Shown piece after piece: positions 1 to 64,000 of a DNA stretch of 64,000 nt. The stretch is from Oleiharenicola lentus. GTDB lineage: Bacteria > Verrucomicrobiota > Verrucomicrobiia > Opitutales > Opitutaceae. Under the pieces are notes generated by a model, which did not search any database, was not told the origin of the DNA, and saw only the letters and a list, made by a program, of their open reading frames with translations. The translations under genes and the position numbers were made by a program. Within the stretch, counting starts at the first letter, position 1; every line of letters begins with the position of its first letter. The stretch spans positions 733,001-797,000 of the forward strand of contig NZ_SDHX01000002.1 of the NCBI RefSeq assembly GCF_004118375.1. Direction: 5' to 3'.

Positions 1-1
1 C

Positions 2-817
2 ATGCACGCCTACCCGCTCGTGCTGGACCGCTACCTCGGCGTGGGGCTGCGCGGCCTGCTGGTGGCGGCCTTCGCCGCGGCGTTCATGTCCACCATCACG
101 ACCCACCTGAACTGGGGCGCCTCCTACCTGGTGCGCGACGGCTACTGCCGCTTTTTCCGGCCGGCGGCCCCCGAGCGCGAACAGCTGCTGGTCTCGCGTC
201 TCATGACGGTGCTGCTGGCCGGGGCCGGCCTGCTGCTGACGCCGCTGTTCGGCTCACTGACCGCCGCGTGGGAATTCCTTGCGCTGCTGCCCGCCGGATT
301 CGGGATCATCAGCGTGCTCCGCTGGTTCTGGTGGCGGGTGAACGCCTGGACGGAACTGAGTGTGCTGGCCGTGGGGTTGGTTTTTGCCGGGTTTGACCTG
401 GCCCTGCGCGTCTGGGCACCGGGGGCCGAAATCCTGGGCCTGCCGTGGAGCGAATGGCGCTACGAGCTCAAGCTGCTCCTGTTCACCAGCGTCGCGGTCA
501 CGGTGGCGTTGGCCGTAACCCTGCGGACGCCCCCGGTCTCGCGTGAGCAGCTCCGACGCTTCAACCGCAAGGTGCGTCCTGGCGGCTGGTGGGGACCGGT
601 GGAGGCGGGCGAAGACCTGCGCGAACTGCCGGAGCCGGTGCTGACCCGCCGGACCGCGCTGGACTGTCTCGGCGGGCTGGCACTCTGCCTCGGCCTCACC
701 ACCGGAATCGGGTATGGTCTGCTCCTCCAGCCCGGGCCCGCCGTGCTGGCCTTCGGTCTGGCCGCCATCGGGGGCGTGCAGGTTTACCGCTGGCTGAAAA
801 ACGGCCGCTGGGCCTGA
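2..817 (+). CDS. Sodium/solute symporter (SSS family), C-terminal part
   Basis: This is the C-terminal ~271 residues of an inner-membrane sodium-coupled solute transporter; the gene begins upstream of the window and the Met at position 2 is probably internal. The segment MSTITTHLNWGASYLVRDGY, followed by several long hydrophobic helices, matches the conserved late-helix region of the SSS family (sugar, amino acid or carboxylate symporters). The last helices run to the end and leave only a short charged tail. The substrate cannot be told from this part. The gene converges on clpB with 12 nt between the stop codons and no recognisable terminator between them. Confidence 0.85.
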   Translation: MHAYPLVLDRYLGVGLRGLLVAAFAAAFMSTITTHLNWGASYLVRDGYCRFFRPAAPEREQLLVSRLMTVLLAGAGLLLTPLFGSLTAAWEFLALLPAGFGIISVLRWFWWRVNAWTELSVLAVGLVFAGFDLALRVWAPGAEILGLPWSEWRYELKLLLFTSVAVTVALAVTLRTPPVSREQLRRFNRKVRPGGWWGPVEAGEDLRELPEPVLTRRTALDCLGGLALCLGLTTGIGYGLLLQPGPAVLAFGLAAIGGVQVYRWLKNGRWA

Positions 818-829
818 CAGGCGCGTCAT

Positions 830-3436
<2,607 letters not shown>

Positions 3437-3580
3437 GGAAGTAATATACACCCTTGCAGGCGGCGGGCCAGCGGGTGAAGGCCTGCTTCACTCGGGAATT
3501 TGGAACCGCCGCGAATCGGCTGCGCCAATGTGCGCAGGCGGTGTCGCACCGCCGTGACATGATGGCCGTTTCCGTTCCCT

Positions 3581-3638
3581 GTAGGGTCGCCGCTTGCGGC
3601 GACCTAACCCACGAGGTCGGCGCAACCGCCGACCCTAC
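3581..3638. repeat. Two-hairpin repeat, copy 1
   Basis: A 58-nt unit with outer inverted ends GTAGGGTCG and CGACCCTAC. Inside are two hairpins: GGTCGCCGC, loop TT, GCGGCGACC (3585-3604), and GGTCGGCG, loop CAAC, CGCCGACC (3615-3634). The copy at 9286-9338 has the same spacing and the constant blocks ACGAGGTCG and GACCCTAC, but different stem sequences that still pair. Confidence 0.8.
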
Positions 3639-3654
3639 GCATACAGGCGAAGTC

Positions 3655-4005
3655 CTACTTCCGCTTCGGCCGGTTCTTCTTGTCCAGCAACACGACCACC
3701 GGCTCGTGTTGCTGCGCCTCGTCCGGATCGAAGTCCGCATACGCCGCGATGATGACCTCATCGCCCGGCTGCACGAGCCGCGCGGCGGCGCCGTTGACCA
3801 TGATCTCGCCCCGCTTGCGGCCGCCAATGACGTAGGTCGCGAAGCGCTGGCCGTTGTTCACGTTGTAGATCTCCACGCGCTCGTGCAGCAGGAGGCCGGC
3901 GGCGCGGCGCAGCTCGGGCGCGATGGCGATCGAGCCCTCGTAGTCGAGGTCGGCGGCGGTGACCGTCGCGCGGTGCAGCTTGGACTTGAGCAGGGTCAGG
4001 CGCAT
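3655..4005 (-). CDS. panD: Aspartate 1-decarboxylase PanD
   Basis: Converts L-aspartate to beta-alanine for pantothenate synthesis. It is a pyruvoyl enzyme made as a pro-enzyme that cleaves itself at a Gly-Ser bond; the site is visible as YEGSIAI near residues 22-28. Conserved blocks [10 protein letters not shown] and [13 protein letters not shown] agree with the family, and 116 residues is normal. The C-terminal tail is short and Lys/Arg-rich. It is the last gene of panB-panC-coaBC-coaX-panD, starting 7 nt after the coaX stop, so it is almost surely co-transcribed. Having panD at the end of the CoA operon links beta-alanine supply to PanC, its consumer. Confidence 0.97.
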
Positions 4006-4012
4006 GGGGGTG

Positions 4013-4795
4013 TCATTTGGCGGGCTCGCGGTTGAGCAGTTCGGCGTGCTTCAGGCCGAAGAGCACCAGTTCGGGCACGATCTCATCGAAGAGCCCCTCG
4101 GTCTCGAACATGCGGGCGAACCCACCCGTGCCGATCACGTGCGGGCGCACGCCGTTGAAGGCCTCGATGGTCAGCACGGAGAGCAGGTTGCGGATCGCGC
4201 CGACGTGGCCGTGATACAGCCCCGCCTGGATGCTCTCGACCGTGCTGCGCCCGAGCGCGCCGTCGGGCCGGGCAATTTCCACGGCTGGCAGGCGGGCGGT
4301 GCGGCTCGACAGCATCTCGGCCGAGATGCCAAGCCCGGGCAGGATCGCGCCGCCGAGGTAATCGCCGCCACCCGTCACCACGTCGAAGGTCGTGGCGGTG
4401 CCGCAGTCCACGACGAGGCAGTTGGCCCCGGGGCGGCGTTGCGTCGCCGCGATGGCGTTGGCCACGCGGTCGGCCCCGACCTCGGCGGGGTTGCGGTATT
4501 TGATCTTAAGCCCGGTCTTCACGCCGGCCTGGAGCAGGAAGGGCTCGCAGTTGAAATACTTCACGCAGGCCGCCCGCAGCGGATAGGCCACCGGCGGCAC
4601 GACCGAGCAGATCGCCACGCGCTTCACCGCGGCGGGGTCGATCTGGTTCTCGCGGAGCACGCTGCGCAGGAATACGCCGGTTTCGTCCGACGACCCGATG
4701 GGGTGCGTGGTTTTCCGGAACTGCACGCGGAGGGTGTCGCCGTCGAACACGCCGCCGTGGATCTGGGAATTGCCGACATCAAGGGTCAAGAGCAT
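4013..4795 (-). CDS. coaX: Type III pantothenate kinase CoaX
   Basis: Phosphorylates pantothenate, the first committed step to coenzyme A. It belongs to the ASKHA-fold, feedback-insensitive type III kinases. Visible family motifs are [12 protein letters not shown] at the N-terminus (phosphate loop), [11 protein letters not shown] in the middle, [11 protein letters not shown] (second phosphate loop) and GGAILPG. About 260 residues, as expected. The ATG at 4795 starts LLTLDVGNS; the open frame continues upstream, but that part is coaBC in another frame. The start lies inside the 3' end of coaBC (17-nt overlap), consistent with translational coupling. No coaA-type kinase was seen in the window. 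Confidence 0.96.
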
Positions 4796-6044
4796 GGCTG
4801 GATTTTCGGTTTTCGATTCTGGATTCTGGACTGGGTCGCGCCGCGAGCAGGCGCTCGAGTTCGGCCGCCAGGGTCGTGCGGTCGGGACAATGCGCCGCGA
4901 CGCTGCCGTCGGGCCGCAGGATGTCGGCCGGGAAGGTGCCATCGGCGCGCTTGGCGGAAAGATCGTTGTGCACGACGTAGTCGGCACCGGCGTGCGCGAA
5001 AAGCCTGCTCACGGCCGCGTCGGCTTCCGCCGCCTCGGCCCCGTGGGTGAGCTTGAATGCCACCAACGTGAACGGGGCGCGGCTCCAACCGCGCACCTGG
5101 TCCACTAGCCGCGGGTTGGGTCGCAGCTTCAGCAGGGGCGCACCACCCGAGGGCAGTTTGCCGCCGGCGGCGGTCTCCGCACCGTCGGCCATCACGACCA
5201 TGTCCACGCGGTAATCGCTGACCGCCGCCGCGTGGATCACGGCATCGAACGGATGCGCCGCGAGCAACCGACGCAGGCCGGCCTCCAGTTGCGCGAAGGT
5301 GACAAAGGTTTCCTCCCGGCAGGGGCCGTCCGCCGCGATCGCGTTTTGCGCCCGCAGCAGGGTCACGTCATGGCCCGCGCGCGACAGGTGCGTGGCGATG
5401 AGCGCGCCGGTCGCACCCGTGCTCGTGTTGGTGAGCACGCGCACGCCGTCCACCGGCTCGGCGGTGCCACCGGCGGTGACGAGCACCCGCAGTTGGCGCG
5501 CCGGTCGCGCCAGCGCCGCTTCGACCGCGGCGACGATCGTCCCGGGCTCGGCCAGCCGCCCCTCCCCCGTTTCGCCGCAGGCGGTGCGCCCGGACGTGGG
5601 GGCGATGCAGCGCACGCCCCAGTCGCGCAATTTTGCCAAGCTCGCAACGGTTGCCGGATGCGACCACATCGCGGGATTCATCGCGGGCGCCACGAGCCAG
5701 GGCTTGGTGCGGTCATGGGCGAGGAAGAGCGCGCCGGCGAAATCGTCGCCGAGCCCGGCCGCGAACCGGTTGAGCGTGTTCGCCGTGGCCGGGCACACGA
5801 GCACGGCGTCGGCCCAGCGCGTCAGGTTGATGTGCTCGAGGGCCGCGCCCGGAGCGAAGGCGTCGCTGAGCAGGGCGGAACCGGTCAGACCTTCCAGCGT
5901 GGCCGGGCCGATGAACTTCAACGCCGACGGCGTCGCCACACAGCGCACGCGGTGGCCCCGTTGCACAAGCCGTGACACCACCTCGCAGCCCTTGTAGGCG
6001 GCGATGGAGCCGGTGAAGATGACGAGGAGGTTAGAGCCGGACAT
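4779..6044 (-). CDS. coaBC: Bifunctional PPC decarboxylase / PPC synthetase CoaBC (Dfp)
   Basis: Joins 4'-phosphopantothenate to cysteine (CoaB) and decarboxylates the product to 4'-phosphopantetheine (CoaC). The N-terminal ~175 residues are the FMN-binding CoaC domain, with active-site His in [10 protein letters not shown], the PAMNPAMW substrate motif near 119-126 and the flap cysteine in ACGETGEGR. The CoaB half begins near 183 ([11 protein letters not shown]) and carries NTSTGATG and AAAVSDYR. The C-terminal tail [17 protein letters not shown] looks unlike a folded end and comes from a heptamer word array, so the gene probably gained it by repeat insertion. It overlaps panC by 14 nt upstream and coaX by 17 nt downstream. 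Confidence 0.96.
4803..4830. repeat. Heptamer word array (four units) in the coaBC 3' end
   Basis: Four consecutive 7-nt words on the plus strand: TTTTCGG, TTTTCGA, TTCTGGA, TTCTGGA. The array lies inside the last codons of coaBC and just upstream of the coaX start, so coaBC translates it into a low-complexity tail (SRIENRK). It belongs to the word-array class described in the findings. Confidence 0.7.
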
Positions 6045-6789
6045 TGTCGATGAGCCTCACGTTTTCGATGCGCACTGCGCCGAGCCGCACGCCCTCGCGG
6101 TCCTCCACGTAATCCACTTCAAAGCCGGCGGCGTTGAGCGCCAGGGCCGCCACGGCCGGGCTCGCCGCGGAACGCAGGATCGCCGGGAACTGCGCGGCCC
6201 GCACACGCGCGCCGGGCGAGAGGCGGCGGTTGCGCGAACTGAGCGCGAGGCCGTCGATCTCCCGCTCCGTCGGGCACGGTACGATCTCCACCGGCAGGAG
6301 CAGCGCGCGCACCAGGCCCTCGACCAAACGGAGCTGCTGCCAGTCCTTCTCCCCGAAATAGGCGCGCTGCGGGGAGACCAGATTCAGCAGCTTGAGCACC
6401 ACCGTCAGCACGCCGTCGAAATGACCGGGGCGATGCGCGCCCTCCAGTTCCCGGCTGAGTTTTTCCTCGGTGACGCGGTAGGCGTAGCCGTCGGGGTATA
6501 GCTCGGCGGCCGTCGGCACGATGACGTCGTCCGCCAGCCCCGCCGCCAACCGCAGGTCCGCCTCCAGCGTGCGCGGGTATTTCTCGAGGTCGGTCGGGTC
6601 GTTGAACTGGGTCGGGTTGACGAAAATGCTCAGCACCACGCGGTCGTTTTCCGCGCGGGCGCGGGCGAGGAGCGCGCGGTGCCCGAGATGCAGCGCGCCC
6701 ATGGTCGGCACGAAGCCCACCGATTGGCCGGCGTAATCCGTCCCGGTGCGCACCGTGCGCCACGCGGCCAGGGTCTCATGGACTCTCAT
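6031..6789 (-). CDS. panC: Pantothenate synthetase PanC
   Basis: ATP-dependent ligation of pantoate and beta-alanine through a pantoyl-adenylate. The class I synthetase-fold signature PTMGALHLGH is near residue 29, and FVNPTQFNDPTDLEKYPRT, VSPQRAYFGEKDWQQL and SSRNRRLSP (KMSKS-equivalent region) follow in family order. The 252 residues are slightly shorter than the usual ~280, the C-terminal domain being compact. The ATG at 6789 overlaps the panB stop as ATGA, the clearest sign of translational coupling in this operon; a longer upstream open frame runs through panB and is not coding. Confidence 0.96.
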   Translation of the reverse strand: MRVHETLAAWRTVRTGTDYAGQSVGFVPTMGALHLGHRALLARARAENDRVVLSIFVNPTQFNDPTDLEKYPRTLEADLRLAAGLADDVIVPTAAELYPDGYAYRVTEEKLSRELEGAHRPGHFDGVLTVVLKLLNLVSPQRAYFGEKDWQQLRLVEGLVRALLLPVEIVPCPTEREIDGLALSSRNRRLSPGARVRAAQFPAILRSAASPAVAALALNAAGFEVDYVEDREGVRLGAVRIENVRLIDNVRL

Positions 6790-7577
6790 GCGAGCACCTC
6801 CTCGCGCGCCGGAAAGCGCGCCCCGCGCACGTCGCGGGCGTAGGCGTTGAGTGCGGCCAGAATCTCGCCGTGGCCGTCCAAGTAGCGGCGCGCAAACCGC
6901 GGGCGAAATTCCGCATCGAGCCCGAGCAGGTCGTTCAGCACCAGCACCTGTCCGGAGGTGCCGCTGCCCGCACCGATGCCGATGGTGGCGATGGACAAAT
7001 TCGCCGTGATCTCCGCCGCCAGCGCGGCGGGCACGCATTCGAGCACCAGGGCGAACGCCCCCAGTTCCTCGAGGCGACGGGCCTCGGCGAGCAGGCGGGC
7101 CGCGTCGGCCTCCGAGCGGCCCTGCAGGCGGTAGCCGCCGAGTTGGTTGACCGATTGCGGCGTGAGCCCGAGGTGTCCCATCACGGGGATGCCGCTGCCC
7201 ACGAGGTGGGCAACCACGTCCTCGTGACCGGCCACCCCCTCCAGTTTCACGGCCGTCGCTCCCGCCTGCAGGAGCGTGCCGGCGGCGCGCACGGCCGTCT
7301 CGCGGCCTTGGCGAAAGCTGAGAAACGGCAGATCCGCCACGATCACCTGCTCCGGCGCGCCGCGTCGCACCGCCGCCGTGTGCAGCACCATCATGTCGAG
7401 CGTGGCATGGACCGTGGACGGCAGTCCGTGGACGACCATGGCGGCGCTGTCGCCCACGAGGATGACGTCGGCCTCGGATTCAGTTACGATCCGCGCCATC
7501 GGCGCGTCGTAAGCCGTGACCATCACGATGGGCCGCCCTTCCTGGCGCGCCCGGTTGAAATCGAGGATGCTTTTCAT
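6786..7577 (-). CDS. panB: 3-methyl-2-oxobutanoate hydroxymethyltransferase PanB
   Basis: Transfers a one-carbon unit from methylene-tetrahydrofolate to 2-oxoisovalerate, giving ketopantoate. Motifs in order: VTAYDAPMARI, VGDSAAMVVHG (metal-binding Asp), KLEGVAGHEDVV, GHLGLTPQSVNQLGGYRLQGR region, ECVP and TIGIGAG. At 263 residues it has family length. The start at 7577 (MKSILDFNRARQ) is preceded by a GGGGCGGA stretch that can serve as a ribosome site; an in-frame extension to 7742 is Pro/Ser-rich and unlike the family. It is first in the operon. PanE/ketopantoate reductase is not in this window and must lie elsewhere. Confidence 0.96.
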   Translation of the reverse strand: MKSILDFNRARQEGRPIVMVTAYDAPMARIVTESEADVILVGDSAAMVVHGLPSTVHATLDMMVLHTAAVRRGAPEQVIVADLPFLSFRQGRETAVRAAGTLLQAGATAVKLEGVAGHEDVVAHLVGSGIPVMGHLGLTPQSVNQLGGYRLQGRSEADAARLLAEARRLEELGAFALVLECVPAALAAEITANLSIATIGIGAGSGTSGQVLVLNDLLGLDAEFRPRFARRYLDGHGEILAALNAYARDVRGARFPAREEVLA

Positions 7578-7903
7578 TCCGCCCCGGCAGTTGTCCGTAT
7601 GCGGAGAACCTGCGGGCGGCGGAGGTGGCTGGACTGGAGTGCTTGTCGCATGGCGATCAGGCCTGAGTTGTCCGGAGACGGAGGTTGAACTGTGCTGTCC
7701 GGTCGCGCACGAGTTCGCGCCAGACAGGGGCAACTTGAGCACCTCCCATCGACGGGCAAATCAAAAGTGCGTCAGCAACATCTGTAACGGCGGTCAATGA
7801 CCGCCGTTCTTCTCTTCAAACCCGGCGGTCATAGACCGCCGCTACAGCAAAGCCCGCACACCCCGGTTGACTCCCCTGCCCGCCCGCAGTTGAATGACCC
7901 TTC
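7578..7903. other. Divergent spacer between panB and hflX
   Basis: No convincing gene is visible. The panB side should hold the promoter and leader of the pantothenate operon, but I could not assign clear -35/-10 boxes. The hflX side holds the double hairpin at 7786-7840. Open frames here are GC-driven and lack family resemblance. Confidence 0.5.
7786..7840. repeat. Double palindrome (GGCGGTC type)
   Basis: First hairpin AACGGCGGTCA, single A, TGACCGCCGTT (7786-7808), with perfect 11-nt arms. Second hairpin GGCGGTC, ATA, GACCGCC (7824-7840). The unit is flanked by GTA on the left and GCTAC on the right, so the outer ends are also inverted. The architecture matches the two-hairpin repeats at 3581 and 9286, with another stem sequence. 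Confidence 0.75.
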
Positions 7904-9226
7904 ATGGCTGATTTCCTCACCGACCAGAAAGTAGTTTCCCGCGCCTATCTCGTGGGCGTGCAGACCTTTGACATGGAGACCGGCGAAGGCGCCGAACTGC
8001 TGGGCGAACTGAAGGAGCTGGTCGAAAACCTCCGGCTCGAGGTCGTGAAGACCAACCTCGTCGTCATCCGCACCGGCGAACAGCCCAAATACCTGATCGG
8101 CTCCGGCAAGACCGCCGAGATCATCGCCGAGGCCAAAGAGCTCGGTGCCGATCTGATCGTATTCGACAAGGAACTCTCGCCCGCCCAGCAGCGCAACTGG
8201 GAGGAGGACTCCGGCCTCGCCGTGATCGACCGGCAGGAGGTCATTCTCGAAATCTTCGCCGACCGTGCCCAGACCCGCGAGGCCGTGCTGCAGGTGGCGC
8301 TGGCCCGCATGGAGTACTCGCTGCCGCGTCTCACGCGCGCCTGGACCCACCTTTCGCGCCAGCGCGGCAAGGGCGCCATGGGCGGCGAAGGCGAAACCCA
8401 GCTCGAACAGGACCGTCGCATCGTGCGCGACCGCATCGCCCGCCTGAAGGAGGAACTGGAACTCGTCATTTCCCAACGCGCGACCCAGCGCCGCAAGCGC
8501 ATGCGCAAGCCCGTGCCCGGCGTCGCCATAGTCGGCTACACCAACGCCGGCAAATCCTCGCTCCTCAACAAGCTCACCGGCGCTCACGTGCTCGCCGCCG
8601 ACAAGCTCTTCGCCACGCTCGACCCGACCACGCGCCAGCTGCACCTGCCCGACGGCCGCACGCTGCTCGCCACCGACACCGTCGGCTTCATCCGCCGCCT
8701 GCCCCATCGCCTCGTTGAGGCCTTCAAGGCCACGCTCGAGGAGGTCGTCGTCGCCGACTTCGTCATCCACGTGCTCGACGTCGCCAACCCCAACGTCGCC
8801 CACCACTTCGCCACCACCATGGAGGTGCTCGGCGAGCTCGGTGCCGCCGACAAACCCATCATCACCGTCTTCAACAAGGTGGACGCCGCCGATAAGCAGA
8901 CGCTTGCTGTCGTTCGCGCCCAGCACCCCGAGGCGCTCTTCATCAGCGTCCACACCGGCGAAGGCCTCGACCGCCTGCTCGCCCGCTGCGAGGAACTGGC
9001 GGTGGACGACAGCGAGGCCGTCGAGCTCCTAATCCCCCATCACCGTTACGACGTGGTCGCCAAGCTGCACCAAGGCGGCCAGGTCCGGACGCAGGAGACG
9101 CGCGACGACGGCGTCTTCCTCACCGGCCGTTTCCCGCAGAAGCTGAAGGCCGTTTACGACCCATTCCGCCACATCGCCCCGCCGCCCCAGCGCAAGCCCG
9201 CCACCAAGCGCCCGAAGAAGTCCTGA
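7904..9226 (+). CDS. hflX: Ribosome-associated GTPase HflX
   Basis: TRAFAC-class GTPase that binds the 50S subunit and splits stalled or heat-damaged ribosomes. The N-terminal HflX domain carries the glycine-rich linker region (GKGAMGGEGETQLEQDRR) preceding the G domain. G1 VGYTNAGKSS begins near residue 210, G3 DTVGFIRRLP near 257 and G4 NKVD near 324. The tail is basic (KPATKRPKKS). Length 440 is normal. The ATG at 7904 (MADFLTDQK) is the first plausible start; no strong ribosome site precedes it. It stands alone between repeat-filled spacers, without the hfq neighbour seen in enterobacteria. Confidence 0.95.
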   Translation: MADFLTDQKVVSRAYLVGVQTFDMETGEGAELLGELKELVENLRLEVVKTNLVVIRTGEQPKYLIGSGKTAEIIAEAKELGADLIVFDKELSPAQQRNWEEDSGLAVIDRQEVILEIFADRAQTREAVLQVALARMEYSLPRLTRAWTHLSRQRGKGAMGGEGETQLEQDRRIVRDRIARLKEELELVISQRATQRRKRMRKPVPGVAIVGYTNAGKSSLLNKLTGAHVLAADKLFATLDPTTRQLHLPDGRTLLATDTVGFIRRLPHRLVEAFKATLEEVVVADFVIHVLDVANPNVAHHFATTMEVLGELGAADKPIITVFNKVDAADKQTLAVVRAQHPEALFISVHTGEGLDRLLARCEELAVDDSEAVELLIPHHRYDVVAKLHQGGQVRTQETRDDGVFLTGRFPQKLKAVYDPFRHIAPPPQRKPATKRPKKS

Positions 9227-9233
9227 TTCCTCG

Positions 9234-9338
9234 TGGAGGGCCGGTCTCCGCACCGGCCGTGCATTGCAGATCTTTCCTCTCTAGCGTCGGGCCTTGGCCC
9301 GACCTCGCGCACGAGGTCGTCGCCAGCGACGACCCTAC
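9234..9338. repeat. Half TGGAGGG element followed by two-hairpin repeat, copy 2
   Basis: 9234-9258 begins TGGAGGG and folds as GGCCGGT / ACCGGCC; it looks like the left half of the element seen complete at 13851. 9286-9338 is the second copy of the 3581 family: hairpin GTCGGGCC, TT, GGCCCGAC (9286-9303), constant block ACGAGGTCG, hairpin GGTCGTCG, CCAG, CGACGACC (9315-9334), end CTAC. Spacing equals copy 1, while the stems differ and remain paired. Confidence 0.75.
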
Positions 9339-9392
9339 AAACTCCCCGTCGCTTGTCGTCGCCGACGCGACCAATTTCCCCCATTTGCCGCT

Positions 9393-9420
9393 TTGACCGC
9401 GCGCGAGTGTTGGTTATGAC
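9393..9420 (+). promoter_or_regulatory. Candidate sigma-70-type promoter for the iorA/Moco cluster
   Basis: TTGACC (5 of 6 to the -35 consensus) and TATGAC (4 of 6 to -10), separated by 16 nt, end 20 nt before the iorA start. This is inferred from sequence only. No molybdate-responsive (ModE-like) operator or Moco riboswitch fold was recognised around it. Confidence 0.35.
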
Positions 9421-9440
9421 TACGTCACTCCCTCTCCCCC

Positions 9441-9917
9441 ATGCCCACTTATACTCTGAAAGTAAACGGGCAGGCCCATACGATCAACGTCGCGGCGGAC
9501 ACGCCGCTGCTGTGGGCGCTGCGTGACACCCTCGGTCTCGTCGGCACGAAATACGGCTGTGGCATGGGCCTCTGCGGCGCCTGCACCGTCCACCTCAACG
9601 GCGTGCCGGTGCGCTCCTGCCAGACGCCCGTCTCAGCGGTGGGCAACACGCCTGTCACCACCATCGAGGGCCTCGACCCCGCGGGCAAACACCCGCTGCA
9701 ACAAGCCTGGTGCGACCACGACGTGCCGCAATGTGGCTATTGCCAGTCGGGCCAGATCATGAGCGCCGCCGCTCTGCTTAAGCAGACGCCCACGCCCACT
9801 GACGCCGACATCGACGCCGCCATGGCCGGCAACCTCTGCCGCTGCGGCACCTACGTCCGCATCCGCGCCGCCATCAAGGACGCCGCCGCCCTCGCGACCA
9901 AGGGAGGTGCGCAATGA
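9441..9917 (+). CDS. iorA: IorA-type [2Fe-2S] subunit of a molybdenum hydroxylase
   Basis: Small electron-transfer subunit of an isoquinoline 1-oxidoreductase / aldehyde-oxidase-like enzyme. The plant-type ferredoxin cluster site is CGMGLCGAC with a following Cys in VRSCQTP. The second, helical [2Fe-2S] domain has CGYCQSGQ and CRCGTY. Length 158 is typical. It has no FAD subunit, as in two-subunit IorAB enzymes, which pass electrons to a membrane or periplasmic acceptor. The stop overlaps the iorB start as ATGA. The real substrate is unknown; many IorAB homologues oxidise aldehydes or N-heterocycles. Confidence 0.93.
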
Positions 9918-12124
9918 AAACCTCAACTCCCGCCGTCTCCCGTCGCAACTTCCTCCAGATCTCCGCCCTCGCCGGCGGCGGATTTGCCCTCAGCTACGCG
10001 CTCCCTGGCACCGCCTTCGCCCAGGCCCCCGGCCTCGACAACACCGCGCGCGCCTTCACGCCGAACCCGTTTATCAAGATCACCCCCGACGGCATCGTGA
10101 TCCTCGTGGCGAAGAACCCCGACGCCGGCCAGGGCGTGAAGACCGCCCTGCCCATGATCCTCGCGGAGGAACTGGGCGCCGACTTCAAGAAGGTGACCAT
10201 CGAATACGGCGGCCTCGACCCGCAGCTCGGCGCGCAATTCGCCGGTGGCAGCCTCTCGGTGCCGATGAATTACCAGACGCTCCGCCGCGCCGGCGCCGTC
10301 GCACGCACCGTGCTCGTGCAGGCCGCCGCCGACACCTGGGGCGTGCCCGCCGCCGAGTGCGAGGCGGAGAACAGCACCGTCATCCACCGCCCCACCGGCC
10401 GCGTGCTCGGCTTCGGCGACCTCGCCACCAAGGCCGCCTCAATGCCGCTGCCCGACGAGAAATCCGTCGTCCTCAAGCGCCCGAAGGAAAACAAGCTCAT
10501 CGGCAACCGCGTCGGCGGCGTGGACAACCCCGCCATCGTCACCGGCCAGTCCCTCTTCGGGCTCGACCAGAAAGTTCCCGGCATGGTCCACGCGGTTTAC
10601 GTGAAGTGCCCCGTCTTCGGCGGCAAGCCCGTCTCCGCCAACCTCGACCGCCTCAAGAAGCTCCCCGGCGTGCTCGACGCCTTTCTCGTCGAGGGCACCA
10701 ACGACTACTACGGCCTGTTGCCGGGTGTCGCCATCGTGGGCGACTCGACCTGGGCGACCTTCAAGGCCCGCAGCCTGCTCGACGTGACCTGGGATGAGGG
10801 TCCCGGAGCCGCGCAGAGCTCCGCCGCCTACGAGGAAGCCGCCGCCAAGGCCGCCGCCGGGGCCGGCAAGGAAATGCGCAACGACGGCAACGTCGCCGCG
10901 AAATTCGCCAGCGCCGCGAAGGTCGTCGAGGCCGCCTACCATTATCCCTACCTGCACCACGCGACGCTCGAACCGATGAACGCGCTCGCCATCCCCACCG
11001 CCGACGGCGGCCTGGAGGTGCTCGCTCCCACGCAGACACCCGACGACGCCAAGAACGTCGCCATGAAGGTCTCGGGGTTGCCCGCGGAAAAGGTGAAGCT
11101 GCGCTTCACCCGCATCGGCGGCGGTTTCGGCCGCCGCCTGGTCAACGACTTCGTTGCCGAGGCCGTGGCCGTGGCGATGAAGGTCGGCAAGCCCGTTAAA
11201 CTCACCTGGACCCGCGAGGACGACACCCGCCACGGCCAGTATCGCCCGCCCGCGTGGCATTACCTCAAGGGCGCGGTGGACGCTTCCGGCAAGCTCAGCG
11301 CTTGGCAAAACCACTTCGTCACCGTCGGTCTCAACAGCACGGCCGAGCCCGCGCGCGCGGCCGAGCTCAGCAACAACGAGCTGCCCGCGCGCTTCCTCGC
11401 CGATTACCGCCTCGAACGTTCCATCACCAGCACCAACGTCCCCACGAGCTGGCTCCGCGCCCCCGGCAGCAACGGCCTGGCGTTTGTCTTCCAGAGTTTC
11501 ATCGACGAACTCGCCCACGCCGGCGGCCGCGACCCGCTTGAGTTCCGTCTCGAGTTGCTGGGCGAAGACCGGGTGCTCCCGGGCAACGGCCAGTGGGAAC
11601 CGCCTTACAACACCGGCCGCATGAAGGGCGTGCTCCGTCTCGCCGCCGAGAAATCCGGCTGGGGCAAAAAGCTCCCGAAAGGCTCCGGCCAGGGCATCGC
11701 GTTTCACTTCAGCCACTCGGGCTACGTCGCCGAGGTGGCCGATGTCACCGTCACACCCGACGGCGCGCTCACCGTGGACAAGGTTGTCGTCGCCGTGGAC
11801 GTCGGGCCGATCATCAACCCGAGCGGCGCCGAGAACCAGATTCAAGGCTCCATCATCGACGGCCTGAGCGGCGCCTGGCTGCAGGAACTCACCATCGAAA
11901 ACGGCGCGGTCGTGCAGGGCAATTTCCACGACTACCCGCTCCTGCGCATCAACGACGCGCCCAAGATCGAGATCCACTTCATCGAGAGCGACAACCCGCC
12001 CACCGGCCTCGGCGAGCCCGCCATGCCCCCGCTGCCCCCGGCGGTCTGCAACGCGATCTTCGCCGCCACGGGCAAACGCGTCCGCCGCCTGCCGCTCGTC
12101 CGCACCGACCTCGCATGGAGCTGA
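9914..12124 (+). CDS. iorB: IorB-type molybdopterin-binding subunit, Tat-exported
   Basis: Large catalytic subunit of the xanthine-oxidase family. A Tat signal starts the protein (SRRNFLQ at residues 9-15, then a hydrophobic stretch ending TAFA), so the IorAB complex is folded with its cofactor inside the cell and exported. The Moco-binding landmark GGGFGRR and the C-terminal catalytic Glu motif GLGEPAMPP are present. Length 736 matches single-chain IorB. The following genes make and insert the cofactor, and the stop overlaps the moeA start by 10 nt, which ties the enzyme to its cofactor supply. Substrate not predictable. Confidence 0.93.
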
Positions 12125-13305
12125 CGCCGGTCCCCGCCGCCCTCCGCGAAGTTCTCTCCCGCGCTCCGCAACTCCCCGCGGAGCGCGTGCCACTCGCGCA
12201 AGCGCTCGACCGCGTGCTGCGTGAGCCTGCGCGCGCCGACCTCGACTCGCCACCCTTCGACGCCTCCGCGATGGACGGCTACGCCCTGCGCGCCGCCGAC
12301 GCCCCGCAACCGCTTCGTCTCATCGGCGAATCCGCCGCCGGCGCCGCCTTTCCCGGCACCGTCGGCCCGGGCGAATGCGTCCGCATATTCACCGGCGCCC
12401 CCGTCCCCGCCGGCGCCGACTGCGTCGTGAAACAGGAGGATACCACCCGCGCCGGACCCAATGTTCGTATTACGAACATTGGGCCGTCAGGTGCCTTCAT
12501 CCGCCGCCGCGGTGAAAACCGCCGCACGGGCGACATCCTCGTCCCGGCCGGCACGCGCCTCGGGCCGCCCGAACTCGCGGCGCTGGCCTCGGCCGGCGTA
12601 ACTCAGCCGTCCGTCACGCTCCGCCCACGCGTGGCGCACGTCGTCACGGGCAACGAACTCGTCGCGCCCGACCGCACGCCCGCCGGCGCGCAGATCCGCG
12701 ACAGCAACTCCGCCCTCATAGCCGCCCTCGTCGCCCACCACGGCGGCGAACTAACCGCCCATGCCCACCTGCCTGACGACCTCGCCCCCGCGCAGGCTGC
12801 GCTCGCGGCGCTGCCCGAACATGATGTGCTGCTCATTTCCGGCGGCGCCAGCCTCGGCGACCACGACTTCGCGCGGCCGGCCCTAACGGCCCTCGGTTAC
12901 ACGCTGCACTTCCAACAGGTCAACCTCCGCCCCGGTAAGCCGCTCGTCTTTGCTAGCCGCGGCGACCGCCTCGCCTTCGCCCTGCCCGGCAACCCGGTCT
13001 CGCACTGGGTCACGTTTAATCTCTTCGTCGCCCCGCTCCTGCAAAAGCTCGCCACGGGACTCGACGCCGGCCCGACGCGCCTGCGCGGACGCCTCGCTCC
13101 CGGTGGCCCGCTGCCGCCGCCCGACGCCCGCCAGACCATCTGGCCCGCCCGCGTCGCTCTCGTGGACGGTGAACCCCACGTCACCCTGCTCACCCTCGCC
13201 AGCTCCGGCGACAGCAGCGGCCTCGTCGGCGCCAATGCGCTCGTGCCGCTGCCGGCAAACGGTCTCGACCCGGCACAACCGATAGAATTCATCGACTGCT
13301 CGTAG
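12115..13305 (+). CDS. moeA: Molybdopterin molybdenumtransferase MoeA
   Basis: Inserts molybdate into adenylated molybdopterin. Family landmarks: [14 protein letters not shown] near residue 42, [48 protein letters not shown] and [12 protein letters not shown]. The 396 residues fit the four-domain MoeA/gephyrin-E fold. The ATG at 12115 lies inside the end of iorB. A perfect palindrome (12457-12483) lies in the coding sequence, encoding NVRITNIG in a variable beta region before FIRRRGEN; the protein does not appear lengthened by it. The same palindrome occurs in an unrelated gene at 23888. Confidence 0.95.
12457..12483. repeat. Intragenic palindrome, copy 1 (in moeA)
   Basis: Perfect 13-nt arms, CCCAATGTTCGTA and TACGAACATTGGG, around one T. 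It is in frame inside moeA and encodes N-V-R-I-T-N-I-G. A copy with at least 12-nt arms is at 23888-23912, inside the FG-GAP/ASPIC gene. Confidence 0.9.
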
Positions 13306-13363
13306 GCTGGTTTTTGCGCTTTTTGTGCTTCTTGTGGCCAATCCTTCCGTCTCTGATTTCCCC

Positions 13364-13810
13364 ATGCCCGACTTCTCCCACCTCGATCCCGCCGGCGGCG
13401 CCCGCATGGTGGATGTCGGCGCCAAGCCCGACCAGCAGCGCACCGCCGTGGCCGAGGGCCGCCTGACCTGCTCACCGAAGACCATCGAGCTGCTGCGCGC
13501 CAAGGCCCTGCCGAAAGGCGACGTGCTCACCGTTGCCAAGATCGCCGGCATCCAGGCCGCCAAGAACACCGCCCAACTCATCCCGCTCTGCCACCCCCTC
13601 GCGCTCAGCCATGTGGACGTCGATTTCACCGTCGCTGACGATGGCATCGGCATCCGCGCCACCGCGCGCCTCACCGGCAAGACCGGCGTCGAAATGGAAG
13701 CGCTCACCGCCGTCTCCGTCGCCGCCCTCACCCTCTACGACATGTGCAAGGCCGTGGACAAAGCCATGTCCATCGGCGGTATCCGGGTGGTGGAGAAGAC
13801 CAAGGCCTAA
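13364..13810 (+). CDS. moaC: Cyclic pyranopterin monophosphate synthase MoaC
   Basis: Second enzyme of Moco synthesis; acts on the MoaA product to form cPMP. Visible signatures: [52 protein letters not shown] and [20 protein letters not shown], which carries the active-site residues at the hexamer interface. I start at 13364 (MPDFSHLDP), giving 148 residues, close to the usual ~160; the frame is open 13 codons further but that part is not conserved. It lies 58 nt after moeA, probably in the same transcript. Confidence 0.96.
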
Positions 13811-13955
13811 GGATTTTACCACGAATGGACACGAATGGACACGAATCAGGTGGAGGGCCCGTCTCCCGACGGGCCGCGGCCCAGCTGGAGCTGGACCCTC
13901 CAGCAATCTCCCGCCCTTCTGTGTGTTCCGTGTATTCCGTGGTTAACCAATAGCT
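13811..13955. repeat. Word-array element, CACGAAT type, with nested hairpin element
   Basis: Left arm: the 10-nt word ACGAATGGAC at 13821 and 13831, then ACGAATCAGG at 13841, preceded by TTTTACC. Right arm (about 13921-13950): 9-nt words GTGTGTTCC, GTGTATTCC, GTGGTTAAC. Read on the other strand, the right arm gives the same kind of word, so the arms are inverted. Between them sits the TGGAGGG element at 13851-13902. It fills almost the whole moaC-mog spacer. Confidence 0.8.
13851..13902. repeat. TGGAGGG two-hairpin element nested in a word-array element
   Basis: Outer inverted ends TGGAGGG and CCCTCCA. Hairpin 1 is GGCCCGTC, TCCC, GACGGGCC; hairpin 2 is CCAGCT, GG, AGCTGG. The plan is the same as the 3581/9286 family (outer ends plus two hairpins), with other sequences. 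It sits exactly between the two arms of the CACGAAT element. Confidence 0.75.
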
Positions 13956-13958
13956 CCC

Positions 13959-14477
13959 ATGAAAGTCGCCCGCATCACCCTAAGCGACCGCGCCGCCAAC
14001 GGCGTCTATGCCGACGAGAGCGGCCCGGAGATCGAGCGCGTCACCGCGAGCCATTTCACCGAGCCGCTCGATTGGGTCCGCGTGCTCCTGCGCGACGACC
14101 GCGCGCAGCTCGAAGCCGCGCTCATCCGGCTGGCCGACGTCGAGCAGTGCCCGCTCATCATCACCACTGGCGGCACCGGGCCCTCCGCGCGCGACGTCAC
14201 GCCCGAGGCCACGCGCGCCGTGCTCGAGAAGGAATTGCCCGGCTTCGGCGAGGTGATGCGGATGCACAGCTACGAAAAGGTGAAGACCGCCATCCTCTCC
14301 CGCGCCACCGCCGGCGTGCGCGGACGCTCCCTCATCATCAACCTCCCCGGCCGCCCGCGCGCCATCGGCGAGTGCCTGCCGCTCATCGTCCCCGCCATCG
14401 CCGAGGCCATCGACCATATCGCCGGCTTCCGACCCGGCTTGGTCAACGAGGTCTTCAAAGCGCCATGCCGGCCCTGA
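13959..14477 (+). CDS. mog: Molybdopterin adenylyltransferase Mog
   Basis: Adenylates molybdopterin before MoeA loads molybdenum. The TTGGTGPSARDVTPEATR block, LPGFGEVMR and the later INLPGRPRAIGECLPLI match Mog rather than the shorter-signature MoaB. At 172 residues it is slightly below E. coli Mog (~195) but complete. The ATG at 13959 follows a repeat-filled spacer. Its stop overlaps the permease start by 13 nt, so mog and the molybdate permease are coupled. Confidence 0.93.
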   Translation: MKVARITLSDRAANGVYADESGPEIERVTASHFTEPLDWVRVLLRDDRAQLEAALIRLADVEQCPLIITTGGTGPSARDVTPEATRAVLEKELPGFGEVMRMHSYEKVKTAILSRATAGVRGRSLIINLPGRPRAIGECLPLIVPAIAEAIDHIAGFRPGLVNEVFKAPCRP

Positions 14478-15616
14478 AAAGGCTGCGCTTCGACCGGCAT
14501 GAATTCGCCGGAGCATTCGGCGACATCGGCACCGACCTGCCGTTGATCGCCGGCATCCTGCTCGCGACCGGACTCGATCCGGCAGGCGTGTTCATCGCCT
14601 TCGGCCTCGCGCAAATCGCCTCGGGCCTGCTCTACGGACTGCCCATGCCGGTGCAGCCGCTCAAGGCCATGGCCGTCGTCGTGATCGCGGGCCAGGCCTC
14701 CGGCGCGCAACTGCAGCTTGCGGGGCTGATGATCGGTGCGCTCATGCTGGCGCTCGCTCACTCCGGTCTGCTCGACCGGTTGCAACGGCTCATCCCCGTG
14801 CTCGTCGTGCGCGGCATCCAAGCCGGCCTCGGCATCGCACTCGCCCGCACGGCCCTGGGCTTGACCGGACGCGAAGGCAACCTGGGCTGGATCGCAGCCG
14901 GGGCCGCGGTGGCGGTGCTGGTGTGGCTTCGCAGCCACCAACACTTCCCCGGGGCGCTCGTAGTTGTCGGCGCGGGCGCGCTCTGGGCGGCGTTCGCCCG
15001 GATTGACTGGAACGTGATCAGTCACGGCTTCGGTCTGGTGCTGCCCACGCCCGCCGCCCTGCCCTGGGACCAATGGGCCGCCGCCCTCACGTTGCTCGTG
15101 CTTCCCCAGGTACCCTTGTCGCTGTCGAACTCCGTCATCGCCACCCAGCGCACGGTGGCCGACCTTTTCCCGGATCGGCCGGTGACCCTGCGCGGCATAG
15201 GGGGCACCTACGGCGTCATCAACCTGCTGTCCCCCTGGCTTGGCGGCATTCCCATGTGCCACGGCTGCGGCGGGCTCGCCGGCTACTACGCGCTGGGGGC
15301 TCGTACAGGCGGTTCAGTCGTCATCTACGGTGCGCTTTACCTGGTGGTGGGTGCGCTGTTCAGCGGAGCCTTCCAGGAGGTGTTGCGTGCCTTTCCCGCC
15401 CCGGTGCTCGGTGCGATCCTCTTGGTCGAGGCGGGCGTGCTGCTCTTGCTCCTGCGCGAGGTGCCTCGCACGCCGCTGGCCCTGGGCATCGCCGCGGTGG
15501 TCGCGCTCGTTTGCGTTTTCGCTCCGCAAGGCTACCTCACGGGCATGATCGTGGGTTGCATCCTCTTCTATTCCCTGCGTCGCTGGCTCCCCGCCCCAGC
15601 GCGCCCCGCCGGCTGA
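14465..15616 (+). CDS. MOT1-type molybdate permease (SulP-related)
   Basis: About 383 residues, nearly all hydrophobic helices (10-12 predicted by eye). Signatures of the molybdate transporter 1 family: FGDIGTDLPL near the N-terminus, MPVQPLKAM, LPLQVPLSLSNSV-like block (read PQVPLSLSNSV) and IPMCHGCGGLAGYYALGART. The family lacks the STAS domain of sulfate permeases, and none is seen here. Position between mog and moaA, overlapping mog, strongly supports molybdate as substrate. It likely replaces a ModABC importer, none of which is in the window. Sulfate or tungstate transport remains possible. Confidence 0.85.
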   Translation: MPALKRLRFDRHEFAGAFGDIGTDLPLIAGILLATGLDPAGVFIAFGLAQIASGLLYGLPMPVQPLKAMAVVVIAGQASGAQLQLAGLMIGALMLALAHSGLLDRLQRLIPVLVVRGIQAGLGIALARTALGLTGREGNLGWIAAGAAVAVLVWLRSHQHFPGALVVVGAGALWAAFARIDWNVISHGFGLVLPTPAALPWDQWAAALTLLVLPQVPLSLSNSVIATQRTVADLFPDRPVTLRGIGGTYGVINLLSPWLGGIPMCHGCGGLAGYYALGARTGGSVVIYGALYLVVGALFSGAFQEVLRAFPAPVLGAILLVEAGVLLLLLREVPRTPLALGIAAVVALVCVFAPQGYLTGMIVGCILFYSLRRWLPAPARPAG

Positions 15617-15619
15617 GCC

Positions 15620-16600
15620 ATGCCCCTCGACCAATACAACCGCGACATCGACTACCTGCGCATCTCGCTGACGGATGCCTGCAACCTGCGGTGCGTGTAT
15701 TGCATGCCGGAGGACATGACTTTCCGGCCGCGGCATGAACTCCTGAGCGACGACGAGCTGCGCCGCCTGATCACGCTCTTCGGTTCGCTGGGTTTCCGGA
15801 AGATCCGCTTCACCGGCGGCGAGCCCACCCTGCGCTCCGGTCTGGTGGACCTCGTGCGCCACGCGACCAGCACCCCGGGCATCACCACCGTCGGCCTCAC
15901 CACCAACGGCGTGCTCCTCGACAAGCTCGCCCAGCCGCTCCGTGACGCCGGCCTGCAGACGGTCAACATCTCCATCGACAGCCTCGACGAGGACAAATTC
16001 CGGAAACTAACCCGCTGGGGCAACCTGCGCGACGTCCGCGCCGGCCTCGACGCCGCCGCCCGCGCCGGCCTGCGCGTGAAGCTCAACGCCGTCGTCTGCC
16101 GCGGCGTGAACGACGGCCCCGACGTGATCGAACTGGCCCGCCTAACCCTGGCCAATCCGTGGCAGGTGCGATTCATCGAACAGATGCCCTTTGGCAACAA
16201 TTCGGACTTCCAGACCAAGGGTATGGTCAGCGAGGCTGAGTTGGTGGCGCTTCTCGAAAAGACCTTCGGTAAACTCGAGCTCGTCAACGACGGCAAACTC
16301 GACGGCGAGGCGCGCCTCTACCGCCTGCCCGGCGCGCAGGGCGCACTCGGTTTTATCAGCCCCGTCTCCGCGCCCTTCTGTGCCGCGTGCAACCGCATGC
16401 GCCTGACCGCCGACGGCGTGCTGCGCCTCTGCCTCCTGCGCGACAACGAGATCAACCTGCTCAACCACCTCCGCGGCGGCGCGAGCGACCAGGTCATCGC
16501 CGACTGCATCCGCGGCGCCGTGCACGAGAAGCCCTGGGGCCACGGCCTCGCCCAGCACCTCATCCCCGCCGCCCGCGGCATGTCCCAAATCGGCGGATGA
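15620..16600 (+). CDS. moaA: GTP 3',8-cyclase MoaA
   Basis: Radical-SAM enzyme starting Moco synthesis from GTP. N-terminal cluster motif CNLRCVYC near residue 19-26; FTGGEPTLRSGL for SAM binding; the second, GTP-binding cluster is FCAACNRMRLTADG followed by LRLCLL. The C-terminus ends in Gly-Gly (SQIGG), the conserved activation tail. Length 326 is normal. It begins 3 nt after the permease stop, with MPLDQYNRDIDYLRISLTD typical of MoaA starts. Confidence 0.97.
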   Translation: MPLDQYNRDIDYLRISLTDACNLRCVYCMPEDMTFRPRHELLSDDELRRLITLFGSLGFRKIRFTGGEPTLRSGLVDLVRHATSTPGITTVGLTTNGVLLDKLAQPLRDAGLQTVNISIDSLDEDKFRKLTRWGNLRDVRAGLDAAARAGLRVKLNAVVCRGVNDGPDVIELARLTLANPWQVRFIEQMPFGNNSDFQTKGMVSEAELVALLEKTFGKLELVNDGKLDGEARLYRLPGAQGALGFISPVSAPFCAACNRMRLTADGVLRLCLLRDNEINLLNHLRGGASDQVIADCIRGAVHEKPWGHGLAQHLIPAARGMSQIGG

Positions 16601-16604
16601 TTTT

Positions 16605-16671
16605 AACCACTAATCTCCACTAATATTTCACTAATCCGATCCAATTAGTGCCTCATTAGTGGCTATGAGTG
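16605..16671. repeat. Word-array element, CACTAAT type
   Basis: Left arm: CCACTAATCT, CCACTAATAT, TTCACTAATC (10-nt period). Right arm: ATTAGTGCCTC, ATTAGTGGCT, ATGAGTGGT. The arms are inverted copies with about 8 nt between them. It fills the moaA-moaD spacer, and its right end supplies alternative start codons (GTG at 16659, ATG at 16665) in frame with moaD. Confidence 0.8.
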
Positions 16672-16679
16672 GTTTCAAG

Positions 16680-16937
16680 ATGTCTCAGCCTTTTCGACAG
16701 ATTCACGTCCGTTTCTTTGCCATCCTGCGCGAGCAGGCGGGCGTGCCCACGCTCACGGTCGAGAGTGCCGCGCCGGATGCCTCCGCGCTCTACGCAGAAC
16801 TGCAGCAGCGGCATCCCGGCCTGAGCTTCCCGGCCCATTTGCTGAAAGTCTCTATCAACGAGCGCTACGTCGAGCTCACCACGCCGCTCGCCGCCGGTGA
16901 TCGAGTGGTCTTCATCCCGCCCGTGGCCGGCGGCTGA
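16680..16937 (+). CDS. moaD: Molybdopterin synthase sulfur-carrier subunit MoaD
   Basis: Small ubiquitin-like sulfur carrier; its C-terminal Gly-Gly (PPVAGG) is adenylated and thiocarboxylated, then donates sulfur to cPMP with MoaE. The body HVRFFAILREQAG and INERYVELTTPLAAGDRVVFIPP fit the fold. I prefer the ATG at 16680 (85 residues); in-frame starts at 16659 (GTG) and 16665 (ATG) fall within the CACTAAT repeat and would add repeat-derived residues. The partner MoaE is fused to the activating enzyme in the next gene. Confidence 0.92.
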   Translation: MSQPFRQIHVRFFAILREQAGVPTLTVESAAPDASALYAELQQRHPGLSFPAHLLKVSINERYVELTTPLAAGDRVVFIPPVAGG

Positions 16938-16950
16938 GCACCGGCCAGTT

Positions 16951-17048
16951 GGAAGTTGAAGATGAAAGTTGAAGTCAGCCTGCCTACTTTCGTTTAAGGC
17001 CGATTGAGCTGCCTGGTGCTTCAACTTAAACTTACCACTTAAACTTTC
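16951..17048. repeat. Word-array element, AAGTTGA type
   Basis: Left arm GGAAGTTGAAGATGAAAG continuing with TTGAAG (period about 7). Right arm has ACTTAA / ACTTACC / ACTTAA / ACTTTCC words, roughly inverted to the left arm. It occupies the moaD to moaE-moeB spacer and ends 3 nt before the next start codon. A one-armed relative is at 54762-54796. Confidence 0.7.
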
Positions 17049-17051
17049 CCA

Positions 17052-18515
17052 ATGTTCGAACTGACCGCCCAGCCCATCGACTCCGCCGCCCTGCAGGCGC
17101 GGCTCACCGCCCCCGAGGCCGGGGCACTGACGATCTTCGAGGGCCGCGTGCGCAACCACCACCTGGGCAAACCGGTTACGAAGCTCGAATACGAGGCCTT
17201 CGACGACATGGCCCGACTCGAGGGCGAGGCCATCACCACCGAAACGGAGCGGATTTATCCCGGAACCAAGGTTCTCTGCGTCCATCGCACGGGCTCTCTC
17301 ACTATCGGCGAAGCCGCGGTGTGGATCGGCATTGCCTCGGCGCACCGTCAGGCCGGCTTCGCCGCGTGCCGCCACGTGATCGAGGAAATCAAGCTCCGCC
17401 TGCCCGTCTGGAAGAAGGAGCATCACCCCGACGGCGCCGCCGAATGGGTGAACTGCACCGTCGAGGCTGCCACCCTGCCGGCTAACGACGAACTCACCGC
17501 CCGCCAAGCCGCCCTGCCCGAGGTCGGCGCCGCCGGCCAGGCCAAGCTCGCCGCTGCTCGGGTCTTGATCATCGGCGTCGGTGGACTCGGCTGCCCGGCC
17601 TCCGTTTATCTTGCCGGGGCCGGCATCGGCCACCTCACGCTCGTGGACGGCGGCAAGATCGAGCGCTCCAACCTGCAGCGGCAGATCCTTTTCACCACCG
17701 CCGAACTCGGCGCACCCAAGGCCCTCGCGGCCGCCGCGCGCCTGCGCCTGCACAATCCCTCCGTGCGCGTAACCAGCCACGAGGGCGAACTCACGCCGCA
17801 CAACGCCCGCGCGCTCGTTGCGGGCCAGAGCGTGGTGCTCGACTGCACCGACAACTTCGCCACGCGCTTCCTATTGCACGACACCTGCCTCGCGCTCGGC
17901 GTGCCGCTCGTTTCCGCCGCCGTGCACCGCTTCGAAGGCACGCTCGATGTCTTTCGTCAGGGCCACGGCGGCTGCTTGCACTGCCACGGCCAAGGCCGCC
18001 GTGCCGCCGACCTCGACACCGCCGGCAACTGTGCGGGTGGACCGGTCTTCGGCCCGGCCGTCGGCGTGCTGGGCGTGATGCAGGCCGCCGAGGCCCTCAA
18101 GCTCCTGCTCGGTCGCGAGCGCGAAAGCCCCCGCCAGAGCCGATTGATCAACCTGCTCGACGGTTCGCAACTCACCATCGCCCGCGAGGCCCGCCCCGAC
18201 TGTCCCATCTGCTCGCGCCTCGACCAGCTCCAGGCCGCAAAGCCGGTCGCCGTCAGCGACACGTCGCTCTTTCTCGCTGCCACCGGAGTCGCCGCCCTGG
18301 GCCCGACTGCCCAATCGCTCTACCTCACCGAGCCCGGCGAATCCGCCCCGGCCGGCGTTACGAGCGCGTCAGCGCTCGATCTCGCCCGCCTGCGCGAAGT
18401 CGCCGCCGCCGGCCCGCTCGTGCTCACCTGCCGCTATGGCGTCCGCAGCGCCGCCCTCGCCCGCCTCCTCCGCGCCGAAGGCAACGCCCATGTCTTCGCC
18501 CTGACCCAAAGCTGA
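17052..18515 (+). CDS. MoaE-MoeB-rhodanese fusion protein
   Basis: Three Moco steps appear in one 487-residue chain. Residues 1-140 are MoaE, the catalytic molybdopterin synthase subunit (FEGRVRNHHLGK, LEYEAFDDMA, PVWKKEHHPDGAAEWVNC with the active-site Lys). Residues 155-400 are a MoeB/ThiF adenylating enzyme: GVGGLGC near 175, RSNLQRQILF near 206 and zinc Cys pairs near 308 (CLHC) and 384 (CPIC). Residues 440-487 are the second half of a rhodanese domain with an active-site-like Cys at about 460 (LTCRYGVRSAAL); the DVREPxE half is missing. It lies directly after moaD, so both the partner and activator of MoaD are in one protein. MoaE-MoeB fusion is clear; the rhodanese function is inferred. 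Confidence 0.9.
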   Translation: MFELTAQPIDSAALQARLTAPEAGALTIFEGRVRNHHLGKPVTKLEYEAFDDMARLEGEAITTETERIYPGTKVLCVHRTGSLTIGEAAVWIGIASAHRQAGFAACRHVIEEIKLRLPVWKKEHHPDGAAEWVNCTVEAATLPANDELTARQAALPEVGAAGQAKLAAARVLIIGVGGLGCPASVYLAGAGIGHLTLVDGGKIERSNLQRQILFTTAELGAPKALAAAARLRLHNPSVRVTSHEGELTPHNARALVAGQSVVLDCTDNFATRFLLHDTCLALGVPLVSAAVHRFEGTLDVFRQGHGGCLHCHGQGRRAADLDTAGNCAGGPVFGPAVGVLGVMQAAEALKLLLGRERESPRQSRLINLLDGSQLTIAREARPDCPICSRLDQLQAAKPVAVSDTSLFLAATGVAALGPTAQSLYLTEPGESAPAGVTSASALDLARLREVAAAGPLVLTCRYGVRSAALARLLRAEGNAHVFALTQS

Positions 18516-18540
18516 AATGCACGGCAAAGGCAGAGAAGTT

Positions 18541-18739
18541 GAACCACTAATCGGTTCCGGCAAGGGCCGAAACCTTGTTCCAGCAGCTCTGCCTTATCGG
18601 CTCCGCGGTGAGGAATTTGGGCCAGCTTATCGCAGGCCTTTCAGTGCCGCGATTAGCGGCACCCCTAAATCAAATCCGGAGGCGATTAGCCGAAGGGGAC
18701 TCTGAAGGATTCCTCTTTGAGGAATCCCATTAGTGGTTC
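18541..18739. repeat. Long inverted-repeat element, CACTAAT ends
   Basis: Perfect 11-nt ends GAACCACTAAT (18541-18551) and ATTAGTGGTTC (18729-18739), 199 nt overall. The interior holds two further hairpins: GTGCCGC, GATTA, GCGGCAC, and GGATTCCTC, TTT, GAGGAATCC (18707-18727). No gene is visible inside. The ends use the same word as the 16605 element, but only once each. The right end abuts the xdhC 5' end. Confidence 0.75.
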
Positions 18740-18756
18740 CAAACATGTTCCGTCTC

Positions 18757-19728
18757 ATGTCCGAAATTAACCGCATCCTCGCCGCCCTCGACTCCGCCAC
18801 CGGGCAGCCCGCGGCGCTGGCGACCTTGTTGAAGGTCGAAGGCTCATCCTACCGTCGCCCCGGCGCTCGCCTGCTCCTGCTGCCCGACGACACGCGGCTG
18901 GGTTCCATCAGCGGCGGCTGCCTGGAGGAGGATGTCATGGAACGCGCCCGCCGCGTGCTCGCCTCGGGTAAACCGGAACTCGCGGTTTACGACACCACCG
19001 CGGAGAACGATCTCGTCTGGGGCGTCGGCCTCGGGTGCCAAGGCGTCGTGCGCGTCCTCATCGAGCGGATTCCCATCGAACGCCCAGCGTGGATCGCCGC
19101 GCTCCGCGCCAACCTGCACGAACGGCGCGACACTTCCCTGATCGTGAACCAAGCCGGCACCCGTCTGGCCGAGGGTGAGGCCGTCGCGGATTGTGATTTC
19201 ATCGAAACCATTCCCGCCCCACCGGCGCTGATTCTCTGCGGTGCGGGCGATGACGCGCGTCCGCTCGCGCAGATGGCCAAGGCCACCGGCTGGCACGTGA
19301 CCGTGGCCGACGCCCGCGCCGCCTACGCCACCGCGGAACGTTTTCCTGACGCGGACCGCCTGATCGTCGCACCCGTCCCGCAACTCGCGGAGCAATTAGC
19401 CTTCGATGCCCGCACCTTCGCCGTGGTGATGACGCACCGCTATGCCGACGACCGGGAATTCCTGCGCGCGCTGCTGCCGCGCGACTTCGCCTACCTCGGC
19501 CAACTCGGCCCGCGCGTGCGCACCGACCGGATCCTGGACGAACTGAAAGCCGACGGCCTCGCGTTGGACGCGGGCGCCCTGGCCAAGCTCCACGCCCCCG
19601 TCGGCCTCGACCTCGGCGGCAGCACGCCGGAGACGGTGGCCCTCGCCATCCTCGCCGAGTTGGAAACCCGCCTGAACGGCCGAGCGCCCGGCCACCTCCG
19701 CGACCGCCCCGGCCCGATCCATGGCTGA
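18757..19728 (+). CDS. xdhC: XdhC-family Moco sulfuration/insertion factor
   Basis: Chaperone that delivers the sulfurated cofactor to xanthine-oxidase-family enzymes, here presumably IorB. The N-terminal XdhC/CoxI domain shows LLKVEGSSYRRPGARLLL and GSISGGCLEEDV; the C-terminal Rossmann domain begins ILCGAGDDARPLAQMA and continues with QLGPRVRTDRIL and APVGLDLGGSTPETVALAI. I use the ATG at 18757 (MSEINRILAAL, 323 residues); in-frame starts at 18733 (GTG) and 18745 lie at the repeat edge. Its stop overlaps the next start by 8 nt. Confidence 0.92.
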   Translation: MSEINRILAALDSATGQPAALATLLKVEGSSYRRPGARLLLLPDDTRLGSISGGCLEEDVMERARRVLASGKPELAVYDTTAENDLVWGVGLGCQGVVRVLIERIPIERPAWIAALRANLHERRDTSLIVNQAGTRLAEGEAVADCDFIETIPAPPALILCGAGDDARPLAQMAKATGWHVTVADARAAYATAERFPDADRLIVAPVPQLAEQLAFDARTFAVVMTHRYADDREFLRALLPRDFAYLGQLGPRVRTDRILDELKADGLALDAGALAKLHAPVGLDLGGSTPETVALAILAELETRLNGRAPGHLRDRPGPIHG

Positions 19729-20326
19729 CCCATTCCAGTGCGGGCTTGTCCTCCTCGCGGCCGGGGCCTCGAAGCGCATGGGACGGCCGAAACAGCTGCT
19801 GCCGGTCCAAGGTCTGACCCTCGTGCGCCACGTGGCTGAGCTCGTGCTGCGTGCCCCGGTCTCCCCGGTTGTCGTAGTCGTCGGCGCCGATGCGCAGAAA
19901 ATCGAACCCGCGCTGGCCGGGCTGCCGGTGCAAATCACCCTCAACCCCAACTGGAGCGAGGGGCTGGGCTCGTCGCTGCGTGTGGGCGTGGATGCCGCCT
20001 TGGAACTCGCACCAAAACTCCAGGGTCTGATCGTCGCCCTCGCCGACCAACCGGGCCTGCCGCCGAATCATCTCGAAAAGCTGATCGGCCGTTTCCGGCA
20101 GGGCGGCTGCTCGCTCGTGGCCTCGCAGACCGGGCTGAACCTCGTGCCACCCGTGCTGTTCGGCGCGGAATGGTTCCCCCGGCTGCGCATTCTCACCGGC
20201 GACAGCGGCGCGCGCGACATCCTCCGCGAAAACCGCCCCGACTTCGGCCGCGTGATCCTGCCGGACAACACCGACCTCGACACCCACGAGGATTACGAAC
20301 GCTACCTCAAGGAGCACTCATCGTGA
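19721..20326 (+). CDS. mocA: Molybdenum cofactor cytidylyltransferase MocA-type
   Basis: Nucleotidyltransferase of the MobA/MocA fold, 201 residues. The N-terminal signature LLAAGASKRMGRPKQLLP, the metal-binding ADQPGLPP block and DTHEDYERYL at the end match enzymes that attach CMP to Mo-molybdopterin. MCD is the form used by IorAB-like hydroxylases, and the coupling to xdhC supports MocA over MobA (GMP) or unrelated NTP transferases. It is the last gene of the Moco cluster and converges with the GIY-YIG gene, overlapping it by 9 nt. Confidence 0.9.
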   Translation: MADPFQCGLVLLAAGASKRMGRPKQLLPVQGLTLVRHVAELVLRAPVSPVVVVVGADAQKIEPALAGLPVQITLNPNWSEGLGSSLRVGVDAALELAPKLQGLIVALADQPGLPPNHLEKLIGRFRQGGCSLVASQTGLNLVPPVLFGAEWFPRLRILTGDSGARDILRENRPDFGRVILPDNTDLDTHEDYERYLKEHSS

Positions 20327-20602
20327 ACGTCGGCGTGGCAACTTGAGCACGAGCGTGCCGGCGATGAGGGACTCCTTCTGCGGGCGCGTGAGCTGCTTGA
20401 GCTGGAATTCGCGCCGCAGGGCGCGGCTGACGGTCATCGGGCCTTCCGACCAGAGGAGTTTCACCGGGCCGCGGGAGCGGGTGTATTTGGCGCCGGTGCC
20501 GGCATCGTGCTGCGCGAGGCGCTTGGCGATGTCGCGCGCGGTGCCGATGTAGAGCGTGCCGTCACGGCAGCGGACGATGTAAACGTAGGCCCGGGGTGAC
20601 AT
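20318..20602 (-). CDS. Small GIY-YIG domain protein (UPF0213-like)
   Basis: A 94-residue single-domain protein with YVYIVRCRDGTLYIGTARD carrying the GIY-YIG elements, followed by the conserved Arg in AKRLAQHDAG and Tyr-Thr in GAKYTRSRGP, then a Glu-containing helix. Such stand-alone proteins are predicted nucleases related to UvrC N-domains and SLX1; their cellular role is unclear. The gene is convergent with mocA. A second, broken relative of the superfamily lies after tRNA-Gln at 48975. The two are not close copies. Confidence 0.88.
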   Translation of the reverse strand: MSPRAYVYIVRCRDGTLYIGTARDIAKRLAQHDAGTGAKYTRSRGPVKLLWSEGPMTVSRALRREFQLKQLTRPQKESLIAGTLVLKLPRRRSR

Positions 20603-20611
20603 GACCGGAGT

Positions 20612-20699
20612 GAACCGCTAATCTTCGCTGATCCGCGCTAATTCCAAACCGTCTGGATCGGGAATCATTAGCGGAGATTAGCGTCCATTAGCGGTTAAC
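20612..20699. repeat. Word-array element, ATTAGCG type
   Basis: Right arm is three perfect-phase 10-nt words: ATTAGCGGAG, ATTAGCGTCC, ATTAGCGGTT (20667-20696). Left arm is the inverted form beginning AACCGCTAAT (from 20613), with weaker repeats CGCTGATCCG and CGCTAATTCC. The arms enclose about 20 nt. The element contains the stop codon (20688-20690) of the next gene. Confidence 0.85.
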
Positions 20700-22244
20700 C
20701 GACAGGCCGAGGAGGATGTCGCCGGGGGGAAGCTCGTCGTATTCGATCTGGTGCATCAGGTTCCGGCAGATGAGGTCGGCGGTCTTGGTGTCTACGCCGG
20801 CCAGCAGCGCCAGCACCTCGGCGGAGGGCGTTTCTCCCGAAGCGGGCACTCGGACGGCGATGCCGGGAGGCAATTTGGCCGGAGTTGCCATGAATCCACC
20901 TGAAGTCGGGTCAAAGCAATAGTCCACGATGCTCTGTAGAACTTGCGGCTTGTCTACTATGTCCAATTGCTCGAGTGCACCGGCAAAGAAAATTGTCCCG
21001 AGCCAATCCGCGGCAGTGAGTGGGGCGTCGGAATTCGCAGCATGTGCAGATGCTTCGTGATGTGGGGACAAGAGCATGACTGTTGGAAGCGCTATTCTTG
21101 GCTGCTTTTTCGACAAAAGAACCGTGAGACGAACCTCACCACTGCGGCGCATTGCAAGCGTCAGCGAGGCAATCGATGCGGTGCTTGCCGACCCGACCTT
21201 CACAAATTTCGGCCGTTTGGTAGGAGCAGGATTCTCCTCCAGCGTGCCGTCGAGGGCGGCGGCGAAGGTGCCGTCGGGGTTGCGGAGTTCCTTGAGGACG
21301 AAATCCAAGGCGGCGATGCCGGCGGCGCGGAGCTTGTCGTCCTTGGCCGCGTCGGCGGCGTCGAAGAGCGCGAGGGCGATGCGGGCTTGGTCGGCGAGCG
21401 TTTTCTGGAAATACGGCTCCTTCCACGCCTCGTCGATGCAGCGGCGGTAGAAGCCACCGTCCACGGGATCGCGCAGCGCGCCGTTCACGAGGGCGCGGGC
21501 AGCCTTGATCGCGGTTTCGCGGGCTTCGCCGTCTCGCGTGAGCAGGAAACGGATCAGTTCCGGTTCGGGGAGTTTGGGCGCGGTGCCGAAGCCGCCGTTA
21601 ACCGGATCGGCGGCGGCGGTCCAGGCCTTGGCGGCGGCGGCGAGCTTGGCCTCAATGTCGAGCGGGGCGGTGGTGTCCACGGGCGGCAGACGCATCATGT
21701 CGAGCGCCTCGGTCGCGAGCGCGCGGGCGCGGGCGGGATCAATCGTCCAGGTGTCGAGGGCGGCGCGGGCGGCCTTGAGGAAACCGGGCTTTCCCCACTC
21801 CTCCGAGGGCGGCAGGTAGTTGGCGCCGTCGTAGGGCTGGAGCGTGTCGGGCGTGAGCCAGAGGTGCACGGGCTGGCCGCGGAGCTGTTTCACCGAGCTG
21901 ATGAAATGCTGGCCGAGCGCGGCGACATCGGGCTGGGCATCGGCGTCCACGAAGAGGCAGAAGAAATTCTCGTTCATCCACGCGACGGTCTTCTCGCTCG
22001 TGAAAGTCTGGTTGATCGTCGCGCGCGTGAGCTCGCTCAGCGGCGAGCCGATGAAGACATAGACGCTCTTCCCCGACGCCTTGGCCTGCGCGAGCGAGGC
22101 CTCGTTCCACAGGTGCCACTTCACCCCGCTCGTCGCCTGCGCCCGGACAAATTCCGAGGGCGACGACGCCAGCGGCGAATTCTCAGCACGCGCCGCGAGG
22201 GGAGACACAGCCAGCGCAACCAGGGCAAGAGCACGGGAAAGCAT
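20688..22244 (-). CDS. DUF255/thioredoxin-fold protein, degenerate active site
   Basis: Exported protein of 518 residues with a signal peptide (MLSRALALVALAVSPLAARA). The N-terminal part resembles the thioredoxin-like domain of the DUF255/YyaL (SPATA20) family: SVYVFIGSPLSELTR, then WMNENFFCLFVDADAQPDVAAL. The family's CHWC site is replaced by SPLSEL, so no redox disulfide is possible there. The rest is an alpha/alpha toroid-like region (NGGFGTAPKLPEPELIRFLL). Roughly 20,900-21,230 is visibly poorer in GC than its surroundings, suggesting a replaced or inserted patch. The last two residues and stop lie in a word array. Start 22244 gives the best signal peptide. Confidence 0.75.
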   Translation of the reverse strand: MLSRALALVALAVSPLAARAENSPLASSPSEFVRAQATSGVKWHLWNEASLAQAKASGKSVYVFIGSPLSELTRATINQTFTSEKTVAWMNENFFCLFVDADAQPDVAALGQHFISSVKQLRGQPVHLWLTPDTLQPYDGANYLPPSEEWGKPGFLKAARAALDTWTIDPARARALATEALDMMRLPPVDTTAPLDIEAKLAAAAKAWTAAADPVNGGFGTAPKLPEPELIRFLLTRDGEARETAIKAARALVNGALRDPVDGGFYRRCIDEAWKEPYFQKTLADQARIALALFDAADAAKDDKLRAAGIAALDFVLKELRNPDGTFAAALDGTLEENPAPTKRPKFVKVGSASTASIASLTLAMRRSGEVRLTVLLSKKQPRIALPTVMLLSPHHEASAHAANSDAPLTAADWLGTIFFAGALEQLDIVDKPQVLQSIVDYCFDPTSGGFMATPAKLPPGIAVRVPASGETPSAEVLALLAGVDTKTADLICRNLMHQIEYDELPPGDILLGLSVNR

Positions 22245-22290
22245 GCGTGGATTCAGAGAAGAACCGCCCGGCAAGGCGAGCCAAAGCAGG

Positions 22291-22374
22291 GTTTAACCAC
22301 GGATGTACACGGATAAATACAGATCCAGTCGAACCATCGAGCTTTCGTGTATTTGGTGTATTTCGTGGTGACCC
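22291..22374. repeat. Word-array element, CACGGAT/TTTCGTGTA type
   Basis: Left arm, 10-nt period: CACGGATGTA, CACGGATAAA, TACAGATCC. Right arm, 9-nt period: TTTCGTGTA, TTTGGTGTA, TTTCGTGGT (about 22344-22370). The flanks TTTAACC and GGTGACC are inverted. It fills the spacer between two minus-strand genes. The left arm has changed (CGGAT) relative to the CACGAA family, but the period is preserved. Confidence 0.8.
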
Positions 22375-22383
22375 AATTCATTC

Positions 22384-25300
22384 TCACTTCCGCTCGAAAA
22401 GCAGGAGTGGGCCTTGGTTGCAGGCTACGACGATGCGCGGGCCTTTGTCACCGGGCAGGGCCACGGCAGCGCGGGCTTCGCCGGGGACGATGATACCGGC
22501 GGCGGCGGGGAGGAGCGCGGTGAAGGCGCCCTTGCCGTCGCCCTTGAGCACGAGGCCGAGGCTGCCATCGAAGCGACCGGTCGTGGGCTCGGGGCCGAAG
22601 TGGTTGCCGACCAGCAGCAGGTCGAGCTGGGCGTCGCCATCGAGGTCGCGGGCGACGATGGCGTTGACGGGCGCGAGCTGGGCTTCGCGGGGCAAGGCGG
22701 CAAACTTGAACGAGCCGTCGGCCTGCTGCACGAAGACGCCGCTGGCGAGCTCGGTGGCGGCGAGGCGCTTCACGCCAGCCAGCCGGTCGGCACCGAAGAT
22801 GTCAGCGAGCGAGGCGGCGGCGAAGGCCTTGTAGGTCGGGTATTTTCTCGGCAGCCACGCAAAGGCGTAGCCGAGCTTGCTGCGGCCGCGCACGGGCACG
22901 AGTTTGCCGTCCTCGTATTGCGCCTCCACGAGGTGCGTGCGCCCTGAACCGTCGAAATCGCCGGCGTAGAGCTCGGTCGGCTGCGCCGCGCTGGCGTGAT
23001 ACTTGGTGTTGAGGCCGTTGTTGCCGGCGATGATGTCGGCACGCCCGTCGCCGTTGATGTCGGCCACGGCGAGCGCGCTCCACCAGCCGGTGGCGGCGGT
23101 GAGCGGTGCGGCGGTAAGCGTCTTGCCGTTGTTCTTGAAGAGCGTGACCACGCCCCATTCCGCGGCGACGAGCAGGTCAGGGCGTTTGTCGCCGTCCACG
23201 TCGGCCCAGAGGGCGGCGGTGACGAGGCCTAGGTCGCGCAGGCCGGGGGCGACAGAATCAGTCACGTCGGTGAATTTGCCGCCCTCGTTGCGATAAAGGA
23301 AGCTGCGCGGCGTTTCGGGATACTTGCCGGGCACGGAACGTCCGCCGACGAAGAGGTCGGTCCGGCCGTCGCCGTCGAAGTCTGCGGCGGCGACCGCCTG
23401 CGTGCTCTCGCCGTCGGCGGGCAGCGCGCCGGCCGGGGCGGCGGTGAACTTGCCCTTACCGTCATTGAAGTAGAGGCGGTCGTTGAGCTGGGCGTCGCCG
23501 CGCGGTTTCTGCACACCGCCGGACGCAAGGAACAGGTCGGGGGCGCCGTCGCCGTTGGCGTCGAGGAAGACCGCGCCGGTGTCGTCGGCCTCGGCGGCGT
23601 CGGCCCAGGGCTGGTCGGCGGCGGGGGCGAAGGAGCCGTCGGCCGACGCGAGGAAGAGGCGGCCGGCCTGGCCGGCGCCGCCGCTCACGAAGAGGTCGGC
23701 GCGACCGTCGGCGTTGACGTCGGCGCTGGCGAGGGCCGGGCCCTGGCCGTTCAGGCGACGCGGCAGCAGGCGCTGGCCGATGAACTCGTCGTAGGGCCGG
23801 AGCTGCACGGTGTGCTTGAGACCGCGGGAGGCGGCGGACTCGGCGAAGAGCGCGTCAGCGCGGGGCGGGGTGCGGAAGACCGCCGGCCCAATGTTCGTAT
23901 TACGAACATTGGCCGGGGTGGACGTGGTCGGGAGTTCGGGCTCAGCGATCGTGATCAGATTTCCAGCGGGGAGGTTTTCGAGAACCTGCACCTGGCCGCG
24001 GGGCCAGCGGACGGTGAGCTTTTTGATGACGGTCTCCGCGCCGAGGCCGAAGTGCACCAGCGCCGGCTCGCTCGAGGCGATGCCACGCTCGTTGAAGAGC
24101 TGGCGCACCTGCACGCCGGCGGCGGTCTCGACGGTGAGCTCGGCGCCGATGCCCTCGCGGTTGGGCGCGCGGCCGGCGAGCTTGATGACGGCGGCGTGGC
24201 CGCCGGTGGTGTCGTTGCGGACGACGGTCGGCGGGGCCTCGTAGTTGGCATATACGAGGTCGAGGTCGCCGTCGCCATCGAGGTCGGCGAGCGCGCAGCC
24301 GAAGCTGACGGTGTGCTCGTCGAGGCCCCAGTCGGCGGAGGCGTCGGTGAAGGCGAGCGCGCCGAGGTTGCGGTAGGCGAGCGTGGTCTCCTTGCGCGGG
24401 GCGGAGTTCTTCCAAACGGCGGCGCGGGCGGCGAGCGTCGGCGCGACGTTCTGTTTGTCCACGAGATCGGCATCAATGAAGTTGCGGATCATGCCGGCGG
24501 TGACGAAGGCGTCGAGGCGGCCGTCGTTGTCGAGGTCGCCGAAGCGGGCGGACCAGGTCCAGCCGGTGGCGGCCATGCCGGTGAGGCGCGCGGCCTCGGT
24601 GTAGCGGTCGGTGCCGGTGTTCAGGTAAACGGCGTTCCACATGTATTGCGGGATGAGATCGGAGACGCGCTCCATCTCCCACAGGCCGCGGCCGATCTCC
24701 TCCATGCCGGTCATGAACTCGGCGTGGTTGCGGTCGCGCATGTCGGTGATGAAGAAGTCCACGAGGCCGTCGTTGTTGAGGTCGCCGGCGTCGGCGCCCA
24801 TCGAGAAGTAGGTGACGTGCGGCAGGCGCTCGTCCACAACGTCGGCGAAGGTGCCGTCGCCCTTGTTGAGGTAGAAGCGGTCGGGCGTCTCGAAATCGTT
24901 CGCCACGTAGAGGTCGGGCCAGCCGTCGTGATTGGCGTCGAGCCAGATGGCGGTGTGGCCCTGGGTGAGGCCCCAGATGCCGCTCTTCGCGGTGACGTCG
25001 CTGAAGGTGCCGTTGCCGTTGTTGTGGTAGAGAAAATCCCGGCGACCCTGCGGGCTCTTGGTGAAATCGAGGATGTTGGTGACGAGGTAGCAGTCGAGGT
25101 GGCCGTCGCGGTCGTAGTCGGCGAAGGTCGCGTGCACAGAGGCATCCTTCACATCCAGGCCGTATTCCTTGGCGCGCTCGGTGAAGGTGCCGTCGCCGTT
25201 GTTGATGAAGAGAAGATTCGGCAGATCGTAACGGCAGACATAGAGGTCGGGCCGGCCGTCCTGATTGATATCCACCGCGGTGGCGCCGGTGTTGCTGGAA

Positions 25301-25689
25301 ACGCCACCCTCGGGCGCGGGGATCGTGACGCCGGCGCGGGCGGCGACATCCTCGAACTGGAACGGCGCGACCTGCCGGTAGAGCGCGCAGGGGCCGTTCT
25401 TGGAAATGGCAAAGATGTCAGGCCGACCGTCCCCATCAAAGTCAGCCACCGCCACACCGGTCTCGACCGCGCCGAGCGTGAGTTCCCGGAACAGGCGGCC
25501 CCACATGCGCGGGTCGTCAAAGACGTTGGGCACGGTCAGGCCGGCCGCGGCGGGATCGAGCCGCGTGAAGGGCTTCGCCCCGGGGGCGGGCGTGGAGCGC
25601 GGGGCGAGCGGCGAGGCGGTGAAGTCGGCGGCAACGGCGAAGGCCGCCACGCCGAGCAGCGCGACGGCGGAGAGCGTGGATTTGAGCAT
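22384..25689 (-). CDS. Large exported FG-GAP/VCBS repeat protein with ASPIC/UnbV domain
   Basis: A 1101-residue secreted protein (signal peptide up to about residue 21, AFAVAADF). The first half is a chain of FG-GAP/VCBS units with calcium-type loops such as [22 protein letters not shown] and DANHDGWPDLY, expected to form a beta-propeller. An ASPIC/UnbV-type block follows (about 520-590: GIGAELTVETAAGVQVRQ, WPRGQVQVLENLPAG). A linker containing N-V-R-N-T-N-I-G, encoded by a palindrome shared with moeA, leads to a second FG-GAP half without its own ASPIC. The role is unknown; such proteins are abundant in Verrucomicrobia and Planctomycetes and are assumed to bind surfaces or glycans. Start 25689 chosen for the signal peptide. 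Confidence 0.88.
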   Translation of the reverse strand: MLKSTLSAVALLGVAAFAVAADFTASPLAPRSTPAPGAKPFTRLDPAAAGLTVPNVFDDPRMWGRLFRELTLGAVETGVAVADFDGDGRPDIFAISKNGPCALYRQVAPFQFEDVAARAGVTIPAPEGGVSSNTGATAVDINQDGRPDLYVCRYDLPNLLFINNGDGTFTERAKEYGLDVKDASVHATFADYDRDGHLDCYLVTNILDFTKSPQGRRDFLYHNNGNGTFSDVTAKSGIWGLTQGHTAIWLDANHDGWPDLYVANDFETPDRFYLNKGDGTFADVVDERLPHVTYFSMGADAGDLNNDGLVDFFITDMRDRNHAEFMTGMEEIGRGLWEMERVSDLIPQYMWNAVYLNTGTDRYTEAARLTGMAATGWTWSARFGDLDNDGRLDAFVTAGMIRNFIDADLVDKQNVAPTLAARAAVWKNSAPRKETTLAYRNLGALAFTDASADWGLDEHTVSFGCALADLDGDGDLDLVYANYEAPPTVVRNDTTGGHAAVIKLAGRAPNREGIGAELTVETAAGVQVRQLFNERGIASSEPALVHFGLGAETVIKKLTVRWPRGQVQVLENLPAGNLITIAEPELPTTSTPANVRNTNIGPAVFRTPPRADALFAESAASRGLKHTVQLRPYDEFIGQRLLPRRLNGQGPALASADVNADGRADLFVSGGAGQAGRLFLASADGSFAPAADQPWADAAEADDTGAVFLDANGDGAPDLFLASGGVQKPRGDAQLNDRLYFNDGKGKFTAAPAGALPADGESTQAVAAADFDGDGRTDLFVGGRSVPGKYPETPRSFLYRNEGGKFTDVTDSVAPGLRDLGLVTAALWADVDGDKRPDLLVAAEWGVVTLFKNNGKTLTAAPLTAATGWWSALAVADINGDGRADIIAGNNGLNTKYHASAAQPTELYAGDFDGSGRTHLVEAQYEDGKLVPVRGRSKLGYAFAWLPRKYPTYKAFAAASLADIFGADRLAGVKRLAATELASGVFVQQADGSFKFAALPREAQLAPVNAIVARDLDGDAQLDLLLVGNHFGPEPTTGRFDGSLGLVLKGDGKGAFTALLPAAAGIIVPGEARAAVALPGDKGPRIVVACNQGPLLLFERK
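23888..23912. repeat. Intragenic palindrome, copy 2 (in the ASPIC protein gene)
   Basis: Arms CCAATGTTCGTA and TACGAACATTGG around one T, in frame in the linker between the two halves of the protein. Read on the coding strand it gives N-V-R-N-T-N-I-G, against N-V-R-I-T-N-I-G in moeA. Confidence 0.9.
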
Positions 25690-25707
25690 GGGGTGGAAAG
25701 GGAGGGA

Positions 25708-25878
25708 TTTAACCACGAAACAAACGAAACACACAAAATTTCAGATCCTTCGGTCTTTTCGCGGGAGTACGCGAAGGGGAAAGGCCAGAAGGCCAGTCAG
25801 AGAAGGCCCTATGTTGATAGCGTTGTTTTGCGCAGCAATCCCCACCTTTTCGTGTCTTTCGTGTGTTTCGTGGTGACT
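25708..25878. repeat. Word-array element, ACGAAAC/TTTCGTG type
   Basis: Left arm, 9-nt period: CCACGAAAC, AAACGAAAC, ACACAAAAT (25713-25739). Right arm, 9-nt period: TTTCGTGTC, TTTCGTGTG, TTTCGTGGT (about 25848-25875). About 107 nt lie between the arms, without a gene. It fills the spacer between the haloperoxidase-like gene and the ASPIC gene. Confidence 0.85.
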
Positions 25879-25882
25879 CGAT

Positions 25883-27151
25883 TCACTTCTGCACCGGCTG
25901 GAGCGCGTTGGCGAAGACGTAGTCGGCAACCTTGATGCCGGCCTTCTGGCCCTCGACGTTGTCGGCCATCACGTGGATGCCGCCCCAGAGGCGGCTCATG
26001 CCGATCTCGTCACGGCACTCGGAGAGTTTCTTAAAGGTGCGCACGGCGCCGGGCAGGCCGTCGGAGGTGGTGGTGAACTCGATGTCGTCGGTGCCGAACC
26101 AGCGCTCGATCAGACGCGAGCCCGCCGCCGAGAAAGTGCTGTGGCCGGAAATGTAGCTCGGGAACGCGGGCGAAGCCATGAGCGGGATGAAGTCCGGGTG
26201 CGCGATGGCGTGCGGGTTGATATCCTTCGTGACCTCGCGGATGGAAGTCTCCGGGCGCCAGGTGCGGTAATGAAACTTTGTTTCCCAAATGGTGATGCCG
26301 GCGTCGGCCAGCGCGAGGTTGAGCAGGGCGAAGAAGCGGGCGGTGTCTGCGGTGGACAGTTTGTTGCGGCGCGTGAGATCCTGCGCGATGACGTTCCAGT
26401 GACCGGGCGGCGTGGCCGAGCCGAGGTCGTCGGCCCAGAAAGGGGCGGCGAGCGTCTGGTATTCGGTGCGGTCGGCGTTGTCACGGGCACCGATGCGGAC
26501 GATCTGTTCCATCTCGTCGGCGGCCTGTTTGGAATTGACGGCCGGGGGCGGCGGCGCGCGGAACTGGTCGGGTGACTTCATCACGAAGGGCACGACCTTG
26601 GCCCAGTGCGGGAGCACCGGCGGACGGAAGCCCGGGGGCGTCTCGCGCCAGAGGCCGGGCTCGGTGCTGCTGAAGGTGCCCTCGATGGGCTTGTTCCAGC
26701 CGCTCTGGGCGCGGATGGCCAGCACGGCCTCAGCGACCTGCTTACCGAAGGCGAGGCCGTCGGCCTTGGCCGGACCCTCGGGGATGGCGGCGAGGGCCTG
26801 CGCGTAGGCGCGACGGTAATTTTCCGGATTGGCCGCCTGGCCCCACAGGGCGTTGATGACGGTGAAAGCGGAGCTTGCGATCGCGGCATCGAGACTGGCA
26901 CCTGCCCGGGCGATGGCCTGGCCCTGCCAGGGACGATGCGTGCGGGTGATGCCGGCCACGGAGTCATGGATGGCCGCGTGCACGGTCGCGAGGTGATGCG
27001 ACGCGATCGGCGGCGGCGTGCGCGCGAGACGGATGGCGTTCAACGCCTGGTCGTTCCAGAAGAGGACGGCGTTGTCGGCGGCACGGGTGAAGGGCGCGAC
27101 GGCCAGGGAGAGCAGGGCCAGCAGCGCAAGGAGCGGACGGAGGGATTTCAT
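25883..27151 (-). CDS. Vanadium-haloperoxidase/PAP2-superfamily protein, exported
   Basis: A 422-residue protein with a signal peptide (LLALLALLSLAVAPFTRA). The vanadate/phosphate site is complete: KFHYRTWRP (Lys and Arg), PSYISGHSTFS (P-S-x-x-S-G-H form) and SRLWGGIHVMAD (Arg and catalytic His). The spacing is that of bacterial vanadium-dependent haloperoxidase-like proteins rather than lipid phosphatases, which are shorter and membrane-embedded. Activity could be halide peroxidation or phosphate hydrolysis; sequence alone does not decide. It stands next to the FG-GAP/ASPIC gene in the same orientation, a pairing that suggests joint extracellular function. Start 27151 chosen because the signal peptide begins there. 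Confidence 0.88.
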   Translation of the reverse strand: MKSLRPLLALLALLSLAVAPFTRAADNAVLFWNDQALNAIRLARTPPPIASHHLATVHAAIHDSVAGITRTHRPWQGQAIARAGASLDAAIASSAFTVINALWGQAANPENYRRAYAQALAAIPEGPAKADGLAFGKQVAEAVLAIRAQSGWNKPIEGTFSSTEPGLWRETPPGFRPPVLPHWAKVVPFVMKSPDQFRAPPPPAVNSKQAADEMEQIVRIGARDNADRTEYQTLAAPFWADDLGSATPPGHWNVIAQDLTRRNKLSTADTARFFALLNLALADAGITIWETKFHYRTWRPETSIREVTKDINPHAIAHPDFIPLMASPAFPSYISGHSTFSAAGSRLIERWFGTDDIEFTTTSDGLPGAVRTFKKLSECRDEIGMSRLWGGIHVMADNVEGQKAGIKVADYVFANALQPVQK

Positions 27152-27588
27152 CGGGGTGGAATCGAGCAACGATACGTTGGGGTGAAGCCCGCGTGGAGGC
27201 GAAATTCGGCCGCGAGTGAGGGGTATTTTACACGGCAGGGGAACCACTCTGGGGCGAAACGCCGAAATTCAGGGGCGAAAAACAAGCGACCCCGGCAGCG
27301 TTGTCGCAACCGGGGTCCGTTACCCAAATAAACCTGTATGAACAGGGCAGAACTTCACCGCGCGGGAGAAAAAAGGAAAGCCGGGCGGGATGAACCGCCG
27401 CCAATTGGGGACGAAGCGCGCGCGGGCGCCGGCGTGGGGCGATCCCAGCAGACCGTGGGTGATCCAGACCGGCAATTCGCCCCGCGGCGACGGCGTTCAG
27501 TCCCAGAGAACTTTTATCAGAGCAAGAAATGCACAGGGTCCTGCGCATCGGTTGTCATGGGACCACCGATCACCCCAAAACCACGACC
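27152..27588. other. Divergent spacer, haloperoxidase-like gene / envelope protein gene
   Basis: 437 nt with no convincing gene. One strong stem, GACCCCGG / CCGGGGTC around 27277-27305, has a T-run on the minus-strand side (GCTTGTTTTT), so it could stop minus-strand transcription or form a leader structure. The rest is GC-rich with A-runs near 27368. I recognise no riboswitch class. Confidence 0.4.
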
Positions 27589-28635
27589 ATGCAAACCACG
27601 CACCCCACCCTGTCCCGCCGGCTGGCCTTCCTGTCCGGCCTGCTCGCCCTCCTGGCCCTGCCCGCCGTTTCCTTCGGCCAGGGCTGCCTGATCGCCCGCG
27701 GCGGCGGCAACGCCATGATCACCGACAGTTCCGCCTACATGGAGCCCGGCACCTGGCAGATCAGCACCGCCTACCGCTATTTCAAATCGCACCGCCACTT
27801 CGCCGGCAATGACGAGCAGACGCACCGCTCCGACGCCGGTACCGAGGTCTATAACTGGTCGAGCTTCTACGATTTCACCGCCACCTACGCGTGGTCCCGC
27901 CGCCTGAGCCTCAACCTCACGGTGCCTTATGTGCACCACAACCGCTCGTCGCTCTACGAGCATCTGGGCAACAACTCGGGCCAGCGCTTCACCACGTCCG
28001 CCTCCGGTCTCGCCGACATGCGGGGCAGCGCCACCTGGTGGATCTTCCATCCCAACGCCGACCACCTCCGCGGCAACCTCGCGGTGAGCATCGGCCTGAA
28101 GGCCCCGACCGGCGACTACAAGGCCCGCGACATCTTCACGCGCCCGGCCGGCCCGACCGAGCGCTACGTGGATTCCTCCATCCAGCCCGGCGACGGCGGC
28201 TGGGGCTACTCGGTCGAGCTGCAGGGTTTCCGGATGATCGCCCACGGCCTCTCGGTCTATGGCAACGCCTTCTACCTGTTCAACCCCGAGGAGCGCGTCG
28301 AGGAGTCGGGCTTCTCCATTCCCGACGCCTACATGGCGCGCGGGGGCTTCGACATCGTGGTGCCGGCGGTGTCGGGACTCTCCGTGAGCCTCGGCGGCCG
28401 CATCGAGGGCGTGCCCGGCAACGACGCCTTCGGCGGCAGTCGCGGCAGCCGCCGTCCCGGATTCGCCGTCGCGGTCGAGCCCGGCGCCACCTTCAGCAAG
28501 GGCCGCTACGCCGGCACCATCACCGTGCCGCTCGCCGTCTATCGTGCCCGCACCACGACCTTCGGCTCGATTAAAGCGGGCGACGCCGCCTTCGCCGACT
28601 GGACGCTCAACCTGAGCTTCTCGGTCCGGCTCTGA
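27589..28635 (+). CDS. Outer-membrane beta-barrel-like protein of unknown function
   Basis: A 348-residue exported protein (signal peptide LAFLSGLLALLALPAVSFGQG). The mature part alternates polar and aromatic residues in strand-length runs (WQISTAYRYFKSH, YDFTATYAWSRRLSLNLTVPY, YSVELQGFRMIAHG) and ends in a strand closing with aromatic/hydrophobic residues (DWTLNLSFSVRL), the usual outer-membrane barrel ending. It resembles transporter-like barrels annotated as phenol-degradation MetA-pathway proteins, but I am not certain of the family. A perfect terminator hairpin follows. A decayed copy of its 3' end, with the same hairpin, is at 37605-37752. Start at 27589 fits the signal peptide. Confidence 0.7.
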   Translation: MQTTHPTLSRRLAFLSGLLALLALPAVSFGQGCLIARGGGNAMITDSSAYMEPGTWQISTAYRYFKSHRHFAGNDEQTHRSDAGTEVYNWSSFYDFTATYAWSRRLSLNLTVPYVHHNRSSLYEHLGNNSGQRFTTSASGLADMRGSATWWIFHPNADHLRGNLAVSIGLKAPTGDYKARDIFTRPAGPTERYVDSSIQPGDGGWGYSVELQGFRMIAHGLSVYGNAFYLFNPEERVEESGFSIPDAYMARGGFDIVVPAVSGLSVSLGGRIEGVPGNDAFGGSRGSRRPGFAVAVEPGATFSKGRYAGTITVPLAVYRARTTTFGSIKAGDAAFADWTLNLSFSVRL

Positions 28636-28661
28636 GCCGCGAATCTTCCCTTCGATCTCCG

Positions 28662-28690
28662 ACGGCGGCGAGCACTCGCCGCCGTTTTGT
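28662..28690. terminator. Intrinsic terminator between convergent genes
   Basis: ACGGCGGCGA, loop GCAC, TCGCCGCCGT, followed on the plus strand by TTTTGTT. A hairpin with identical arms is at 37721-37744 in the duplicated remnant. Confidence 0.8.
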
Positions 28691-28708
28691 TGGGCGGCAC
28701 CAAGTCTT

Positions 28709-29551
28709 TCAGAACGCGGTCGCGAACCTCAGCGTCGTCAGCTGGTTCCGATAGCCGGGACCGGCGTGCAGCGTGTGGCGCAACTCGTGACGCAGCGTAA
28801 TGCCGGTCCGACCGAAGGCGCGTTGCACCTCCACGGCGCCGCTCCGGGTCCGGGCGCGAAAGTAATAGGCAATCCACGGCACGCCCTGCTCAAAGGTGTC
28901 CACCAGCGTGATCGGCTTGCCGATGGCTTCCAAATCCGGCCGTGGTGGCCGCGAATAGGAAACCACGTCCCCCACCCGCTCGCGCCCCTCCGCCACGAAC
29001 ACCCAAACCGGTGACGCGCTCCATTCCACCCGGCCAAACCATTCGCGCCCGGTCCGGTCGAAGGCGCGGCCGCGCGCGTCGAAGCGGCGCCACTCGTGTC
29101 CGGCCAGCAGCAGCCAATCGGTGCGCACCCGCTGACGGATTTGCAGCCGGCCGGCGCCGCTCCCACCGCTGCGGTCACGTTCGTGCGCCCGCACTTCGCC
29201 GGCCTCAAGCTCCGCGGTCAACCGGGGCCGATGCGGGCCCAAGCCCGGTTTGAAGTCCCAGCCCAGCGTCACGCCTGGTGCGACCTGGTTGAGTCCCTCC
29301 AACCGCGGCCAGAGCTCCGTCCTCAGGTGCACCGCCGCCCGCAGCCGGTGCCCGTCCGCGAGGTTGCGCGAGTGCCCGGCCTCCAGTTCGCCGGTCCATT
29401 GCCAGGCGGGCAACCGATCCTCCGGTCGCTCGGCATTGGTCACGTTGTCATGCCAGACCGCCTCGGTGACGAGGTGCCCAGGCGCTGCCGCCAGATGCAC
29501 GGCTACGGCCAGCGCGAATCCTGCCGCAATAAATGACGGGGTGCGGGACAT
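28709..29551 (-). CDS. Exported beta-strand-rich protein of unknown function (intact copy)
   Basis: A 280-residue protein with a signal peptide (FALAVAVHLAAAPG). The mature sequence has repeated amphipathic strands with many Arg, Trp and Glu residues (LRAAVHLRTELWPRLEGLN, RVEWSASPVWVFVAEGRE, ITLRHELRHTLHAGPGYRNQL) and ends LTTLRFATAF with a terminal Phe, typical of an outer-membrane barrel. I do not recognise a named family. A paralogue with a frameshift and an in-frame stop is at 37770-38503. The pair of genes here and its decayed copy flank the TonB/kinase cluster as direct repeats. Confidence 0.65.
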   Translation of the reverse strand: MSRTPSFIAAGFALAVAVHLAAAPGHLVTEAVWHDNVTNAERPEDRLPAWQWTGELEAGHSRNLADGHRLRAAVHLRTELWPRLEGLNQVAPGVTLGWDFKPGLGPHRPRLTAELEAGEVRAHERDRSGGSGAGRLQIRQRVRTDWLLLAGHEWRRFDARGRAFDRTGREWFGRVEWSASPVWVFVAEGRERVGDVVSYSRPPRPDLEAIGKPITLVDTFEQGVPWIAYYFRARTRSGAVEVQRAFGRTGITLRHELRHTLHAGPGYRNQLTTLRFATAF

Positions 29552-29855
29552 GCAACCAGTGGGAGCGCGCGGCGGACAAACTATTCCCTCCTGCCGCAGG
29601 GATTAATTCTGACCCCGATCCGACGGCCCAGGGGGGCAGGTTGCCGGACAGACTCCGCACTTCCCGCGCCGCAGCCAACCCTTCGGCAGCCAAAGATGTT
29701 AGCACATGCGACCCACCCATCGGCCGGTGCCTTTCCACCCGGCACCAGAATGTGCGGACCCACCACCAACCGCGCGAACGAGGAATGTTTTGGTTTTCCA
29801 ACGACGACGAACCATGGCCGTCGTTTGCCGATCAGGCTCAGGCGCCGACCGGCGC
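29552..29855. other. Spacer between the barrel gene and the hybrid kinase gene
   Basis: 304 nt without a convincing gene. The first ~40 nt (GGACAAACTATTCCC and surroundings) match the region upstream of the pseudogene at 38503, so it likely holds the ancestral promoter of the barrel gene. Near the kinase stop there is a GC hairpin, AGGCGCCG / CGGCGCCT, without a T-run. Confidence 0.4.
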
Positions 29856-32642
29856 CTAGGCCTGGCGTTGCAAGGCTTGGCCAACCTGGGCCAGCAGGGA
29901 TTCCTTGGTGTAGGGCTTGGCCAGGATGCCTGCGAACCCGACCCCGCGGATCACATTCTCGTCCAGATTGCCGGAAAAGCCGGTGGCGAGAATGACCGGA
30001 AATCCTGGTCGCAGTTTCCAAATCTCGGCCGCCAGGGCCGTGCCCTTGATCGACGGCATGAGCTGGTCGGTGACCACCAACCGCCAATGATCCGGCCGCT
30101 CGCTGAAGGCGGCCAAGGCCCGCAGCGGATCATGGTAGGCCACCGGGTGGTAGCCGTTTCGCTGCAGAACACTCACGGCAACCCGGAGAACCTGCTCTTC
30201 GTCGTCGATCACCAGGACCGGCTCGCCTGCCCCGGCGAATTGCAACGCAGCCGAGGGCGCCGCCGCCAACGGAGTCCCGCTCGCCGACGGGCAATAGACC
30301 CGGAAAGTCGTGCCCTCTCCCAGCACGCTGCTGACTGAGATCATGCCCCCATGCTGCTGGACAATACCGTGCACCACAGCGAGTCCCAGGCCGGTTCCCT
30401 TGCCCTTGTCCTTGGTGGTGAAAAAGGGATCGAAAATTTTCTCGAGCACAGCGGCGCTCATGCCGATGCCGTTGTCCGTCACGGACAGCCGCACGTAGTG
30501 ACCTGGTTTGAGCTCCGGTTGCAGCCTGCACATCTCCAGGTTCACCTCGACCTGCTCCAACACCAATTCGAGCAGCCCGCCCTTGTCCTCCATCGCATGG
30601 GCGGCGTTGGTGGCCAGGTTGACGACCACCTGCTGCAGCTGGGTCGCGTCGCCGCTGACGGGTGGCAAACCCGGGGGCAGCTTGGCCTCGATGCGGATGG
30701 TCGAGGCGATCACCGGCCGGAGCAGCTTGAGGGATTCGCTCACGACCTTGTCGAGAGAGACCGGGGCCAGGACCTGCTCCTGGCGGCGACTGAAGGCGAG
30801 GATCTGCTGCACCAGCTCCTTGGCCCGGTGGGAGGCGATCAGGACCTGCATCAGGTATTCACGCACGGGGTCGGCCTGGCGCAGGTCCAACTCCGCCAGC
30901 TGGGCGTTGCCGATGATCGCGGTCAGGAGGTTGTTGAAGTCATGGGCGATGCCCCCGGCCATCGTGCCGATCGCCTCCATTTTCTGGGAATGGCGCAACT
31001 GCTCCTCCAGGCGCGACCGGGTTTCGGCGGCCTGCTTGCGCTCGGTGACATCGCGGCCGATCCCGAGCAAGCCCACCACCTTGCCGCCTTCCCGCTGCGG
31101 GGAGACCACGAACTCCAGCGTCGCGAGCCCGCCCTGCCGGGTGCGGATGCGGAGCTCGAAGGACGGCGGCACGCCCCCCTTGACGACCTCGGCGAAGCGT
31201 TGTTCGGCGAGGGCCACGTCCTCCGGCAGCAGCACCCGCTGGAACCGGTGTCCGATCCAGGTGTTCAGTTCCCACCCCGTGATGCGGCGCGCGGCGTCGT
31301 TCACCGACTGGATGCGACCGTCGAGCGTCAGCGTGAAGATGGCGTCCTGCGCCTGGCTGATGAAATCGCGGAACCGCGTATCGCTTTCCCGGCGGGCCGC
31401 CTCGGCCAGCATGCTTTCGCGTCGTTCCAACAGGTGGGTAACCCGCTCGGCGCAGACCTCCGAAAGCGTAATCTCATCGGAGTGCCACTCGCGCACCCCG
31501 CCCACATGTTCGTGACACAGGACCCCGATCACCTGACCGCGCCAGCGGATCGGCGAGTCCAGCATCGCCCCGATGCCCAAAGGACGGAGGTAATTCCCGG
31601 CAAATTCCCGGGTCTCCGGGTGGTGGACCGCATCGGCGGCGGCAATGGTCCGGTCCGACTCGATGGCTTGGAAGTAATGCGGGAACTCCGCGCGGGTGAG
31701 GCGCTGGCCGTGTTCATGGTGATGCGCAGACTGGACAAACAGATCCCCGCACACCAAGGCGCTGCGCGCGTCTTCGAAAAGCCACACCCCGACCCGATCG
31801 ACTTGCTGGCTCTCGGCCACCAGCTCGGTGACTTCCTTCAACACCGTGCCGTAATGGGTGACATCGTCCAGATCCAGGTGCGCGAGGCGCGCGAGGCCGG
31901 CGTTGTGCCGCACCAGCCGGGTATCCCGCTCGGACATGAGTCGATCACGCTGATTGATCGTGTCCAGCAGCGCATTGAAGGACCGGCCCAGATCGCCTAC
32001 CTCGCCGCGATCGTTTTCGGGAACGCGCAGGCCCAGGTCACGGCTGCTGCCGATTCGGCGCACCGTCTCCGCCAGCGTCTGGAGCGGACCCGTGATCTGC
32101 CGGCGCGCGGTGACCGCGATGAAGACCGAGAGGCCAACCACCACCAGAGCCACCACCGTCAGGAGCAGCGCGTAGGGCTGGAACCGGGCCTTCCAACCCG
32201 GCGTATCCGCCTGCAGCCAGACCTGACCAATGGTCAGTCCCTCGGATTTGACCTGGACTGAGACGATCGCCTTGTTGCCCACCAACCGATCGCCAAGATC
32301 GACCGGCCCGGCGGGGGGAACCACCTGGGTCTGCGGTCGTTGGTAGCGGGCCAGCAGCGTTCCATCCGCCTGATAAATGGCGGCCGCCTCGACCATGGAT
32401 TCGTGCCGAAGCACCGAGAGGAGTTTTTCCGCGGTTGCCGGATCGCTGAACTCGAGGGCCGGCACGATGATTTCGGTAATAAGGTCGGCCTGGGTCTTGG
32501 CGTTTTCCAGCACGCGGGGACGGAAGGTCGTCACCTCGAACAACACCAGAGTCCCAACGGTGACCACCATCGCCAACAACACGGCAATCAGGATCAGGCG
32601 GGCCAGCCGGGCCTGCACAGAATCCAGGACGGCACGGTTCAT
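29856..32642 (-). CDS. Hybrid sensor histidine kinase (CHASE8-like, HAMP, GAF, PAS, HisKA, HATPase, REC)
   Basis: A 928-residue inner-membrane sensor. Transmembrane helices near 14-38 and 155-180 bracket a periplasmic domain (FEVTTFRPRVLENAKTQAD, then ALEFSDPATAEKLLSVL, YQADGTLLARY) that resembles CHASE8, the sensor of YfiN-type cyclases. HAMP, GAF, PAS (about 415-540), HisKA with His near 567 (GGIAHDFNNLL), HATPase (N box near VVNLATNAAHAM, GTGLGLAVVHGIV) and a C-terminal receiver with Asp near 859 (VTDQLMPS) follow. It overlaps the YfiR gene by ATGA and is last in the operon TonB receptor-YfiR-kinase. No separate response regulator is adjacent, so the output may run through a distant phosphotransfer partner. 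Confidence 0.9.
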   Translation of the reverse strand: MNRAVLDSVQARLARLILIAVLLAMVVTVGTLVLFEVTTFRPRVLENAKTQADLITEIIVPALEFSDPATAEKLLSVLRHESMVEAAAIYQADGTLLARYQRPQTQVVPPAGPVDLGDRLVGNKAIVSVQVKSEGLTIGQVWLQADTPGWKARFQPYALLLTVVALVVVGLSVFIAVTARRQITGPLQTLAETVRRIGSSRDLGLRVPENDRGEVGDLGRSFNALLDTINQRDRLMSERDTRLVRHNAGLARLAHLDLDDVTHYGTVLKEVTELVAESQQVDRVGVWLFEDARSALVCGDLFVQSAHHHEHGQRLTRAEFPHYFQAIESDRTIAAADAVHHPETREFAGNYLRPLGIGAMLDSPIRWRGQVIGVLCHEHVGGVREWHSDEITLSEVCAERVTHLLERRESMLAEAARRESDTRFRDFISQAQDAIFTLTLDGRIQSVNDAARRITGWELNTWIGHRFQRVLLPEDVALAEQRFAEVVKGGVPPSFELRIRTRQGGLATLEFVVSPQREGGKVVGLLGIGRDVTERKQAAETRSRLEEQLRHSQKMEAIGTMAGGIAHDFNNLLTAIIGNAQLAELDLRQADPVREYLMQVLIASHRAKELVQQILAFSRRQEQVLAPVSLDKVVSESLKLLRPVIASTIRIEAKLPPGLPPVSGDATQLQQVVVNLATNAAHAMEDKGGLLELVLEQVEVNLEMCRLQPELKPGHYVRLSVTDNGIGMSAAVLEKIFDPFFTTKDKGKGTGLGLAVVHGIVQQHGGMISVSSVLGEGTTFRVYCPSASGTPLAAAPSAALQFAGAGEPVLVIDDEEQVLRVAVSVLQRNGYHPVAYHDPLRALAAFSERPDHWRLVVTDQLMPSIKGTALAAEIWKLRPGFPVILATGFSGNLDENVIRGVGFAGILAKPYTKESLLAQVGQALQRQA

Positions 32643-33295
32643 GACGGCTCCTTTTTGCCCGCCGGTTCGCGGATGATGTGCCGCGCGGAAGGCAGCATCG
32701 CCGCGCTGAGCTGCACGCCGGCGGCCCGGGCCGCCGGCAGGCTGGCCCCAAAAACCACGCGCGCGCCGCCGGAGCGTTCCTCCATGTAGAGGGAAAGCAC
32801 GGCACCGCGCGCGAGGCCCTCGAACGAATCAGCCACCGTCACCACGGGCAGGCGGCTCAATTCACGAAACCAAGCGGCCTCCTCGCGCTCGTGCCCTCGG
32901 CCGACAAGTACGAGATGACAGGCCTTGGCCTCGGCGAGATCGCCCAGCGGCCTGAACTCGACGGGGCGGCCCTGGCTGGTGACCCCTTGCACGGTCCGGG
33001 TGAGCGCCTGGTCGATCGGACTGCGACCCAACACGCCGATGATGATCGGCGACGATGGCGTGGCAAAGGCCCCGGCCGGCCATTCGATGTGGCGGGTAAA
33101 GCGCAGCAGATAGGCCGCCTTGACCTCGTATTCGGTAATTTCGCGCGAGGGCAGCGCCGCGACCGGCAGGGCCGCGGCCGATGCCTCCGCCAATCCCAAC
33201 CGCAGGCAGGCAACCAACCCCAGCACCACCCAGATCCGAAGCAGCCTCCGGCGCCACGCGGCGGTGAATGGGGTCGGAGGGCGTCGGGCTGACAT
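32639..33295 (-). CDS. YfiR-like (DUF4154) periplasmic protein
   Basis: A 218-residue exported protein; a hydrophobic signal segment (IWVVLGLVACLRLGLA) follows a basic N-terminus. The DUF4154 landmark EYEVKAAYLLRFTRHIEWP is followed by IIIGVLGRSPI, CHLVLVGRG, PVVTVADS and VFGASLPAARAAGVQLSAAML, the standard order. In Pseudomonas, YfiR binds the periplasmic domain of the cyclase YfiN; here the coupled downstream gene is a histidine kinase with a CHASE8-like sensor, so I infer that YfiR controls this kinase. It starts 14 nt after the TonB receptor stop. Start 33295 (MSARRPPTPFT) is chosen over a longer frame that runs into the receptor gene. Confidence 0.87.
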   Translation of the reverse strand: MSARRPPTPFTAAWRRRLLRIWVVLGLVACLRLGLAEASAAALPVAALPSREITEYEVKAAYLLRFTRHIEWPAGAFATPSSPIIIGVLGRSPIDQALTRTVQGVTSQGRPVEFRPLGDLAEAKACHLVLVGRGHEREEAAWFRELSRLPVVTVADSFEGLARGAVLSLYMEERSGGARVVFGASLPAARAAGVQLSAAMLPSARHIIREPAGKKEPS

Positions 33296-33309
33296 CGGCG
33301 AGAGCTGGG

Positions 33310-35286
33310 TCAGCGACGACGTTCGACGCGGAGATAAAACCCGCGGGCAACCGCCGCGCGGACCGTGAAAAAACGAAATTCGGGATGGGATGGCTCCAGC
33401 AGATTCTGTCCGACCACCGAAACCTCCCAACCACGACCGAACTGCCTGCCGATGCGCAGATCCAGCGTTTCATACGCCGGAATGACGCGGCCGGTCTGGT
33501 TCAGTTTCCCCACCGCGCGAAACCACGCGTCGATTTCCCAGCTGGCGTCCAGGTTCCAGGAAGAACGAACTGAAAACTGCTGGCGCGGGCTGAGGTTCGC
33601 GATATCCCCCAGGCTCGAATCGGAGCTGGTAGCGGAAACCTCCAGGTCCAGATCCAAGTAGGTATACGCCGCCTGCCACTGCCACCAGGGGAAGATCCGC
33701 CACACCGCCTGGATCTCCGCGCCGCGGGAAGTGCCGAAACCCCCATTCTCCAGATCTTGCTCGATGGAAGTCGGGCCGACCGCCGTCGAACGGGTGGTAA
33801 CCAGACGAGAGTATCGATGATGGAAAACCGTGGCATCCAAATAAAAACCGCGCTGAGCCTGCCAGCGCCAGCCAAGCTCCATGGCGGACAAGACCTCCGC
33901 CTCCAGCGCCGGGCTGGGCAGCGTCCGGCTTTGGAAGCCCGGCACGCTCACCACCAATACCTGGTCATTCTCAAACCGCGAGGGAATGCGGGCGGCCCGG
34001 GACCAGGCGGACCAAAAAGTGATATCCGACCGCGGCTTCCACGTTGCGCGCACTGACGGCAAAAACTCCCACTGCGTAAACTCATTGTATTCGGCCTTGG
34101 TCCCGACCGAAAAGTCAAACTTCCCCGCGGGTGGCCGACGCGCGGCCTCGAAGAAGAGTCCTCCTTGGGTGAACCATCGTTTCTCCGGAGTGAACTGCGA
34201 CACGACTCCCGTGGTGGGGTTGACCGAGTCCGTGAGCCGGCTCCGTCGGTAGTTCAAGCCCGCCGACCATTCGTAGCCGGGCCCAAACGAACCGGAAACC
34301 AGACTTTCCAGCTCGAGCACATCGGCTTCGCTCAGGTTTCCTCCGGAATCGCGCCGGATTACATCCACATAGCCCTGTAGCTGTAGATTCAGTTCCCCGA
34401 TCTGCTGGCGCCGCCGGGCCAAAAAATGACCTCCGGAAGAATGGGCCTGATCCGCCAGACCTGCCACCAACTGGTCCGCGGCGCTGTAAAAGACATCACC
34501 GGTCATCATGGTCACAGCCTGGCCGCCTTCCCCCCGGTCGTACCGGAAACCGGCCCGCACCTGCGACCAGGCGTCGTTGTTGTCGGCAATGTTCAGGGGT
34601 TCGGAATCATCGCGCGAAAATGCTTTCACGTAAACGCGGGCCCAGGCGTCGGACCCGACGCTGAAGCCGCGCCGGGCGTAAACCTGTCCCGATTCAAAGG
34701 TGCCGGCCACCGCGGCCAGCCGGTCGCCCTGGGTGTCGCGGGCCGACTTTGTGATGATGTTGATGACCCCGTTCACGGCATTGGCCCCCCAAGCCGTGCC
34801 CCCGGGCCCGCCGATCACTTCGATCTGCTCCACCTCTTCCAGCGGCAGGTCCCGGATGTCCCAGATGGTCGAAGCGAAGCGTTGCGAGTAGAGTGAACGG
34901 CCGTCGATGAGCGGCAGCAACTTGTTCGAGGCGGTGCCGTTGAAACCGCGCATTGCCACAGCGTAAGACCGGCTGTTGATCGCACCCACTTCGACTCCGG
35001 GGGCCAACCGCAGCGCATCCGGAAGCATCAATGCGCCCGAGCGGCGAATATCCTCCCCTGTGATGACATGCACCGCCGCCGCCGCATTGAAATAGCGCTC
35101 CTCCCGCTTCGATACCGTCGTCACCGTGATGCCAGCCAGCTCCTCGAAGGACAGTTCCTGCAAGCCACCCACCGCACTGGGTGGCGTTGTCTGCGCGGTC
35201 ATGCCACCGGTCAGCAACACGCCCAGAATGATGGCAGACCAGACTGATAGGCGGGCGACGGCCGGCGTTCTCTTCCGTGGCGTCAT
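33310..35286 (-). CDS. TonB-dependent receptor 1
   Basis: A 658-residue outer-membrane receptor with signal peptide (SAIILGVLLTGGMTAQ). After it comes LSFEELAGITVTTVSKREE, a conserved N-terminal block of small verrucomicrobial/proteobacterial receptors, then the plug (VHVITGEDIRRSG, MRGFNG, VEVIGGPGGTAWGANAVNG-type region) and a barrel ending FTVRAAVARGFYLRVERRR. The C-terminus lacks the usual terminal aromatic and ends in Arg. Ligand unknown; the size suggests a small siderophore, vitamin or signal molecule. It is 14 nt upstream of the YfiR gene and so part of a receptor-periplasm-kinase relay. A second receptor lies upstream. Confidence 0.93.
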   Translation of the reverse strand: MTPRKRTPAVARLSVWSAIILGVLLTGGMTAQTTPPSAVGGLQELSFEELAGITVTTVSKREERYFNAAAAVHVITGEDIRRSGALMLPDALRLAPGVEVGAINSRSYAVAMRGFNGTASNKLLPLIDGRSLYSQRFASTIWDIRDLPLEEVEQIEVIGGPGGTAWGANAVNGVINIITKSARDTQGDRLAAVAGTFESGQVYARRGFSVGSDAWARVYVKAFSRDDSEPLNIADNNDAWSQVRAGFRYDRGEGGQAVTMMTGDVFYSAADQLVAGLADQAHSSGGHFLARRRQQIGELNLQLQGYVDVIRRDSGGNLSEADVLELESLVSGSFGPGYEWSAGLNYRRSRLTDSVNPTTGVVSQFTPEKRWFTQGGLFFEAARRPPAGKFDFSVGTKAEYNEFTQWEFLPSVRATWKPRSDITFWSAWSRAARIPSRFENDQVLVVSVPGFQSRTLPSPALEAEVLSAMELGWRWQAQRGFYLDATVFHHRYSRLVTTRSTAVGPTSIEQDLENGGFGTSRGAEIQAVWRIFPWWQWQAAYTYLDLDLEVSATSSDSSLGDIANLSPRQQFSVRSSWNLDASWEIDAWFRAVGKLNQTGRVIPAYETLDLRIGRQFGRGWEVSVVGQNLLEPSHPEFRFFTVRAAVARGFYLRVERRR

Positions 35287-35404
35287 GTTTGTTTCACGGT
35301 AATGTGCCTTGGAGACCGGACAACCGTCAAATACCCTTTTCCCCTGCGGCAGAATGGATGCGGCACGATGTGATCCTTGCGGCGCCGTCATGACTGCCCA
35401 CGGA

Positions 35405-37441
35405 TCAACGCTGCCAAGAAATCCTGAGCGCGATCCGGCGCTCAATCTGGGAGATCGGCTGACCCGTGCGACTGTCGATCTCGGGACGCTGGGGATCGGC
35501 CAGATTGTCCTCGCTCAGCAACAGCACGAGGCCCGGCTTGGGTTCCCAGGAAACCCTCAGTTCGGGCGAAAGAACCGCCGGGATCGGCAAGGCGCCGCTT
35601 CCGCTGAAATACCGGAGCGCAGCCCCGATCGCCCACAAGCGCCCCAGCCCGACCCGGGCATCGAGAAAGGCCGTGTGCCGCGGGGTCGAGACCTCGACGG
35701 CATTGCTATTGACGCCGCCTGCAGGTCCGTCCGCCTCAATGCGCACGAACGAGTAGCCGCCTGAAATCCGCGTCCGGGCAGTCGGCTCATACTGGAAGCT
35801 GAACTCCCCGCCATAGGCCGTGGTCGGCCTCCGGTTGATCAGGTCCCAGCGCCAGACGAGGTAGTCCGTCCCTTGAAAGGTCTCGGGCAGAAAGGTTGCC
35901 CCCGCCACCGCTTCGAGACCATCCCCGTAATCCTGGAGGAATGCCGCCGCGTCGATTGTCAGTCCCGGCCGCGGCTGCATCCGCCAGCCAGCTTCACCCG
36001 CGACCGCCGTTTCTGCCCTGAATCCCTCGGAACCTTGCCACCGGATCAGCGTGGCTGGAAAGCCCGGGCCCAGTGCGCCGGCGGGCAAGGCGGCGGCATC
36101 CAGTCGCAGCCCGCGGTCGAACCGGGTCGGGTTGCGCACCGCCCGCGACACCGCGGTCCAGACCACCTGGCGATCGGAAACCTTCCAAAGCAATCTCGCC
36201 CCTGGCTGAAGTTCCCAGTCGGAATAGGTGTGATTTTCCAACCGCGCACCCAAGGTCAGCCGAAACGCCTCGCCGATTGTTACCTCGTCCTGCACGAAAG
36301 CCGAAAAAAGATTCAGCGTCGCGTCCTCCGGATCGAAAGCCGGCCGGAGAAAGCCCTCCGTCCGATCACGGCTGGTGCGCAACCCTCCCCCTAATGTCCA
36401 TTGGTGGATGCCGTGGGCCAGGTTGCGCTGCATTTCGAGGTCCCAGGTGGTCCGGGTTTCACAAATCAAAGTCTCCTCGCGGCGCGCATGGTCGGCCCAA
36501 AACTGGACAAACCATCCATCCCCTGCGTTGTCGCTGGCTTGAACCCGTCCCCGCAGGTTAAAACCGCGCACATGCAGGCCGGTCGCGGTGTCGATCCGCC
36601 CCAGGCCCGGCGCCGACATGTCGACGACGGGCTGCGTCAGTCCACCTTCACCTTGGAACAAATCCCCCTGCAGGGTCAGCTCGGTCTTGCCCGCGAGTTT
36701 GCGGTCGGCCCTGAAGCCCGCCTGGGTCTTGCGCCAGTCATCCCGCACCTCACTCCCATTGAGCGCGCGTGTCGATTCCAGCTCCCGATGCTCGACATAG
36801 TAACGTGACGCCCAGCCGTCCTTCAAGCCATACGCCTGCCGGGCGAATCCCCGCCAGCCCTCGGTGCCAGCCGTGGCACTGACCCGGGACCCGGGCTTGT
36901 CCTGGGCCGATGCCGTGACGACGTTGATCACCCCGTTGACGGCATTGGCGCCCCAGACCGTGGCGCCGGGTCCGCGGACCACCTCGATCTGCGCCACTTC
37001 TTCCATCGGCTGGCTCTGCATGCTCCAGTAGGTGCCGCCAAAAAGCGGGGTATAGATGGAGCGGCCGTCGATGAGCACCAACAATTTGTTGGCATACTGG
37101 GCGTTGAAGCCTCGCACGCTCACCCCCCACTCCCGCGAATTCACCCGAGCCACCGCCGTTCCCGCCGCCAGGCGGAGCGCCTCGGGTATGGTTTCAATCC
37201 CGCTCTCATCGATCTGCATCCCTGTCACGACGCTGACCGCCGCCGGGACCAAAAACAGCCTTTCCTCCCTCTTCGAGACGGTCGTAACCGTGACGTTCGC
37301 CAACTCCTCGAAAGACATCTCCTCCAGCCCGGTCGGTGCCGGCGCGGCCTGTTGCGCCCATCCGCACGCGACCCATGAAATCCAGCACACAAATGTCCGC
37401 CGGAATCCTCTGCGGGCCGTTCGTGGGGCACGACGGTTCAT
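35405..37441 (-). CDS. TonB-dependent receptor 2
   Basis: A 678-residue paralogue of the next receptor in the same orientation. It begins with a signal peptide ending in CGWAQQ, then MSFEELANVTVTTVSKREE and the plug motifs AAVSVVTGMQIDESG, VRGFNAQYANKLLVLIDGRS and VVRGPGATVWGANAVNG. Barrel strands alternate to the end (ERRIALRISWQR). The two receptors share the N-terminal block but differ clearly in barrel sequence, so they are old paralogues, perhaps with different ligands. The 118-nt gap to receptor 1 could hold a promoter; co-transcription is likely but not proven. Confidence 0.93.
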   Translation of the reverse strand: MNRRAPRTARRGFRRTFVCWISWVACGWAQQAAPAPTGLEEMSFEELANVTVTTVSKREERLFLVPAAVSVVTGMQIDESGIETIPEALRLAAGTAVARVNSREWGVSVRGFNAQYANKLLVLIDGRSIYTPLFGGTYWSMQSQPMEEVAQIEVVRGPGATVWGANAVNGVINVVTASAQDKPGSRVSATAGTEGWRGFARQAYGLKDGWASRYYVEHRELESTRALNGSEVRDDWRKTQAGFRADRKLAGKTELTLQGDLFQGEGGLTQPVVDMSAPGLGRIDTATGLHVRGFNLRGRVQASDNAGDGWFVQFWADHARREETLICETRTTWDLEMQRNLAHGIHQWTLGGGLRTSRDRTEGFLRPAFDPEDATLNLFSAFVQDEVTIGEAFRLTLGARLENHTYSDWELQPGARLLWKVSDRQVVWTAVSRAVRNPTRFDRGLRLDAAALPAGALGPGFPATLIRWQGSEGFRAETAVAGEAGWRMQPRPGLTIDAAAFLQDYGDGLEAVAGATFLPETFQGTDYLVWRWDLINRRPTTAYGGEFSFQYEPTARTRISGGYSFVRIEADGPAGGVNSNAVEVSTPRHTAFLDARVGLGRLWAIGAALRYFSGSGALPIPAVLSPELRVSWEPKPGLVLLLSEDNLADPQRPEIDSRTGQPISQIERRIALRISWQR

Positions 37442-37604
37442 GGTGTGGGTACGAACCTGCCCAATCACTTCACCCGAGGCAAGCGTTCAGAAACGGGTCC
37501 TGCCCCGCCTGTCCGCGGCGATCTGATGATCCCGGCCCTGGCCACGTTCGACCAACCCGGGGAGCGCCTCTGCCTTGGAAGCTTGGGCCGAAGGCTTTCA
37601 ATCC

Positions 37605-37695
37605 GGTTTTTCCTTCAGCAAGGGTCGCACCTTCAGCGGCGGCACCGTCCGCTCGCCGAATGGACGCTCAGCCCGAAATTCTCCGTGCGGCTCAG
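37605..37695 (+). pseudogene. Remnant of the 3' end of an envelope gene (copy of 27589-28635)
   Basis: The DNA around TTCAGCAAGGGTCGC and the stretch encoding E-W-T-L-S-P-K-F-S-V-R-L match the last part of the barrel gene ending at 28635 (D-W-T-L-N-L-S-F-S-V-R-L). The intervening codons are deleted and the stop codon is lost. The terminator hairpin follows as in the intact copy. In 37442-37604, upstream, I see nothing recognisable apart from the presumed promoter of receptor 2. Confidence 0.7.
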
Positions 37696-37720
37696 AGTTG
37701 CGGCCAACTCACACCTTTCG

Positions 37721-37752
37721 ACGGCGGCGAGCCATCGCCGCCGTATTTGTTT
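37721..37752. terminator. Duplicated terminator hairpin
   Basis: ACGGCGGCGA, loop GCCA, TCGCCGCCGT, then ATTTGTTTT. The arms are identical to those at 28662-28685, and the hairpin sits in the same position between the same two (now decayed) genes. Confidence 0.7.
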
Positions 37753-37769
37753 TGGGCGCACTCTCGCTT

Positions 37770-38503
37770 TTAAAACGAGGTCACGAACCTCAGCATCGTG
37801 AGCTGGTTCCGGTAACCGGGTCCGGCGTGCAGGGTGTGCCGCAGCTCGTGCCACTGCGCGACACCACTCCGACCGAAGGTGCGTTGCACCTCCACGGCAC
37901 CGCTGCGGGTCCGGACGCCAAAGTAATACGCGATCTATGGGCCCCACTGCTCAAAGGTGTCCAACAGCGTGATCTGCTTGCCGATGGTCCCCAGGTTGGG
38001 ACGGGGCGGACGCAAACACGAAACCACGTCCCCCTCCCGCCCGCACGCCTCCACCGCGAAAACCCAGTTTGGAGAAGCGGTCCACTCCAACCGACCAAAA
38101 TCGCCCCTCCCGCTCCGGTTGCGTTCCTGCGCCGCGACTCCGATGCCCACGGCCTCGGTGGCAAACACGGGGCGATGCGGCCCCACACCCGTTTTGTATT
38201 CCCAGGCCAGCGCGATCCCGGAAGCCACCTGATTGAGTCCTTCGAAACGCGGCCAGATCTCCGTGCGCATCCGCAAACCGGCCCGCAGGCGGTGCCCGCC
38301 TTCGACCAACCACCCGCGACCCGTCTCGAGTTCGGCATTCAGCTGCCAGACGGACAACAGATCCTCCGGGCGTTCGGCATTGGACACGTTGTCGTGCCAG
38401 ACCACTTCGGTGCCAGGGCGCCAAGGTGCCAGGGCGCCGCGCTGGCGCTCAATGCGGCAAGCAGGTCGAACCTGGCCGCAACAATGGACGGTATGCGAGG
38501 CAT
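37770..38503 (-). pseudogene. Decayed paralogue of the exported beta-strand-rich protein
   Basis: Aligns by eye with the 280-residue protein at 28709-29551 along its length: the N-terminus MPRIPSIVAARF matches MSRTPSFIAAGF, and WHDNVSNAERPEDLL matches WHDNVTNAERPEDRL. A frameshift lies in or just after the signal-peptide region (about 38405-38440, where GGTGCCAGGGCGCC words are duplicated). An in-frame TAG at about 37935 replaces the Trp of VPWIAYYF. After the stop the frame is intact to the end (IAYYFGVRTRSGAVEVQR...LRFVTSF). Two independent lesions make function unlikely. Confidence 0.85.
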
Positions 38504-38851
38504 GCGCCAGTGATAGCGCTCTGCGGCCAAACTATTCCCGTTACGCCGCAAGCTCCCCCCCTGACCTGCGGCTGTCAGCGAAACGCGGCAGGATGTCGCC
38601 GTGAATCCAACCACCCTTGCCTGGCTCCAAATTCTTCAGCATCTGGTTACCGCGCTCATTGCCCGCGAACCCGGTGCGACAGGGCCGCTGGAGCAGTTCA
38701 AACAGAACTGACGCCGCGGTGGATCGCAGCGCCAACGTGTTCGCGACCTGACCATGGCTCAGCACGCTTGCGCGGTGTGGGAAAGCACCCGCCGGGCTGC
38801 TCACGAATCACCCTGATGGCGCCCAACCCAATCCTTCCGACCAAGGTCCGC
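38504..38851. other. Spacer between the pseudogene and the LytTR regulator
   Basis: 348 nt. The first ~45 nt (GCCAAACTATTCCC) match the upstream region of the intact paralogue. A 36-codon GTG-started frame at 38601-38711 (VNPTTLAWLQILQHLV...) reads like protein but is too short to classify; it may be a gene remnant. Nothing else recognisable. Confidence 0.35.
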
Positions 38852-39586
38852 TCAACTTCCACCCGCAAACCGGTCCAGCTTGCCGCGCAGGCTGCGGCTG
38901 AGCGGCAACACCGTGCCGTCACGCAGCACCACCTGGTAGTCGCCATGCTGGGCCGGCTGGATCTCGCGCACCTGGTCGAGGTTCACGATCGCCGAGCGGT
39001 TGACGCGGGCGAAGACCTGCGTGCCGAGCCGCGTCTCGATGGCCGTCATTGTCTCGCGCAGCATGAGCCGGCCGGAGACAAGATGGAGCATGACGTAGTT
39101 GTCCGCCGCCTCGACGCGCACGATCTCCTCGGGCTTGAGGAATACGAGGCGTCCGTCGGCCTTGACCGTGATGCGATCAGGGGGCGCCTCGGGCGCCGGG
39201 GCGGGCACGGCGGCGCGCCGGCCGTGGACGACGGCCTGCGCGCGGCGCAACGCCTGCTGGCAGCGCTCGCGGTCGAAGGGTTTCAACAGGTAATCCACCG
39301 CCGCCACGTCGAAAGCATCGAGGGCGAACCGATCATGGGCTGTGGCAAAAATAACGGCCGGGCGCGTCTCGGCCGGAAACTCCGCCAGCACCTGCAGGCC
39401 GTCGCAGCCGGGCATCTGCATGTCGAGGAACAAGAGATCAGGTGCATCGCGCCGGATGGCGGCGATGGCCTCGGTGCCGCTGCCGCATTCTCCGATGATC
39501 TCGATGGCCGGCTCGGCCTTGAGGAAGCTGCGCAGGCGGTCGCGCGCCAGCGGCTCGTCATCCACGATGAGGGTGCGGATTTTCAT
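38852..39586 (-). CDS. LytTR-family response regulator
   Basis: A 244-residue regulator. The receiver domain has the acidic pair Asp9/Asp10, phospho-acceptor Asp55 (LFLDMQMPG) and Lys102 (YLLKPFD). A Pro/Ala linker leads to a LytTR DNA-binding domain from about 140 (EEIVRVEAADNYVMLHL, FARVNRSAIVNLDQVREI, LPLSRSLRGKL). LytTR proteins bind direct repeats upstream of cell-surface or secretion genes. The sensor kinase gene lies immediately upstream, with a nonamer word array in the 43-nt gap. The regulon is unknown; the divergent ASPIC gene beyond the kinase is a plausible target. Confidence 0.94.
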   Translation of the reverse strand: MKIRTLIVDDEPLARDRLRSFLKAEPAIEIIGECGSGTEAIAAIRRDAPDLLFLDMQMPGCDGLQVLAEFPAETRPAVIFATAHDRFALDAFDVAAVDYLLKPFDRERCQQALRRAQAVVHGRRAAVPAPAPEAPPDRITVKADGRLVFLKPEEIVRVEAADNYVMLHLVSGRLMLRETMTAIETRLGTQVFARVNRSAIVNLDQVREIQPAQHGDYQVVLRDGTVLPLSRSLRGKLDRFAGGS

Positions 39587-39593
39587 GGTGTGA

Positions 39594-39638
39594 ATATGGG
39601 ACTCATGGGGCCTATGGGACGTATAGGGCCTATAAGGG
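39594..39638. repeat. Nonamer word array (five units) between kinase and regulator
   Basis: Five consecutive 9-nt words on the plus strand: ATATGGGAC, TCATGGGGC, CTATGGGAC, GTATAGGGC, CTATAAGGG. The array starts 7 nt upstream of the regulator's start codon and contains the stop codon (TAG on the minus strand) of the kinase gene. Confidence 0.85.
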
Positions 39639-40712
39639 GATCAGTATCCGCACCTCCAGCCCGCCCTCGGGATGGTTCGCGAGCGTGAACTCGTGCCGCT
39701 CGCCGTAGAGTTCGCGCAGGCGGGCACGCGTGTTGGCGAGGCCAATGCCCTCGCGGGTGAAGCCGCCGGGAGGGATGCCCGCGCCGTTGTCCCGCACGGT
39801 GAGCAGGATCCGGTCGCCCTCGCGGCGCGCGGTGATTTCGACGCGGCCCTGCCCGGAACGCGGCTCGGTGCCGTGGCGGATGGCATTTTCCACCAGCGGC
39901 TGGAGGATCAGGCTCGGCACCTCGGCGTCGAGCACCGCCGGGTCGGCGTCCACGCGCGCGGTCAGCCGGTCGCGGAAGCGGATGCGCTCGATCTCAAGGT
40001 ATTTCTCGATGAACGCCACCTCGTCGCGGAGCTTCGTGAGCGGCTGACCCGGGTGGTGCATCGTCAGGCGCAGCAGCTCGCTGAGGCGCACGAGCATCTT
40101 GTCGGCGGCGTGCACGTCGCTGTGCATGAGCGAGGCGATGCCGTTGAGCGTGTTGAAGAGGAAGTGCGGCTTGAGCTGGCGGAGCAGCGACTGGAGGCGC
40201 GCCTCGGTGAGATGCTTCTCCAGCTCGAGCGCGTGGACGGTGCGCTCATGATATTTGCGGTAGTAGTCCACCGCGTGGCTGATCGTCACGATGACGCCAT
40301 AGACGAGCAGGTTGAACGGGTAGGTCTTCACCAGCAGCGGCTGGAACACCTCGGCAAAGCCGACCGCTTCGTCCGCCAGCCAACCATGCACCACGCCGAC
40401 GGCCGAGCGCAGCAGCACATAGACGAGCGAGCACACCAGCGCGGCGGCGAGGTGGATGCCCGCCGTGCGCCAGACCTGGGTGCCCTCCGGCGGATAACGG
40501 CGCGCAACCATGAGAATCGGCACCGACAACACGGCCCACACATACCAGTCGCCGAGGGAGTAGCCGATGGCCTGACCCCAGGTGACCGAGCGTCCGAGCA
40601 GCGTGCTCGACAGGTAGAACTGGCTCGCGAACGCGAGACCGACGAGCGTCCAGAACGCACCGATGCCCGCAAAACGGAGCAGCGAGCGACCGGGCTGGGA
40701 GGAGTCGGGCAT
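39630..40712 (-). CDS. LytS/YehU-type sensor histidine kinase
   Basis: A 360-residue membrane kinase. The N-terminal third has about four hydrophobic helices (GAFWTLVGLAFASQFYL, WYVWAVLSVPILMV, AALVCSLVYVLL, NLLVYGVIVTI). A His_kinase domain follows with LRQLKPHFLFNTLNGIASL (phospho-His), then an HATPase with LVENAIRHG, DNGAGIP and GIGLANTRARL. This is the standard partner of LytTR regulators. The ATG at 40712 starts MPDSSQPGRSLLRF; the open frame upstream runs through the divergent gene and is not coding. The last codon and stop fall in the nonamer array. Confidence 0.93.
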   Translation of the reverse strand: MPDSSQPGRSLLRFAGIGAFWTLVGLAFASQFYLSSTLLGRSVTWGQAIGYSLGDWYVWAVLSVPILMVARRYPPEGTQVWRTAGIHLAAALVCSLVYVLLRSAVGVVHGWLADEAVGFAEVFQPLLVKTYPFNLLVYGVIVTISHAVDYYRKYHERTVHALELEKHLTEARLQSLLRQLKPHFLFNTLNGIASLMHSDVHAADKMLVRLSELLRLTMHHPGQPLTKLRDEVAFIEKYLEIERIRFRDRLTARVDADPAVLDAEVPSLILQPLVENAIRHGTEPRSGQGRVEITARREGDRILLTVRDNGAGIPPGGFTREGIGLANTRARLRELYGERHEFTLANHPEGGLEVRILIPL

Positions 40713-40781
40713 TGCGTGGAGGGGTCGGCGGCTTATGTAGGTGGCGAACCATTTCGTGTCCACGACCTTTCGCACCGGATA

Positions 40782-42500
40782 GTGAGCGCCCCCGCCGCCA
40801 GTCCCCGCCCCGCCCCGCCGCCGGTCCGGCCGCCCGTGCCGACCGTGGTGTCGCCGCTGCTGCCGGTGCTGCTGCCGCTCGTGATCACCGCCATCGTGCT
40901 GAGCGTGCTGTTCGCCTGGCTTTTCCCGCCACCGGCCGACACGGGCGCGCCGGCGGTGCGCTTCACCGATGTCACGGCGGAATCCGGTCTGCGTTTCCTG
41001 CATCAGCAGGGTGGCACCGACGCCCCGACCACGCTCGGTGGCGGCGTGACCGTGCTCGACTTCAACCAGGACGGCCGGCCGGATCTCTTCTTCACCAACG
41101 GTGCTCCCTGGCCGTGGGAGGAATCCCTCGACAAGCGCCTGACCGCCAGCGCGGCCTTGTTCCGCAACGACGGCGAGGGACGCTTCACCAATGTCACCGC
41201 CGCCGCCGGTCTCAACACGCCGATGCAGGGCATGGCCGGCACGGCCGGCGACTTTGACGGCGACGGCCTCACCGACCTGTTCGTCACCTGCGTCGGACCC
41301 AACCGGCTCTTCCGCAACCTCGGCGGCGGCCGCTTCGAGGACGTGACCGAATCCGCCGGCCTCGCCGGTGAGGAGAATACGTGGAGCAGCGGCGCCGCCT
41401 GGCTTGACGTGGACGCCGACGGCCGCCTCGACCTCGTGGTGTTGCACTACGCCCGCTGGCCGCAGGAAGTCGGCCTCGGGGCGGCGTTCGGTGTCGCCGC
41501 GATGGGCCGGTCCTACGGCACGCCGACCGGATTTTTCAGCGCCCCGCCCACCGTGTGGCGCAACCTCGGCGACGGGCGCTTCGCCGCCCTGCCCGGCTCG
41601 GCGGGCCTGCGCGACACCGATGCCGAGACGGGCCGCCCCGTCGCCTGGCCGCTCGCGCTCACCCTGCTCGACGCGAACGGCGACCGCCGGCTCGACCTGC
41701 TTGTCACCTATCACCAGCACGCACCGTCGCTCTTCCTGGCGCGCGGCGACGGCCGCTTCGGCAAACAGTCGGTGGCGACGGCCCCGCGCCAGGAAGGTGC
41801 CGCCGCAAGCTTCGCCGCCACGGGCGCGCTGCCTCCCGGCCCCGCCGCCGGCGATGCGGAACGGCTGCGCGCCCTGCTGGCCCGGAATCCGGCGCCCGCC
41901 GCCGACCCGGGACCGCTCGCGCTTGGATCCCGGCTGTCTGTGGTCGTCACCGATCTTGATCTCGATGGGCGCACCGAGATTTTTTCCGGCGAAGGCGCCG
42001 CTGAGCCGGGTGTGAACCGCTTCGAGAACGGCCGGGATTTCGTCCGCCACCCGCAGGTGTTCTGGCCGCGCGGCGACACCTGGCAGCCGCTCTTCAGCGG
42101 CGAAACGGACACCCCCGCCCTCACCGCCCGCGGCGTGGCGGCGGCGGACTTCGATGGCGACGGCGACCCGGATTTCGTGATCGCGCAGAACCACGGTGCG
42201 CCCGTTCTGCTGCGCAACGACCTCCGCACGCCGGCCCCGTGGCTGCGGCTGCGCCTCATGGCCACCCGCAGCGAACCCGCCGCCGGCGGCGCCCGCGTCG
42301 AGGTGCACACGCCGCGCCGCGTGTTCGCGCAGACCGTGGCACCCGCCCTCGGCTACCTCGCCCAATCCGACGCCGCCCTCACCTTCGGCCTCGGCGAAGA
42401 CACCCGCGTGCGCAAGGTCGTCATCCAATGGCCCTCCGGCCAAGTGCAGGAACTCAAGCCCGATGCCCTGAACCGCACGCTGGAAATCCGGGAGCCTTGA
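40782..42500 (+). CDS. Membrane-anchored FG-GAP/ASPIC (UnbV-type) protein
   Basis: About 572 residues from a GTG start at 40782 ([10 protein letters not shown]). I choose it because the conserved protein begins with a Pro-rich segment and one transmembrane helix ([21 protein letters not shown]); the open frame upstream overlaps the divergent kinase. The mature part has FG-GAP loops ([44 protein letters not shown]) and a C-terminal ASPIC domain ([38 protein letters not shown]). It would be exposed to the periplasm. Function unknown. The 69-nt gap to the divergent LytS gene likely holds both promoters. Confidence 0.85.
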
Positions 42501-42512
42501 GGGCGAAGTGCC

Positions 42513-42632
42513 AAGTATCAGGTTACACGAAACAAGAAGCGGCACAACCGATCCGGCATTGTCTGCGCCGCCGGGCATCGTCTTTCGTCAACGCGGCCCC
42601 TGATACTTGTTACTTGAAACTTGTTACTTCCC
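42513..42632. repeat. Word-array element, heptamer ACTTGTT type
   Basis: Right arm is four in-phase 7-nt words: ACTTGTT, ACTTGAA, ACTTGTT, ACTTCCC (42605-42632). The left arm has the inverted ends AAGTATCAGG (42513-42522) against CCTGATACTT (42599-42608), perfect over 10 nt. About 75 nt of ordinary-looking sequence lie between. It fills the spacer before the SEC-C gene. Confidence 0.85.
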
Positions 42633-42649
42633 GTGGAGCCTCTGGTTCC

Positions 42650-43141
<492 letters not shown>

Positions 43142-43147
43142 AGAATC

Positions 43148-43176
43148 AAAAGGCGGACCCTCCGGTCCGCCTTTTT
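43148..43176. terminator. Bidirectional intrinsic terminator
   Basis: AAAAGGCGGACC, loop CTCC, GGTCCGCCTTTT: a perfect 12-bp stem with a T-run on the plus side and an A-run giving a T-run on the minus side. It lies between the convergent SEC-C and epimerase genes. Confidence 0.93.
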
Positions 43177-43193
43177 AGTTTAGCACAGCGCGC

Positions 43194-44414
43194 CTAGGCA
43201 CGGACCAAGTGGGCCGGGCCCAGACGCATGAGCGCCTCCAGCCCCATGCGGCCGTTGTGGTAGGGGCATTTCCAGAAGCCGACCTTTTCGTGCGATTGGA
43301 TGACCTGGCCATCGCGCGTGACGCCGCGAAACCATTCGCCGTGTTCCCGGTCGATCAGGTGCGTGGCGATAAACTCCCAGGTGTTCTCCGCGGCGGCGAG
43401 ATAGCACGCCTCGCCAGAGATCTGCCACGCGTTCAGGAAACCCACAACCGCCTCCGCCTGCGGCCACCATTCCTTGGCGCCGTCCACGATGCCGCCCGGG
43501 GCACCGAGGTTGACGATGCCGCCGTCGGCGTCCGTACCCTCGGCGAGGGTGACGTCGGCGATCTTCAGGGCGAGGGTGCGGGTGCGCGCGATCAGGTCCG
43601 CCTCGCCCAGCACGTCGGTGGCGCGCGTGAGCAGCCAGGCGGCCTCGATGTCGTGGCCGTAGGAAATCTTGTCGGAGGTCGGCCGCCAGTCGGTGGTGAA
43701 GAACAGGCCAAGGTGGCCCGTGCGCGCATCGACGATGCGCGTGAGCATCACTTCCACGAGTTCGCGCAGCGCGACCCGCAGACCGGCGTCGGGCCATAGC
43801 TGCAGCAGCCGCGTGTAGGCCTCCATCACGTGCAGCATCGTGTTCTGCGACTTGGGGTCGTTCTGATCCACCTCGCTCAGGCGCATGTCGGCGATCGGCG
43901 CCCAGTCGCGGGCGAAGGCCTCGAGGTAGCCGCCGTGCACGCGTTCGCGCGCGTGGTGCTCCAGCAGCAGGTAAACGGCGACCGCCTGGTCGAGGGCGCG
44001 CCGGTCGCCGGTGGCGGCGTGGTATTCGCTCAGCGCGTAGATGGCGAAGGCTTGTCCATAGACCTGCTTGCGGTCGCGCTGCACGGTGCCGTCGGCGTGA
44101 ATGGACCAGAAAAAGCCTCCGTGCTGCGCGTCGTGAAAACGGCCCAGCAGATCCGCGTGCGCAAGGTCGGCCATCTCGCGGTAGGCGGGATCGCCGTAGG
44201 CGCGGAAGGCCGCCGCGTAGGTCCAGAGGATGCGCGAGGTCAGCAGGGCGCCGCGCCCGACACCCGCCTCCACGGCGAGGTGGTTGCTCAACTGCCCGTG
44301 GAACGTGCGGGCGGGCGTGTTGACGACATGCCGGATCCAGAACGGCAGGATATTGCCGCGGAGATCGGCCTCGATGGCGCGGAGGAGGTCGCTCGGAGTA
44401 ACAGAAGGGGACAC
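43194..44414 (-). CDS. N-acylglucosamine/cellobiose 2-epimerase family enzyme
   Basis: An (alpha/alpha)6-barrel epimerase. Family landmarks: RILWTYAAAFR, HADLLGRFHDAQHGGFFWSI, KQVYGQAFAIYALSEYH, LHVMEAYTRLLQLWP, SYGHDIEAAWLL, KEWWPQAEAVVGFLNAWQ and WKCPYHNGRM. The paired His residues in GHD and YHNGRM and the WW region are those of cellobiose 2-epimerases rather than renin-binding proteins. I place the start at the GTG at 44414 (V-S-P-S-V-T-P-S-D-L-L), giving 406 residues; an ATG at 44498 would add a basic non-conserved stretch. It is divergent from the exported dikinase gene. Substrate, mannobiose or cellobiose, is inferred. Confidence 0.85.
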   Translation of the reverse strand: MSPSVTPSDLLRAIEADLRGNILPFWIRHVVNTPARTFHGQLSNHLAVEAGVGRGALLTSRILWTYAAAFRAYGDPAYREMADLAHADLLGRFHDAQHGGFFWSIHADGTVQRDRKQVYGQAFAIYALSEYHAATGDRRALDQAVAVYLLLEHHARERVHGGYLEAFARDWAPIADMRLSEVDQNDPKSQNTMLHVMEAYTRLLQLWPDAGLRVALRELVEVMLTRIVDARTGHLGLFFTTDWRPTSDKISYGHDIEAAWLLTRATDVLGEADLIARTRTLALKIADVTLAEGTDADGGIVNLGAPGGIVDGAKEWWPQAEAVVGFLNAWQISGEACYLAAAENTWEFIATHLIDREHGEWFRGVTRDGQVIQSHEKVGFWKCPYHNGRMGLEALMRLGPAHLVRA

Positions 44415-44562
44415 GTGGAAAGAAGCGCCATTGAGCCGCCCCGGCCCACCCCTGGCAAACCTCCGACGCGGAATCTTAATTCCGGAAAAAAGGATCATGG
44501 TCCGGCCGGCCTTCGGCGGAAGCTGACCTTGAGTCCCGGCGGCCGGCCGGCCATCTTTGGAC

Positions 44563-46518
44563 ATGCTCTCCGCGCACCGGCCGGCCTCTCTGCTCCTTGC
44601 CTGCCTGCTGGCGCTTGCGCTGCCCAACTCGCCCGGCGCTGAAGCCAAGGAACCGCGCCCGGCCAAGCTCAAGCGCCTCGACTCGGCGCACACCATTCCG
44701 GACGAGGCCACGTGGCGGCGGCTGGCCGCGCGCACGGAGTCCTCCGCTTTTGCCCGCACCGAGTCGGTCAAGTTCCTCCTGGATTTGGAGAGCCGCCGCC
44801 GGCTCTGGTTCACCGACACCGAGCGCTATCCCTATCACTACTACTTCGCGATCGAACGCCTCTCCGGGCCGGGCCGGCCGGTCAAGGAACACGACCTGTT
44901 CAACTCCTTCGAATACCGCGACGCCGGCCGGCGCTTCGAGATGGGCACCATCACGCACTACCTCGACTCCGGCCTCTGGACGCTCGAGCTGTCGAGCTCC
45001 GACACGCTGTCCGGCGAGCGCATCCTCCGCCTCTACGAAACGCTCCGCGCCGCGCTGTGGATCGGCGACCGGCTGCGCTTCCGGCCGCTCTCCGACCTGC
45101 AGGAGCGCAACCTCGCCGCGGTGCGCGACCGGCTGCCGCTGGCGAACACCGAAGAGGTGTTTGCCGGCATCCGCTACCAGCCGCTCACCACCGGCCGGAC
45201 CTTCGGCCACCTGCGGATCGTGCGCGGCCCGCTGGACGTCGCGACTGTGCGCGCCGACCAGATTTTGGTGCTGGAGCAGCTGCCCGAGGAGATCCCCGTC
45301 AACGCCGGCGTGATCTCAGCCGAGTTGCAGGCCCCGCTCGGCCACATTGCGATTCTCTGCGCCAACCGCGGCACGCCCAACATGGCGCTGCGCGAGGCGC
45401 TGAACCGGCCCGACTGGGCGGCGCTCGACGGCCAGCTCGTGGAACTCGTGGTCGGGTCGCAGGAGTTTTCGCTCCGTCCGGCCGACCCGGCCGAGGCACA
45501 GGCGCACTGGGCCAAGCGCCGCCCCAAATCCATCAAGGTGCCGCAGCTCGACCCGGCCGAAACGCGCCTGCTCGACGTGAACAGCCTGCGCCTCAAAGAC
45601 ACCCGTTTCGCCGGGGCCAAGGCCGCGCAATTGGGCGAAGCCTCGCGCATCAAGGGCCTGGTCACGCCCGGCGGCTTTGTGATCCCGGTCGCGCACTACC
45701 TCGCGCAAGTCCGTGCGAGCCGCGCGCTCGACGATCTCCCGGCACGCACCGCCGCGGCGGATTTCATCGCCGACTCGAAAGTCCGCGCGCAGTGGCTCCA
45801 GCAGGTCCGCACCACCATCGAGGCACACCCGGTGGACCCCCAGCTCGTGCAACAGGTGGCTGAGCGCATCCGCGCGACCGCGCCCGGCTCGCGCTGGATT
45901 CTGCGCTCCAGCACCAACGCCGAGGACCTCGCCGGCTTCACGGGCGCAGGCCTGTACCGCTCAATCCGGATCAAGGCCGGGGCGAGCGACGCCGACATCG
46001 CCACCGCCCTCCGCGGCGTGTGGGCCAGCGTCTGGCAGCAGGGCGCATTCGAGGAGCGTGCGTGGCACGGCGTGGACCATGCCGCCGTGGCGATGGCGGT
46101 GCTGGTGCAGCCCTTCGTGGATGGCGCCGTGGCCAACGGTGTGGCCATCACCGCCAACCCCTTCACCGAGGACCGGCCCGGCTTCCTGATCAACGCCCAG
46201 GTGCTCGGCGGCAGCGTCACCGGCGCCGGCGGCAACGAGATCCCCGAGCAGCACATGATCTACACCTTCACGGACCAGTTCGAGTTCGAGGTGCTGTCCC
46301 GCAGCTCGCGCTCGGGCGGACAGCCGCTGCTGACCGAGGCCGATCTCCAGAAACTGGCGCCTGCCCTGCAAAAGCTCCACAGTCACTTCCTCTGGCGCTG
46401 GCCGGGATCCGCCAACGCCGTGGACGCCGAGTTCCTCATCGCGGGCGAGGACCGCCATGTCGTGATCCTCCAGGCGCGCCCCTACACGGTGAGCTACAAA
46501 CGCCTGAAGGTGGAGTGA
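44563..46518 (+). CDS. Exported glucan-dikinase-like PEP/pyruvate-binding domain protein
   Basis: A 651-residue protein with a clear signal peptide (SLLLACLLALALPNSPGAEA). A phosphohistidine-type swivelling domain comes first (PLGHIAILCANRGTPNMA, His about 261), then the ATP-grasp PPDK_N domain (AKAAQLGEASRIKG, VTPGGFVIPVAHY, RSSTNAEDLAGFTGAG near 448, VLVQPFVDGAVANGVAITANP, ILQARPYT). This order (His domain before the nucleotide domain) is that of alpha-glucan water dikinase and is reversed from PEP synthase and PPDK. No starch-binding domain is recognised; residues 30-220 are an unknown N-terminal domain. An ATP-dependent enzyme outside the cytoplasm is odd. Start 44563 chosen for the signal peptide. 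Confidence 0.82.
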   Translation: MLSAHRPASLLLACLLALALPNSPGAEAKEPRPAKLKRLDSAHTIPDEATWRRLAARTESSAFARTESVKFLLDLESRRRLWFTDTERYPYHYYFAIERLSGPGRPVKEHDLFNSFEYRDAGRRFEMGTITHYLDSGLWTLELSSSDTLSGERILRLYETLRAALWIGDRLRFRPLSDLQERNLAAVRDRLPLANTEEVFAGIRYQPLTTGRTFGHLRIVRGPLDVATVRADQILVLEQLPEEIPVNAGVISAELQAPLGHIAILCANRGTPNMALREALNRPDWAALDGQLVELVVGSQEFSLRPADPAEAQAHWAKRRPKSIKVPQLDPAETRLLDVNSLRLKDTRFAGAKAAQLGEASRIKGLVTPGGFVIPVAHYLAQVRASRALDDLPARTAAADFIADSKVRAQWLQQVRTTIEAHPVDPQLVQQVAERIRATAPGSRWILRSSTNAEDLAGFTGAGLYRSIRIKAGASDADIATALRGVWASVWQQGAFEERAWHGVDHAAVAMAVLVQPFVDGAVANGVAITANPFTEDRPGFLINAQVLGGSVTGAGGNEIPEQHMIYTFTDQFEFEVLSRSSRSGGQPLLTEADLQKLAPALQKLHSHFLWRWPGSANAVDAEFLIAGEDRHVVILQARPYTVSYKRLKVE

Positions 46519-46526
46519 GGAGATTC

Positions 46527-46554
46527 ACGATCTACGATTGACGAATTACGATTT
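46527..46554. repeat. Heptamer word array, ACGATTG type (four units)
   Basis: Four consecutive 7-nt words: ACGATCT, ACGATTG, ACGAATT, ACGATTT. It begins 8 nt after the stop codon of the dikinase-like gene. No inverted partner arm is visible in the following 150 nt, which otherwise hold nothing recognisable. Confidence 0.85.
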
Positions 46555-46709
46555 AGCCGGATCCGAAACGGGCTGACCATGAATCGCTGCATTTAAGCAG
46601 GAGCCGCGTTGGAGCGTAGCGACAACGTGGTCTCATTCGGCCACGCTTTCGTCCCGCGGACACGAGACTCAAGCACGGCTACACCTTGGTTGGATACACG
46701 GCATGCCGC

Positions 46710-47585
46710 CTACGGCTTCCAGCGATACGCGCGGACCTTGTGGTCAAGCACATGCGGGATCACGAGCAGACCCTCGCCGACCAGGTAGGTGTGGTCGGCC
46801 GTGCCGCGCCCGAGCGAGAGCAGCACGGCGGACTCACCGTCCGCGGTCACCTGCAACAGGTCGCCCGTCCACCAGTCAGTCACCGTGTAGCCGCCTCGAC
46901 CGTCCGGCTCGATGCCATCGATGCGGCCGATGGCACTGCGGCCGATGCGGCCCAGCCGGGGCGTCTCACCGAAGGTCACCAAAGAAAGGTGCCCGGGCTG
47001 TTCTTTGCCGTCCGGTCCGCGCACGGTCCAGCCGCCGAGGAGCAGGCGGTCCTGCTCGGCCTTGAGGCCGTTGAGCCCGCCGGTCTGGCTGCGGTCCACC
47101 TTGAACCACGCTTCGAACTTTCCGCCGCCGAGCCGGAAAATCGTGCCCAGCCGGTTGCTAAAAACATAGATGTTGCCCGCCGCGTCCGCCGTGCAGTCGT
47201 TGAAGGAACCCGGGCCGTCTTCGGGCTGATGCCGCGCCATGACGGCGCCGGTCGCGGGATCGATCTCGACCAGATCCGCGTTGTCGCCGACGTAGAGCCG
47301 GCCGTTGGCCAGCGCGAGACCCTTCGGATCCTGCAGCCCGGCGATCCATTTCAGCTCGAGAATCCGGCCGTCGGCCGAGACGCGGCTGATGAAACCGTCG
47401 CCCGGCGCCGCGCCTTGGCCGTAGGCACCCATGTTGGAAACATAGAACTGGTTCCGGCCCGCATCGAAGACCGCGGATTCCGGCGCACTGAACCCGCTGG
47501 CCTCCCAGACCAGCTGCGGCGCCTGCGCAAACGCGCGGACGGCAATGACGGCACTAAGGACGAGACAACGGGCGGGGAAGGTCAT
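46710..47585 (-). CDS. SMP-30/gluconolactonase-like beta-propeller protein, exported
   Basis: A 291-residue protein with a signal peptide (LVLSAVIAVRAFAQA). The propeller blades show FSAPESAVFDAGRNQFYVSN, DPKGLALANGRLYVGD, GSFNDCTADAAGNIYV and GRIDGIEPDGRGGYTVTDWW, with the metal-ligand-like Glu, Asn and Asp positions of SMP-30/SGL-fold lactonases. It may hydrolyse a sugar lactone in the periplasm or simply bind; sequence does not decide. It is convergent with the dikinase-like gene and stands about 90 nt from rpoZ in the same orientation. Confidence 0.82.
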   Translation of the reverse strand: MTFPARCLVLSAVIAVRAFAQAPQLVWEASGFSAPESAVFDAGRNQFYVSNMGAYGQGAAPGDGFISRVSADGRILELKWIAGLQDPKGLALANGRLYVGDNADLVEIDPATGAVMARHQPEDGPGSFNDCTADAAGNIYVFSNRLGTIFRLGGGKFEAWFKVDRSQTGGLNGLKAEQDRLLLGGWTVRGPDGKEQPGHLSLVTFGETPRLGRIGRSAIGRIDGIEPDGRGGYTVTDWWTGDLLQVTADGESAVLLSLGRGTADHTYLVGEGLLVIPHVLDHKVRAYRWKP

Positions 47586-47678
47586 GGGGGCTGGGGTTGC
47601 CCGAGCCTAGCCATGATCCCTGCCGACACAACCGGAGGTCGCGTCACACCCCGCGGTTGCTGCGGGACAGCTGCGGTT

Positions 47679-47879
47679 TTATTCCGGCCCGAGCTCGTAG
47701 CTGATCTTGCGTTCGGCGATCTCGCGCAGGGCCGTGTCCTCGGCCGAAAGCTTCTCCAGCGATTCGACGAGCGGCCGGCTGCCGCGGCGCAGCTGCTTCA
47801 CGCGGCGCGACACGACGTTGACCAGGATGTAAGGATCCGGGATGACTTCCCGGGCTTGGAGGACGTAATCATCTCTCAT
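47679..47879 (-). CDS. rpoZ: RNA polymerase omega subunit
   Basis: A 66-residue protein with the omega pattern: YILVNVVSRRVKQLRRGSRPLVE near the N-terminus, then LREIAERKISYELG. It promotes assembly of beta' into core RNA polymerase. It lies 12 nt after rpmI in the same direction, so ribosomal protein L35 and omega are probably co-transcribed. In many bacteria rpoZ follows gmk instead; no gmk is here. Confidence 0.9.
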   Translation of the reverse strand: MRDDYVLQAREVIPDPYILVNVVSRRVKQLRRGSRPLVESLEKLSAEDTALREIAERKISYELGPE

Positions 47880-47891
47880 GGTGGTGGGGGT

Positions 47892-48086
47892 TCAGAGTCC
47901 GAAAGGCAGGCAACGTTTGAGCGGGGCAGCATGGCCGGGAGCGACCAGTTTGTCCTTGGAGGCGCGACGCTTCGATTTGGTGCTCTTGTTGGCGAGCAGG
48001 TGGCGGAAGCCGGGCGTGCGGCGGATCAGCTTGCCGGTGCCGGAGAGCTTGAAGCGTTTCGCGACGGATTTTTTGGTCTTTTGCAT
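47892..48086 (-). CDS. rpmI: 50S ribosomal protein L35
   Basis: A 64-residue, strongly basic protein: KTKKSVAKRFKLSGTGKLIRR, then HLLANKSTKSKRRASK and a final LKRCLPFGL matching the L35 ending. The usual partners infC and rplT (L20) are absent on both sides; instead rpoZ follows at 12 nt and a small gene of unknown function precedes it by 9 nt. The separation from rplT would remove L20 feedback control of the infC-rpmI-rplT operon for this gene. Confidence 0.93.
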   Translation of the reverse strand: MQKTKKSVAKRFKLSGTGKLIRRTPGFRHLLANKSTKSKRRASKDKLVAPGHAAPLKRCLPFGL

Positions 48087-48095
48087 AAATTGAGT

Positions 48096-48386
48096 TCAGG
48101 CGGCCGGACCCGCCGGGTGGCCGCCCTCGCTTTCCCAAGTCGCCAGCGCCCCGGGTAATCCGGTCAGCGCCGCATCGAGCACAGCCTCCTGGCGATCCAT
48201 GTCGGACTCGCCGGTGAGCTCGATGCGCGCCCGCTCATAGTCGCCCTGGGAAATCTGCAGCGGCGCCCGGCCGGCCTGCACCGCCATCTCGCGGGTGCGG
48301 GCATGCACCATCTCGCGCGTCACCCGACGCGGGGCCGGAGCGGACGTGTTTGGGCAGGCCGGCCGGTGGGCCTGGGAGTGATTCAT
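48096..48386 (-). CDS. Small protein of unknown function
   Basis: A 96-residue protein starting MNHSQAHRPACPNTSAP, with a charged helical core (VTREMVHARTREMAVQAGR, then SQGDYERARIELTGESDMDRQE) and a Gly/Pro tail. It is upstream of rpmI by 9 nt, with the same orientation, so the three genes form an operon. The core resembles small DUF2934-like helical proteins, but I am not confident. Alternative starts upstream would add an Arg/Ser-rich region of spacer character. Confidence 0.6.
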   Translation of the reverse strand: MNHSQAHRPACPNTSAPAPRRVTREMVHARTREMAVQAGRAPLQISQGDYERARIELTGESDMDRQEAVLDAALTGLPGALATWESEGGHPAGPAA

Positions 48387-48811
48387 AACAGATCTCACCC
48401 GCACGCCTTTCCGCCACGGATCGGAATGGGGCGGGCGAAGAGAGGAAGGATGAGGGGCATGATGGGTGGCGAAGATTGCCGGCCGGACAGAACGTTCGGA
48501 CGCGCAGGAGCGGCGCCCCGCGAACACCAAGAAGCCCCGGCTTCATTGTCCGCACCGGCATTCTCTCCTGAGTGGGAACATTTTAGGCGTGAGGTCCGGA
48601 CAACGCGAGAGGGATAACGAAGTAATCTCCGCCGCGTGGCCAAAGCGTTCGCCGGCCATGCGATTGGACCGATTATAGGCTGACGCAAAAGTCGTCAGGT
48701 CAGCGGATCACGGCATCGTTGCGGAGATAAGTCGTTGCTGTGGCCGCACCCCGGATCCGACATTTTCCGCCCTTGACCCCTCCCAAGGGCGGGGCTTCTT
48801 TGGCCCCTCCT
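48387..48811. other. Spacer between the rpmI operon and tRNA-Gln
   Basis: 425 nt with no convincing gene. It should contain the promoter of the rpmI-rpoZ operon (minus) and of tRNA-Gln (plus). The hairpin CGCCCTTG / CAAGGGCG at about 48769-48790 contains TTGACC, a possible -35 for the tRNA, but no good -10 box follows. Confidence 0.35.
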
Positions 48812-48885
48812 TGCCTGGTGGTGTAATGGCAGCACAGATGACTTTGACTCATCTAGTCATGGTTCGAATCCATGCCGGGCAGCCA
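48812..48885 (+). tRNA. trnQ: tRNA-Gln (anticodon UUG)
   Basis: Acceptor stem TGCCTGG pairs with CCGGGCA (one G-T pair); discriminator G and an encoded CCA at 48883-48885. The anticodon arm is GATGA, loop CTTTGAC, TCATC, giving anticodon TTG at 48844-48846 and hence Gln decoding CAA/CAG. The T arm ATGG-TTCGAAT-CCAT is canonical. The last 19 nt plus 7 nt downstream are repeated at 49492-49517. Confidence 0.95.
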
Positions 48886-48974
48886 TTCGACGCGCCGTCC
48901 GAGCACGGCTTGTTCATGGCCTGCGGCCGGCATACTCGAATTACATGAACGTGTTATTCGCCTAATCGCGACGA

Positions 48975-49334
48975 ATGGCCCTGAGCAAGGGCCAACGGCC
49001 CACGTCGAAGGGCACGTGTGTGGTCTACTTTCTTCGACTGCGCTCGGGCACTATTTACATCGGTGCCTCTGAGGATCTTGAGCAATGACTAGACGATCAC
49101 GCGTCCGGCCAAGCCTGTCGAACAACTCAACTCGACCCACCCGTCGCGCTCCTTCGGGTCGAAGAATTCCAGACATTTTCGGGAGCCCGAACCCGCGAGG
49201 CTCAACTCAAGCGGTGGTCTCGTGCGAAGAAAGAAGCACTGCTCAAAGGTGAATTCGAACGCCTCCACGCGCTTAGCCAATCTCGCGAAAAGGCTAACTG
49301 CCAAAACGCGCAAAACCGACCGCGAGGCGATTAG
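48975..49334 (+). pseudogene. GIY-YIG nuclease gene interrupted by one stop codon
   Basis: Reads MALSKGQRPTSKGTCVVYFL, then RLRSGTIYIGASEDLEQ with the GIY-YIG elements, an in-frame TGA at 49086-49088 where the family has Arg, and continues in the same frame with LDDHASGQACRTTQLDPP, EFQTFSGARTREAQLKRWSR and AKKEALLKGEFERLHALSQS. Only the one codon breaks it, consistent with a recent CGA to TGA change. If the TGA were read through, the product would be about 119 residues. The LKRWSRAKKEAL block is common in small verrucomicrobial GIY-YIG proteins, by memory. Confidence 0.8.
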
Positions 49335-49363
49335 CCTCACGAAAGTTCGCATTTCCCTCCGGA

Positions 49364-49398
49364 CCGGTTGCCAAAACTCTCTGAGTTTTGGCAACCGG
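49364..49398. repeat. Perfect 16-bp hairpin in the tRNA-bounded element
   Basis: CCGGTTGCCAAAACTC, loop TCT, GAGTTTTGGCAACCGG. It follows the GIY-YIG remnant by 30 nt. No T-run follows, so it is not a standard terminator. Confidence 0.85.
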
Positions 49399-49491
49399 AC
49401 ATGGATGAGAACCTTGGTTCGACGACCGGAGCGCAGCGGAGGGAGAAGGATCGACCGCAGGTCGAGGGCGCAGCCCTGAGCGAAGCGAATC

Positions 49492-49517
49492 AATCCATGC
49501 CAGGCAGCCATTCGACG
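49492..49517 (+). repeat. Second copy of the tRNA-Gln 3' end
   Basis: Identical to 48867-48892 except for one G to A change (CATGCCAGGCAGCC against CATGCCGGGCAGCC). It has no upstream tRNA body, so it is not a gene. It ends 4 nt before the nagB stop codon. Confidence 0.9.
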
Positions 49518-49521
49518 CCGT

Positions 49522-50307
49522 TCACCCGTGCTTCTGCCAGTCGAGCTTGTGCGAATCCACCCAGCGGTAGTGGTCGGCGTATTTCAGGCCGGCCGAGGAT
49601 GCCTCGTCGAGGACGACCGTGGCTCGCTCGTGCCATTGCAGCATCGAGGCGGGGCAGATGGCGGAGAGCGGACCCTCGACCATGGCGCTTACGGCACGGC
49701 ACTTGGCCGGCCCGAAGGCCAGGAGGAGCAGGCGCCGGGCGTCCATGATCGTGCCGACACCCATCGAGATCGCGTGGCGCGGCATCCTGGAAAAATCGCC
49801 GAAGACCGCGCTGTTGTCGCGGAGCGTCTGCTCCGAGAGGATCTTGATCCAGGTGCGGCCGCGCAGCGAGCCGGTGGGCTCGTTGAAGCCGATGTGGCCG
49901 TTGCGCCCGAGCCCGAGCAGCTGCAGGTCGATGCCGCCGGCGTCGCGGATGCGCTTCTCGTAGTCGCGGCACTCGGCGTGAAGGTCGGCGGCGGTGCCGT
50001 CGGGCACGTGCGTGCGCTGCGGGTCGATGTTGATGTGCCGGAACAGATTCTCGCGCATGAACCAGCGGTAGGACTGGTCGTGCGCGGCGGGCAGGCCGAC
50101 GTATTCGTCGAGGTTGAAGGTCGTCACGCGGCTGAAGTCGAGGCCGTCGTTCCTGTGCAGGCGGATCAGCTCGGTGTAGAGTTGGAGCGGGGTGCGGCCG
50201 GTGGCGAGGCCGAGCACGCAGTCGGGCTTCTCGCGGACGAGCTTGGCGATGATGCGGGCGCCGAGCGCACAGCCGACGTCGGCGTTGGGTTGGATGAGGA
50301 CTTCCAT
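49522..50307 (-). CDS. nagB: Glucosamine-6-phosphate deaminase NagB
   Basis: Converts glucosamine-6-phosphate to fructose-6-phosphate and ammonia. Landmarks: LGLATGRTPLQLYTELI, FNLDEYVGLPAAHDQSY (catalytic Asp), GLGRNGHIGFNEPTGS (catalytic His) and TVVLDEASS. Length 261 is typical of the bacterial enzyme. The ATG at 50307 starts MEVLIQPNADVG. Two GH9 glycosidase genes lie upstream in the same orientation, which suggests that glucosamine-containing oligosaccharides are processed together. The 3' end abuts the duplicated tRNA fragment. Confidence 0.95.
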   Translation of the reverse strand: MEVLIQPNADVGCALGARIIAKLVREKPDCVLGLATGRTPLQLYTELIRLHRNDGLDFSRVTTFNLDEYVGLPAAHDQSYRWFMRENLFRHINIDPQRTHVPDGTAADLHAECRDYEKRIRDAGGIDLQLLGLGRNGHIGFNEPTGSLRGRTWIKILSEQTLRDNSAVFGDFSRMPRHAISMGVGTIMDARRLLLLAFGPAKCRAVSAMVEGPLSAICPASMLQWHERATVVLDEASSAGLKYADHYRWVDSHKLDWQKHG

Positions 50308-50374
50308 GGTGGCGGGGGATTGAAGAGTCGGCGGAGCGAGGGAAAAGGCGTGGCGGAGCCGGTGCGTTAGACTG

Positions 50375-52069
50375 TCAGGACCGCCCCCCGGTTTCACGGA
50401 GCGCCAGCGCGTAGAGCAGCCAGGCGCCGTGCGGCAGCCACTGCTCGCCCCAGCGCCAGTTCTGCGCGGGATCGGTCGCCTGCGGTGTGGGCGCGAAGGC
50501 GATGTCTCTTTCGTCGGTGAAGCCGCTGGTGATGCCGTTGCAGACACCGCCCGGCGCGTTGTCGTAGGGCGGCGAATAAACGGGATTGTTCCGGCCCCGT
50601 CCCTGCAGCATGCAACGGTCAAAGGGGTTGGCCCCGAGAACCCAGTCCGTCCAGCGGCGGGCGGCCGCGGCGGGCGCAGGGTCACGCGTCGCCGCACCCA
50701 AGGCCTGCGCCGCGGCAGCGAGCGAGGCGAGGCGGGCGTTCTCGCCCTGCCACCAGTAGCCGGATGGATTCTCGTGCGGGTAAAACCACTGCACGCGGCC
50801 GGCGACACCGGCGGTCTTCACCCAGTGCGGCGGATAGCCGAACGGGTTATTGTATTCCTGCCCCAGCGCGAGTTGTGCGCACACCAGCTCCTTGGCCACA
50901 TCGCGCGCCGCACCGGCCTGCGCGTGACCGGGCAGCGCATCGGCCAGACGCAGCAACGCCACAAGCGGCAGACCGGCATCGCTGGCGTGGAACCACGAAC
51001 GCTCCCCCGCCCCGTCCGCCGCGAGCCAAACGGTGCCGTCGGTGGCGCGACGTCGGGCGACAAGGCTGGCCAGCCGCTTCTCCAACTCGGCCGCGACGGA
51101 CGCGCCCGGCGCGACCGCTTGCAATTCGACCGCCGCGAGCAGCGCGCAGGTGTCGTCGATGATGTTCTCCTGTCCGTCGTCGAGATAGCCGAGGCCGTGC
51201 TGTTGCAGGTGCGCGAAGCCCTTCTGCGCGGCCGCGAAATAGTCGGCGCGGCGGAACTCATCTCCGTCGCCGAGCGTCGAGGCGAGCGCGAGCGCGGCGG
51301 CGGCCATACCCCCGCCCTGCCGCCAGCCGGCCTGGTAGTCGTCGTATTTGTCGCCCTTCTGCGTGCGATAGGAGCACAGCTCGCGCGCCGCGGGATCCTT
51401 GGACCAGCGGTCGAACACCGTCACATGCCAGAAACCCGCGGGGTCCTGCATGCGCACGAGCCAGTCGGCGCCGTGCAGCGCCTCGGCCTGGATGCGCTCG
51501 AGAAAATACGGCGGCGCCCCGGCCGCCCGGCAGAGATGCCACGCGCGCGCCAGCACCCACACGACGAGCGGCGTCTGCTGCGGGTTCATGAAGTTGGCAT
51601 ACGAGAGATGGCTCAGGTATTTGCTGGTGTCGCCCGAGGCGTCGAACCAGCCGCCGCGCACGTCGCGCACCGCCCCGTCACCCACCCGTTTCGCACGCCG
51701 GTCCGCCCGGTCGTAGATGCCGGCACAGCGCTGGCCCTTGAAATAAAACAAGAGATCCGACACCAGCGCCTGCCCGAAGAGGCTTTCCGCTATTTCGAAG
51801 CCTTCGCTCTGACCCGTCGCGTCCGCCGTCGCCCACCGCAACGCGTAACGACCCGGCGCGCGCACGGCGCTCACGTCCGCCCGCCACCATGGGCCGACCG
51901 ACCAGCCGGCCACGCCGCCGGCAAAGGTCGCGGCGCCGCGCCAGACCGTCGCGCCATCGGGCAGGCTCACGAGCGCCAGTTCCCGCCAGCTCGTTTTCTC
52001 CGGCGCGTCGATCAGCAGCACCTTCGCATCGTCCGGCGCGTAGCCGATGTGGTTGAAGAGGATTTTCAT
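50375..52069 (-). CDS. GH9 glycoside hydrolase, cytoplasmic; possible exo-beta-glucosaminidase
   Basis: A 564-residue GH9 enzyme without signal peptide. An N-terminal Ig-like CelD domain (ILFNHIGYAPDDAKVLLI, RAPGRYAL) precedes the (alpha/alpha)6 catalytic domain. The catalytic Asp block is GGWFDASGDTSKYLSHLSYA, a variant of GGWYDAGDY seen, as I recall, in GH9 exo-glucosaminidases of Vibrio chitin clusters; the later WFYPHENPSGYWWQGENAR and GEQWLPHGAW supply the acid region. Missing signal peptide and nagB next door favour processing of imported chitosan/chitin oligosaccharides, though cellodextrinase activity cannot be excluded. Start 52069 (MKILFNHIGY) fits the domain edge. Confidence 0.85.
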   Translation of the reverse strand: MKILFNHIGYAPDDAKVLLIDAPEKTSWRELALVSLPDGATVWRGAATFAGGVAGWSVGPWWRADVSAVRAPGRYALRWATADATGQSEGFEIAESLFGQALVSDLLFYFKGQRCAGIYDRADRRAKRVGDGAVRDVRGGWFDASGDTSKYLSHLSYANFMNPQQTPLVVWVLARAWHLCRAAGAPPYFLERIQAEALHGADWLVRMQDPAGFWHVTVFDRWSKDPAARELCSYRTQKGDKYDDYQAGWRQGGGMAAAALALASTLGDGDEFRRADYFAAAQKGFAHLQQHGLGYLDDGQENIIDDTCALLAAVELQAVAPGASVAAELEKRLASLVARRRATDGTVWLAADGAGERSWFHASDAGLPLVALLRLADALPGHAQAGAARDVAKELVCAQLALGQEYNNPFGYPPHWVKTAGVAGRVQWFYPHENPSGYWWQGENARLASLAAAAQALGAATRDPAPAAAARRWTDWVLGANPFDRCMLQGRGRNNPVYSPPYDNAPGGVCNGITSGFTDERDIAFAPTPQATDPAQNWRWGEQWLPHGAWLLYALALRETGGRS

Positions 52070-52157
52070 ACAAATCCGGAGCTTCAGCAAGACTGGGCCA
52101 GCATCCCCACGCCGCAGGCTGCTGCGACTTTTATGCTTTTTGTGACCATGCCCCTCA

Positions 52158-53870
52158 TCAATTTTTCCCGGGCAACGAGGCGAGCACGAGGAACAGCACG
52201 GCGTCGGCCTGCGCGGTGATCGTCGCCTCCTGACACATGAAATCGGTCTCGTTGTCGAAGAAGACGCCGGCCGGCGTGTTGAAGCGGTGGAAAGGATCGC
52301 TCGGCGAAATCTTGAACCATTTGCTCAGCTCGTCGTGCAGCTTGCGTCCGCCGGGCCCCTCGGAAAGCGCGCCGGTGGGGAACACTTTCAGCATCCGGTA
52401 AACCGGACTGTAGAGCTGGCGCACGGTGTTGGGGAGCTGCTCATCGAAGAGGAAGGACACGCCCCAGTTGTTGCGGCCGAAGGTGTAGTCCACGATGCCC
52501 CAGTAGAGCGCATCCAGCTCCGGAGCCGGTCCGTGCGTGCGGGCGGTTTCGCGCGCGGCGTTGGCGATGCCGACCCAGCGCGCGAGGCTGCCCCACACGT
52601 AGCGGCTCGGCAGGCCCCAGGGCGCACCGCGCTCGCGGACGTGCTGCACGTAGCCGGCCATTTCGTCACGCAGGCGCTGCTTCGCCGCCGCGTCGTGCGG
52701 GGCGAGCGCGGCGTTGGCCAGCCAGTTCCAGTCGCCCCAGCCCACTTCCTTGGCGGCGGGCGGCGCATAGGCTTTCGCCTGCTCCAGGTAGGTCTCGTCG
52801 TCGGTCAGGGCAAACAGCTCCATGGCGGCGACGGCCATCTGGTCCGTGGGATCGGGGTCGCGGTAGAAATCGTTCACCTTGTCGCGCTCGAAGGCCGTGG
52901 GCACGGTGTCGGCTTCGCGGGCGCGGGTATAGATTTTTCGCGCCATCACGCTGTAGCGCGCCATGTCGTCCGCGCGACCGAGCTCCCCGAAGGTCCGCGC
53001 GCCGAGGGCGAGGGCGGCGGCGGTGGCACCCATGTGGACGCGCGACAACGCGCAGAGCGCGGGGCGCCGGCCGTCGAGTTTGTCCTGGTGCGGCAGGCGC
53101 AGGCCCTGGCTGTGGTCCTCGGCGTTGGCGACCTGGATGATGAAGGTGTCACGGTCGGGATGGACCTTCATGAGGAACTCCAGCCCGTGCCGCGCCTCGT
53201 CGAGCACGTCGGGCAAGCCGGAGCCACCGGGGGCCTTGGCGAAAAGTTCCGGTTTCAGCCGGTAGGCCAGCAGCAGATGGTAGGCGGTCGCGGCCTGGTT
53301 GAGGGTGAACTTGATGTAGTCGCCGGCGTCATACCAGCCACCGAGCGCGTCCACGGTGCGCGCCGGCTCCGCCGGTTTCCATTGGCCGTTCGCCGGATCG
53401 CCGTCGGGCACGAAGACCGGTGCGTCGGCGTCGCCGGGATGCGACAGCGGCCGCAATCCCGTGTCCGGCGAACCCGAGCGCGCGCGCCGCAGATGCAGCA
53501 GCGGCAGCGAGACCATCCGCTCGTAGGGCGCAGCCGCGATGCGGAACGTCGCCGGCGCCGCCCCGGCCGTGATAAACGTGTAGTCCCCGGCCTCGCGCAG
53601 CGCGCTGAAATCCGCGGTGTGGTTGTAGGCAAAGGGCGTATGATCACCCGCGCCGGTCGTGCTGGGGCCAAAGGTCCCGTGTCGCACCGTCGCACCCGCG
53701 CGCGTGACCGTCCACGCCTGCCCGGCGAGGTCGGCGTCGCTCAACGCCAACAACACCTTGGGCTGACCGGGCGCATAGCCGGCCTGGTTCCAGCGCAGGA
53801 AAAGCTCCGCGTGCAACGGCGCAGCCAGCGCCAGCAAGGCGAGGATCAGGAGGTTGAGGTGACGCCCCAT
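52158..53870 (-). CDS. GH9 endoglucanase-like glycoside hydrolase, exported
   Basis: A 570-residue GH9 enzyme with a signal peptide (LLILALLALAAPLHAE). The Ig-like domain (LRWNQAGYAPGQPKVLLAL, REAGDYTF) is followed by the catalytic barrel with canonical GGWYDAGDYIKF, then YVWGSLARWVGIANAA and the C-terminal FDNETDFMCQEATITAQADAV, which places the acid Glu. It is the secreted counterpart of the cytoplasmic GH9 encoded next to it, so the pair could cut a polymer outside and its oligomers inside. Substrate (cellulose, glucomannan, chitosan) is not certain. The start at 53870 gives a clean signal peptide. Confidence 0.88.
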   Translation of the reverse strand: MGRHLNLLILALLALAAPLHAELFLRWNQAGYAPGQPKVLLALSDADLAGQAWTVTRAGATVRHGTFGPSTTGAGDHTPFAYNHTADFSALREAGDYTFITAGAAPATFRIAAAPYERMVSLPLLHLRRARSGSPDTGLRPLSHPGDADAPVFVPDGDPANGQWKPAEPARTVDALGGWYDAGDYIKFTLNQAATAYHLLLAYRLKPELFAKAPGGSGLPDVLDEARHGLEFLMKVHPDRDTFIIQVANAEDHSQGLRLPHQDKLDGRRPALCALSRVHMGATAAALALGARTFGELGRADDMARYSVMARKIYTRAREADTVPTAFERDKVNDFYRDPDPTDQMAVAAMELFALTDDETYLEQAKAYAPPAAKEVGWGDWNWLANAALAPHDAAAKQRLRDEMAGYVQHVRERGAPWGLPSRYVWGSLARWVGIANAARETARTHGPAPELDALYWGIVDYTFGRNNWGVSFLFDEQLPNTVRQLYSPVYRMLKVFPTGALSEGPGGRKLHDELSKWFKISPSDPFHRFNTPAGVFFDNETDFMCQEATITAQADAVLFLVLASLPGKN

Positions 53871-53983
53871 GAGGCGGCCACGTTGGGCACGGCACCGCGT
53901 ATCCGCAAGCCCGCGCGCACAGATTACCTGAACAATTTCACGCCGGGCATCCGGCCGCCGCCGAGGGGCCGCCATCTCCCCCC

Positions 53984-54012
53984 TTGACGCGGCTTTCCCG
54001 CAATCGTTTCAT
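53984..54012 (+). promoter_or_regulatory. Weak candidate promoter for pyrH
   Basis: TTGACG followed after 17 nt by TTTCAT (4 of 6 to -10). Transcription would start within about 10 nt of the pyrH ATG, leaving almost no leader. Inferred from sequence only. Confidence 0.25.
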
Positions 54013-54021
54013 CAGCGCCGC

Positions 54022-54753
54022 ATGTGCGCCAAAGCCTCCACTCCCGTCAAATACAAGCGCGTCGTCCTGAAGCTCAGCGGCGAGGTCCTCCGCGGCAAGG
54101 GCAGCGAGACCATTGACGCCGCCATCCTCGAGCGGATGTGCGAACAGGTGAAGGAAATCCATGACCTCGGCGTGCAGGTGTGCGTGGTGATCGGCGGCGG
54201 CAACATCTTCCGCGGCCTCCAGGGCGCCAAGCGCGGCGTGGACCGCACCACCGGCGACTACATGGGCATGCTCGCCACCGTCATCAACGGCCTCGCGATC
54301 ATGGACTGCCTTGAAAAGATGGGCGTGAAAACCCGCGTGCAGTCGGCCATTCCGATGAACCAGATCGCCGAGCCCTTCATCATGCGCCGCGCCATGCGCC
54401 ACCTCGAGAAGGGCCGCGTCGTCATCTTCGTCGCCGGCACGGGCAACCCGTATTTCTCCACCGACACCACCGCCGCCCTCCGCGCCTCCGAACTCCACGC
54501 CGACATCATCATGAAGGCCACCAAGGTGGACGGCATCTACGACAAGGACCCGAAGAAGCACGCCGACGCCGTCAAATACGAGGAGCTCACCTTCATCGAC
54601 GCCCTCAAGCAGCGCCTCAACGTCATGGACTCGACGGCGTTCTCCCTCTGCCTCGACAACAACGTCCCGATTCTCGTCTTCAACCTCGACGACGAACACG
54701 CCATCCGCAAGGCCGTCGCCGGCGACAAGATCGGCACCCTGGTTCACGGGTGA
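54022..54753 (+). CDS. pyrH: Uridylate kinase PyrH
   Basis: UMP kinase of the amino-acid-kinase fold, 243 residues. Motifs: [61 protein letters not shown] and [16 protein letters not shown]. It feeds pyrimidine nucleotide synthesis and in many bacteria also couples to translation genes. Here it is followed by frr at 69 nt, the standard pyrH-frr order, but rpsB-tsf, which usually precede, are not upstream; divergent GH9 genes are. Its stop codon is the centre of a perfect palindrome. Confidence 0.97.
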
Positions 54754-54796
54754 CCCGTGAACCGTTGAAGTTTAAATTGGCAGTTTAAGTTTACCC
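54741..54796. repeat. Stop-codon palindrome and one-armed word array after pyrH
   Basis: 54741-54763: GGTTCACGGGT, G, ACCCGTGAACC, perfect 11-nt arms with the pyrH TGA in the centre. 54762-54796: GTTGAAGTTTAAATTGG then CAGTTTAAGTTTACC, a relative of the array at 16951 with AAGTTTA words. Confidence 0.75.
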
Positions 54797-54822
54797 CGCC
54801 CAGAACCCTGACCCTATCTCCC

Positions 54823-55380
54823 ATGAGCAACGCGACTCTCTCCGACGCCCAGGCCCGCATGAAGAAAGCCGTGGACCACACCCTCCACGAGTTTTCCACC
54901 ATCCACACCGGCAAGGCCTCCCCCGCCATGGTCGAGTCCGTGCAGGTCGAGGCCTACGGCTCGATGATGCCCCTCAAGGGCTGCGCCGCCATCACCACGC
55001 CCGATGCGCGCATGATCCAGATCCAGCCCTGGGACAAGGGCCTGATCCGCGCCATCGAGAAGGCGCTCCAGATGGCCAATATCGGCGTGAACCCCGTCGT
55101 GGACGGCAGCGTCGTGCGCCTGCCCTTCCCCGAACTCTCGCGCGAGCGCCGCCAGGAATTCGTGAAGACCGCCCACCGCCTCGCCGAGGAGGGCCGCGTC
55201 GCGGTCCGCCACGTCCGTCGTGACGCGATGGAAGCCGCCAAGAAGCTCAAGAAGGACGGCAAGATTTCCGAGGACGACGAGAAGCGCCTCGAGAAGGACG
55301 TCCAGACCGCGACCGACAAGGCCATCAAGGACATCGACTCGCATCTCGCGCACAAGGAGAAGGACCTGCTGACCGTCTGA
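54823..55380 (+). CDS. frr: Ribosome recycling factor
   Basis: Splits post-termination ribosomes with EF-G. The 185 residues match: RMKKAVDHTLHEFSTIHTGKASP at the start of domain I, YGSMMPLKGCAAITTPDARM, QPWDKGLIRAIEKALQMANIGVNP, PFPELSRERRQEFVKTAHRL and RRDAMEAAKKLKKDGKISEDD. The usual N-S-L-Q-Q or similar loop is replaced in places, but the fold residues are kept. It ends before a strong terminator and is the last gene of the pyrH-frr unit. Confidence 0.97.
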   Translation: MSNATLSDAQARMKKAVDHTLHEFSTIHTGKASPAMVESVQVEAYGSMMPLKGCAAITTPDARMIQIQPWDKGLIRAIEKALQMANIGVNPVVDGSVVRLPFPELSRERRQEFVKTAHRLAEEGRVAVRHVRRDAMEAAKKLKKDGKISEDDEKRLEKDVQTATDKAIKDIDSHLAHKEKDLLTV

Positions 55381-55417
55381 CCGCAGCGGTCCGAGGAAGG
55401 AGCCAGGCTCAAGTCTC

Positions 55418-55453
55418 AAGAAGGGCGGGATGCTGATCCCGCCCTTCTTTATT
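55418..55453 (+). terminator. Intrinsic terminator after frr
   Basis: AAGAAGGGCGGGAT, loop GCTG, ATCCCGCCCTTCTT, then TATT: a perfect 14-bp stem. It ends the pyrH-frr transcript. Confidence 0.9.
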
Positions 55454-55585
55454 GGCGGACCGCCATCTCCAGGGCGACGCAACACGCGCACGGCTCTTCG
55501 CAACCCGTGCGCGGCGCGGACTTGCGCCTTCTGGCATGCTCAAGGAGTCGCCGGAGAATTCCAGCGCCCCCACCCCGCCCCAGTC

Positions 55586-56359
55586 ATGAGCCACCCCAAG
55601 TATCTCTATGTCTCGCTGATGCCGGAGTCGCTGGTCGCCTCGCATCTCGCCCCGGAGGAATTCGGCGCCTACGTCGCCACCGGCTCCAAGAAACGAGCCC
55701 GCGGCCAGGCGATTTTTTTCAAGCTCACCGACGCCCACGCCGGCGGCCTGCTCACCCCTGACCATGTGCGGCGCATGGACGAGCGCCACCCGCGCCGCTC
55801 GCTCTACCTCTCCATCTACCGCGTGCTCGAGCGCACGCCGATCGAGGCCTTCGAGTCAGCGCACCTCACGACCGACGACGGCCGCGTGCTCACGCTGAAA
55901 CCCGCGCCCTACGTGCCCGCGGCCGGCCCGCGCTTCCACCTTTACCAGGAATTCTGCCCGGTCACCCCGCGCGTCGTCAGTTCGCTCGAGCCGCGGGAGT
56001 TTGCCGCGCGCATCACCGATCCGGCCGAGCCCGTCTCGCTGCCCGCCCTCGTCTTCGCCGAGCTGCAACTCGGCCGCCTGGGTGACGACCCCGAGGCCGC
56101 CGACACCAACAACCTGCCCTACCCCAACCTCGAGCACCTGCGCGACTGCCTGCGCGAACTCCGGCTCAAGCACGGCAAGCCCACCAAGACCGTCATCCGC
56201 TACCTGCAGCAGGACGTGCTTTTCCGCACGCTGACCGGCGGCCTGTGCCTCGCCGCCGCCGGCGGTCAGTTCGCGTGGTTCCCGATGCCCGCGCAGGAGG
56301 AACTGGAAATCCACCACTTCCCCTGGTGGCGCTCCGCTCTGCGCTCCTTCGGTGCCTGA
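55586..56359 (+). CDS. Conserved-looking protein of unknown function
   Basis: About 257 residues, no signal peptide or membrane helix. It begins MSHPKYLYVSLMPESLVASH and contains VATGSKKRARGQAIFFKL, LYLSIYRVLERTPIEAFES, RVLTLKPAPYVP and FHLYQEFCPVTPRVVSSLEP. It looks like a folded soluble alpha/beta protein; I do not recognise the family. The start at 55586 is preferred because the upstream extension runs through the terminator. It lies 20 nt upstream of hppA and may be co-transcribed with it. Confidence 0.7.
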   Translation: MSHPKYLYVSLMPESLVASHLAPEEFGAYVATGSKKRARGQAIFFKLTDAHAGGLLTPDHVRRMDERHPRRSLYLSIYRVLERTPIEAFESAHLTTDDGRVLTLKPAPYVPAAGPRFHLYQEFCPVTPRVVSSLEPREFAARITDPAEPVSLPALVFAELQLGRLGDDPEAADTNNLPYPNLEHLRDCLRELRLKHGKPTKTVIRYLQQDVLFRTLTGGLCLAAAGGQFAWFPMPAQEELEIHHFPWWRSALRSFGA

Positions 56360-56379
56360 ATCTTCCCAACCCTCCCCCC

Positions 56380-58935
56380 ATGCGCGCGCTGTTCAACCAA
56401 CTGTTTCGCCAACGCCGGTTCGCGAACTCCACCCTGTTCCTGCTCGCGGCCGGATTCCTGGCTGCGGCCCTTGCCGGTCCGCTCTGCGGGCAGTCCGGTG
56501 AGGCCGCCGCAACGGCCGGGCCGGCGGAGCCCGGGTTCCGGATGTTTGGCCTCTTCACCGATCCGCGCTACAGCCGGCTGGAGATCATCTCGCTGATCGT
56601 CGTGCTGGTGATCGCCATCGCCGGCCTGCTCTACGCATGGATGCTGGCCAAGCAGGTGAACGCCGCCGACCAGGGCACGCCGCGCATGCAGGCCATCGCC
56701 GCCGCCGTGCGCGAGGGCGCCAACGCCTACCTCGCCGCCCAGTTCCGCAAGATCGGGCCGCTCATCATCCTCATCACCCTGGTGCTCTACTTCACGACCC
56801 CGAGCGACGAGACCGCCTTCAAGCTCGGCCGCGCCGGCGCGTTCCTCATCGGCTCGCTCTTCAGCTGGGCCGTGGGCTTCGTGGGCATGCGCCTCGCGAC
56901 CATCGGCAACCTCCGCGTCGCCGCCGCCGCCCGCCGCTCCTACGGCGAGGCCATGCAGCTGGGCTACCGCACCGGCACGGTCACCGGCATGCTCACCGAC
57001 GGCCTCGGCCTCCTCGGCGGCACGCTCATCTTCCTCGCCTACGGCGAACAGGCCTACGAGGCCCTCCTCGGCTTCGGCTTTGGCGGCACCCTCCTCGCGC
57101 TCTTCATGCGCGTGGGCGGCGGCATCTACACCAAGGCCGCCGACGTCGGCGCCGACCTCGTGGGCAAGATCGAGAAAAACATCCCCGAGGACGACCCGCG
57201 CAACGCCGCCACCATCGCGGACAACGTCGGCGACAACGTCGGCGACTGCGCCGGCATGGCCGCGGACATCTTCGAGTCCTACGAGGTCACCATCGTGGCG
57301 GCCATGATCCTCGGCCTCGCGACCTTCGGCCACAAGGGCGTCATCTTCCCGCTCCTCGTCCGCGGCATCGGCGTGCTCGGATCCATCATCTCCACCTACA
57401 CGGTGAAGGCCGGCCCCAGGGACACCTCCGACACGGCGCTGAAATCCGTGCACAACGGTTTCTGGATCGGCTCGATCATCTCCGTCGTGGGCTTCTTCAT
57501 CCTCGGCGCGTTCTATCTGAAATTCGACGCCGCCTACCTTGCAGCCAACCCCATGGCCCGCGCCGGCTTCCCGGGCGGCGACCCGCAGGCGCTGCCGCTC
57601 TGGGCCACCTTCGGCCTTGGCGACACCGACCTGCGCCCCGTGCTCACCTGCTTCATCGGCGTAATGCTCGCCATCGCGCTGAACAAGGTCACGAGCTACT
57701 TCACCCACACGACCCACGCGCCGGTCAAGGGCCTGGCCAAGAGCTGCCAGACCGGCCACGCGACCAACATCATCCAGGGTTTCGCCGTCGGCTACGAGAG
57801 CACCGTCGCCACCGTGCTGGTCATCGCCGGCGCCATCCTTCTCTCCTACCTCTGCTACATCGGCACGCCGCCGCTCTTCGTTGCCTATGGCGTGGCCATG
57901 ACCGGCATCGGCATGCTCACGCTCACCGGCAACACGATCTCGATGGACGTGTTCGGGCCGGTCGCGGACAACGCCAACGGCATCGGCGAGATGGGCTACG
58001 ACCCCGAGGCGATGGAGAAGGCCGAAAAAGGCTCCTACCGCCGCGCCCGCCAGATCCTCGCCGACCTCGACGCCGTGGGCAACACCACCAAGGCCGAGAC
58101 CAAGGGCATCGCGATCGGCTCCGCCGTCATCGCCGCGGTGTCGCTGTTCTCGTCGTTTATCGCCGTCATCGCCGTCGGCAGCGAGGACAAGATCTCGCAG
58201 CTCACGACCGAACAATACCTCGCCGAGGCCGGCAAACTCACCGTCGCGCACCCGATGGTGTTCATCGGCTTCCTCATCGGCGGCGCCGTGCCGTTCCTCT
58301 TCAGCTCGATGCTTATCCGCGCCGTGGGCCGCGCCGCCTTCCTCATCGTGAAGGAGTGCCGCGCCCAGTTCCGCGACCAGGCCATCTGGGCGGGCACCAA
58401 GAAGCCCGACTACGGCCGCGTCGTGGACATCTGCACCTCGACGGCGCAGAAGGAGCTCGTCGGTCCCGGCTTCCTTGCGATCCTCACCCCGCTGCTCGTC
58501 GGCTTCCTCCTCGGCACGCAGGCGCTCGGCGGCTTCCTCGCCGGCATGATCCTGACGGGCCAGCTGCTCGCCGTCTTTATGGCCAACGCCGGCGGCGCGT
58601 GGGACAACGCCAAGAAGTTTATCGAGGACGGCAACTACGGCGGCAAGGGCTCGGAGGCCCACAAGGCCGCCGTGACCGGCGACACCGTGGGCGACCCGCT
58701 CAAGGACACCGCCGGCCCGGCGATCAATCCTCTCATCAAGGTGATGAACATGGTCAGCCTCATCACGCTCGGCCTGGTCATGAAGTTCAACGTCATCGAT
58801 CCATCCGCCGGCCCCGGCGGCCGGGTCGTCGGCGTGCTTGTCGTGGTGGCCTGCATCGCGGCGATCGCGTGGTCCATCTGGCAGAGCAAGCGCGAGACGA
58901 AGGAGATGAAGGAAATGGAACAACAGTTCGGCTGA
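56380..58935 (+). CDS. hppA: K+-independent membrane-bound pyrophosphatase
   Basis: An 851-residue integral membrane pump that couples PPi hydrolysis to H+ (possibly Na+) export. The active-site loop GDNVGDCAGMAADIFESYE is near residue 284, after DVGADLVGKIEKN. Lys near 571 and Thr near 574 (GNTTKAETKG) are the marker pair of K+-independent enzymes; K+-dependent ones have Ala and Gly there. An N-terminal hydrophobic segment and loop (1-70) precede the standard 16-helix core. Start 56380 (MRALFNQLFRQ) is chosen; a longer frame runs back through the previous gene. It probably recycles PPi from biosynthesis to energise the membrane. Confidence 0.95.
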   Translation: MRALFNQLFRQRRFANSTLFLLAAGFLAAALAGPLCGQSGEAAATAGPAEPGFRMFGLFTDPRYSRLEIISLIVVLVIAIAGLLYAWMLAKQVNAADQGTPRMQAIAAAVREGANAYLAAQFRKIGPLIILITLVLYFTTPSDETAFKLGRAGAFLIGSLFSWAVGFVGMRLATIGNLRVAAAARRSYGEAMQLGYRTGTVTGMLTDGLGLLGGTLIFLAYGEQAYEALLGFGFGGTLLALFMRVGGGIYTKAADVGADLVGKIEKNIPEDDPRNAATIADNVGDNVGDCAGMAADIFESYEVTIVAAMILGLATFGHKGVIFPLLVRGIGVLGSIISTYTVKAGPRDTSDTALKSVHNGFWIGSIISVVGFFILGAFYLKFDAAYLAANPMARAGFPGGDPQALPLWATFGLGDTDLRPVLTCFIGVMLAIALNKVTSYFTHTTHAPVKGLAKSCQTGHATNIIQGFAVGYESTVATVLVIAGAILLSYLCYIGTPPLFVAYGVAMTGIGMLTLTGNTISMDVFGPVADNANGIGEMGYDPEAMEKAEKGSYRRARQILADLDAVGNTTKAETKGIAIGSAVIAAVSLFSSFIAVIAVGSEDKISQLTTEQYLAEAGKLTVAHPMVFIGFLIGGAVPFLFSSMLIRAVGRAAFLIVKECRAQFRDQAIWAGTKKPDYGRVVDICTSTAQKELVGPGFLAILTPLLVGFLLGTQALGGFLAGMILTGQLLAVFMANAGGAWDNAKKFIEDGNYGGKGSEAHKAAVTGDTVGDPLKDTAGPAINPLIKVMNMVSLITLGLVMKFNVIDPSAGPGGRVVGVLVVVACIAAIAWSIWQSKRETKEMKEMEQQFG

Positions 58936-59249
58936 GCCGCGGGCTGGCCGGTCTCCACCCCGGCCAGCCATGGACCACCTTCTCGCTGCTGTGAGCGGGA
59001 GGGCCCTCGTCCCGACGGGCCGGCAGGTGGAGCCCGCGCTCCGCGCGGGCTTGCTGCCAGTAGCCGCCTGGGAGCGCAGTCCCTCGACAGGCTCGGGACC
59101 CCTTCGGCGGCTGCTCAGGGCCTGAGCTTGTCGAACGGCTTGAGCTTGTCGAAACGGCGACAAGGTGGTCCGTCCATATCCACGGTCCGCCGGGACGCGG
59201 AGCCTCCGCCCAAAGCCGGTGGGTGCGGAGACCGACCCTCCACGCCGCC
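58936..59249. repeat. Repeat-packed spacer after hppA
   Basis: 314 nt with no gene. It holds several hairpins: GGCTGGCCGG / CCGGCCAGCC (about 58943-58970), a GGGCC...CGGGCC hairpin near 59000 and GCCCGCGC, TCC, GCGCGGGC near 59033. A tandem TGAGCTTGTCGAA word occurs twice, 18 nt apart (about 59122-59155). TGGAG and CCCTCCA ends resemble the 13851 element, so this may be several insertions in each other. Confidence 0.6.
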
Positions 59250-60812
59250 TTACTTTCCGCGGATCGCCGCCAGGACCAGTGCACCGATGGCCTCGGCCTT
59301 CGTCTGGCCGGGGATGTGCTTGGCGAACTCGATCGAGAACTTCGGCCGGTTCGAGAGTTGGGCGACGAACTCGGGCGGCAGCGGCTTGCCGGTCTCCTTC
59401 GCCTTCGCCTCGGCCTTCTCGCGGATCTTGCGCACGAGGAACGGCTCCTCCGCCCCGGGTTCGCCCGGGGCCGCCGGCGCGCCCTCCAGCTTCAGGCGCA
59501 GATACTGGTTCTCGCCCGACGACATGGATTTGTCGTGGCGCACCGCCACGACCTCGGCCCGTGCCACCCGCTCGACCTTCGTGCCCCAGGGCCGGCGCTT
59601 CGTCACGACCACGTCCGCGGCCTCGATCCGCACTTCGTAGGCGTCGAACCACACGCTGCCGGCGAAGAGCGCAATGATCGCGCCAAAGAACAGCGTGATA
59701 CCCCACACCGGCGCCGGGATGCGCTGCGTCCAGAACCACGCGAGCAACGCGACGATCCCGAGGAAGAGCACCGCGGTCGTGAGCTTCGTCCCGGGCAGAT
59801 GGCCGGAGCTGAAGTGAAACGTGTCGCCCTCGCGGCGCACGCCGCAGGCGGCCAGCGCGGCGCCGTCGAGCGCCACGGGCGTGTATTCCTCCAACACGGG
59901 CGCGCCGGCCGCCGGGGGCGGCGCGGGCGCGCCGGTCGCGAAGACCGGCACCTTGAAACCGGTCGCAAAATCCACGCCCGCGGTCGCAGCCGAAGCGGCC
60001 AGGCGCCAGATGATCTCGTTGTTGCGGTCGCGATCGTCCGTTGGCGGCTGGCCGGCCGGAATGTAGAAAAGCACCGGGATGCTGGTGCCGCGCGCCGCGG
60101 CCATCCACTTGTCGCGGGCGATGAGCTCCTCGCGCTCCCAGAGGACGTTCTCGCGCACGCTCCGGTTCTTCCCGCTGCCGCGCACCTCGCGGCGGATGCA
60201 CTTCAGCGTGAGCCGGGCATCGGCCTCGGGAATCACCCGCGCCGGCACCTCGATCACGCCGCCGAGGTAGCCGCCGATCACGCCGGGCAGCGACGAGGGC
60301 ACGAAGCGTGCGCGGCCGTATTTGCGCGCGCGCATGGTCTGGTAGATGGCCACCCACAGGAGCAGCAGGCCGACCGCCGGAAACAGCAGCACAAAGTATT
60401 CGCCGGGCTTGCCGATGCCCTTGGTGAGCATGGCGGCGGTCGCGGTCCAGCTGATCAGATTCCAGACCAGGGCGAAGAACCAGATCACCACCGTGCCCGC
60501 TTCCGCATCGGCCTCGATGGCGGGCCCCGCCCACTCCTGCTTCCATTTCCACGGCTGGTCCGGGAACTGCGCCTTGCGTTCCGTCGTCGCGGCGATCTCC
60601 CGCGAATACCGCCGCGCCAGCCGCCACATGAAGAACGCGCCCACGACCATCAGGAGGCCGAGGATCGCCGGCACCAGCACCTCCGGCACCGGCCGGTGGC
60701 CGAACCGTCGCAGCTGGGTCGCCGCCAGGCTGAGCAGGCCGCCACCGCCCAGCAGCAGCACGGCAAACATCACGTAGCCACAACCCCGGTTCTGCGTGCG
60801 GTCATCTGCCAT
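59250..60812 (-). CDS. Multi-span membrane protein of unknown function
   Basis: A 520-residue protein with helices near 12-32, 45-65, 108-130 and 137-158 and a later pair (about 343-400: AVLFLGIVALLAWFWT, VWGITLFFGAIIALFAG). Between them is a soluble region of about 190 residues (LKCIRREVRGSGKNRSVRE, VLFYIPAGQPPTDDRD), and a soluble C-terminal domain follows. The general plan resembles DUF3592-type membrane proteins but I cannot assign a family. It is convergent with hppA and divergent from the next small membrane protein. Function unknown. Confidence 0.75.
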   Translation of the reverse strand: MADDRTQNRGCGYVMFAVLLLGGGGLLSLAATQLRRFGHRPVPEVLVPAILGLLMVVGAFFMWRLARRYSREIAATTERKAQFPDQPWKWKQEWAGPAIEADAEAGTVVIWFFALVWNLISWTATAAMLTKGIGKPGEYFVLLFPAVGLLLLWVAIYQTMRARKYGRARFVPSSLPGVIGGYLGGVIEVPARVIPEADARLTLKCIRREVRGSGKNRSVRENVLWEREELIARDKWMAAARGTSIPVLFYIPAGQPPTDDRDRNNEIIWRLAASAATAGVDFATGFKVPVFATGAPAPPPAAGAPVLEEYTPVALDGAALAACGVRREGDTFHFSSGHLPGTKLTTAVLFLGIVALLAWFWTQRIPAPVWGITLFFGAIIALFAGSVWFDAYEVRIEAADVVVTKRRPWGTKVERVARAEVVAVRHDKSMSSGENQYLRLKLEGAPAAPGEPGAEEPFLVRKIREKAEAKAKETGKPLPPEFVAQLSNRPKFSIEFAKHIPGQTKAEAIGALVLAAIRGK

Positions 60813-60941
60813 GCCGAGAAGCCAAACCGCTTGCCGCGTCTCCGTCGAAACGATTCTGGTTACACGGCCCCAGGAAAATTGCAGCGACTGGGCCGGATTT
60901 TCCGCCGTGTGTTCCGCCGGGTTTTCCCTTTACTCCCGCCC

Positions 60942-61379
60942 ATGCCCGACGAACCCGATCCGCCCCGCAAGGTTTACGGCTTCAAGGAACGCGACTTCAA
61001 ACGCGACAACGCGCCCGCGACCGGCGGCGAGGCGATGCCGACGGCCAAGGACCTCGCGAAACTTGCCGGCCATCACCACAACCCCGGCCAGCGCACCGGC
61101 CGGGCCAAGGCGGATGACCCGAATGACGTTTACAAGGTGCTGGAACAGAACCGGCAGGCCGCGGACGAACACGGTCTGAACGAGGTGGAGATCAAGAAGG
61201 TGAAGTCGCGCCGGAAGCGCGATTTCTGGCTGATCCTCGTCGGCGGCAACCTCGCCATCATCGGCGGAGTCTATTTCAGCGGCATCAGCGTGATCACCCT
61301 GGTGTTCGGCCTGGCCGGGCTCGTCATCTTCAGCCTCGGGCTCAGCTGGATCATGTGGCAGGTGATGGACAAGTATTGA
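60942..61379 (+). CDS. Small two-helix membrane protein of unknown function
   Basis: A 145-residue protein. The first ~90 residues are soluble and highly charged (KERDFKRDNAPATGGEAM, NEVEIKKVKSRRKRD); the C-terminal third has two helices, LILVGGNLAIIGGVYFSG and VITLVFGLAGLVIFSLGLSWI. It is divergent from the 520-residue membrane protein, with a 129-nt gap that should hold both promoters. Start 60942 (MPDEPDPPRKVYG). No family recognised. Confidence 0.7.
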   Translation: MPDEPDPPRKVYGFKERDFKRDNAPATGGEAMPTAKDLAKLAGHHHNPGQRTGRAKADDPNDVYKVLEQNRQAADEHGLNEVEIKKVKSRRKRDFWLILVGGNLAIIGGVYFSGISVITLVFGLAGLVIFSLGLSWIMWQVMDKY

Positions 61380-61398
61380 GACACCCGCTCCGGTCTTC

Positions 61399-61484
61399 CT
61401 CTGGATTCTTCGCCACACTCAGAGTGGCAGATTAGTAAACGTCATCCCAAACGTGTCATGCTGAGCGCAGCGAAGAATCCAGAG
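61399..61484. repeat. Inverted repeat with 15-nt perfect arms
   Basis: CTCTGGATTCTTCGC (61399-61413) and GCGAAGAATCCAGAG (61470-61484), 56 nt apart. The inner side holds CTGAGCGCAGCGAAG, a word I have seen in spacers of many environmental bacteria. It is in the convergent gap between two genes and has no T-run. Confidence 0.85.
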
Positions 61485-61510
61485 AGCGAATCCACGCCCG
61501 CCTCTACCCC

Positions 61511-63778
<2,268 letters not shown>

Positions 63779-63880
63779 GGTGGGGGCAAAGCATACAACG
63801 CGCCCGGCGGGATTTTATCCAGTCAGAAACCAATCCCGGTGTTGACCCTGCTCCGACGGAAGGGCTTAAGTCTGGGCACT

Positions 63881-64000
63881 ATGACGCGCTCCTACGTCCG
63901 CTGTGTCCTGGTCCTGGCGGGGATCCTGTTCAGCCACCTGACGGTCTCGGCCGTCGAATTCTGGGTCCGCAGCACCCCCGACGGCGCCATGGTGACCATC
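63881..64000 (+). CDS. Start of an exported protein, truncated by the window end
   Basis: 40 residues are visible: MTRSYVRCVLVLAGILFSHL, then TVSAVEFWVRSTPDGAMVTI. The N-terminus is a signal peptide with probable cleavage after VSA. Nothing more can be said. It is divergent from the kinase-FGE gene, with 102 nt between. Confidence 0.6.
   Translation, partial: MTRSYVRCVLVLAGILFSHLTVSAVEFWVRSTPDGAMVTI

Follow-up and report, generated by a model that had tools for sequence, protein, structure and literature searches.

Intergenic short-word arrays of Oleiharenicola lentus as probable arms of many families of small mobile hairpins

Several spacers of Oleiharenicola lentus carry short words repeated in tandem at a regular period, which raises the question of whether such arrays exceed chance and, if so, how different words come to have one layout. 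We addressed this question from a 64-kb window, the whole stretch of DNA analysed (C2:733001-797000), in the 4.71-Mb, two-contig genome of this bacterium (G000). The original prediction had named 13 places in this window, and the described words are present at all 13; of the places listed as weaker, 18541 shows a single clear word in each arm and 54762 is weak.

Local periodicity was scored at 4–20 nt in 230 spacers from 464 kb of G000 (the window and 20 evenly spaced 20-kb stretches), using approximate gene calls based on codon usage and 20 dinucleotide shuffles as control. A spacer was counted at a periodicity score of at least 9. At period 7, 11/230 spacers reach this score compared to a shuffle mean of 0.85, and at period 14, 15/230 do so (0.95). 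Period 9 gives 11/230 (0.75) and period 18 gives 4/230 (0.65), followed by 3/230 each at period 10 (0.8) and period 20 (0.45). A small excess is also present at period 4 (4/230, shuffle mean 0.55), and only 0–2 of the 230 spacers score at periods 5, 6, 8, 11–13, 15–17 and 19. Since the window had been picked for its arrays, the count was repeated without it. The remaining 197 spacers give 9 at period 7 (shuffles 0.35), 13 at period 14 (0.6), 6 at period 9 (0.55), 2 at period 10 (0.6), 3 at period 20 (0.3) and 3 at period 4 (0.7). The excess over shuffles is clear at 7/14 and 9/18 and weak at 10/20, in agreement with the earlier suggestion that particular periods are favoured; "no excess", the outcome that had been set beforehand as speaking against the arrays, was not obtained.

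A density scan of 1.35 Mb of G000 and its sister G003, counting segments scoring at least 10, yielded 230 period-7 segments per Mb of noncoding DNA (44 segments) versus 16 per Mb of coding DNA (19), a 14-fold higher density. Period 10 is 18-fold denser in noncoding DNA, with 47 per Mb (9 segments) versus 2.6 (3), and periods 8, 11 and 13 gave 2, 2 and 3 noncoding segments. Period 9 is also frequent in coding DNA (57.6 per Mb versus 104.5 noncoding), as is period 12, and the period-9 case therefore leans mainly on the comparison of spacers with shuffles. Conversely, as period 10 is weak on the spacer score, its support comes from this density difference and from the pattern AACCRCNNATN{1,4}CRCNNAT, which has 35 matches in the G000 genome and 0 when read backwards. 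The arrays are real.

Their common build consists of about 3–5 units, a variable centre and then the same units inverted, each unit having a 4–7-nt core and a 2–3-nt linker and the whole element measuring about 70–250 nt. An inverted partner scoring at least 11 was found for 61/135 array segments of G000 and G003 compared to 3/135 with shuffled flanks, so that the two-armed architecture described earlier does recur, as inverted terminal repeats on a short non-coding element. Of ten sequences folded, 8/8 two-armed elements taken at the right coordinates form predicted hairpins with z from -3.2 to -12.3; the other two are the one-armed array at 39594 and L229, whose coordinates were wrong (z 0.36). 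Long inverted ends made of short tandem repeats also characterize the Foldback (FB) transposons of Drosophila, which are eukaryotic and far longer, and with which no kinship is claimed. The period-10 CACTAAT/CGCTAAT elements read (TT)AACC-CRCNNAT-n3-CRCNNAT-n3(4)-CRCNNAT, followed by a centre of 8–41 nt and the inverted copy; among 13 period-10 elements compared, two CACGGAT elements have centres of 117 and 120 nt. Period-9 relatives are built of CACGGAA, CACGAAA or CACAAAAAG units. In period-7 arms the number of units is four or five and the core measures about 4 bases, e.g. ATTTTNGATTTTNGATTCTCGATTTTNGATT, and in GATT elements the third unit is exactly GATTCTC in 8/10 arms (five elements).

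In the window, the element between moaC and mogA (13814..13946) has three CACGAAT units of period 10 on the left and inverted CACGGAA units of period 9 on the right, around a GC-rich palindromic centre (fold z -3.96). A six-word CACTAAT element of period 10 with an 8-nt centre lies at 16605..16674 (fold z -6.9); it is absent in G003, and the related genome G020 has a CACAGAT element at that place. A six-word CGCTAAT element, also of period 10, was found at 20613..20696 (fold z -5.2), and at 22295..22371 CACGGAT units of period 10 on the left stand opposite CACGAAA/CACCAAA units of period 9 on the right (fold z -3.2). The two-armed CACGAAACA element at 25711..25874 has period 9 and a 109-nt centre. 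Two-armed elements of period 7 are the GTTGAAG element at 16947..17050, common to G020 and absent in G003, and the CAAGTAA element at 42506..42629, whose right arm is common to G003. The element at 18542..18738 (AACCACTAAT ... ATTAGTGGTT) is decayed and its centre contains other repeats; G003 has a different single period-9 arm there, and weak GTTGAAGTTTAA arms of period 7 (54764..54795) are partly common to G003. Single arms comprise a GATTCTG array of period 7 (4804..4834, plus strand) at the junction of two overlapping called genes, not seen in G003, and an ACGATTT array of period 7 (46522..46555, plus strand). Two arrays had been overlooked earlier: a single-armed period-9 array, CACAAGAAG CACAAAAAG CGCAAAAA, on the minus strand at 13311..13339, where G003 lacks a spacer, and a decayed CACAAAAAG arm of period 9 on the minus strand at 52128..52147, which is not in G003. 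The TATAGGGCC-like tandem array of period 9 at 39595..39638 (plus strand) has no inverted arm, its best inverted partner scoring 6.0 (threshold 11; fold z -2.6). It is kept at the same place in G003 while its units drift, unlike most other arrays, and is therefore probably a different thing; it lies between two minus-strand genes, apparently for a sensor kinase and a response regulator according to the ORF layout. At Rfam gathering scores only a tRNA was matched in the window, with no known structured RNA at the arrays. The window spacers 59119-59158, 61455-61475, 9227-9440 and 3437-3654 hold ordinary palindromic repeat families of the GAGCTTGTCGAA, TCATSCTGAGC and GTCGGCGCAACCGCCGACC types.

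Placement was measured in 38 spacers of up to 400 nt with a partnered array (G000 and G003). The arrays begin a median of 8 nt after the preceding gene and end a median of 7.5 nt before the following one, and they occupy a median of 85% of the spacer, which bears out the described position within a few nucleotides of start and stop codons. Arrays are present in 66/431 co-directional, 13/138 divergent and 5/94 convergent spacers (p=0.013).

The words had been thought to change completely between loci. Instead, they recur in families, and the period-9 and period-10 arrays have a common frame, AACC-CRC... Families of period 7 include GATTYTN (26 pattern matches in G000), CAAGKNN, ACGANTT and GACCACN. 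The seven strict elements of genome G013 fall into two families, CACTAAT (3) and CACGAAT (4), each element being uniform except for variants of 1–2 bases. Among relatives, the two-word pattern is present in 35/38 genomes (G000 counted), with 0–3 reversed-control matches per genome and strand. The strict three-word pattern occurs in 44/115 Verrucomicrobiota genomes, with up to 152 matches in G051 and no reversed-control match, and was not found in the 14 genomes of family f16; most genomes compared are drafts. GATT matches number 26 in G000, 23 in G020, 24 in G015, 66 in G022, 1 in G003 and 0 in G013, and GTAGYGR matches (overlapping registers counted) number 0 in G000, 26 in G020, 40 in G015, 63 in G003 and 0 in G013. 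Reversed controls gave 0 in all 38 genomes of each search. Judging from the counts in G000, G020, G015, G003 and G013, the two period-7 families are patchy within one genus. In other collections, the period-10 query retrieved one weak plasmid record and no phage record, and the GATT query retrieved 20 weak plasmid records (among the 15 listed, several cyanobacterial; E 0.02–1), which are suggestive only. In IMG/VR, 21 stretches on 16 putative viral contigs carry the full six-word element. In G040, from another Verrucomicrobiota family, CACAGAT elements seem to lie inside a larger repeated unit (loci L219–L223), with GATATCCCGATC and GAAATCGATTTCG runs in several flanks.

Since G003 is syntenic with much of the studied region, arrays can be compared at the same junctions. 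The regions compared, 464 kb in G000 and 490 kb in G003, yielded 192 reciprocal best orthologues and 131 conserved junctions, one of which was dropped for length; the resulting view of turnover rests on this genome pair and on one operon in 14 genomes or contigs. At a score of at least 9, 7 of the 130 junctions score in both genomes, 14 only in G000, 10 only in G003 and 99 in neither, so whole arrays appear and vanish between sister species, a point that had been raised beforehand. At six of the seven junctions that score in both, the two genomes differ in word (period-9 CACGGAA versus period-7 GTAGCGA; GATTCTG-type versus GACGGAG; GACAGAG versus GTAGCGA; GATT versus CAAGG; GATT versus AAGAATT; CACGAAT versus AAGAAGT), and one has GATT in both. 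When decayed arms are included by eye, 13 junctions are armed on both sides; 6 keep the word (22, 33, 35, 42, 135 and 42500) and 7/13 differ, namely the six scored ones and junction 87 (CACTAAT versus CGCTAAT). By eye, 3/31 scoring junctions (14, 122 and 218, all single-sided) look like chance. Co-occupancy of junctions is above chance (Fisher OR 4.95, p=0.007); shared descent explains part of it, and selection for an array at these places could also contribute. At junction 25, where G000 has a GACCAC array, a called gene of G003 starts with sequence that reads as a period-7 AAATTTC array.

The operon compared is the one with moaC and mogA. These genes overlap by 4 nt in G002, G006, G008, G013, G018 and L004, and four different inserts separate them elsewhere: the element of G000, a CACAGAT element in G020, a period-7 AAGAAGT array in G003 and a mixed remnant in G012. 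Other palindromes are present in G009 and G005, and the gene pair was not found on the stretch examined in G016, G007 and L003. The G012 remnant combines a period-7 left arm as in G003 with a CCACGGAAT right arm as in G000, as expected if elements were once nested and then lost differently. Nesting was also observed in G009, where a two-armed period-9 array encloses a two-armed period-7 array and another single arm lies between the two, and in G095, where CGCGGAT arms lie inside CACGAAT-type arms. Whole array composites are repeated within a few hundred bases in G074 (L225, L226), suggesting tandem duplication as well.

The clearest copies come from G022, for which 20 GATT loci were fetched, picked mostly for both arms being listed. 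A two-armed element is present at 18/20 of them, 13 measuring 109–110 nt and the others 105–226 nt. The 109–110-nt copies align end to end with conserved arms and unrelated flanks, and thus show sharp boundaries in this one family examined closely. In addition, two loci of G020 lying 3 kb apart are 86% alike over 196 nt of arms and centre. To judge from the alignments, the bounded G022 family and the G020 pair give the strongest indications that elements move whole. Most period-10 copies have common words and differ in linkers and centres, a pattern that simple recent copying does not give, so movement is in their case deduced from the common build and from presence and absence. A search for target-site duplications in 18 G022 copies (k=2–10) found none, the lowest tail being 41/500 shuffles at k=5, and a classical DDE transposase is therefore not supported; two suggestive flanks in G000 (junctions 128 and 130) are not enough to count. 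At 1857-1910 of locus L260 in G022, long homopolymer runs of G and of C look like an assembly artefact.

Comparison of sequences alone thus finds the families dispersed, unequal in copy number among relatives, present or absent at the same junction and in several cases nested. We therefore lean towards the reading, which we consider fairly probable, that the arrays are the arms of many families of small, non-coding, non-autonomous mobile hairpins that have one build and nest in each other. The elements would move as single-stranded or cruciform hairpins, mobilised by a trans-acting enzyme that recognises the core words; if so, the words would stay alike while linkers and centres drift. Survival would be favoured mainly where insertion is harmless, namely in the few bases between the stop and start codons of co-directional genes. 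Different words at one place would then reflect a series of insertions into earlier elements that were partly lost, rather than rewriting of the word. The earlier remark that the arrays are hard to explain as one transposed sequence agrees with this, and descent of all arrays from a single MITE family, the other outcome considered beforehand, was not what we found, as there are many families instead.

A further test concerned the words within single elements. It used 57 six-word period-10 elements, 27 from 15 searched genomes (9 with a match) and 30 out of 34 elements from a second set, and because the search pattern fixes most word positions, only three free positions were compared. These agree in about 85% of cases within an element; between elements the figure is 80% inside a single genome or contig and 42% across genomes. 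Agreement within elements (0.858) exceeds the same-genome permutation mean (0.803), with 0/1000 shuffles reaching it (45/57 elements permutable). Linkers behave in the opposite way, their agreement of 0.514 lying below the permutation value of 0.554, and all 1000 shuffles reach the observed value. A word resembles its pairing partner (0.846) no more than it resembles the remaining words across the centre (0.849), so preservation appears to concern single words and not stems, and stem covariation as the cause of word agreement was rejected. Exceptions are G102:C9:237678, with one CACAGAT arm and one CACGAAT arm, and the window elements 13814 and 22295, whose arms carry different words. Of the earlier idea of a process that writes words, only a narrow part is left, namely this agreement of the six words of period-10 elements beyond the genome average, which the linkers do not show. 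A role of the words as stop codons in all frames, which would need a stop in the word and a period not divisible by 3, was rejected by eye, with GACCAC, CACGGAA and CACAAAAAG lacking a stop and period 9 keeping the frame.

Word-without-linker agreement bears on two further readings. As a tentative extension, which we consider possible but doubtful, the elements might form a superfamily of mobile hairpins in which the periodic architecture is fixed and the end words are interchangeable, each word being read singly by its own or a modular protein. New word families could then arise with the build unchanged, compete for junctions and nest, and six-word identity without linker identity would, if this were true, be the footprint of the reader. 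The alternative without movement is that each word is bound by a regulator acting cooperatively on DNA or RNA, the arms giving six to eight sites, and that the array is immobile and gained or lost like an operator. The preserved single words and the excess co-occupancy of junctions both fit such sites, and the authors of a report on Geobacter metallireducens, in its available text, read similar paired arrays as putative binding sites of a global regulator (PMC2700814). However, the arrays fit closely into the gap from stop to start codon, in most cases that of two co-directional genes, and many are missing at the same junction of sister species. The G022 family has sharp boundaries and its flanks are unrelated, sisters differ in word family at the same junction, and the three exceptions to word agreement also argue against a regulatory origin, which we consider unlikely.

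Less likely still is a variant of REPIN/REP elements, with the arrays as no more than the outer portion of GTAG-type REP pairs that Y1 (RAYT) transposases move. Most of the aligned G022 elements do enclose two inner mini-hairpins, many with GGTAGC/GCTACC, and no target-site duplication was found; in 9/10 spacers holding both a REP and an arm (loose arm pattern), the REP is on the arm's inner side, a position that also counts as nesting, and Opitutus terrae is reported, in the portion of the source seen, as rich in GTAG repeats (PMC3733652). Moreover, Y1 transposases occur in 35/35 genomes with at least 3 strict matches versus 45/80 others (G058 only at E 8e-4), RVT_1 is associated less strongly (20/35 versus 19/80, p=0.001) and DDE_Tnp_1 is not associated (20/35 versus 34/80, p=0.16), all in counts that ignore shared descent. 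DDE_Tnp_1 has no match in G000, nor has RVT_1 at E 0.001, and writing by a reverse transcriptase or telomerase-like enzyme was rejected on the latter ground. Against the REP reading, the 8–41-nt centres of the CACTAAT/CGCTAAT elements are by eye without a GTAG-tagged palindrome, and G078 has 34 Y1 genes and 0 pattern matches. Arms are present at 6/30 Y1 loci from eight genomes versus 35/292 background stretches (G000 23/142, G003 12/150) and hence not clearly enriched around Y1 genes, whose flanks at these 30 loci hold ordinary palindromes in many cases and few arms. A Y1 enzyme was accordingly rejected as the demonstrated agent, the evidence being co-occurrence with no clear local enrichment. 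In G024 (L253, 1155-2030), a Y1 transposase gene has a CGCGGATGG array-arm start and a GACGATGCGGAGCATCGTCC palindrome on both sides.

Very improbable, in our judgement, is growth in situ, in which each locus invents its own word, the tandem copies arising by replication slippage and the inverted arm by fold-back template switching. Heptamers are over-represented in bacteria, for which polymerase slippage has been proposed (as quoted in the accessible part of PMC4679880), the G003 array at moaC starts within the final codons of that gene, and L086:19481 is a perfect 30-nt inverted repeat. However, the median left-right similarity of a locus's own arms at period 7 is 18.9 (n=20), no higher than the 19.0 between loci of a family (n=86), in a comparison where families were defined by arm similarity, which favours the between-locus value, and where five of 39 pairs were left out as singletons, among them L086:19481. 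At period 9, own-arm similarity is above that between loci (14.9, n=10, versus 12.6, n=58). GATT arms have the order of units in common between different loci, the same word frame recurs in 44/115 genomes of the phylum, and slippage of whole units would copy the linkers, which in period-10 elements agree less than under permutation. On balance, a locus does not appear to make its own word, contrary to the proposal of a new word written at each locus, since words are common to many loci and to other genomes; for the families tested, growth in situ is contradicted. Intrinsic transcription terminators or RNA-processing hairpins are scarcely credible in spite of the strong predicted hairpins at gene ends, because arrays are least common between convergent genes and commonest between co-directional ones and no T run was seen by eye to close them regularly.

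Elements of this kind are already known in pieces from reports on Geobacter, Xanthomonas and TAACTGA repeats, as far as the text available to us extends. Opposite-strand pairs of tandem 7–9-nt repeats at variable distance were described in Geobacter metallireducens, in the classes 5x MTYCTGA, 4x GTTGCTYN and 3x TCTCCGTS[Y], with 24 pairs, 21 locations and 8 pairs, respectively; G. sulfurreducens has a different repeated sequence in the same proBA spacer (PMC2700814). The present spacers hold pairs of the same layout, a likeness of description. In the available text, those arrays are listed class by class for one genome and include period 8, whereas G000 has no period-8 excess and the present account adds period statistics, the word/linker test, nesting and turnover. 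GGGAATC heptamers of Xanthomonas and Nostoc, mostly four units with the core GGGANTN, are over-represented in non-coding DNA and form 70 and 75 inverted pairs in two genomes; as reported in the parts seen, they represent one G-rich word explained by G-quadruplexes, with 83% of repeats kept in place between two species (PMC4692102), whereas most words here are not G-rich and turnover is high. TAACTGA heptamers of Beggiatoaceae, Cyanobacteria and Bacteroidetes likewise lie a few nucleotides from start codons and are patchy across phyla, but are described in the accessible text as one word, almost always direct (one inverted case) and mostly in one orientation to the start codon (PMC4679880). REPs and REPINs are likewise small intergenic hairpins spread by copying and occurring as inverted pairs, but REPs are given in the text seen as 20–40-nt palindromes, most of them GTAG/CGTC-tagged (PMC3733652), whereas the arrays form tandem-word arms, many without an evident tag. 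The BrickBuilt MITE of Porphyromonas gingivalis is intergenic with tandem units and small inverted ends, as here, but, as far as its description was available, consists of one 23-nt unit in one species with the repeat in the body (PMC4596501) and not in the arms.

Literature searches recognised no publication on multi-family periodic-arm elements in Verrucomicrobiota, which is weak evidence of absence given their thin coverage of subscription journals. Apparently new, in that we did not see them in the available portions of the related heptamer and octamer papers, are the many one-build families per genome, the 9/10 CRCNNAT class across the phylum, word-without-linker agreement, nesting and replacement at fixed junctions. 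Altogether, the results point to a class of small dispersed elements that turn over fast and have been little described. Single-array reports have so far each been given a local explanation (quadruplexes, a regulator or slippage), and the coexistence of families with one build in one genome, the recurrence of one word frame across the phylum and the frequent replacement of families at the same junctions make a common mechanism testable. The favoured periods (7 and 9 nt and a 10-nt class, in G000 neither 8 nor 11) and the agreement of words without linkers are clues to a putative reader. If the elements are mobile, they would contribute importantly to the origin of new spacers and to the breaking of gene overlaps in operons.
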